Shown here one piece after another: positions 1 through 39,534 of a stretch of DNA of 39,534 bases. Origin of the DNA: Phycisphaeraceae bacterium (GTDB lineage Bacteria > Planctomycetota > Phycisphaerae > Phycisphaerales > Phycisphaeraceae); NCBI GenBank assembly GCA_019634195.1, contig JAHQVV010000162.1, positions 1 to 39,534 of the forward strand. The letters are read 5' to 3'. Positions within the stretch are counted from its first letter, which is position 1, and each line of letters begins with the position of its first letter. Under the pieces are notes generated by a model. It ran no database searches. It was not told the origin of the DNA and saw nothing but the letters and a program-made list of their open reading frames with translations. A program made the translations under genes and the position numbers.

Positions 1-302
1 TCGGAGTAGGCCCCCTCGGCCCGGAAGGTCGCGACCTCGGTGACGAAGCGGCCCTGGCCCTTGGGCGCGGCGGTGTAGACGATCACGACGCCGAACGCGG
101 CGCCTACGGCCGCGGATTCGGGGAAGATCGTCTGCACCTGATCGGGCGTCGCGTCGGTCGCGGCGTCGTAGTCCTTCGGCTCCTGGCCCATCAGCGCGTC
201 CCGCACGCAGCCCCCCGCGAGGTACGCGATGTGGCCCCGCTTGCGCAGTTCGGCGATGATCTGCACCGCCGCGAGGCGGGGGCTAGTGATGGGCTGGGCC
301 AT
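1..302 (-). CDS. CCA tRNA nucleotidyltransferase / poly(A) polymerase family, N-terminal part (runs off the window edge)
   Basis: Reverse-strand translation from ATG at 302: MAQPITSPRLAAVQIIAELRKRGHIAYLAGGCVRDALMGQEPKDYDAATDATPDQVQTIFPESAAVGAAFGVVIVY...; GGCVRD and DYDAATDATP are class II nucleotidyltransferase motifs. Missing from the ORF track because it is truncated. Confidence 0.93.
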   Translation of the reverse strand, partial: MAQPITSPRLAAVQIIAELRKRGHIAYLAGGCVRDALMGQEPKDYDAATDATPDQVQTIFPESAAVGAAFGVVIVYTAAPKGQGRFVTEVATFRAEGAYS

Positions 303-412
303 AGGCGGGAGTGTAGCGGACGATTAGAGCATTTTTTCGGACGGTCCAGGTTGTGACACCTACAAGCGTGGGATAGACTTGGGAGAGGTCAAGCACCTCA
401 GGAAATCAGGCG

Positions 413-628
413 ATGATCAGGATGGGACAGGTGTCTTTAATGACGTTGGCTGGTTTGGTTTGGCTCGCTGGCTGCGGCACGAACCCGCTGAGCAGTGACC
501 TGCCCCGTACGCCGTATGGCCGATATCAGGCCCTGCGCGGGGGCGAACCGCCCCAGGAAGAGCTGGATTCGTTCGGCAATTCCCGCCCGGCACTGCGTGC
601 AAGACTTCGGCCGATGGACCGGCCCTAA
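413..628 (+). CDS. small putative lipoprotein (71 aa)
   Basis: ORF with signal peptide and LAGC lipobox (MTLAGLVWLAGCGTN); promoter-like TTGTGA-N17-TAGACT upstream (351-379). Confidence 0.55.
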   Translation: MIRMGQVSLMTLAGLVWLAGCGTNPLSSDLPRTPYGRYQALRGGEPPQEELDSFGNSRPALRARLRPMDRP

Positions 629-739
629 GGCAGCTTGCCCAGACCGCCTGACCGGCAAAGGCTGGGCCACGAGTACTGAACGCGCGATTTTTATCGCACT
701 TTCCCGCACAAGTTTCAAAGATAAGAAAGGTATCAGTCG

Positions 740-1447
740 ATGAAACGTAGGGTTACAAGACGCCGGGTGGAACATGGCGTCACCTTTCATCGACTTGCCA
801 GTGGGAAGAAGCGGTTGCTCGATCAACGCACATTACGGGTTTTGGGTTCGCTCGTCGTCGGGATGACGTTGGTCAGTGCGATCCTCCTCGCCCTTGAGCC
901 CGACCCCGGCTACCGCACCAATGCGTGGTCGCTCACGGCATTGGATATGTCCAGCGATACTGCACGGGACGAGATCCTTGGCGTGCCCGACGGCCGGAAG
1001 TGGAACTACATCATCATCCACGACTCTCGCGGCGTCACAGGCAACGCGAAGGAGTTGGATAAAGCTTGGAACCTTCAGTATGCCCGCCAAGGCCTGCCCG
1101 CAACACGCGGCGCGGGCTACCATTTCGTCATCAACGACCGGGAAGGCCGTTCTGACGGCGAAGTCGAGATCGCCCGCCGATGGAAAGACCAGCTCGCTGG
1201 TGACTACATTGCTGGTGAGCAGGCGGACAAATGGAACCGTGAGGCGATCGGTGTCTGCCTCATGGGGGATGCGGACAACCGGCCCTTCAGCGACGATCAG
1301 ATGGACGCGACGGTCAAGCTCGTTCGGTTGCTTCAGCAAGCCTACGACATCCCCCGCAGCAGGGTCTTCTTGCACACCGGCCGATCCGCTGATTCCTTGG
1401 CACGGTTTTTCCCGGCTGGCGAGTTCCGCAAGCAGATCCGCGAGTAG
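740..1447 (+). CDS. PGRP / N-acetylmuramoyl-L-alanine amidase_2-like protein with N-terminal TM segment
   Basis: WNYIIIHDSRGVTGNA ... GAGYHFVINDREGRSDGEVEIARRW ... AIGVCLMGD pattern; AAAGG ribosome-binding site upstream of ATG. Confidence 0.8.
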   Translation: MKRRVTRRRVEHGVTFHRLASGKKRLLDQRTLRVLGSLVVGMTLVSAILLALEPDPGYRTNAWSLTALDMSSDTARDEILGVPDGRKWNYIIIHDSRGVTGNAKELDKAWNLQYARQGLPATRGAGYHFVINDREGRSDGEVEIARRWKDQLAGDYIAGEQADKWNREAIGVCLMGDADNRPFSDDQMDATVKLVRLLQQAYDIPRSRVFLHTGRSADSLARFFPAGEFRKQIRE

Positions 1448-1723
1448 CCGCCGGTCCAGTTCTGATCAACATAATCGATTCACCGGCCGATTCTACCGAC
1501 CGTTTTTCTGTCTAAGCTTATCCTTAGCAAGAACTTAGCCGATATTCGCAATGGCTGGTAGTGGCAGTGCGCCGTTTGATTGTTCGCCTGCTTGTTGCTT
1601 GCGGCCGCGTAAAGGCGTAGAGTATGTGCATACGTTATACGGTTATTCCGAGACAACCAGGGAATGCATCGCGTTGTAAGTCGCCCTCTACGCGGGGTTT
1701 AGGGCTTGACGCGTTGCCCGGCA

Positions 1724-2611
1724 ATGGCTGAGTTTCACCAGATCGCGGGCTTTGACGTGGTAGCGACCCTCGGAGAGGGTGCTGCCAGCAAGCTGTATCG
1801 TGTCCGTGACAAGCATGGCAAAGAGTTTTGCCTCAAGCGAGTTGTCAAGGATTCACCGAGCCAACAACGCTTCATCGACCAAGCGGTCGCCGAGTACGAG
1901 GTCAGCAGACACCTCGATTCGCCACTGATCCGAAAAGTCCACAAGCTGATCCGCCAACGGGCCCTGCTGCGAACCAGCGAGGTGCTCGTGCTGATGGAGT
2001 TGGTCGAGGGCCGGACGATCGAGACGGTCAAATTCAAAGGGATGATCGGCTACTGCAAGCTGTTCCACGCCGCGGCCAAGGGCCTGCATCACATGCACGA
2101 GGCCGGCTATATCCACGCCGATATCAAACCCAACAACATCATGGTCACACGTGAGGGCATGGTAAAGATCATCGATTTTGGCCAGAGCTGTAAGAACGGC
2201 ACGGTCAAGGAGCGGATCCAGGGCACGCCGGACTACATCGCCCCCGAGCAGGTCAAGCGCCAGCCGATCACCCCTAAGACCGATCTCTTTAACCTCGGCG
2301 CCACGATGTACTGGCTGCTGACCGGCCAGCGTGTGCCGACGATGATGCCCCGCAAAGACCGAGGTGAGACGATACAGCTCCGCACGGAGGAAGCGGAGAA
2401 GTCGTTGCAATCGCCCATCGCTCTTGTGCCGACTTGCCCGCCGGCCCTGTCGAACCTGATCCTCGAGTGTGTTGCCAAGTCGCCAGATGATCGACCCAGC
2501 CATATGCAGGAGGTCATGGACCGTGTCGAGATCGCCGCGGGTCAGGCTAAACGCAATCAGCCCGAGGCAGAAGAGGACAACGTTACGGATGATTCGCTGG
2601 CCAAGAAGTAG
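1724..2611 (+). CDS. serine/threonine protein kinase
   Basis: LGEGAASKLYRV glycine-rich loop, FCLKRV lysine, HADIKPNNIM catalytic loop, IIDFGQS, GTPDYIAPEQ. ORF track start is 1706; MAEFHQ at 1724 is a plausible start. Confidence 0.93.
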   Translation: MAEFHQIAGFDVVATLGEGAASKLYRVRDKHGKEFCLKRVVKDSPSQQRFIDQAVAEYEVSRHLDSPLIRKVHKLIRQRALLRTSEVLVLMELVEGRTIETVKFKGMIGYCKLFHAAAKGLHHMHEAGYIHADIKPNNIMVTREGMVKIIDFGQSCKNGTVKERIQGTPDYIAPEQVKRQPITPKTDLFNLGATMYWLLTGQRVPTMMPRKDRGETIQLRTEEAEKSLQSPIALVPTCPPALSNLILECVAKSPDDRPSHMQEVMDRVEIAAGQAKRNQPEAEEDNVTDDSLAKK

Positions 2612-2612
2612 C

Positions 2613-2646
2613 CGTATAGAGCCTGTTGGAGGACAGGCTCTATACG
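2613..2646. repeat. perfect 14-bp inverted repeat with 6-nt loop just after the kinase stop codon
   Basis: CGTATAGAGCCTGT-TGGAGG-ACAGGCTCTATACG; no T-tract follows. Confidence 0.9.
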
Positions 2647-2736
2647 CACTCAAGTGCCCTGATTCATTGGGATTACGCGATTTTTCTTGTTGTGATGGCC
2701 TTGCTGTTCGTTAAGGGTCAGGGTTATACTTCTTGC

Positions 2737-5019
2737 ATGAATAACCTTAGTCCTTTGCGTGGCTTGCTCACTGTCCTGATTGTGATGAGTTGTTTTTTCG
2801 CATGCTCCACGACGCATGCCCAGGGCAGCAAGCTGACCGATGAACAGGTCGACGACGCGGTCGAAGCGATCAAGGCTTTCCTCTACAAGGCCCAGGCCGA
2901 GGACGGCGGCTGGTACGGCGCATACCACTCCGGACCGCAAGAACCCGAGTCTAAGAACAACTGGGGCCCGACCGCGATGGCGGCGCTCGCGTTGATCGTC
3001 TCCGGCGAATCGCCCCAGAACCCAAAGATCAAGAAGGCCCTTGAGAAGCTGGCCGAGGTCGAGATCACCGGCGTCTATTCTCTGTCCATGCGGGCACACG
3101 TCTGGTCCTACCTGCCTCAAGACATCTTCGGCAAGCTGCTGCTCAAGGACGCGGACACTATGCTCCGCTCGTCCTACGACAAGTCACGGTTCAACTACCC
3201 TGTCGCTAAAGAAAATGAGTCAACCATTGGCAATCAAGGCAACCGCATCGATAACTCCACCACGCAGTACGGGGTGCTCGCGCTGTGGCAGGCCGACAAA
3301 CGCGGCGTCAATGTGCCCGATGGTTTTTGGCTTGACGCGATCGAGAACTTCCTGGGCCAACAATCGGAGGCCGACGGCGGCTGGGCCTACTCCGGCAACC
3401 GCAACACGACCCAGTCGATGACTCTCGCCGGCCTCACCGTCATGTTCGTCGCTCAGCAGGAACTCTACCGCGATCAGAGCAAGCCCAACGCCAAGGTCAC
3501 CGCCTCGATCGAGAAGGGGCTGAAGTATCTCAACGAAAACTTCAATGTCGGCGACAGAGTCCACGGTGGTGCAAGCTACATGTGGTACGGCTACGAGCGC
3601 GTCGGTCTCGCCTCGGGCATCAAGTACTTCGGGGGCAAAGACTGGTTCCAAGAAATCGCCCAGCAGATCGTTGCCAAGAAAGCCAACTACGGCAGTTCGA
3701 TCCATACCGCCGCCTTCGACCTCATGTTCCTGGCCCGCGGCCGCGTCCCCGTCTGGATCAACAAGCTCCAGATCCCCGGCACCGCATGGAACAACCGGCC
3801 CAACGACGTCTACTTCCTCAACCGTTTCATCTCCGAGTACCGCGAGCACGAAGTCAACTGGCAGGTCGTCGGCATCGAGTCTAACCCCCGCGAGTGGATG
3901 AGCGCGCCGCTGATGTGGATCAGCTCCGACGGTTCCATCGACTGGACCGACGAACAGGTCGGCAAGATCAAGACCTATATCGATCTCGGCGGGACCGTCA
4001 TCGTCAACCCGGAAGACCGCTCCTCCAGCTTCCGCGCCAGCATCGAAGACCTGGCCGAGAAGATGTACCCCGAGCTGAAGTTCGAGGCCGCGACACGCGA
4101 GCACCCCATGGCCAACCTCCTCGAGGGCAACCCCCGCGGCTCCAAGAAGCCCGAGTTCGAGATCCTCAGCAACGGCGCCCGCGTGCTCATGATCATGCCC
4201 AAGAACGACTGGGGCATGATCTTCCAGAAAGACGAGAAGCCCAATCCCGACAAGACCTCGGCCTGGCGCGACATCGTCAACATCTACGGCGTTGTAACGG
4301 ATCGCGGCGAACTGACCCCGCGACTCTCTAGCCCGTGGGTTGGCAAGAAGCAACGCGAGACCACCGGCACCATCAAGGTCGTCATCCCGCAGTGGGAAGA
4401 CGAGGCCGGCAAGATCCATGAGACCGACGTCTACCGCGTGATGAAAAACATCATGCACAACGAGACCGGCCGAGCGCTCGACGTGCAGACCCTGCCGCTG
4501 TCCGAGCTCGCTGGAGCGGGGCCATCGCTGCTGCACATGGTCGGTGTCAACGAGGTCAAGATCACCCCCGCAGAACGCGACGCGATCTCGGCCTACGTCC
4601 AGTCCGGCGGCACCGTCCTGATCGAGAACCTCGGCGGCATGGGCAAGTTCGCGACCTCCGTCCGTGACCAGCTCAACCCGCTCTTCCCCGGCACCGAGGA
4701 CAAGGTCAGCACACGCAGCGACATCATCACCGGCCGGAACCTGCCGGAGGGCTCGACCAGCAACCGCCGCGTCGTCTACCGCAGCCTCGTCATCCAGCGG
4801 GCCAACCCCGACGGCCGACTGCTGCTCCGCGGCTGGGAGAAAGACAAACGATACCCGGTGCTCTTGTCCTACGAGGACCTGTCCCTGGGCATGCTCGGTG
4901 TCAAGCAGTACGGCATCAACGGCTACAGCATCAAGAGCGCCCGCGACCTGATGATTAACATCCTTCTCGACGCCGATAAAGCCAAATCCGCCGGCAACGC
5001 CGCAGCCGCGGCGGAGTGA
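2737..5019 (+). CDS. prenyltransferase/squalene-oxidase-like repeats plus DUF4159 domain protein, secreted
   Basis: Signal peptide MNNLSPLRGLLTVLIVMSCFFACSTTHAQ from ATG 2737; EDGGWYGAYHSG / EADGGWAYSGNRNT alpha-toroid-type repeats; C-terminal LGGTVIVNPEDRSSSFR and SGGTVLIENLGG. Upstream extension to 2626 is not signal-peptide-like. Confidence 0.8.
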   Translation: MNNLSPLRGLLTVLIVMSCFFACSTTHAQGSKLTDEQVDDAVEAIKAFLYKAQAEDGGWYGAYHSGPQEPESKNNWGPTAMAALALIVSGESPQNPKIKKALEKLAEVEITGVYSLSMRAHVWSYLPQDIFGKLLLKDADTMLRSSYDKSRFNYPVAKENESTIGNQGNRIDNSTTQYGVLALWQADKRGVNVPDGFWLDAIENFLGQQSEADGGWAYSGNRNTTQSMTLAGLTVMFVAQQELYRDQSKPNAKVTASIEKGLKYLNENFNVGDRVHGGASYMWYGYERVGLASGIKYFGGKDWFQEIAQQIVAKKANYGSSIHTAAFDLMFLARGRVPVWINKLQIPGTAWNNRPNDVYFLNRFISEYREHEVNWQVVGIESNPREWMSAPLMWISSDGSIDWTDEQVGKIKTYIDLGGTVIVNPEDRSSSFRASIEDLAEKMYPELKFEAATREHPMANLLEGNPRGSKKPEFEILSNGARVLMIMPKNDWGMIFQKDEKPNPDKTSAWRDIVNIYGVVTDRGELTPRLSSPWVGKKQRETTGTIKVVIPQWEDEAGKIHETDVYRVMKNIMHNETGRALDVQTLPLSELAGAGPSLLHMVGVNEVKITPAERDAISAYVQSGGTVLIENLGGMGKFATSVRDQLNPLFPGTEDKVSTRSDIITGRNLPEGSTSNRRVVYRSLVIQRANPDGRLLLRGWEKDKRYPVLLSYEDLSLGMLGVKQYGINGYSIKSARDLMINILLDADKAKSAGNAAAAAE

Positions 5020-5048
5020 GCTATCTTTCAAAACCTAGCGAAGGAAGC

Positions 5049-5075
5049 ACCGGCGTCACTGCCGGTGTTTTTTCT
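5049..5075 (+). terminator. rho-independent terminator of the DUF4159 gene
   Basis: CACCGGC-GTCACT-GCCGGTG followed by TTTTTT. Confidence 0.85.
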
Positions 5076-5167
5076 TTCGTGCGGTTTCAATTTGATTCCA
5101 GCGCTGCTTATCCCCTCTCCAGGGGAAGGGGTTTCAATCAGCTACAGCTCTAAACGTTTTATGAGCA

Positions 5168-6076
5168 CTAACGCGCTCTTGCCGCGCGTTGTTGCAGGTA
5201 CCACCGCAGCACCGCGATCAAGGGCTCGGTCGTGTCGACGAGTACATGGTCCATCCCGCGGGCGGCCAGTGATCGGCGGAGGGTCGAGAGGTGCGCTTCA
5301 ATGAGCTGCTGGTAGCTGGCCGCGACTTGCTGGGGCCGGGTGTTCACGGCCGGGCCTGCTTCCGGGTCGATCATCCGGAGCCCGCGCGACTCGGTAGGCA
5401 GGGCTCGTTCGTCGGGCGTCAGTACCTGAAACACGACGATCTCGTGGCCGGCAAAACGCAGGCGGTCAAACACGTCCAGCATTGGCTCGGTTTCATCCAG
5501 GAGGTCGCTTACCACCGCGATTGCGGCCTTATGGCCGCGCAGCGTGTGCGCGAGCTGCTCGAGCGACCCGGCGAGGTCGGCTTGTCCCGACGCAGGCTCG
5601 GCCTGCTCCAGGTCGGCGAGCATTATCTGCAACTGCCGCAGCGACCCGGTCGGCGGGTGCAGGCAGCGCAGCCGCTTGTCGAACACGCCGAGCGCCGCCC
5701 GGTCGCCTTGGCGGATCGACAGCGTCGTCAGCGCGGCGGCGAGTTGCTGGGCGACCGCGAACTTTGTCGCCTGGTTGGCTTGTGGCTTGCCTTTGAGCCC
5801 CGCGAAATCCATCGACGCCGAGCCATCGACCATGACGTGCAGGTTCAGGTCCGTTTCGCGTCGGTAGCGTTTGAGGTAGTAGCGGTCGGTTCGGCCGTAG
5901 CGTTTCCAGTCGATCGACCGCAGGTCGTCGCCTGGCGTGTAGGGGCGGTAGTCGTGAAACTCGATCCCGCTGCCGCGCAGAGGCGAAGCGTGTCGGCCGG
6001 TGTACAAGCCGTCAACCAACTGCTTGGCTGCGAAGTACAGGCCGTCCAGGCCGGCGATGGGATCACGCTTGGGCAT
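5168..6076 (-). CDS. DUF58 domain (vWA-like) protein
   Basis: MPKRDPIAGLDGLYFAAKQLVDGLYTGRHASPLRGSGIEFHDYRPYTPGDDLRSIDWKRYGRTDRYYLKRYRRETDLNLHVMVDGSASM: canonical DUF58 sequence. Confidence 0.93.
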   Translation of the reverse strand: MPKRDPIAGLDGLYFAAKQLVDGLYTGRHASPLRGSGIEFHDYRPYTPGDDLRSIDWKRYGRTDRYYLKRYRRETDLNLHVMVDGSASMDFAGLKGKPQANQATKFAVAQQLAAALTTLSIRQGDRAALGVFDKRLRCLHPPTGSLRQLQIMLADLEQAEPASGQADLAGSLEQLAHTLRGHKAAIAVVSDLLDETEPMLDVFDRLRFAGHEIVVFQVLTPDERALPTESRGLRMIDPEAGPAVNTRPQQVAASYQQLIEAHLSTLRRSLAARGMDHVLVDTTEPLIAVLRWYLQQRAARAR

Positions 6077-6207
6077 CGCTCCATCATAAGGCTTGTTAGC
6101 GGTCCGGCTGCAGGGGTCGGTACCTTGTAGAAGGGATTTCATCGATTGGATATCACCATCGTAGGGGTGTGACACGTTCTGACAGCAGCGATGGGTACAC
6201 TACCCCG

Positions 6208-8712
6208 ATGTTCGGGCGGATTGATCATCTGGGGGGCGAGCGGTCTAAGCGGGCTGGGTGGACCTGGCTGTCACGCCTGGCGGTGGCGTGGATCGTCGGG
6301 ATCGTCCTGGCGGCGCAGTGGCCAAACCGGTGGGTGCTGTTTGCGGGCGCGCTGGCTGCTTTGTCGGCGTCGGTGTGGTTGATGTTCCGCCGGTGTGGCC
6401 GCGCGGCGTACGCGGCCGGGCTGGTTGCCTTGGCGTTGGTCGGCGGCGCGTGGTTTATCGTTCAACGGGACTATGTGCCGGCCGACCACGTCTCGCGTTT
6501 CGTCCATGAAGAGCCCGCGATCGCCGGCCTGCGCGGAACAGTTGCGAGTATCCCGCGCGAGGTCAAGCCCGACCAGGGAACGTTCGGCGCGTTTAGCTTC
6601 GAGAAGCCCGGCACGCTGTTCGAGTTGGAGATCGAGGCGGCCGATGCGGGCGGGGGTTTTGAACCGGCCAGCGGCAGCATGCTGGTTCGGCTCAAGCGGC
6701 ACGACCACCGCCCGGTGTTGGGCCAGCGGATCGAGGTGCTGGGCTGGATGAGCGCGATCGGCCCGACGCAGAACCCCGGCGAGTTCGACTACCGGGCCTA
6801 CCTGCAGCGGCAGGGCATCAGCGGACGCATCTCGCTGATGGGCCGAGGCAACTGGCGGGCGCTTGGGCCGCCGCCACGCTGGGCGTTTACGGGGCTTCGC
6901 CGGGTGATCGGCGACGCTTCGGCGCGGTCGCTTCGGCTGGGTATGCCCGAAGACGAAGCGCAGCAAGCGCTGCTCGATGCGCTGTTGCTTGGCCGACGCA
7001 CCGGCGAGATGCAGGAACTGAGCGACTCGTTCCGCGCGGTCGGTCTCAGCCACGTGCTTTCGATCAGCGGGGCGCATCTCGGCATCCTGTTGTTCCTGGT
7101 CTGGGCGCTCGGTCGGCTGATGATCGGTCGGCCCAGCGTCGTTACGGCGTTTGTGCTTGCCGTGCTCGTGCTGTTCCTGCTCGCGGTCCCATGGCGGACG
7201 CCTATCATCCGCGCCGCGATCATGGCGGCGGTGTTCTGCTTCGGCTACGGGTTCGGGCGTCGGCTCACGGGTGTCCAGGTCCTCTCGGTCGCGACGCTCA
7301 TCGTGCTGATCTGGAAGCCGACCGAGTTGTTCTCCGCCGGGTTTCAGCTCAGCTTCGGCGTGGTCGGCGCGATCCTGCTGTTCGGCGGTCCGGTGTCGCG
7401 GCGGGTGATGCCCGAGCCGGAGGTCAAGATCATCCACCCCTCGGCCTGGGATCTGCTGATGCGTTGGCTGGTGGATTTCTTCGCGGTCAGCCTGGTCGCG
7501 TTCGCGGTGGCGCTGCCGATGGTGATGTTCCACTTCCAGCTGATCAGCCCGCTGGCGGTGCTGCTGTCGATGCTCGCGCTGCCGGTGCTGACCGCGGTGC
7601 TGGCGGTGGGGTACCTGAAGATGTTGGTGGGTTTGGTCTCGCCTGCGGCGGGGTCGCTGCTGTCGGTGCCGATGGCGTGGGTGGGCGACTCGTTGTCGGC
7701 GCTCGTTGTCCAGGCCCAGCGATGGCCGGGCTCGAGCTTCACGTTGCCAACGCAGCCCTCGATCGCGTGGACGCTGTCGTGCTCCGCATTGGTCGTCGCG
7801 TTGCTCAGCGGCCTGTTCGGTAAGCAGAGGATCGCGCTGATTTTATGCACCTTGCTGGTGTGCGGCTGGGGCTGGCTTGAACAACGCCCCCGATCGGTCA
7901 TGGATGGCTATGGCCGCCCGGCACTGGTGCTCAACATGTTCGCGGTCGGCGACGGCTCGTGCTTCCTGATCCGCAGCGGCGACGAGACACTCATGTTCGA
8001 CTGCGGCTCGCAGGGCTACTGGCGGATCGGGCGGCGGAGCATCGTGCCCGCGCTCAATGCGCTTTCGGTGCCGCGCATCGACACGCTGATGCTTTCGCAC
8101 GCGGATCTGGACCATTTTGTTGGTGTGCTGGATGTGCTCGACGCGGTCGCGGTGGGGCGGGTGCTGGTGTCCCCGGACGTGCTGCGTGAGGCCGAGGCGA
8201 ATCCACGCGGCGCGGCGGCCTACCTTGTCCAATCGATCCGCGAGCGCGGCTACGAGCCCGTGCCTGTCGAGCAGGGGTGGTCCATGACGATGGGTGACGC
8301 GACGCTTGAGCTGCTCTGGCCCGCGCCGGGCTACGTGTCAGAGAAGAACAACAACAACTCGCTCGTGCTGGCGATCGAATCGGCGGGCCGACGCGTGCTG
8401 CTCAACGGCGACATCCAGGACGACGCGATCCGCCAGCTCCTCGGCTCGGGCGCATTACTCAAAGCCGACGTTACCGACCTGGCCCACCACGGCAGCTTCG
8501 TCGACGCGTCCCCGGATTGGCTTGAAGCGGTCGGCCCGGGCGTGGTCCTGCAATCCGCGGGCCCGCGGCGTGATGATGAAGACCGCTGGGCGGTGCCGCT
8601 CAAGCAGGCCGGCATTCGGCGCATGCGGACAACGGACCACGGCATGGTCGAGCTCCGTATCACTTCAGGCGGCAAGCTGATGTGGTCCACCCACCGCGCG
8701 ACAGTGTACTGA
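6208..8712 (+). CDS. comEC: ComEC/Rec2 family DNA-uptake channel with C-terminal metallo-beta-lactamase domain
   Basis: DALLLGRRTGEMQELSDSFRAVGLSHVLSISGAHLGIL competence domain; MLSHADLDHFVGVLDVL HxDxDH motif. ORF track extends to 6169; ATG 6208 preferred. Confidence 0.92.
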   Translation: MFGRIDHLGGERSKRAGWTWLSRLAVAWIVGIVLAAQWPNRWVLFAGALAALSASVWLMFRRCGRAAYAAGLVALALVGGAWFIVQRDYVPADHVSRFVHEEPAIAGLRGTVASIPREVKPDQGTFGAFSFEKPGTLFELEIEAADAGGGFEPASGSMLVRLKRHDHRPVLGQRIEVLGWMSAIGPTQNPGEFDYRAYLQRQGISGRISLMGRGNWRALGPPPRWAFTGLRRVIGDASARSLRLGMPEDEAQQALLDALLLGRRTGEMQELSDSFRAVGLSHVLSISGAHLGILLFLVWALGRLMIGRPSVVTAFVLAVLVLFLLAVPWRTPIIRAAIMAAVFCFGYGFGRRLTGVQVLSVATLIVLIWKPTELFSAGFQLSFGVVGAILLFGGPVSRRVMPEPEVKIIHPSAWDLLMRWLVDFFAVSLVAFAVALPMVMFHFQLISPLAVLLSMLALPVLTAVLAVGYLKMLVGLVSPAAGSLLSVPMAWVGDSLSALVVQAQRWPGSSFTLPTQPSIAWTLSCSALVVALLSGLFGKQRIALILCTLLVCGWGWLEQRPRSVMDGYGRPALVLNMFAVGDGSCFLIRSGDETLMFDCGSQGYWRIGRRSIVPALNALSVPRIDTLMLSHADLDHFVGVLDVLDAVAVGRVLVSPDVLREAEANPRGAAAYLVQSIRERGYEPVPVEQGWSMTMGDATLELLWPAPGYVSEKNNNNSLVLAIESAGRRVLLNGDIQDDAIRQLLGSGALLKADVTDLAHHGSFVDASPDWLEAVGPGVVLQSAGPRRDDEDRWAVPLKQAGIRRMRTTDHGMVELRITSGGKLMWSTHRATVY

Positions 8713-8722
8713 CCGGTAGCCG

Positions 8723-10570
8723 CTACTCGGCGGGCTCAGTCGGCTGGGCTTGGGCAGGCGCTTCTGCTTCGGCGGGCTGGTCTTCGAGGGGTTCGGTTTC
8801 CACACTCGGCTCGGCCTCGGCTGTGGTGCCGTTGCTGCGGTTGGCGTACTCGTTTTGCTGACGCATGCGCAGCGTGTTGACCTTCTCCGGTTCGGCACGC
8901 TGGATCATCACCGGCACGAGTTTGGTCGGCCGGTCCGCCTGGCCTTGACGCCAGGACAGCAGCAGCGGTGTCGTATCTGCCAAGGGCAGGTGGGCGCTGA
9001 GCCAGTTGCCGCGCGACGGGTCGATGTGCCGGCTGAGGCGTTGCGCTCCGTTGTTGTCTGCGTCTTCATTCAAGGTATCGCCGAATTCTGCGTCTTCATC
9101 GCCGGCATCTTCTGCTGGTGTCAACGCACGCGCTGCTTCCGACTCGCTCGTTGCTTGATCGGCTTCGATCAACTCGGGTTGCGGCTCAGGGCTGGTGTCG
9201 CTTTCGGCCGGCTTGGGTGCCTGGGTGGCTGGGGGCTCAACATTGGCGAGGGGCTGTTCTTTTTGGGTGTACCCGCCTTGCTGCTGGTTCAGCAGGTTGT
9301 AGGCGTTGCGCGTGTTCGCGTACGCCGAGCCGAGGTCCGGCGAGCGTAGTTGGATCGCCTGCTGTTCGACGAATGCGCCGCTTTCGAACGCCTTCTCTTG
9401 GGTATCAGGTGTCGCCGTGTCGTCGGTGACAGCAGCCTGTCCCAGATCTGGGACACGGTGGCGGTACGCATCCTCGGGCAGGTCTTCGACCAGCGCGGCT
9501 TGGTTCGAGAAAAGCGATCCCTTGTCCACCCGCTTGGGATCAAGGGTCACGTTGTTGTTCAGGCTCTGCACGAGCGTGTCGAGCTGCTCCTCGTTGATGA
9601 GCAGCGCGTAGTCCGCGTAAGACTCGTCGGTATCCGCGGGGGTATTACTGGCGACGAGTCCTGGATCGGGTGCGGCCTGCGGCTTGCGCGGCTGTGCGGG
9701 GTTCGCCTGTTGGTCGGGCTGGACGACCGGGATCCCGTTGTCCACGCAGAAGTCAAGGAGCTGCTCGAGGCTGACCTCGGGCGACTCGGACAGCAGCACC
9801 AGTTGTTGCCGGGGCTGGATGACGCTGATCGCGGCGGTCGAGCCGAAGGCGAAGGATTCGATCGGCTGATCGCCGGCACCGCCCTCACCGATGCGTGCTG
9901 CCAGGCCCGTGCCGGGCGTGCTGTCTGGAAAGAGGGCTCTTTCGCCTCTGTCTGCGAACGCTTCTTCGATGCCGCTGGCAAGCTCGGCGCCGGCGGGGTC
10001 GGCCGGCGGCGTCGTGATACCGGGGGTCGGCAAGCCGCTGGTACCGTCGGGTTGATCCAGCGCGGCGACGCCTTCCGGACGATCAAAATCGCCAGCCGCT
10101 TCATCCGCGTCCGCGGTCTCGGCAGTCTCTTCCTCGGCATCGGCACCGGTGTTGTCCGCGAACTCATTGGCGGTTTGCTGGAGTGTGTCGTCTAAGGTGA
10201 TCACTAGGATCCCCGCCGCCAAGGCGACCGACGCCGCCAGGCCCGTGAGCCCGACTACCCGGCCCCAGCTGATGCTGCGCGTTGGTTCCCCGGCCATGGC
10301 ACGCGAGATCGGGATCGGTGTCGTGTCATCGACCGGTTCATCCAGCAGCATCCGGCGCTCGAGCGTCTGCGTCACGTCGTGCACCAGGTCGCCAGGTGCC
10401 TCGGCATGGGGCAGCGAGCGCAGCGCCGCGCGGTCCCTGCCCATCTCTTCGAGCAGCGCCGCGAGCTGCGGGTCTTCCGCAAGCATCGCGTCGAGCTGCG
10501 CGCGGCGGTCCGCGTCGAGCTCGCCCTCGAGGTAGTCCAGCAGCAGGTCTTGGTCGTAACGGTCAAGCAT
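8723..10570 (-). CDS. anti-sigma-factor-like single-pass membrane protein with long acidic low-complexity C-terminal region
   Basis: N-terminus MLDRYDQDLLLDYLEGELDADRRAQLDAMLAEDPQLAALLEEM (anti-sigma/zf-HC2-like layout), TM GLAASVALAAGILVITL; directly downstream of the ECF sigma gene on the same strand. Confidence 0.7.
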   Translation of the reverse strand: MLDRYDQDLLLDYLEGELDADRRAQLDAMLAEDPQLAALLEEMGRDRAALRSLPHAEAPGDLVHDVTQTLERRMLLDEPVDDTTPIPISRAMAGEPTRSISWGRVVGLTGLAASVALAAGILVITLDDTLQQTANEFADNTGADAEEETAETADADEAAGDFDRPEGVAALDQPDGTSGLPTPGITTPPADPAGAELASGIEEAFADRGERALFPDSTPGTGLAARIGEGGAGDQPIESFAFGSTAAISVIQPRQQLVLLSESPEVSLEQLLDFCVDNGIPVVQPDQQANPAQPRKPQAAPDPGLVASNTPADTDESYADYALLINEEQLDTLVQSLNNNVTLDPKRVDKGSLFSNQAALVEDLPEDAYRHRVPDLGQAAVTDDTATPDTQEKAFESGAFVEQQAIQLRSPDLGSAYANTRNAYNLLNQQQGGYTQKEQPLANVEPPATQAPKPAESDTSPEPQPELIEADQATSESEAARALTPAEDAGDEDAEFGDTLNEDADNNGAQRLSRHIDPSRGNWLSAHLPLADTTPLLLSWRQGQADRPTKLVPVMIQRAEPEKVNTLRMRQQNEYANRSNGTTAEAEPSVETEPLEDQPAEAEAPAQAQPTEPAE

Positions 10571-10631
10571 GGTGTTCTATGGTCGTATCGGACGGATCCG
10601 GTTTAGGTCTGACGTTCAATCTTAGGCCGCG

Positions 10632-11246
10632 TTAATTCGCTGCCGCCGGCGCGATCTTCTGCATCTCCTGGCGTAACGCGAGCCGGGCCCGGAACAGCCG
10701 GCTCTTCACGGTGCCGACCTTGATCTCCAGCGTCTCGGCGATCTGCTGGTAGTCCATCTCCTCGAGGTCGCGCAGGACCAGCACGGCACGAAAATCTGTG
10801 TCCAGCCGATCAATCGCGGAGAGCAGTTGGTCGATCATCTCACCCTCTTGGACGCGCTGCTCGGGCCCGGGTTCCCGGTGGTCCTCAAGGACTTTCCGCA
10901 AAGAACTGGCCTGATCATTGTCTGGGTGGGTTGTGCGGGTTGAATCGAGCGAGGCGTGGTCCCGCAGCTTCCGCCGGCGGAGGCGGGTGATCGCCTGGTT
11001 CATGACGATGCGGGTCATCCAGGTCGTGATCTGGGCCTCGCTGCGGAACGTGTCGATGTGCTGGACGATCTTGAGCATCGCGTCCTGCGTCACCTCGGCG
11101 GCGTCGTCGCGGTTGCTGACCATCCTCAGGGCGATCGAGAACAGCCGGTTCTGATGCATCTCGAGCAACTGCCCCAAGGCGGCACGGTCACCGTCCCTGA
11201 CCTGTTCGATCAGCAATGTATCGCTCGGCTGGTTCATCTCACGCAA
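10632..11246 (-). CDS. ECF RNA polymerase sigma factor
   Basis: Sigma70 region 2 ([58 protein letters not shown]) and region 4 ([38 protein letters not shown]). Start is TTG 11246 or ATG 11237. Confidence 0.95.
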
Positions 11247-11419
11247 ACCCCTTCTTGCGGCCCTCCGTGACCACGCTTAACCATCGCTACGGCCGGGTAT
11301 TGCGGGGGGTTCACCCCAGTCCCATCGGCATCCGTGCCTGTCCACCGTATCGGCGTTGCTCCGCGACCAAGTGTACCATGACTGTTCCCCACGAATCGCA
11401 GCAAACGACGACCCCCGCT

Positions 11420-12856
11420 ATGCCCGACGACAGCACCTACCAGTCCCCCCTCGCCAGCCGAAACGCCTCCCCTGCGATGCAGCGGATCTGGTCGCCACGA
11501 TTCAAGTTCACCACCTGGCGCAGGCTCTGGCTCGCCCTGGCCGAGAGCGAGCAGCAACTCGGTCTATCGATCACAGACGAGCAACTCGGCCAGATGCGCG
11601 AGCACCTCGATGACATCGACTACGACGCCGCAGCGGGCTACGAGAAGAAGCTCCGCCACGATGTCATGGCCCACGTGCACACGTTCGGTGACGCCGCGCC
11701 CAAGGCCATGCCCATCATTCACCTGGGTGCAACAAGCCAGTTCGTGGTCTGCAACTCCGAGCTCATCATGCTCCGCGAGGCACTGACGCTCGTGGCCAAT
11801 AAGCTCGCGACCGTCATCGATCGCCTGGGCAAGTTTGCCAAGCAATACCGTGGCATGCCCGCGCTGGGGTTCACCCACTACCAGCCCGCCCAGCCCACGA
11901 CCGTCGGCAAACGCGCGACGCTTTGGGCACAAGAGCTCGCCATGGCCCTCGAAGAGATCGAGCACCGCCTGAGCACCCTCCGCTTCCGCGGCGTCAAGGG
12001 CACGACCGGCACGCAGGCCTCCTTCCTCGCGCTTTTTGACGGCGGCCACGCCAAGGTCGATCAGCTTGACGAACTCGTCACCGAAAAGATGGGCTGGGAT
12101 AAAGACAAACGCTTCGCGGTGACGGGGCAGACCTACCCGCGCCTGCTCGACGCGATGGTCGGATCGAGCCTGGGCACCGCCGCTGCGGCGCTGATGAAGA
12201 TGGCGACGGACATCCGCCTGCTTTCTAACCGCATGGAGATGGATGAGCCCTTTGAAAAGAAACAGATCGGCTCCAGCGCGATGCCTTACAAGCGCAACCC
12301 GATGCGCTGCGAGCGGATGTGCGGCCTGTCCCGCTTCGTGATCTCGCTGGTTCAGGCGCCCTATACCACCGCCGCCGAGCAGTGGATGGAGCGGACGCTG
12401 GACGACTCGTCCTGCCGACGCCTGACGCTGCCCGAGCCGTTCCTCGCGCTCGACGGCGTCCTCGACATCGCCATCAACGTGACCTCGGGCCTGGTCGTCT
12501 ACGACAAGATGGTCGAGGCGAACCTCGCCAAGTACCTGCCCTTCATGGCCACCGAGAACATCATGATGGCGGCGGTCCAGCAGGGCGGCGACCGCCAAGA
12601 ACTGCACGAAGTCATCCGCAAGCACGCGATCGAGGTCGCGACCAACGTCAAAGAACACGGCGCAGACAACGACCTGCTCGATCGCCTCGGTAATGAGTCG
12701 GGCTTCAAAGGCATCGATCTATCCGACGTTCTCGACGCGACCAAGTACGTCGGCCGATCCCCCGAGCAGGTCGACGCGTTTATCGCCGAGGTTGTCGAGC
12801 CGATACGCGATCGCTACGGCGAGGCGTTAGCCTATGATCCAACATTGAAGGTTTGA
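11420..12856 (+). CDS. purB: adenylosuccinate lyase
   Basis: Fumarase/aspartase superfamily signature [59 protein letters not shown]. Start 11378 also possible. Confidence 0.93.
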
Positions 12857-12868
12857 ATCTGACATGTG

Positions 12869-12902
12869 TAGCGGGTGACGCGAAGCGTCCCGTGCCAAAC
12901 CA
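12869..12902. repeat. REP-like palindromic element, intergenic copy
   Basis: TAGCGGGTGACGCGAAGCGTCCCGTGCCAAACCA; 30/34 identical to 15058-15091 inside lipB. Confidence 0.75.
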
Positions 12903-12929
12903 CTGAAGCCATCACGTAAAGACAACGCT

Positions 12930-13619
12930 ATGAAATTGATCACCCACACCATCGCACTCGCCTGTATTGCCTGCCTGCTCACCGCCTGCAGCGAATCGAC
13001 ATCCGACGAGGTCCTGCCCGAGGGCGCCGCGCCCAACGACCCGCCCGCCGATCGCGAGGTCGATCCAAGCCCACAGCCCGAACCTGAAGTTCAGGCCCCC
13101 GAGCCACAGCCCGAGCCCGAGGCGACCACGCTGCCGCCGTTGCCCCTACCCCTGCCCGAAGGCGACGCCGAGCGCAGCATAGCGCCCGGCATCACCTACG
13201 TCCTGCCCGAAGGCTGGACCGTCGGCCCGGCCCGGCAGATGCGTCTGCTCACGCTGATCCCGCCCGACGCAGACGGCGCGGACCTGGCCATCTCCAAGTG
13301 GCCCGGCGACGTCGGCGGGTTTGCCAGCAACGTCCAACGCTGGGTCCGGCAGGCTGGCCTGCCTCCGATCCCCGGGCTCATGACCGCCGCCGCTTCAGAC
13401 TTTGAGAAGTTCATTGTCGGTGACACGACCGCGACCTGGATCCCACTCATGAACGAAGGCACGAACGTCGCGATCCTCGCGGTGTGGGTCCCGCGTGGCG
13501 AGTCGCCAGAGAACCCCACGGAGACCTGGACGTTCAAGCTGACCTGCAAGGCCGACCAAGTGCAACAAATCGCCCCGGCGGTCCGCGCGTTCTGTGAGTC
13601 GGTCAAGTTTGAAAATTGA
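12930..13619 (+). CDS. putative lipoprotein
   Basis: Signal peptide with lipobox LLTACSES; Pro/Glu-rich linker (PQPEPEVQAPEPQPEPE); globular C-terminal half. Confidence 0.75.
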   Translation: MKLITHTIALACIACLLTACSESTSDEVLPEGAAPNDPPADREVDPSPQPEPEVQAPEPQPEPEATTLPPLPLPLPEGDAERSIAPGITYVLPEGWTVGPARQMRLLTLIPPDADGADLAISKWPGDVGGFASNVQRWVRQAGLPPIPGLMTAAASDFEKFIVGDTTATWIPLMNEGTNVAILAVWVPRGESPENPTETWTFKLTCKADQVQQIAPAVRAFCESVKFEN

Positions 13620-13622
13620 TCG

Positions 13623-13716
13623 GTAGGACAGGCATTCCTGCTTGTCATCAGACCGAAAGGCCGCATCACGAGCCGGATCGGTTTCGCCGACTGACAGGCA
13701 AGAATGCCTGTCCTGC
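13623..13716. repeat. inverted pair of hairpin repeats (BIME-like) between convergent genes
   Basis: GTAGGACAGGCATTCCTGCTTGTCA (13623-13647) and reverse complement of GCAGGACAGGCATTCTTGCCTGTCA (13692-13716), 22/25 identical; each unit is itself a hairpin (GACAGGCA-N4-TGCCTGTC). Confidence 0.85.
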
Positions 13717-14559
13717 TTAGTTATCACCACCGCCGTTGCTCTGATAGAAGTCGGGCTTGAGCCACGGGCGGTGCTTGAAGGACTCGCCGTAGCCGGTGAC
13801 GCCGCGTTGAGACTCGCGGATGAAGTTGACGAACTCGGAGACGAGCGGGTCGTCGAGTTGTTCGTCGATCATCGCTAGCGCCTTCGTGCCCGGGATGCCC
13901 CGCCGGTAGTAGAGGTTGAACGCTTCGCGGAGCGGCTTGATGTGCTCGCGCAGGCCCGCTCGGCGTAGGCCGATGAGGTTCAGGGCCGACACCTGCTTGG
14001 TGTGGTGGACCATGCAGAAGGGGGGCAGGTCGGCGGTGATGCCCTCCGCGCCGCCGAGCATGGAGAGCCGGCCGATCCGGCAGAACTGCTGGACGCCGCA
14101 ATTGCCGCCGAGGATGACGCGGTCGCCTACCTCGCAGTGCCCGCCGAGCAGGGCGGAGTTGGCGAACATGCAGTCGTTGCCGACGATGCAGTCGTGGGCG
14201 AGGTGGCTGGCGGCCATGAGGTAGTTGCGGTCGCCTAGGGTGGTCGGGCGCTCGTCGCGGGAGGCGCGGTGGATGGAGACACCCTCGCGGAGCATGTTGC
14301 CCTCGCCGATGACGGTGCCCAAGCCGGGCTTGTCGGGGTCGGCCTTCCAGTCCTGCGGCTCCAGGCCGATGGTGACCATGGGGTAGATCGTGTTGTTCGG
14401 GCCGATGGTCAGCGGGCCCTTGAGGTAGGCCTGTGCGATCAGCCGGGTGCCAGCACCGATCGTGACGGGCCCCTCGATGACGCACTGCGGGCCAACGACA
14501 ACATCGTCAGCGAGCTTGGCCTGATCATCAACGGTAGCGGTGCGGTGGATTTGCGGCAT
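13717..14559 (-). CDS. lpxA: acyl-ACP--UDP-N-acetylglucosamine O-acyltransferase
   Basis: Left-handed beta-helix hexapeptide repeats; MASHLAHDCIVGNDCMFANSALLGGHCEVGDRVILGGNCGVQQFCRIGRLSMLGG typical of LpxA; C-terminal FNLYYRRGIPGTKAL. Confidence 0.93.
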   Translation of the reverse strand: MPQIHRTATVDDQAKLADDVVVGPQCVIEGPVTIGAGTRLIAQAYLKGPLTIGPNNTIYPMVTIGLEPQDWKADPDKPGLGTVIGEGNMLREGVSIHRASRDERPTTLGDRNYLMAASHLAHDCIVGNDCMFANSALLGGHCEVGDRVILGGNCGVQQFCRIGRLSMLGGAEGITADLPPFCMVHHTKQVSALNLIGLRRAGLREHIKPLREAFNLYYRRGIPGTKALAMIDEQLDDPLVSEFVNFIRESQRGVTGYGESFKHRPWLKPDFYQSNGGGDN

Positions 14560-14585
14560 AACGGGTCAAACGCGATGAGCCGCGT

Positions 14586-15389
14586 ATGATAAGTGAAACC
14601 ATCGGCAGACGCCCGCTCGTGACGCCAAACGTGAACCCCAAACCGCCCATCCAAGTCCAAGACCAAGGCCTCGTCCCTTACGAGCAGGCCCTGACGCTGC
14701 AGCGCAAACTCAACCAGGCTGTTATCGACGGCAACGCCGACCCCACCATCCTGCTCGTCGAGCACCCGCCGGTGATCACCCTGACCCGCCGCGCCGCGCC
14801 GAACCTGCTGGCCGACGACGCAACGCTCGCCAAACTCGGGGTCGCCACCGCCGAGACCGACCGCGGCGGGGACATCACGTACCACGGCCCGGGCCAGCTT
14901 GTCGCCTACCCCATCCTGAAACTCGCTGACTTCGGCCTGAACCTCTCCAGCTACATGCGATTGCTCGAGCGGGCGGTCATCGACACCGTCGCCACCTGGG
15001 GCATCACCGGCCACGCCGAGTACGGCGCGACGGGTGTGTGGGTGGGCCTCAACTGTTTAGCGGGAGACGCGCAGCGTCCCGTGCCGAATCATGTAGCAGT
15101 TCCATCAGCAAAAATCTGCGCCATGGGTGTCCGCATCCGCAAGAACACCACGATGCACGGCCTAGCCCTCAACGTCGTCCCCGACATGTCGCACTTCGAC
15201 CTGATCGTCCCCTGCGGCCTCGATGGCCGACCGGTGACGAGCATGAAACAACTGCTGGGCGATCAATGCCCAACCATGGCGCAAGTCAAAGACATCTTCA
15301 CACAGGCGATACGCAACGGCTTACAAAACACCGATCGATCAGCTTCGTGCACTAACGGATCGGCACCAAGAACGACCGCTGGCTCTTGA
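14586..15389 (+). CDS. lipB: octanoyltransferase LipB carrying a ~20-aa internal insertion
   Basis: VEHPPVITLTRRAAPNLL, ETDRGGDITYHGPGQLVAYPIL, AKICAMGVRIRKNTTMHGLALNVVPDMSHFDLIVPCGLDGRPVTSM. Start could be GTG 14631. Confidence 0.92.
   Translation: MISETIGRRPLVTPNVNPKPPIQVQDQGLVPYEQALTLQRKLNQAVIDGNADPTILLVEHPPVITLTRRAAPNLLADDATLAKLGVATAETDRGGDITYHGPGQLVAYPILKLADFGLNLSSYMRLLERAVIDTVATWGITGHAEYGATGVWVGLNCLAGDAQRPVPNHVAVPSAKICAMGVRIRKNTTMHGLALNVVPDMSHFDLIVPCGLDGRPVTSMKQLLGDQCPTMAQVKDIFTQAIRNGLQNTDRSASCTNGSAPRTTAGS
15058..15091. repeat. REP-like palindromic element, in-frame copy within lipB
   Basis: TAGCGGGAGACGCGCAGCGTCCCGTGCCGAATCA; 30/34 match to intergenic copy at 12869-12902. Confidence 0.75.
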
Positions 15390-16173
15390 CGTATTCCGGA
15401 TCATCGTCCGGCCCGAACGACACGCCATTGGGCACGTTGTGCGGGTACTTCTCCTGCGTGATGCGCACCGCGTCGCTGTAGCGATCGACCTGGCCCACCA
15501 GCGTAAACGCCTCGGTACGGTTCCACGCGTTGACGAGCACCATCGAGCGGTGCGGCCCGTGGTAGTAAAAAGCCTTTTCGCCCTGGTCGCGCAGCACGTC
15601 CACCGCGGTCTCGGCGGCGCGGCGGAAATCGGGCCCGTATGACCCGTCGTAGTAGCCGATCTGCAGCGTGAACAGGCCCCGGCCCTTGAGGCTGCGCAGG
15701 TCGCGTGGGTCCAGCGCATCGCCACGCTCCGCGTTGAGCTTGACGACCTTGGCTTTGGCGAAGATAGCCTTGCCGTTGACCTCAGCGTCGCGCACCTCGC
15801 GCAGCGCGGCCTTGGCTTCTTTGCTGTCCTTATCTGTGAACCGTCCGAGGTAGACGGTTGTCTCGCTGCCGATGGTGGCGTACCAGAGGTTGGCCAGCCC
15901 CGCGTCTTGACGGGCGGTCTGCATCAGGCTGTGCACGCCGTGGAACGCCTCGCCGCCACCAAATCGGCCAAGCTCGACCGCGTAGCCACGGTTGTGGCGG
16001 TTGGTCGCCTGCGAGCCGTCCGAGCCACTGGCGGGCCCGTCGTACCAATCGCTCTCCATGAACATCTTGTTCCAGCCGCTCCGCTTGACCACTCGGCGCT
16101 CGAGACAGCCCGTGGCCAGGAGGGCCGAGAGCACGAGCAAGACAAGCATCCATCGCGGTTGGGTTCGTTTCAT
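15352..16173 (-). CDS. putative lipoprotein
   Basis: MKRTQPRWMLVLLVLSALLATGCLERR lipobox (ATG at 16173; ORF track extends upstream); 3' end overlaps lipB by 38 bp. Confidence 0.75.
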   Translation of the reverse strand: MKRTQPRWMLVLLVLSALLATGCLERRVVKRSGWNKMFMESDWYDGPASGSDGSQATNRHNRGYAVELGRFGGGEAFHGVHSLMQTARQDAGLANLWYATIGSETTVYLGRFTDKDSKEAKAALREVRDAEVNGKAIFAKAKVVKLNAERGDALDPRDLRSLKGRGLFTLQIGYYDGSYGPDFRRAAETAVDVLRDQGEKAFYYHGPHRSMVLVNAWNRTEAFTLVGQVDRYSDAVRITQEKYPHNVPNGVSFGPDDDPEYVKSQRSFLVPIR

Positions 16174-16330
16174 AAAGCTATGGAGGGATTGCAATTGTAT
16201 CGCGAACCGATCCCGAATCACAGCCCCATTGCCGAGAGGTAAAGACGCTGAGGCGGGGTGTCAGGTTCAATTCGGGACTAATAAAAATCCCTCTTGATCT
16301 ATGGAAATTAGATGAAAACGCCGATATAGT

Positions 16331-16358
16331 CATATATCCGGATGAACGGATTAATATG
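16331..16358. promoter_or_regulatory. candidate operator: interrupted palindrome overlapping the start codon of the ArsR-methyltransferase gene
   Basis: CATAT-ATCCG-gatgaa-CGGAT-ta-ATATG. Confidence 0.5.
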
Positions 16359-17321
16359 TCCCAAGCCCCCACCACCCAACCCGATCGGCTCCTACGCTGG
16401 ATGAACTGCCTCGCGGACGCGACGCGGCTGCGCCTGCTGGCACTGCTCGCTGAGCACGAGCTGGGGGTTTCCGACTTATGCGATGTGGTTCAGCTGCCGC
16501 AGTCCACGGTCTCCCGCCACTTGAAGATCCTCGGCGACGAGGGCTGGGCGATCAGCCGACGGCAGGGCACGACCAACCTCTACCAGGTCGTGCTCGACGA
16601 ACTGGAAGAGCGCCAGCGCGAGCTCTGGCTCATCACCCGCGACGAGGCGAGTGAGTGGGCGACGCTTCAGCAGGACAAACTCCGCCTGCAGCAGCTGGTG
16701 CTGAACAAGCAGCAGGACGCCGACGCGTTCTTCGCTGACGCCGCCGAGCAGTGGGAGTCGATCCGCCACGAACTCTACGGCAGCCGCTTTACCACCGATG
16801 CGATGCTCGGGCTCATCCCGTGCACGTGGACCATCGCGGACCTGGGCTGCGGCAGCGGCACCCTGGCCTCGGAGCTTTCGCCCTTCGTTAAGCAGATCAT
16901 CGGCATCGATAACTCCGAGCCGATGCTCATCGCCGCGCAGCAGCGCACAGAAAACGAGACGAACATCGAGTTGCGTAAGGGCGACCTCAGCTCGCTGCCG
17001 ATCGACGATAACGCGGTCGATGCGACCCTCTGCGTCATCGTGCTCAGCTACATCGAAGACCCCGCGGCAGCCGTGCAGGAGATGGCCCGCATCCTCAAGC
17101 CCGGCGGGCGCGCTGTCATCGTCGACCTGCTCGCCCACAACCGCGACCCCTTCCGCCGGCAGATGGGCCAGGTCCACAGCGGCTTCACGACCGAGCGCCT
17201 GACCGAACTCTTCGAACAGGCGGGCCTCACCGACATCCGCTCCCGGCCCCTGCCGCCGGCTCACGAAGCGACCGGCCCGGCACTGTTATTTATTACCGCA
17301 ATCAAGCCGATTGCAACCTAG
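16356..17321 (+). CDS. ArsR-family HTH fused to SAM-dependent methyltransferase domain (SahR-like regulator)
   Basis: N-terminal LADATRLRLLALLAEHELGVSDLCDVVQLPQSTVSRHLKIL (ArsR wHTH), C-terminal IADLGCGSGTLASELSPFVKQIIGIDNSEPML (class I MTase); immediately upstream of ahcY. Confidence 0.88.
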   Translation: MSQAPTTQPDRLLRWMNCLADATRLRLLALLAEHELGVSDLCDVVQLPQSTVSRHLKILGDEGWAISRRQGTTNLYQVVLDELEERQRELWLITRDEASEWATLQQDKLRLQQLVLNKQQDADAFFADAAEQWESIRHELYGSRFTTDAMLGLIPCTWTIADLGCGSGTLASELSPFVKQIIGIDNSEPMLIAAQQRTENETNIELRKGDLSSLPIDDNAVDATLCVIVLSYIEDPAAAVQEMARILKPGGRAVIVDLLAHNRDPFRRQMGQVHSGFTTERLTELFEQAGLTDIRSRPLPPAHEATGPALLFITAIKPIAT

Positions 17322-17371
17322 CAAGACTTACTTTCACCCATTACTAAAGACTCAACACCGAGGACCCCACC

Positions 17372-18883
<1,512 letters not shown>

Positions 18884-18910
18884 GCAAAAGATCCGATTGG
18901 CGTTTGGATC

Positions 18911-18943
18911 CAAACCCCCGCAGGCAACTGCGGGGTTTTTTGT
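18911..18943 (+). terminator. rho-independent terminator after ahcY
   Basis: CCCCGCAG-GCAA-CTGCGGGG followed by TTTTTT. Confidence 0.95.
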
Positions 18944-19028
18944 TTGCAGCAACAGCGTGCTCAAACGGTACAACTTACGAAGCTTATCAGCCACCGCATG
19001 TATCACACCCAACATCTACACTGTTCCC

Positions 19029-19958
19029 ATGGCTGACCCGGCAGCACCCACCCAACCCGCAAGCAACGCCAGCGATGCCGCGCTGTATTGCCCATCGTGC
19101 ATGTACGACCTGCGCGACTTGTCAGGTAATACGTGCCCGGAATGCGGGTTTGATCTTGGGGAGGATTCGAATGATCGCTCATCGATCCCGTGGACGTATC
19201 GGGGCAAGCTCAATCTACCTTGGCTGCTGCTGACCACTGCGTGGCGAGCGCTCCGCCATCCGCGATTGTTCTGCATGGCGATCGCTCGGCCGGTGGATCG
19301 GCGTCACGCGTTGGCGTTCAGGTTCACCGTGGTCAACCTCGTCTGGCTCGTGGTCGCGGTGTGTTGGTCGCTCGCGGTCTGGCATGACGCGTCTGACTAT
19401 CTCGAGCTTGAGTTCTGGGAAGAAGTCGAGTGGCTGTACGACTATGAAGAACAACTCGAAGCGCTCGCCGAGCTAGACCCCGCGTTGGTGTGGTTCAACG
19501 TCGGCTTCGGCGTGCTGTTTTGGGTTTTTCTATATCTGATCAGCGGCGTGCAGACCTATTTTGCGCACCGCCGCGGGCCAACAGATACGCTCGATCATCG
19601 ATCGGTTTCGCTGGCTTATTATGCGTGCGGGCCGATGCTGTTGCTTGTTCTGCCTGCCGGTCTGATGCTGGCCTCGGGCTATGTCAATGAATACGTGAAG
19701 GACTACGGCGAACTGTCCGAGTTTGTTGGTCTAACAGATGCGATGTTTGCTTTTTCATGGCTGCTGATCCTGTTTGTTGCAGGGCTGTGCCTGTGGACCT
19801 GCGCTCGTTTCGCGGGCCTATTGTCAGGCGCGGGGCTTGGCCGGCAGTTCCTGACGCTTGCGCTACTGCCCTTGGCTTGGCTCAGTCTCGGCTTGCTCGT
19901 CTTCGCCGTCGTCCCCGGGGTCTTGCTCTTGTTTTACTTCGTCTTCGCCACTTTCTAA
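19029..19958 (+). CDS. multi-pass membrane protein with N-terminal zinc ribbon
   Basis: YCPSCMYDLRDLSGNTCPECGFDL (two CxxC) then several hydrophobic TM segments; ATG 19029 chosen over track start 18846. Confidence 0.8.
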   Translation: MADPAAPTQPASNASDAALYCPSCMYDLRDLSGNTCPECGFDLGEDSNDRSSIPWTYRGKLNLPWLLLTTAWRALRHPRLFCMAIARPVDRRHALAFRFTVVNLVWLVVAVCWSLAVWHDASDYLELEFWEEVEWLYDYEEQLEALAELDPALVWFNVGFGVLFWVFLYLISGVQTYFAHRRGPTDTLDHRSVSLAYYACGPMLLLVLPAGLMLASGYVNEYVKDYGELSEFVGLTDAMFAFSWLLILFVAGLCLWTCARFAGLLSGAGLGRQFLTLALLPLAWLSLGLLVFAVVPGVLLLFYFVFATF

Positions 19959-21593
19959 GGGACCGAAACCGAATTCTTGGTACAAAATTCCTGAATCAGT
20001 GAGATCGATCAACGCTTGGATCGGCTCGGGCTCAGGAACGAGCAGATATCGCATGTCATCGCTATCATCGCCGCTGTACCACTCGACCGTGCCGTCGTAT
20101 TCATTGACGATCAGCACGCCGTCGTTATCCTCGTAATCAAAGCCGACGCAGTACAACAGCGGCAACGGTTGCGTCGGTAGGGCGGCTCGCACATCGTCGG
20201 AGATGATCCTGTCGGCCTCTCTTCCGAGGTCGTACGCCGTCCTTGGCACCACGCCAATCGGGTTGTATCCGATCGGTCGATTGCCGACGAACGGGTCCAA
20301 TGAAACCCTTGCGAGGTAGTCGGGGACGAGTGCATCAAGGGTCTCGGGTCGCCTGCCATCGTGGTCGGCCTGATAGAGGCGGATGGCGATCGCGGTGGCG
20401 GTCATCCGCCGTGTGGCGAGTTGGCGGTAGTACGTGCGGGCCGGCGCATCTGAGAAAAAAAGTTCTTCGAACATCGGGTACAGCCAGGGCCGAGCCTCGT
20501 AGATCTCTTCAAACGTTTGATCGTTCGGGTCGCCTGCGGTATCGCGCAGGTTGTCGTGCGCTTTGAGTTGTTCAATTCCTTCGGTGTCGAGCAGGAGGCA
20601 TTGTTGTTGCGATCGGATGAGTAGGGGCTGAAGGACAAACGAGAGGCCTGGCGTGTCGGCGATGAGCCTGCCGTAGCCATCGCCCCCCCAAAACATCGTC
20701 GCCACTGGGATCGAGCCATCGCGTATGCCCAAGACATATTGATGAGTGCTCCAACGGTTCGCGATCATGCACTGAATAAACGACTCTCGGTGATGAGACT
20801 CATCCATCAGCCAATCGCGCAGTTCGATCAGCGCTTGGCGTGTCGCGGTGTCACGTACCTGTTCATCAGTTAGTTCAGCGAGTTGCTGTCCGATCGCTTC
20901 ATGTTGCAACGCATGGATACTGATCGTGACAAGCGCTTCGATGAGGCTCAGGCGTTGGCGACCGACTTGATCGCCGTGCTGGCCGATGAGCAGCAGGATT
21001 TTGAATCCAAGCGCCGGGTCGCTGCTGTCGAAGGCCCGCCTCGCGGCATCTTCCATCAGCCGAGCTAACTGACGGGTACTGCTTAAGTGATTCACGGTAT
21101 TGAGATTGAAACTGTTGTAATCCGCAGGCATTGGCCCGCTGAACCAACGTGCCTGCTCCATCGCCACGCCTTGCCGGATCGTGTCCAGCACCGGCTCACA
21201 CGTAGCAAGGTACGCGGTGTTGTCGGTGATCGGGTCGGGGAAACTGGAGAGTTCCTCGCCCTCGATATACCAGTCGGTGTCGTGGATCGTGACGCCCGGC
21301 TGGCCTGGGACGCTGGGCCAGTTTTGCAAAGCCTGCATCAGGTGCCAGGCCCCGTTCTCCTCATCGGGGATTTCTTCGCTGATCAGGTCTTCGTAATGGA
21401 TCGGCTCGCCCTTGGCCTGGATGTCGGCGATGGCCTGATCCAGCCTGGCCTGAACACGCTGGCCCCAGATCAACCGAAGGCCGACGAGCAGAAGGACCAG
21501 CACCAACGCGGCCAGCGACAGGCGCTTGAGCCACCAATACCGCTTGGGAAGCGGCGTCGTTTCGCTAGCGGTGGTGGCGACAGTTCCCGGCAT
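19863..21593 (-). CDS. uncharacterised protein with N-terminal TM helix and large C-terminal domain
   Basis: MPGTVATTASETTPLPKRYWWLKRLSLAALVLVLLLVGLRLIWGQR; 576 aa; C-terminal RPETLDALVPDYLARVSLDPFVGNRPIGYN pattern. Confidence 0.8.
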   Translation of the reverse strand: MPGTVATTASETTPLPKRYWWLKRLSLAALVLVLLLVGLRLIWGQRVQARLDQAIADIQAKGEPIHYEDLISEEIPDEENGAWHLMQALQNWPSVPGQPGVTIHDTDWYIEGEELSSFPDPITDNTAYLATCEPVLDTIRQGVAMEQARWFSGPMPADYNSFNLNTVNHLSSTRQLARLMEDAARRAFDSSDPALGFKILLLIGQHGDQVGRQRLSLIEALVTISIHALQHEAIGQQLAELTDEQVRDTATRQALIELRDWLMDESHHRESFIQCMIANRWSTHQYVLGIRDGSIPVATMFWGGDGYGRLIADTPGLSFVLQPLLIRSQQQCLLLDTEGIEQLKAHDNLRDTAGDPNDQTFEEIYEARPWLYPMFEELFFSDAPARTYYRQLATRRMTATAIAIRLYQADHDGRRPETLDALVPDYLARVSLDPFVGNRPIGYNPIGVVPRTAYDLGREADRIISDDVRAALPTQPLPLLYCVGFDYEDNDGVLIVNEYDGTVEWYSGDDSDDMRYLLVPEPEPIQALIDLTDSGILYQEFGFGPLESGEDEVKQEQDPGDDGEDEQAETEPSQGQ

Positions 21594-21630
21594 TTACGCA
21601 TTGTAAATACAAATGATATTTCGGACGCGG

Positions 21631-21669
21631 CATGATGCGGCATTTGGTCACATGATGCGGCATTTGTCA
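21631..21669. repeat. tandem duplication of a 19-20 bp unit
   Basis: CATGATGCGGCATTTGGTCA CATGATGCGGCATTTG-TCA. Confidence 0.95.
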
Positions 21670-21815
21670 CCCTGTAAAACACTGTTGAGCAAGCGTTTAA
21701 GGCGATTTAACCGCTAAGAGGACGCAGCCCACGCTGAGAAGTGATAACGCGAACAAACCACCTAACATCGGGGATTTTCGTGAATCAGGCCGCCGAGCCG
21801 CGATTCTTGAAGCCT

Positions 21816-21851
21816 TGTCGTAAGTGTTTTTCAAAACTAGAACTTACGACA
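21816..21851. repeat. perfect 10-bp inverted repeat
   Basis: TGTCGTAAGT ... ACTTACGACA with additional TTTT/AAAA inside the loop. Confidence 0.85.
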
Positions 21852-22089
21852 GTTATGAGGCGGATTCGGCCTCGATAGGATTGCGGCCTGCGGCCAGAGT
21901 TGCGGCCAACCTGTTAGGTGTGTCAGCGGCCCCGAGGCGGGCCACCGGTGGCAAAAAGTGGGAATCATGCCACAGCGAGCGAAAGCCGATCGGCCCGAAT
22001 ATCGAGCCGACCGACAGCCGCGGCGGCATCCGGCCTGATCGGTAGCTCGTGCGGTGTGCAAGAATTTATTGAAATTGTGTCTCAACGAC

Positions 22090-22118
22090 TTGACGGAGTC
22101 CAGTGGACTAGTTATATT
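22090..22118 (+). promoter_or_regulatory. sigma70-type promoter with palindromic operator in the spacer
   Basis: TTGACG (22090-22095) - 17 bp - TATATT (22113-22118); spacer contains AGTCCA-G-TGGACT (22097-22109). Confidence 0.6.
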
Positions 22119-22382
22119 TTAATTGCGAGAGAGTCTCACTGGCAAAATCTCTCGGCAAAGCGATGGATCATTGGCTTTAGGGCCTCATCGGGCCATCGCG
22201 GATTGACGGCTTGCCGGCCGATACGAGTCCCTGTTGTTTGGGGCAGTTGATAAGCCGGTAGTTCGGGGGGGAGGTTGGGTTGATGAGGACATTCAGCCCG
22301 ATCGTCGTTAATCCCGCCGCATGAAAGAGTTTTTCATGGGCTCCATAGACAGACATCCGGCATCTGCCGGAAGGAGATCGAG

Positions 22383-23096
22383 ATGATTCGTTCGTTTAAG
22401 AAAGTCGGCCTTGCAGCCTTACTGGCGACCAGCACGTTCAGTATGCAAGCGACCACGTTGGCGACAGCCGACTTTGATACGGACAGCTATGTTTTTGTCG
22501 GCACGAATAATGAATTTTCCACCGAGATCTCAGTCGGAGCCCATATCCCGGGGGTGACCACGGACGACAGCCACTTCAACTTCGGTGTGGTGGAGTTTGA
22601 TGTCTCGGGCCTGTCGGCCGCAGGTGAGAAGCATCTGCACCTTGACATGGAAACCTTTATTAAGGTCGTTCCAAATCCGCCCAGCCCCGTTCCGAATTTT
22701 GTGCCTTCGGCGACCGGCAGCGCCACGCTCCGTATTGTCGCGTTGGGTGATGATTACCTAACGTCATACCCATTCCTCGGCAGCGGCCTCTTCACGGATA
22801 AACGCACCTGGTATGACAGCAACTTGTTTGCTCAACCCGTGGTCGGAACCGTCACAGTGACGGAACTCGGGCTCTTCAGTGTTGAAGTTACTGATGCGGT
22901 GAACGATTGGATCAACGGGACTACGACCAACTACGGTTTCGGCCTAGTGGTAGAAACTGGTGGCGATGGAATTGAATTGGGTGCGACCGAAGGCGGCAAC
23001 GCTCCGCTACTCAGTGATGTTGCCGTGCCCGAGCCCAGTTCGCTCGCGCTGCTCGGAATCGGTGGCCTGTTGATGGCTCGCCGACGGCGTGGTTAA
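22383..23096 (+). CDS. PEP-CTERM sorting-domain protein (secreted)
   Basis: Signal peptide; C-terminal VPEPSSLALLGIGGLLMARRRRG; AAGGAG SD at 22371-22376. Confidence 0.93.
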   Translation: MIRSFKKVGLAALLATSTFSMQATTLATADFDTDSYVFVGTNNEFSTEISVGAHIPGVTTDDSHFNFGVVEFDVSGLSAAGEKHLHLDMETFIKVVPNPPSPVPNFVPSATGSATLRIVALGDDYLTSYPFLGSGLFTDKRTWYDSNLFAQPVVGTVTVTELGLFSVEVTDAVNDWINGTTTNYGFGLVVETGGDGIELGATEGGNAPLLSDVAVPEPSSLALLGIGGLLMARRRRG

Positions 23097-23161
23097 GTTT
23101 TGTTGTCCGGTTGGTCGACCCACCAATCGGGCGCTTGGTTGTTCAGGACAGGCTCAACACG

Positions 23162-24019
23162 ATGGCACAAGCACCGCGATCCCAAAAAGCGTTCACGCTG
23201 ATCGAACTACTGGTCGTGATCTCGATCATTGCGGTTTTGATTTCGATCCTGTTGCCGGCGATCGGGGCTGTCCGGGATAGCGCGAAGTCTGTCCAAACTG
23301 TTGCTTCAGTTCAGCAGACCATGCAGGCATACAGCGCCCGTACGGTTGATTACAAAGACAAACTACTTTACGGCTACATGCCTTTTGGAACAGTTGCCGG
23401 CGAGCCCACATCCATCACCTTGCCGACTGGCGCGATCGTGTCGAGCCTGTTGGTGCAGCGATACCCGCTGCGTTTAGCAGAGTATCAGGGCGATGCCTGG
23501 GAGATGATTTTTATTCACCAGCCAACACCAGAGGTTCCTGCTCCAAGCGATCCAGATCTGTTTACTAAGGCCTACAACATGGGCTTGTACGCGAGTCTAG
23601 GGCTGAACACGACGTTTGTTGGTGGGGACCACCGGCTGGACGGGTTTACTTTCCAGGGTGGGCAGTATGTCCCCAACCTTGGTGGGCCAGCGATCTTTCA
23701 GGCTCACCAAGCCAAGCGGCCCTCCGAGTTGCTCGTCTTTACCGAGACGCAGCAGTTCACCGGCGTCATGCCGGCGGACGGCACCGGTTATCACCTGGCT
23801 GAGCCGCCGGTCCTTGGCGACCGGCTCTGGAGCGCTAAGGGGGGGCAGGTTGAGCTAGCCAAGCCCGGATCGTTAGGGGTACCCATGGCACGCTTTGGGC
23901 GCGGGGTACCCACCGGCTTCCTCGATGGTCACGCGGAGGCCGTTGCCCCCGAGGAACTCGACGACATGCGCCTTTGGGAGAACGAGGCGGATGACCCTGA
24001 AGCCTCCGATTTTTTTTGA
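23162..24019 (+). CDS. prepilin-type N-terminal cleavage/methylation domain protein (pseudopilin, H-X9-DG-like)
   Basis: SQKAFTLIELLVVISIIAVLISILLPAIGAVR; C-terminal RFGRGVPTGFLDGHAEAV. Confidence 0.93.
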   Translation: MAQAPRSQKAFTLIELLVVISIIAVLISILLPAIGAVRDSAKSVQTVASVQQTMQAYSARTVDYKDKLLYGYMPFGTVAGEPTSITLPTGAIVSSLLVQRYPLRLAEYQGDAWEMIFIHQPTPEVPAPSDPDLFTKAYNMGLYASLGLNTTFVGGDHRLDGFTFQGGQYVPNLGGPAIFQAHQAKRPSELLVFTETQQFTGVMPADGTGYHLAEPPVLGDRLWSAKGGQVELAKPGSLGVPMARFGRGVPTGFLDGHAEAVAPEELDDMRLWENEADDPEASDFF

Positions 24020-24095
24020 ACGTAAAGGATAGCCGTCGTGAATCGGTTCGGCGGCTGATTGGCGATCCATTAATATGACACGCTGTGTCGGCCAA

Positions 24096-24109
24096 TTGAT
24101 TTAGATCAA
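24096..24109. promoter_or_regulatory. exact FNR/CRP-family consensus box
   Basis: TTGAT-TTAG-ATCAA, 32 nt upstream of ATG 24142. Confidence 0.5.
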
Positions 24110-24141
24110 GCAGCCACAGCACATTCCAGAAAGAAAGATTC

Positions 24142-25173
24142 ATGATGTTGACACTACCCTATCGTATGATACTCACCGCACTGTCGGCCTTGGCCGTGCT
24201 GCTCGCCGCCCTCGGCATGATCGGCTGCTCGTCTACGCAGGCCGCCACGTCCTGCTCGTCGAAGACCGCCTGCGCGACCACCGCCTGCTCCAAGGCCAAG
24301 TTCGAACAAGACCGTCAAGCCATCCTCGGCATGGCCGGCCAGTACGACGTCACCTTCAGCTTCGAAGAAACCATGGCCATCCGCGAGGGCTACGAGCTCA
24401 AGAAGCCGTACCTCGAGCACGCCAGCGAGATGGTCGTCGTCGTTGAAGACACCGGCGAGCACATCTCTATGCAGCACCTGCTCGTCGTGACCCACGGCGA
24501 GAAGACCCACGTCGTCAAGCACTGGCGTCAGGACTGGCAGTACCAGACCGCTGAGGGCTATGACTTCCTGGGCAAGAACATCTGGGAGCCGATGGCGTTT
24601 AGCGCAGACGCACTCGAGGGGACCTGGATGCAGTCTGTCTACCAGGTCGACGATTCCCCACGCTACTGGGGCGTCGGCGCGTGGGAGCACCGTGACGGCG
24701 TGTCGAGCTGGACCGCCGCGACCAACCGCCCGCTGCCGCGCCGCGAGTTCTCCAAGCGAAAGGACTACCAGGTCCTCGGCGCTGTGAACACGCACGTCGT
24801 TACCCCGACCGGCTGGATGCACTACCAGCACAACCACAAGATCGACAAAGACAATACGGACCAGTCGGTGATCGCCTTGGAAGTCGGCGTCAACACCTAC
24901 GCGAAGACCACCGAAACCGACTTCAGTGCTGCCGAAGAATACTGGACCAACACGCAGGCGTACTGGACACAGGTCCGCGCCGCCTGGGCCGATGTCTACG
25001 GCGAGCGTGAGACGCTGCACTTCAAGAACAAGTGGAAGGGCGACAAGATGTACGCCCACATCTTCGAGCTCGCAGACGAGTACTGGGGCGAGGAAGACGT
25101 GAGTACCGCCCGCGCGAAGGTAGAAGAAGTGATCGATGCGTTCCGCCAGCCCGAGCAGGTCGCCTCGCCGTGA
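24142..25173 (+). CDS. DUF6607-like lipoprotein
   Basis: Lipobox LGMIGCSST; ILGMAGQYDVTFSFEETMAIREGYELKKPYLEHASEMVVVVEDTGEHISMQHLLVV recalled as DUF6607-like; family assignment from memory. Confidence 0.65.
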   Translation: MMLTLPYRMILTALSALAVLLAALGMIGCSSTQAATSCSSKTACATTACSKAKFEQDRQAILGMAGQYDVTFSFEETMAIREGYELKKPYLEHASEMVVVVEDTGEHISMQHLLVVTHGEKTHVVKHWRQDWQYQTAEGYDFLGKNIWEPMAFSADALEGTWMQSVYQVDDSPRYWGVGAWEHRDGVSSWTAATNRPLPRREFSKRKDYQVLGAVNTHVVTPTGWMHYQHNHKIDKDNTDQSVIALEVGVNTYAKTTETDFSAAEEYWTNTQAYWTQVRAAWADVYGERETLHFKNKWKGDKMYAHIFELADEYWGEEDVSTARAKVEEVIDAFRQPEQVASP

Positions 25174-25223
25174 GTGTGAACCGGCCCTGCGGTCGGTTGG
25201 CCTAGCCAACAACCCCCTGAAGG

Positions 25224-25251
25224 GGTGGGCCCTTCGCCCACCTCTTTTTTT
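25224..25251 (+). terminator. rho-independent terminator after the DUF6607-like gene
   Basis: GGTGGGC-CCTTC-GCCCACC then CTTTTTTT. Confidence 0.88.
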
Positions 25252-25293
25252 ACGATTTGTCAAGCGAATCTCGTACCCCGGCCTTAGGACACG

Positions 25294-26280
25294 ATGAAGC
25301 GTTTAATCCTCCCTCACCAACGCATCCAAGCGTTACTCTGTGCCGCCTGCCTTGCGCTTGGTCTGACAGGCTGCGGTGAGCCGCAGGATGCGGTGGATCA
25401 GGACGACGGCCAGGCGATCGTGCTCGAAGATAACCGTGGCGAAAAAATCACGCTTGATCAGCCGCCGCAGCGCATCGCCGCGATGACGTCGTTTGCGGTC
25501 GAGATCCTGATGGCGATGGACAAGACGCCGGTCGCGCGCTTCCCCGACCCGGACCTGTATCCCCCCGGAGCGGAAGCGATCCCGGAAGTCACCAAACTTG
25601 GCCGAGGAACGACGCACCGGCTCGATATCGAGCAGCTCATCGCTGCAGACCCCGACCTGATCATCCTGCACACGGTCTACGGCGGGGTGGCGGACAACGT
25701 GCAGCAGGCCGTCGGCGTGCCGGTCATGGTGCTGAACATTACATCCATCGACGAGTTGCGAGACAAGGCGGCCGTGTTTGCTCAACTCGCCGGCGACCCC
25801 TCTGCCGCGAAAGAAGTATTCAGCGACCTGGACAAGACGCTGGCCTGGCTTGGTGATAACGTCCCGGAGGACCGGCCCAGAACGGTGAGCCTGCTGGGCA
25901 TGGGCGGGGGCGAGTACTTCTGCCACCGCGGCAACCACTTCATGGGCTCGCTGTTGGACGCCGCAGGCGCGGACAATATCGCCGCAGGACGCGAAGCGCA
26001 TTCCAAGTACAAGTCGCTCTCACCGATCGACCTCGAGAAACTCATCGCCGAGGACCCCGAGGTGATCTTCCTCATTGCCTATGGCGACAGCGACGCGGGG
26101 CAAGTCATCGCCGACTTCCGCTCGGACCCAGCCATTCAGTCGCTTAAGGCGGTGCGCGACGGGCGTGTGCATACCCTGCCCGACACCATTTACACCTCTC
26201 AGCCCGGCCCCCGTGCCGGGGAGGCGCTCCGGACGCTCTTCGGCCACCTGTACCCCGATGCCGAGGCACCAAACCGTTGA
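25294..26280 (+). CDS. ABC transporter substrate-binding protein (FecB/BtuF type)
   Basis: Lipobox LGLTGCGEP; PQRIAAMTSFAVEILMAM ... IEQLIAADPDLIILHTVYGG ... LEKLIAEDPEVIFLI. Confidence 0.9.
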   Translation: MKRLILPHQRIQALLCAACLALGLTGCGEPQDAVDQDDGQAIVLEDNRGEKITLDQPPQRIAAMTSFAVEILMAMDKTPVARFPDPDLYPPGAEAIPEVTKLGRGTTHRLDIEQLIAADPDLIILHTVYGGVADNVQQAVGVPVMVLNITSIDELRDKAAVFAQLAGDPSAAKEVFSDLDKTLAWLGDNVPEDRPRTVSLLGMGGGEYFCHRGNHFMGSLLDAAGADNIAAGREAHSKYKSLSPIDLEKLIAEDPEVIFLIAYGDSDAGQVIADFRSDPAIQSLKAVRDGRVHTLPDTIYTSQPGPRAGEALRTLFGHLYPDAEAPNR

Positions 26281-27371
26281 GTCACGACCCGACCGTCCCC
26301 CGAGCACTGCCAGAGGATCCGAGGCAGGATCAACTCAAGAGACGCCGACACAGTAGCATCAAACGATATGTTGTGGCCCTGGTCTTGCTCGCGCTGCTCG
26401 TGCTTGCGGGGATGGTTGCGGCGATCGCTCTGGGCAGTACGGACCAGCCCTTAAGCCAGGTCATCGAAGCGTTGGGCAATCGCCAAGCCGTTGATGCCGG
26501 CGGCGGAACGCAGGCCGACCGGATCATCTGGCGGGTCCGCCTGCCCCGCGCGTTCCTCTCTGTCTTCGTAGGACTGAACCTGGCCGTGGCGGGGGTGCTC
26601 TTGCAGGGTGTGATGCGCAACCCGCTGGCTTCGCCGGGGATCATCGGCGTGATGGCCGGTGCGGCCTTGTTCGCGACACTGGCCATGCTCGTGCTCCCGG
26701 CGGGGGGGCTGCCCGGCGCGCCGCGCGAGCTGCACGTCCCTGTGATGGCGTTTCTAGGAGCAATGTTGGCCGCTGCGGTCGTATTTGCACTGTCGTGGCA
26801 GCCCGGCTCGGGGACGAGCCCGACGCGGATGATCTTGGCCGGCGTCGCGGTTACGGCGATGGTTGGCGCTGTGCAGAACTTCCTGTCCGCCTACTTCGCC
26901 GACCGCATCGGCGGGGTGCTCATCTGGCTGGCCGGCTCGCTGAGCACGCGGGGCTGGTCGGAGCTGGGCATGATCTGGCCGTTCAGCCTCGCCGGGCTCG
27001 CGTTGGCGATGTCGCTCGCCAGGCCGTTGAACCTGATGCAGATGGGCGAGGATTCGGCCCGCTCGCTCGGCGTACACGTCCAACGCACACGCCTGCTCGC
27101 CGTGTTTGCCGCGGCGCTACTCACCGCCTCGGCCGTCTGCGTTGCAGGTATCGTCGGCTTTGTCGGGCTCGTCGTTCCGCACATCGTCCGCACCGCGCTG
27201 TGTACCAACCACCGCTGGCTGATCCCCGCCTCGGCTTTAGCGGGTGCGGCGCTGGTTGGGTGGGCCGATGTCGCGGCGCGACAACTGGGCGAGATGCCTG
27301 TCGGCGTACTCACCGCCGCGATCGGCGGCCCTTACTTTGTCTTCCTGTTGTATAAGACCAAGCTGATTTGA
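26277..27371 (+). CDS. FecCD/BtuC-family ABC transporter permease
   Basis: WRVRLPRAFLSVFVGLNLAVAGVLLQGVMRNPLASPGIIGVMAGA; GIVGFVGLVVPHIVR; TTG start overlapping the previous TGA. Confidence 0.95.
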   Translation: MSHDPTVPRALPEDPRQDQLKRRRHSSIKRYVVALVLLALLVLAGMVAAIALGSTDQPLSQVIEALGNRQAVDAGGGTQADRIIWRVRLPRAFLSVFVGLNLAVAGVLLQGVMRNPLASPGIIGVMAGAALFATLAMLVLPAGGLPGAPRELHVPVMAFLGAMLAAAVVFALSWQPGSGTSPTRMILAGVAVTAMVGAVQNFLSAYFADRIGGVLIWLAGSLSTRGWSELGMIWPFSLAGLALAMSLARPLNLMQMGEDSARSLGVHVQRTRLLAVFAAALLTASAVCVAGIVGFVGLVVPHIVRTALCTNHRWLIPASALAGAALVGWADVAARQLGEMPVGVLTAAIGGPYFVFLLYKTKLI

Positions 27372-28201
27372 TCACGCTGATGCAAAACGCCATCGAACAA
27401 CCCGCCGCACTGCAGACCGAAGCGCTCGCCGTGAACTACGGCAAGCACCCTGTCCTGCACGGCATCGATTTGACCGTCGGGCCCGGCAGCATCACCGGGC
27501 TCATCGGTCCCAATGGCTCGGGCAAGTCCACCCTCCTCCGCGCGATGGCCGGGCTCATCCGGCCTCGCGGTGGGCACACCTCGGTCCAGGGGCAACGCAT
27601 CGATCAGCTCTCGCACCGGCTTCTGGCGCAGACCCTGGCCTTCATGCCCCAGCACCCCATCGCGCCGCCAGGTGTGACCGTCCGCGAGCTCGTCGGCTAT
27701 GGTCGCGCGCCTTTTAACGCCTGGTACAAGCCTGTGCCGATCGGCGACCGCACGCTGATCGAGTCCCTCATACAGCGTTGTGACCTTCAGCCGCTTGCCG
27801 ATCGCCTGGTCCACACGCTCTCCGGCGGGGAGCGTCAACGCGCCTGGATCGCGATGGCTCTGGCCCAGCAGCCGAAGGTGCTCATGCTCGACGAGCCGGT
27901 CTCGGCGTTGGACATCGGCCACCAGCTCGAAGTTATGGACCTGCTTACCGACATCAACCGCGAGCAGCAGACCACGCTGATTATCGTGCTGCACGACCTC
28001 AACCTCGCGGCGCGGTATTGCGATCAGACTGTTGCTTTGCTGGATGGGGACGTCGTGGCCGCAGGGCCAACCGCGCAAGTCCTCAACGCCGAGACGATCC
28101 GCCGCTGTTTCAAAGTCGAAGCGCAATTCCACAAGCCGATCGACGGCTGTTCGCTGTGCTCCTTCAGCCGTTTGACGACTGGGGTGAGTGACCGGCATTA
28201 G
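27368..28201 (+). CDS. ABC transporter ATP-binding protein (iron/siderophore/B12 type)
   Basis: Walker A GPNGSGKST, LSGGERQRAWIAMALAQ signature, Walker B VLMLDEPVSALDI; overlaps permease gene end (TTG 27368 or ATG 27380). Confidence 0.95.
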   Translation: MITLMQNAIEQPAALQTEALAVNYGKHPVLHGIDLTVGPGSITGLIGPNGSGKSTLLRAMAGLIRPRGGHTSVQGQRIDQLSHRLLAQTLAFMPQHPIAPPGVTVRELVGYGRAPFNAWYKPVPIGDRTLIESLIQRCDLQPLADRLVHTLSGGERQRAWIAMALAQQPKVLMLDEPVSALDIGHQLEVMDLLTDINREQQTTLIIVLHDLNLAARYCDQTVALLDGDVVAAGPTAQVLNAETIRRCFKVEAQFHKPIDGCSLCSFSRLTTGVSDRH

Positions 28202-28296
28202 AGCATCTTGCGTCATTGTTGACACGATGCCTTGGCTCCCTCTCCCTAAAAGGGAGAAGGAGCCCGAGCCATGCCAGAAAAGAGGCAGATGCTCTA
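28199..28296. repeat. nested inverted-repeat element (~98 bp) whose left end provides the TAG stop of the ABC ATPase gene
   Basis: Outer arms TAGAGCATCT / AGATGCTCTA (perfect 10 bp); inner stem GGCTCCCTCTCCCT-AAA-AGGGAGAAGGAGCC (13/14). Confidence 0.85.
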
Positions 28297-28321
28297 GCTG
28301 CGGCGTGTCGCGACAATCATC

Positions 28322-29536
28322 TTATCCGTACCCGTTGCGCGGGTCGTAGGTGCGCTCGTCGTTGGGCGTCTGCCCGCGGTGGACGGCACGCTTGCCGAAC
28401 TTGGACTTGATCTGATCGAGGGTCTGCTCGACCTGTTTCTTCTTCTCGCGCTGCGGGTCGGCGAAGAGGTCTTGCTGCGGCGGCTCGTGGGTGAGCGGGC
28501 CGGCGGAGACGCCGATGAGGCGGACGGGCTGGAAGGCCGATCGCGCCCACCTGTCGAACAGGTCGATGGCGGGGCGGTACAGCTCATCGGTCAGGTCGGT
28601 CGCACGGTCGAGGGTGGTGGATCGGGTGATGGTCTGGAAGTCGCCGAAGCGGATCTTGACGGTGACGCCGCGGGCGAGCAGTTGCTTGTGGCGCAGGCGG
28701 CGGGCGACGTCCTCGGCCTGGGTGAGCATGATCGCGCGGACGTGGTCGGGGTCCTTGAGGTCTTCGCGGAAGGTCTGCTCGTGGCCGACGGATTTGGCTT
28801 CGCGCGAGGGGACGACGGGGCGGTCGTCGATGCCGCGCGACAGGCGGTGCAGGCGCGAGCCGTCCTCGCCGGCGTCTTTGGTGAGCTGTTGCTCGGTGAG
28901 TTGTCGCAGGTGGGCGAACGTGCGGACGCCGCGCTTGGCGAGTTTCGCCTCGGTCGCCGGGCCGACGCCCCACATCTTGCCGATAGGCAGCGGGTCGAGG
29001 ATGGCTTGCATCTCGTGGGGGTCGGGCGGGATGACGGTCAGGCCGTCGGGTTTTTCCAGGTCGCTGGCGAGCTTGGCCAGGAACTTGTTGGGCGCGACCC
29101 CGACGGACGCGGTCAGCCCCAGCTCTTGGCGGGCCTGTTCTTTGATGTGCCGCGCGATCTGCTCGGGCGGGCCGAGGAGGCGCTGGCTGCCTGTCGCGTC
29201 GATGAACGCCTCGTCGCAGGACAAGGGCTGGACCAGGGGCGAGACGCGGTCGAGGATGTCGAACAGCTTGGCCGACATCTCGCGGATCCGCTCGCCGGGC
29301 ACTTTGACCAGGACGGCATCGGGGCAGAGGCGCAAAGCGACCGCCGTGGGCATCGCGCTTCGGCAGCCGAACTTGCGTGCCTCGTAGGATGCGGTGGAGA
29401 GCACGCCCCTGGGCCCGCCGGCGCCGACGAGCACGGGCTTGCCTTTCAGGGATGGGTCGTCCAGCACGGCGATCGCCGCGAAGAACTGGTCCATATCCAC
29501 ATGCAGGATCGCGCGTTGGTCGTCGGGCCAGGGCAT
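28322..29536 (-). CDS. dinB: DNA polymerase IV (Y-family)
   Basis: ILHVDMDQFFAAIAVLDDPSLKGKPVLVGA; STASYEARKFGCRSAMPTAVALRLCP; SCDEAFIDAT; GVAPNKFLAKLASDLEKPDGLTVI. Confidence 0.96.
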   Translation of the reverse strand: MPWPDDQRAILHVDMDQFFAAIAVLDDPSLKGKPVLVGAGGPRGVLSTASYEARKFGCRSAMPTAVALRLCPDAVLVKVPGERIREMSAKLFDILDRVSPLVQPLSCDEAFIDATGSQRLLGPPEQIARHIKEQARQELGLTASVGVAPNKFLAKLASDLEKPDGLTVIPPDPHEMQAILDPLPIGKMWGVGPATEAKLAKRGVRTFAHLRQLTEQQLTKDAGEDGSRLHRLSRGIDDRPVVPSREAKSVGHEQTFREDLKDPDHVRAIMLTQAEDVARRLRHKQLLARGVTVKIRFGDFQTITRSTTLDRATDLTDELYRPAIDLFDRWARSAFQPVRLIGVSAGPLTHEPPQQDLFADPQREKKKQVEQTLDQIKSKFGKRAVHRGQTPNDERTYDPRNGYG

Positions 29537-29570
29537 GGCCGCATCGTACCGCGCAGGGCTTTAAGAACGC

Positions 29571-30371
29571 CTAAAGCCCGGGGATGGTGACGTCGTGATC
29601 GACCCAGTTCTTGTGCCACTCGAGCTTCCACATGTCTGGCATAAACGTTGACTCGGCATGGCCATCCATAAAGACGATGTTGACGACGCCACGCTCGTGC
29701 CGGTTGATCGCGAAACGCTGCATCATGTAGCCGCGGTTGTGCGGGATGAACGGCGGGGTGAGGACACGCTGGTCGTTGCGCTCTGGCCAGCCGCCGACCC
29801 AGCGAGCGTCACTGACTGCCGGGACGTCGGAGGTGTTCTTGGGCGCGTCATAGTTCTCGTAAAAGAACTCGCGGGGGAAGATCCGTCCGCCGCCGGTGAC
29901 CGGGTCGTAGAAGGCGTCGCCGTCGGGTTGAAGCCAGTGGTTGACACCGTAGCTCCCGGCGTAGTCTTGCCAGACCCATGAGGTTTTCGCGTCGCCGGGC
30001 GCGTAGAAAGCGGTGCCCGTGCTCCCGGGCGTCACCGCTTCCGGGCATAGCCCGATGTTCTCGGCGCTGGACTCGTCAGGCGAGTCCGCGTACCCGGTCT
30101 GGTCGATGTAGTCGGTGAGCTTGATGAACCAGTTGAACTGGGCGGTAAGTGGGTCGCCCGCGTTGGCGTTCTCCATCGGCATGAGCTTGCCGTTGTTCTC
30201 GTATGCATAAGCGCGCAGAGAGACCCCGAGCTGCCGAACATTCGCCAGGCACTGTGCGGTTTTAGCAGATTGCTTGGCCTTACCCAACGCGGGCAGGAGC
30301 AGGGCGATGAGGATCGCGATGACCGAGATCACCACGAGCAGATCGATGAGTGTGAAGGCGTTACGCTTCAT
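29571..30371 (-). CDS. prepilin-type N-terminal cleavage/methylation domain protein (pseudopilin)
   Basis: MKRNAFTLIDLLVVISVIAILIALLLPALGKAKQSAKTAQCLANVRQLG; C-terminal GVVNIVFMDGHAEST. Confidence 0.93.
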   Translation of the reverse strand: MKRNAFTLIDLLVVISVIAILIALLLPALGKAKQSAKTAQCLANVRQLGVSLRAYAYENNGKLMPMENANAGDPLTAQFNWFIKLTDYIDQTGYADSPDESSAENIGLCPEAVTPGSTGTAFYAPGDAKTSWVWQDYAGSYGVNHWLQPDGDAFYDPVTGGGRIFPREFFYENYDAPKNTSDVPAVSDARWVGGWPERNDQRVLTPPFIPHNRGYMMQRFAINRHERGVVNIVFMDGHAESTFMPDMWKLEWHKNWVDHDVTIPGL

Positions 30372-30396
30372 GCGAGTTCCCTGATCGGCATAGTCG

Positions 30397-30430
30397 TAAA
30401 AAGACCTCCCCCCGTTAAGGGCGAGGTCTC
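30397..30430 (-). terminator. rho-independent terminator/attenuator between PEP-CTERM and pseudopilin genes
   Basis: Minus strand AGACCTCGCCC-TTAAC-GGGGGGAGGTCT followed by TTTT. Confidence 0.8.
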
Positions 30431-30450
30431 ACTTCAAGCAGAATAGATAC

Positions 30451-31206
30451 TCAGTCACGCCGACGGCGGGCGATCAGCAGGCCACCCAGGCCAAGCAGGG
30501 CGAGCGATGAAGGCTCGGGGATTTCGATCAGTTGGAAGCCGTTGACCGGTCCGTTGAAAGCCGTCAAAGAAAACGACAACTCATTGCTGCCGCTGGCGGA
30601 TAGGCCGTTAAGTCGAGCGTAATTGAATTCACCAGCATCGTCGTCGGCGTCTGTATCCTGTGCGAGTGGGCCAACCAAGCCATTGCCGCTATTGGGGCCG
30701 ATGAGGCGGTTAAGCGTAAACGTGTCCGCTAAGCCGATCCCCGCAGTCTGGTCGATGTCTAAACCGCCGTCACCATTGTCCCAAAACCACTCGGAATAGA
30801 TCACGAGGTCGTATGTCGCTGAGGCATTAAGACCGCCAAAGGTCACAGTGAACGCTTCGTTGTTGCCGTCGTCTTTAATCCAAGTGTTGAAGATCTCGTC
30901 TCCCGAGGTCAGGCTTGCGTTGCCGAAATTAAAGCCCGAGCCACTTGCCGGGCTGATCGTCAGGGTGGCTGTCGTGCCAGCGCCGGTCGAATCGACGAGC
31001 GCGTTTGGCCCCAAAGTGTTCACGGCGTTCCATGTGCTAGCGGTGGCAGCGTTTTCGGTCGCCGCACCTTGGTAGTTGTCGCTCGTCTCGATCTTGTTGC
31101 CACCGTTGACACTGGCGTCGCCAACGTTGACGTTCCAAACCGTCACGGCGGAAGCCGGCCCGGTTGCGGCGATCGCGGCAACTGCTGTGGTTAAGTGAAA
31201 CTTCAT
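30451..31206 (-). CDS. PEP-CTERM sorting-domain protein
   Basis: Signal peptide MKFHLTTAVAAIAATGPASA (ATG 31206, GGAG SD upstream); C-terminal IPEPSSLALLGLGGLLIARRRRD. Confidence 0.93.
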   Translation of the reverse strand: MKFHLTTAVAAIAATGPASAVTVWNVNVGDASVNGGNKIETSDNYQGAATENAATASTWNAVNTLGPNALVDSTGAGTTATLTISPASGSGFNFGNASLTSGDEIFNTWIKDDGNNEAFTVTFGGLNASATYDLVIYSEWFWDNGDGGLDIDQTAGIGLADTFTLNRLIGPNSGNGLVGPLAQDTDADDDAGEFNYARLNGLSASGSNELSFSLTAFNGPVNGFQLIEIPEPSSLALLGLGGLLIARRRRD

Positions 31207-31377
31207 CTCCGATTTCTCCAATCAAGTGAAGGGATCAGCTTAAATGAACGAATCTCTCGATTTCGTACCGTAATAGTACACGGGAGTAAGTTAGAAATTA
31301 CGCAAAAGTGTTTATGATGTATGCATCGGTCAAAATAACGCTTACAGGTTGGCCGCCCGCAAAAAGTGCTACTTACC

Positions 31378-32538
31378 ATGAGAGACCGCCTGATCGGCAT
31401 CGCGTTGGACCTTGAATACCCGTATCCGCACCACCAGGACGTGTTCGCGGGGGTGATGGCTTATGCGCGGCAACGGCCCGGCTGGCGCTGCGTGATTGAT
31501 GAACACCCCGGCGCGAAACCGAAGCAGCGGGTGCTGGCCCGGCCCGAGTACAGCGGGGTGATCGCGCGGGCCGACCCCAAGCTTCAGCGGTTGGTTAAGC
31601 GTCTGTCCGTCCCAATGGTCAATGTGCAGTACGAGCATCACAAGAAGGGGTTCGCCACCGTGCGGGTCGATGTGCGGTTGTCCGGCCGGCTCGCGGCCGA
31701 GCACTTCTTGAGCAGGGGTTACCGCCGGTTCGGCATGCTGACCAGTGGGCAGGGCAGGAACCGGTTGGATATCGCGGACGCGTTTGTCCGGCGCCTCCAA
31801 GAAGAAGAGATGTCCTGTGACGCCAGGCTTTTCCCCGAAGACGATGCGCAGGATGTCGGGCATTGGGTTCGCCTGGAAAACTTTCTACAAGATTGGATAC
31901 GTGGGATGAAGACGCCGATCGCGTTGTTCATCGAATCGACGATCACCGCGCGGCTGCTGGTAGAGATGTGCCACGAGATCGGCCTGGATGTTCCGCAGGA
32001 TATTGCGGTGCTTTGTTTTGAGAACAACAGGGCGATGACTGAGGTCGGGACTCAACTCAGCGCGATTGATGAGGATTACAAAAGGATGGGCTATGAAGCG
32101 GCAGAGCTGCTTGATCGACTCATGGATGGCGCGGCAGCGCCGGACGATCCGGTTCTGATCCCGTCGCCCGGGATCGTCGCACGCGAATCGACCGATTATT
32201 TCGCAGTTGATGATGCGCTTGTTGCTCAAGCGCTGAGGTTCATCTCTCGCCACTTGGCAGAGAAGCTTAGTGTCGATTCGATCGCGTACGAATTAGCGGT
32301 GTCGCCGCGCACGTTACAGAACCGCTTTGACGCGGCGTTGGGGCACGGCGTGGGGGCCGAGGTCCGCCGATTACGCCTGGCCGCCGCGAAGATCATGCTC
32401 GCTGAGCCGGAGCTGGCGATCGGGAAGATCGCCAGCCGCGTAGGCTTTTCAGGGTCGGCTGTGATGAGCCAGGTCTTCCGACGGGAGGTGGGGGTCAGCC
32501 CGGGCGCGTTCCGCAAGCAGCGATTGGCTGAGGATTAA
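31378..32538 (+). CDS. XylR-like transcriptional regulator: periplasmic-binding-protein/LacI-type sensor domain plus AraC-type HTH
   Basis: RLIGIALDLEYPYPHHQDVFAGVMAYARQRPGWRC; C-terminal LAVSPRTLQNRFDAALGHGVGAEVRRLRLAAAKIMLAEPELAIGKIASRVGFSGSAVMSQVFRREVGVSPGAFRKQ. Confidence 0.93.
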   Translation: MRDRLIGIALDLEYPYPHHQDVFAGVMAYARQRPGWRCVIDEHPGAKPKQRVLARPEYSGVIARADPKLQRLVKRLSVPMVNVQYEHHKKGFATVRVDVRLSGRLAAEHFLSRGYRRFGMLTSGQGRNRLDIADAFVRRLQEEEMSCDARLFPEDDAQDVGHWVRLENFLQDWIRGMKTPIALFIESTITARLLVEMCHEIGLDVPQDIAVLCFENNRAMTEVGTQLSAIDEDYKRMGYEAAELLDRLMDGAAAPDDPVLIPSPGIVARESTDYFAVDDALVAQALRFISRHLAEKLSVDSIAYELAVSPRTLQNRFDAALGHGVGAEVRRLRLAAAKIMLAEPELAIGKIASRVGFSGSAVMSQVFRREVGVSPGAFRKQRLAED

Positions 32539-32559
32539 CGAGTCGGTGGCGAGCACGTT

Positions 32560-32607
32560 CTATCAACGCAAAACAACCCCAGCCTGTGCCGGGGTTGTTG
32601 TTGATAG
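32560..32607. terminator. long, likely bidirectional terminator hairpin between convergent genes
   Basis: CTATCAAC-gcaa-AACAACCCC-agcctgtgcc-GGGGTTGTT-GTTGATAG. Confidence 0.75.
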
Positions 32608-32628
32608 ACTGATTCGTGTGCGGGTTGC

Positions 32629-33255
<627 letters not shown>

Positions 33256-33410
33256 GCAGTCTCCGGGAAAGGTACGGGACAAAAAGGTTGTGACGGCTCA
33301 CGTGGCCGCCGATGCGCAGCCGACAAGGGCTGTTGCGCAGGTGCAATCTACCTAGATTATCGGTGGTTCAGGTAAATCGCAACAGGGCCAGGCATTAAAA
33401 CACCGGATCA

Positions 33411-34259
33411 TCAGGCTGCCGCCAGCAGCCAGTAGGCCACGGGAGCGGCCAGGAGGGGCGAATCGATGACATCGAGGACGCCGCCAAAGCCAGGGATCGA
33501 CGAGCCCGAGTCCTTGACCGCCGCGTCGCGCTTGAACATCGATGCCAGCAGGTCCCCGCCTTGGCCCACGACAGCGAGCAGGGCACCGACGAGCAGGGCG
33601 TACCACCACGACAAGCCCGCCAGCGGTGTGAGCGTCGCGAGCGACACGAGCGCCGCGAGGGCGACCCCGCCCGCCAGGCCCTCCCACGTCTTGCCGGGGC
33701 TCAGCCAGGGGATGAGCTTGGTCTTTCCGATCGCCCGGCCGGTGAAGTAGGCGCCGATATCGCAGGACTTGGTCGTGAGCAGCGCGGCGGCGAGGACCCA
33801 GGCGGTGTGCTCGGCGCGGATCGCCAGCAGCGTGCCGGGCATGAGTCCTAAGTAGACGAAGGCGAAGACCGCCGCGGCGCCTGCGGCCATCGTGCCGTCC
33901 GTGTTCTGCCCCTTGCACTGCACCAGCACACCCAGCAGCAGCGCGCCGATCCCCAGCGAGACGAGCAGCATCGCGTTCGGACCGGCCAATACCAGGTCGC
34001 CCTGCAAGACGGCGTACACCCCGATACAACCCGCCGCGCCAGAGAGGAACAGCACGCGGAACCCCGTCGCGATGCCTTTGGCTCGCAGCAGGATCGCCAG
34101 CTCCCGCGAAGCAAACCGGATGCCCGGCAGCACCAGCATCAGCAGGATCACCAGCCCGGCCCGCGCGTGGCCTTCCTGCTGCACCCACTGGTCCAGCCAG
34201 AGGACGCCGAGCAGCAGCGCGATCATGATCGGGCCTAGGATCAGCCGGTACTTGAGCAT
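33411..34259 (-). CDS. cdsA: phosphatidate cytidylyltransferase
   Basis: Multi-TM protein ending with CdsA signature: LTTKSCDIGAYFTGRAIGKTKLIPWLSPGKTWEGLAGG ... FKRDAAVKDSGSSIPGFGGVLDVIDSPLLAAPVAYW. Start 34268 also possible. Confidence 0.94.
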   Translation of the reverse strand: MLKYRLILGPIMIALLLGVLWLDQWVQQEGHARAGLVILLMLVLPGIRFASRELAILLRAKGIATGFRVLFLSGAAGCIGVYAVLQGDLVLAGPNAMLLVSLGIGALLLGVLVQCKGQNTDGTMAAGAAAVFAFVYLGLMPGTLLAIRAEHTAWVLAAALLTTKSCDIGAYFTGRAIGKTKLIPWLSPGKTWEGLAGGVALAALVSLATLTPLAGLSWWYALLVGALLAVVGQGGDLLASMFKRDAAVKDSGSSIPGFGGVLDVIDSPLLAAPVAYWLLAAA

Positions 34260-34334
34260 GGTCGGCATGGTACCCGCGACGGCAGCCTGCTGACGCGCAA
34301 AAACCCACCCGATCAAGTAGGCTGGCCCGACTCC

Positions 34335-36245
34335 ATGCGACCCTGTAAACACCTTATCCCGATCCGCTGGCTCGCCGTGCTTGGGCTAGGGCTGATCTGC
34401 GCCGCGATGCAGGCCGCGGCCGGCGACCTGCCCGCCGCCAGCGACGGCGCACACCTCTGGCTGATCCAGCAGGCCACGCCACCCGCCGACGACAAGGACG
34501 CCGAGCCCAAGCTGACGCTCTACCACCTGCCGACCGACATCGACAGGCACCTTGCGACCAAGCTCGACCCGGTCCAAGGCGAGCTCATGCCGCGCGGCAT
34601 CGCTGCGGGCGACGGCCGGCTGCTCATCGTCACCAACGACCGCCAGGTCATGACGATCCGACCGGTCTGGTCCGAGCTGCTGCAGGGCTGGGAGTACCGG
34701 CGACGCACGCTCACGGCGCTGCCCGAGGGCTGCACGCTGATCGCGCTAGCGATGGGGGGCCGCGGGCCATGGGCGCTGGTGCAGGTGCGGTCGCGGGGGC
34801 TGCTCGAGCGGTTGGATGCCCGCCAGCAGCAGCGGGCCGGACCGACCGACCAGCAGATCCTCAACAAGGCGCTCGGGCTGCCCGAGGACTTGCAGTGGGA
34901 TGAGCCGACGCAAACCGATCCACTCGTCGTGGCGCCGGGCGATGACGGCACGGCTGCTCCGCAAGACGACACGACCGAAGAAGCGACGCCTCAAGAAACC
35001 GATGCCGCGGCCGCCGAGCCCACGCTCCCTGTGTACCGCCTGATCAAACTGCGCAGCAGCAAGTGGGTGAGCTCGCCGCTGCCCGAGGGCTTCGATGTGC
35101 CACGCGAGGCCGCGCTGCTGGTCCGACCCGGCGATGATCGGCCGACCGTGCTCGTCGATAGCAATTCAGACTTCAGGCGTACGCCCATCCTGGTCCGCTA
35201 CAACCCGATCGATCCCGTTGAAACACCAACGGGCAGCGCTGCGGAGCCGACCGAAGCGCAGGCACCGGCGTGGGCCCGGCTGATCACGGGCATGCAGCTC
35301 CGCTCGGGGCGGCAGTGGTCTGCCTCGCTGGTCAACGGGCAGATCGTTGTTGCGCTGGAACGCTTCCGGCCACAGAAAAACGTGACCATCGACACGTTCC
35401 TGCTCCGCGGGGAGAACGCCTACGAGATCGGTTATTCCAACATCACCGTTGGCGACAACGCGCGGTGGGCCTTGTGCCCCTGGCAGAACGACATCGGCCT
35501 GCTCGCCAGCCCCGCGCCACCGCCTGACCCAAGCGTCGATCAATCCAATCGGCTGCCCACGCTCGCGCTGCTGGTCGGGCTGAGCATGGACGGCCAACCG
35601 ATGTTCGTCAACGAGCAGGGCCAGACCTTGATGATGCCCATCAGCGAGGAGCGGCCCACCATCCTGGATGGCAACGCCGACCTGTTCGTGCAGATCCTCG
35701 CCTTCATCACCGCGATCTTCATGATGGTGATGTTCTACCGCCGCGCCCCGCAGCAGGACCAGCTCGACCTGCCCGACCACCTGGTGCTGGCGAGCTTCAG
35801 CCGCCGCGCGATTGCGGGGATGATCGATCTTGCGCCGGGGTTCATCCTGGCCGGCCTGATCTACGGCGTGACGGTCAGCGAGACGCTCGTCGAGTCCTGG
35901 CCGGGCAACGGGATCGAGAAGGCGTTCTCCGCAATGCGGCCCGGCTTCGTGGTGATCTTGGTGACGCTGTTCCACACAACGGTCTGCGAGTTCATCCTCG
36001 CCCGGTCGCTGGGCAAGATCCTCATGGGCATGTACGTCGCGGACCTTAACGGCAAGCCCGCGCCGCCGATGCCGTGTTTGGGCAGGGCGTTGAGCCGGGC
36101 CTTCGAGCTGTTCGCGCCGCTCATGATCCTCGTCGCGGTCATCAGCCCCGCACGCCAACGCCTCGGCGATATCCTCGCCAAGACCACCGTCGTCATGCGT
36201 AAGCCCGAGCCGCCTCCCGAACCGGAGGACAACGATGGCTACTGA
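34335..36245 (+). CDS. RDD-domain membrane protein with large N-terminal extracytoplasmic region
   Basis: C-terminal [26 protein letters not shown] ... [19 protein letters not shown] ... RALSRAFE (RDD); N-terminal signal peptide. Confidence 0.85.
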
Positions 36246-36927
36246 TTCGAAAGCCGCGGTCATCCTGCTGTCCGGCGGCCTCGACTCCGCAACCACCCTG
36301 GCCATCGCCAAAGACCAGGGCTACGCCTGCCACGCGATCAGCTTCGACTACGGCCAGAAGCAGCGCGTCGAACTCGATGCCGCGGCACAACTCGCGCAAG
36401 ACATGGGCGCGGCAAGCCACCGCACCGTCCGCGTCGACCTCGGCGTCTTCGGCGGCAGCGCGTTGACCGATGCCGCGATGAACGTCCCCAAAGACCGCAG
36501 CGACGACGACATCGCCCACGGCATCCCCGTCACGTACGTCCCCGCACGCAACACCGTCTTCCTCAGCTACGCGCTGGGCCTGGCCGAGGTCCTCGACGCG
36601 CACGACATCTTTATCGGCGTCAACGCGGTGGACTACTCGGGTTATCCCGACTGCAGGCCCGAGTTCGTCGAGGCCTTCCAGAACCTTGCGAACCTCGCGA
36701 CCAAGGCAGGCGTCGAAGGTGAAACGATCACCGTCCACGCGCCGCTGATCAGCCTCACCAAGCCGCAGATCATCGAGCGCGGCCTGACGCTGGGCGTCGA
36801 CTACGCCAAGACCCACACCTGCTACGACCCGACACCCGAAGGCAGGCCCTGTGGAAGGTGCGACGCTTGCCTGCTCCGCATCGCGGCGTTCAAGTCGTTG
36901 GGCATGACCGATCCGGCGCTTCAATAA
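36235..36927 (+). CDS. queC: 7-cyano-7-deazaguanine synthase
   Basis: [77 protein letters not shown] (Zn-binding cysteines). Confidence 0.97.
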
Positions 36928-36935
36928 TCACATCC

Positions 36936-37005
36936 GTTAGCGCCCGCCCGAAAGGGCGGGGTGCCGATACCTCGCGAACTTCGCCCTTTCGGGCGACCGC
37001 TAAAC
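36936..37005. repeat. inverted pair of REP-like hairpins between queC and ilvA
   Basis: GTTAGCGCCCGCCC-GAAA-GGGCGGGGTGCCG ... TCGCCC-TTTC-GGGCGACCGCTAAAC; both units have the GTTTAGCG-like head and a GAAA loop on their own strand. Confidence 0.85.
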
Positions 37006-37012
37006 TGGTGTC

Positions 37013-38242
37013 ATGCCAACGCCCGTCACGATCGAAGACATCCGTTCCGCCGCCGATCGCATCTCCGGCGGGGTCCGACGTACGCCCACGCTCCAAAGCG
37101 AGTGGCTCAGCCCGATCGTCGGCTTTGGCTTCTACCTCAAGCGTGAGCACCGCCAAGGCACCGGCTCGTTCAAGGAACGCGGCGCACGCAATGCGCTGAT
37201 GCGCCTTGCGATCGAACAGAAAGAGGGCGGCGTGGTCTCGGCCTCCGCGGGGAACCATGCCCTCGCCCTCGCGTCGCACGGCAAGCAGCTCGGCATCCCT
37301 GTCACCGTTGTCATGCCGGCCTTCGCGCCGATCATTAAAGCCCGCAACTGCGAAGAACTCGGTGCCAAGGTCATCCTCCATGGCGACCACATCGGCGACT
37401 GCCGGGAGTACGCCAACCAACTGGTCGATGAGCAGGGGCTGGTCTACATCAACGGCTACGACGACCCGGACATCATCGCCGGCGCGGGCACGATCGGCAT
37501 CGAACTGCTCGAACAGGTGGGCGAGGTCGACGCGGTTGTTGTGCCGGTCGGCGGCGGGGGCTTAATCGCCGGGGTTGCAGTGGCCGTCAAAGCCTTGAAG
37601 CCCGAGGTCAAGCTGATCGGCGTCGAGCCTGAGTCGGCGTCGAGTTTCTCCGCGGCCATGCAGGCGGGTCAGCCGGTGAAGGCAGAGGTCCGCCCGACGC
37701 TTGCCGATGGCCTGGCGGTGCCTTGCGTCGGGGCCAACGCGTTTGCAATCGCGGCGCCGCTGATCGACAAGATGATCACGGTGAACGAGCAGGAGATCGC
37801 GTTGGCGATCCTTCGGCTGGCCGAGATGGAGAAGGCCGTGGTCGAGGGCGCGGGCGCAACCGGCGTCGCCGCGGCGCTCGCGGGCAAGCTCGACGACTAC
37901 AAAGGCAAGCATGTTGCATCGGTCCTCTGCGGCGGCAACATCGACACGACCATGCTCGGCCGGATCATCCAGCGCGGCATGGCCGTCGACGGCCGGCTCT
38001 GCCGATTCAGCGCCCACATCTCCGACCGCCCCGGCGGGCTGGCGGCCTTCACCCGCGTCCTCGCCGACGAGGGCGTCAGCGTCATCGACATCGCCCACGA
38101 CCGCGTCTTCGGCGGCGACGAGATCGCCTCCGTCTCCGTCGAGTGCGAGGTAGAAACCCGCAACCACGACCACATCCTGCATCTGCGCGACCAACTCAAC
38201 CAAGCGGGTTTCGATACGAAGTTTCACGATCTAACCGACTAA
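37013..38242 (+). CDS. ilvA: threonine ammonia-lyase (PLP fold plus C-terminal ACT-like domain)
   Basis: KREHRQGTGSFKERGARNAL (PLP lysine), SASAGNHALALA, VVPVGGGGLIAGVA; C-terminal FSAHISDRPGGLAAFTRVLADEGVSVIDIAHDR. ilvA versus tdcB not resolved. Confidence 0.92.
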   Translation: MPTPVTIEDIRSAADRISGGVRRTPTLQSEWLSPIVGFGFYLKREHRQGTGSFKERGARNALMRLAIEQKEGGVVSASAGNHALALASHGKQLGIPVTVVMPAFAPIIKARNCEELGAKVILHGDHIGDCREYANQLVDEQGLVYINGYDDPDIIAGAGTIGIELLEQVGEVDAVVVPVGGGGLIAGVAVAVKALKPEVKLIGVEPESASSFSAAMQAGQPVKAEVRPTLADGLAVPCVGANAFAIAAPLIDKMITVNEQEIALAILRLAEMEKAVVEGAGATGVAAALAGKLDDYKGKHVASVLCGGNIDTTMLGRIIQRGMAVDGRLCRFSAHISDRPGGLAAFTRVLADEGVSVIDIAHDRVFGGDEIASVSVECEVETRNHDHILHLRDQLNQAGFDTKFHDLTD

Positions 38243-39007
38243 GCCACTCGCGGACGCAGTCGTCTGAGCCGCCCCCGCATCGGGCTGCTCGGGTCTTCTT
38301 CCAGAACAACGACGCGCGGCTGTTTCGATCGTGAAGGAAACCTTAGCGTAGGCACCCACAGTCCGCGTGCGGTACAGGCCGATCCCTAATGCACTTTCGA
38401 CAGGCAGTGATGCATCCATGCAACAGTCGATCGACATGTCGCAGGTGAGCATATCGAGCGAGCGTTCCAGCCCGTAAGAGTTCCATGACTGTTCGTTCAG
38501 GCCAGTGACGCCGTAATCGACTTCGTGCACGTCTTCGATCTTCACCCCAAGGGACTGCGCGATCGTGTCCGCTCGTTGACGGGCCGAGGAGAGCGCTTCC
38601 GCGATCCATCGATCCGCATCCTCGCCGCCGCCGTATTCCCAACGGATACGGTTAAGCCTGCAATGCTTAGGTTTTGAGATAAGGACGAGGATGTCGACGA
38701 GCTTGCTCAGCTCCGCGATTTCAATATCAAGGTCGTATTGTGCGGTTGATGTGCGCAGGAAGACGCCCCGCTTGGAATCGGCGTGCACATTGGTCAGTGT
38801 GACCGCCTCCTCATCCACGCCGGACTTGGCGAGCTCATCGATTAGCTCACGGACCTCGGTCGCTCGCTTCAATGCTGCGTCCGGGCCGAGCAGTGCCGAG
38901 CCCGTCACCCGGACCGACAACACCGCTCCGATCGCGGTCTGCTCCTCGGTGTATCGGCCTTGGGTCGTGAAAAAGTTGGGGATGTTCAGATCAGACACGC
39001 GCGACAT
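38231..39007 (-). CDS. SIMPL (DUF541) domain protein
   Basis: IGAVLSVRVTGSALLGPDAALKRATEVRELIDELAKSGVDEEAVTLTNV ... ALSSARQRADTIAQSLGVKIEDVHEV ... VSFTIE. Confidence 0.85.
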   Translation of the reverse strand: MSRVSDLNIPNFFTTQGRYTEEQTAIGAVLSVRVTGSALLGPDAALKRATEVRELIDELAKSGVDEEAVTLTNVHADSKRGVFLRTSTAQYDLDIEIAELSKLVDILVLISKPKHCRLNRIRWEYGGGEDADRWIAEALSSARQRADTIAQSLGVKIEDVHEVDYGVTGLNEQSWNSYGLERSLDMLTCDMSIDCCMDASLPVESALGIGLYRTRTVGAYAKVSFTIETAARRCSGRRPEQPDAGAAQTTASASGLVG

Positions 39008-39131
39008 AGGGCTTCCCTTCGTTGGGGGCTACGCGGCCAGGCGTCTTGACCCGATTGTCCTACAGCAGCCTAATCTGCACAATGCTCTCTTTGTACTACC
39101 CTTGCTCCGCGGGATCAGTAGAATCTCCCTC

Positions 39132-39534
39132 ATGACCACCCCCGACCCCGGCGCGCCCTACGGCCTGAAGACCACCCTCGTCGTCGGCATGGAGATCCAT
39201 GTCGAGCTCGATACCCGTTCCAAGATGTGGACGGACGCACCCAACGTCGCGCATCCGGATTTCCTGAATAGCGAGCCGAACACGCTCCTGAGCCCCGTTG
39301 TCATTGGCATGCCCGGCACGCTGCCCGTTATTAACGAGCAGGCCGTCGAGATGTCGATCCTCGTCGGGCTTGCGTTGGACTGTGCGATCGCCAAGCACAC
39401 CAAGTGGGACCGCAAGAGCTACTGGTACCCGGACCTGCCCAAGAACTACCAGATCAGCCAGTACGACGAGCCGATCTGCGGCGAGGGGCACATCGATATC
39501 CCCGACAACGGCGGTACGAAACACATCCGCATCA
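39132..39534 (+). CDS. gatB: Asp-tRNA(Asn)/Glu-tRNA(Gln) amidotransferase subunit B, N-terminal part (runs off the window edge)
   Basis: TTLVVGMEIHVELDTRSKMWTDAPN ... VIGMPGTLPVINEQAVEMSILVGLALDCAIAKHTKWDRKSYWYPDLPKNYQISQYDEPICGEG. Not in the ORF track because truncated. Confidence 0.97.
   Translation, partial: MTTPDPGAPYGLKTTLVVGMEIHVELDTRSKMWTDAPNVAHPDFLNSEPNTLLSPVVIGMPGTLPVINEQAVEMSILVGLALDCAIAKHTKWDRKSYWYPDLPKNYQISQYDEPICGEGHIDIPDNGGTKHIRI

Follow-up and report, generated by a model that had tools for sequence, protein, structure and literature searches.

How does a stretch of repeated, palindromic DNA come to lie within the reading frame of a core enzyme, and what becomes of it there? 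The question is raised by lipB on a 39,534-nucleotide stretch of DNA from a Phycisphaeraceae bacterium (contig JAHQVV010000162.1 of assembly GCA_019634195.1), referred to here as the window. The original prediction had placed a palindromic repeat in frame within this gene and likened it to the Rickettsia palindromic elements (RPEs), the classic case of palindromic repeats lying in frame in genes (PMC10969869). We searched the source assembly (G000; 3.62 Mb in 246 contigs, 89.6% complete) and related genomes. The features of the window that enter the argument are as follows.

14586..15389, + strand: lipB, lipoyl(octanoyl) transferase, 267 aa (open reading frame and family match)
15048..15107, + strand: added loop segment LNCLAGDAQRPVPNHVAVPS, after GVWVG and ahead of the strand that bears the catalytic lysine (sequence, alignment of relatives, AlphaFold)
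15055..15085, + strand: REP unit GTTTAGCGGGAGACGCGCAGCGTCCCGTGCC, translated in the lipB frame to (L)AGDAQRPV(P) (28/29 against the degenerate family consensus)
15086..15103, + strand: possible REPIN spacer remnant GAATCATGTAGCAGTTCC (weak likeness to spacers)
15111..15113, + strand: codon of K176 (AAA), invariant (alignment of LipB sequences)
15213..15215, + strand: codon of C210 (PCG motif), invariant (alignment of LipB sequences)
12865..12902, + strand: second, single REP, intergenic (87% identity to the lipB unit)

The extra segment of LipB

LipB is an above-cutoff member of NCBIfam family NF010925 (178 bits; cutoff 155), and its translation runs GVWVG-LNCLAGDAQRPVPNHVAVPS-AKICAMGVRI. Re-reading of the sequence returned the same insert coordinates (15048-15107), peptide and lipB frame as had been proposed. 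By its LipB relatives, the host belongs to Phycisphaerae (Planctomycetota). K176 and C210 are both invariant across 48 LipB sequences and align with Lys142 and Cys176, respectively, of M. tuberculosis LipB (1w66). We take this pair to be the catalytic dyad of the M. tuberculosis enzyme and assign the same role to K176 and C210. No second protein with an LplA/LipB catalytic domain was found in a search of the ~90% complete assembly. Since both residues are kept and no other LplA/LipB-type protein was found, the enzyme probably works with its insert.

Structural modelling, which had been suggested as a check, placed the insert in a beta-hairpin loop. In the AlphaFold model (48 sequences; mean pLDDT 89.8) it lies between strands 148-154 and 174-185, in a low-confidence region (pLDDT ~54 at residues 161-170), and is predicted to form a flexible, exposed loop just ahead of the catalytic K176. 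No Rfam family was found at the insert site. Folding of the whole G000 LipB loop gave an unremarkable hairpin z-score (-0.32), and the REP in lipB was for this reason identified by its sequence and not by folding energy.

A GTAG-type REP family in the genome

By eye, the 34-mers from lipB and from the intergenic site are identical at 30 of 34 positions, as had been reported, and the alignment of 15054-15091 with 12865-12902 gives 87% identity over 38 nt. The intergenic copy sits between an ORF ending at 12856, which by eye we take to be purB-like, and a putative lipoprotein ORF (12930-13619). Within the window, a 20-mer core occurs at these two sites only (shuffle mean 0.11). Allowing up to 3 mismatches, the core has 83+73 matches genome-wide and 8 in the reversed control; for the 25-mer TAGCGGGNGACGCGNAGCGTCCCGT and at most 2 mismatches, the numbers are 84+73=157 and none, respectively. 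The genome search that had been called for thus returned ~157 close copies. The prediction was to fall if the segment proved ancient and the genome held no such DNA repeat elsewhere; the DNA family is abundant.

We extracted 130 copies as stretches around the listed matches, a set that leaves out some weaker copies, and derived the consensus GTGTAGCGGG[TAC]GACGCG[AC]AGCGTCCCGTGCG. Head-to-head inverted pairs (REPINs), typically 78-85 bp across their outer edges, account for 103 of the 130; the other 27 had no detected partner, in some cases owing to contig ends. The REP is predicted to fold into a bulged hairpin of -7 kcal/mol, with modest z-scores (-1.1 to -2.3). The family carries the two marks that define the GTAG superfamily, a GTAG or similar unpaired tag and, 3' of it, an imperfect short hairpin of 20-40 bp, and its copies are numerous, mostly intergenic and often in inverted pairs. 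We conclude that the repeat is a GTAG-type REP/REPIN family.

The unit in lipB starts with TTAG where the family has GTAG, and its 28/29 match to the consensus was equalled by none of 2000 shuffles. Hence a palindromic mobile repeat with a genome-wide DNA family behind it does lie in frame in a functional-looking core enzyme. The segment of 20 added residues is real, but only ~11-13 of them come from the REP unit (C/L-AGDAQRPVP-N/H). The nucleotides that follow, CGAATCATGTAG, resemble REPIN spacers by mean score (p=0.014) and not by best score (p=0.13); the loops of close relatives are already 14-18 residues long. The HVAVPS residues after the REP may derive from a REPIN spacer or from the ancestral loop, and a truncated REPIN is a possible description of the insert.

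The LipB loop in related genomes

The idea that the LipB family normally runs straight through this point did not hold: across 50 Phycisphaerae relatives the loop measures between 1 and 56 residues. Such hypervariability, with loops that are often long in the class, could suggest that the loop of G000 simply expanded in the ordinary way and that it resembles the REP by coincidence or convergence. Against this, besides the 28/29 match and the 0/2000 shuffles, the other testable loops (~41 of the 50 are long enough) reach at most 19 positions against the family, apart from that of G002 with 23, and the 25-mer has no match in the genome-wide control. The consensus, shuffle and control counts refute this explanation, to which we give next to no credence.

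The G002 loop, RDAGGTERPAR, is encoded by DNA matching the family at 23/29 positions (0/2000 shuffles), at the same site and in the same orientation and frame. The insertion may therefore not be private to the LipB of G000, although the copy there is near consensus and that of G002 is degenerate. No convincing REP unit was found in the LipB loops of G003 and G001 (AGDR... in the G001 loop is at most a possible decayed one). Sequence comparison suggests that the copy is probably common to G000 and its closest sister species, G002. Two independent insertions into one tolerant loop, in place of a single ancestral event, are a possibility that we consider doubtful. They would fit the contrast between a near-consensus and a degenerate copy, the REP-richness of both genomes and the uptake of unrelated palindromes by this loop in other genera, but not readily the agreement of the G000 and G002 copies in site, orientation and reading frame. 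A conversion event may lie behind the difference between the two copies. In G002 (L033) and G003 (L034), REP pairs also precede lipB by ~1 kb, close to the place of the window's intergenic REP without coinciding with it.

Inverted repeats of other kinds occur in several long LipB loops of relatives, with z-scores as low as -10.7. The repeat unit of the G010 loop, GGGTATCGGGTATCGGG, has 268 matches in the G010 genome and none in the control, and the pattern is rare in G023, G018, G013 and G045. A different palindromic family has been captured at the same LipB loop in at least one genus (G010). The long loops of L061, L065, L068 and L081, the last of which is that of G010, hold inverted arrays of short tandem units.

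A RAYT-like transposase flanked by REP pairs

Contig C198 of G000 carries a gene for a Y1-type transposase with REP pairs on both sides. RAYTs are understood here as defined in PMC2817692. RAYT loci flanked by REP pairs were found in G000 (L063/L341), G002 (L342) and G015 (L343), and in these three genomes a Y1/HUH gene stands between inverted pairs of the REP, the arrangement of a REPtron. The best NCBIfam match of the C198 protein is NF047646 (REP-associated tyrosine transposase), at 60.1 bits, below the cutoff of 80; we call the protein RAYT-like and do not assign it to NF047646.

Among 24 genomes, G000 included, a close RAYT was present in all 6 REP-rich genomes and in 2 of the 18 REP-poor ones (p=0.0002, with kinship ignored and with 'close' set at >=170 bits after the scores had been seen), an association that we treat as supporting evidence only. 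G012 and G019 bear a RAYT yet have no G000-type REP by pattern. On the flanking arrangement and this distribution, the C198 RAYT is likely to be the mobiliser of the REP family.

Two further homologues were seen in G000. L062 (contig C50, ORF 1261-1836), also RAYT-like, lies between inverted pairs of another REP family (CCGAGCACGAAGCGTCAGCGAGTGACC), which gives the genome a second REP-transposase system. A third homologue (contig C154, 5990-6451) has 44% identity to the C198 protein over its residues 3-157.

In-frame units in two tRNA synthetases

Tracing reading frames through all extracted copies revealed two more conserved genes with a single in-frame unit, both encoding essential tRNA synthetases: ileS (L017; TIGR00392, 774 bits), which reads VDKAFD-CVAGDAKRPVSL-RKAAM, and alaS (L235; TIGR00344, 676 bits), which reads FEDVLA-GVAGDAKRPVFP-GDEAFKLHDTYGF. 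The units of lipB, alaS and ileS share one orientation and one reading frame, and both synthetases contain AGDAKRPV. No further clear genic copy was found among the extracted G000 copies. In a sample of 101 copies from G002, the clear genic units again lay in AlaRS, IleRS and LipB. Long ORFs that run across REP pairs in G000 and G002 were left out of this tally: by eye we judged them to be out-of-frame or antisense readings, or ORFs prolonged upstream past the true start.

Alignment of 16 relatives for each gene showed the AlaRS and IleRS units with identical boundaries in G000, G002 and G003, and neither unit in the 14 other relatives, G001 included. In a tree of both synthetases from which the REP columns had been left out, G000 pairs with G002, and G003 pairs with G001. 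As G001, the sister of G003, lacks the units, loss or another event is needed, and the simplest history would be insertion in the ancestor of the genus followed by loss or replacement in G001. Transfer between species may also have contributed to the sharing. At the REP site of AlaRS, G001, G041, G012 and G016 (L254, L256, L257 and L258) carry unrelated inserts of several tens of residues.

Do such units persist because they are useful? The segments of LipB, AlaRS and IleRS could be domesticated, that is, kept by selection, either as peptides or as mRNA hairpins affecting translation or stability. This would fit the use of one frame and one orientation by the three genes and the conservation of AGDA[KQ]R in AlaRS and IleRS of G000, G002 and G003. 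Many of the listed G002 REPs read TCGCGGG, and the AlaRS copy retains TAGCGGG. Between G000 and G002, fewer fourfold sites differ inside the synthetase REPs (2/11) than outside them in these genes (234/548), but this contrast is not significant (p=0.13). The G002 LipB copy has 3 changes among 7 aligned residues, and the segments were lost from, or never present in, G001. Moreover, with ~4-5 of the 6 frames open, three copies would share a frame by chance about 1 time in 20 (a rough estimate). We consider domestication decidedly improbable and take neutral retention of the units in core enzymes as the default. A broader proposal, that unrelated palindromic mobile repeats are captured time and again at the LipB loop across Phycisphaerae and that in this genus the REP peptides in the three enzymes are selected and conserved, also appears unlikely.

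Proposed origin of the units

Taken as a whole, the data are best explained by a RAYT-mobilised GTAG REP unit that inserted in frame and was tolerated in the LipB loop, with units in AlaRS and IleRS passed on by inheritance (probability roughly 0.85). The RAYT-like transposase on C198 would probably mobilise the family. A single REP, possibly a truncated REPIN, would have entered the exposed beta-hairpin loop before the catalytic lysine in frame, and the loop appears to tolerate changes in length. The unit may have been kept because its translation in that frame is open and hydrophilic (AGDA[K/Q]RPV), and retention of the unit would be neutral or mildly tolerated in an enzyme of intact activity. 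From the same family, AlaRS and IleRS would each have received one in-frame unit that was already present in an ancestor of the sister species and has been inherited since.

Because the synthetase copies are clearly common to related species, and the LipB copy probably to the closest one, we suggest that peptides derived from a repeat can turn into permanent components of core enzymes. The locus offers an example, spread over several species and fit to be placed on a tree, of how a mobile hairpin turns into a lasting piece of core proteins; it comes with a likely transposase, relatives with empty sites and a pair of tRNA synthetases that serve as replicates. With it, one can test whether inserts of this kind are simply tolerated at flexible loops or later gain function.

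Comparison with known repeat systems

GTAG REPs occur in many phyla, Planctomycetes among them, and according to the main text of PMC3733652 their genic copies include some in frame in tRNA synthetases and DNA-repair genes. In-frame intragenic REPs, tRNA synthetases included, are in this respect already known. The family described here agrees with the GTAG REP/RAYT system of that text in its GTAG-tagged short imperfect hairpin, high copy number, inverted pairs, REP-flanked RAYT and some in-frame copies. It differs from the cases given there in that the AlaRS and IleRS units are common to several species and that one frame is used in three genes. That main text, taken apart from its supplements, does not name Phycisphaera, and the LipB case was not found in it. 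As far as the searched literature goes, which does not extend to the supplementary target-ORF list of PMC3733652, the LipB case, the cross-species inheritance of the AlaRS and IleRS units and the unrelated palindromes at one LipB loop are new.

As in REPINs (PMC3116915), the commonest genomic form consists of two inverted REPs and a short spacer, here ~78-85 bp overall. In contrast to REPINs, the genic copies are single units, in LipB possibly with part of the spacer.

The resemblance to RPEs that had been proposed appears to be general and not specific. RPEs are ~150 bp long and encode a conserved peptide in many genes (PMC10969869). The present family shares with them the presence of palindromic repeats in frame within unrelated core genes. 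By description, it departs from them in host and length class (~31 bp per unit), in its link with a RAYT-like gene and in the number of genes, three, in which it was found; the element is a GTAG REP/REPIN with a RAYT-like transposase.
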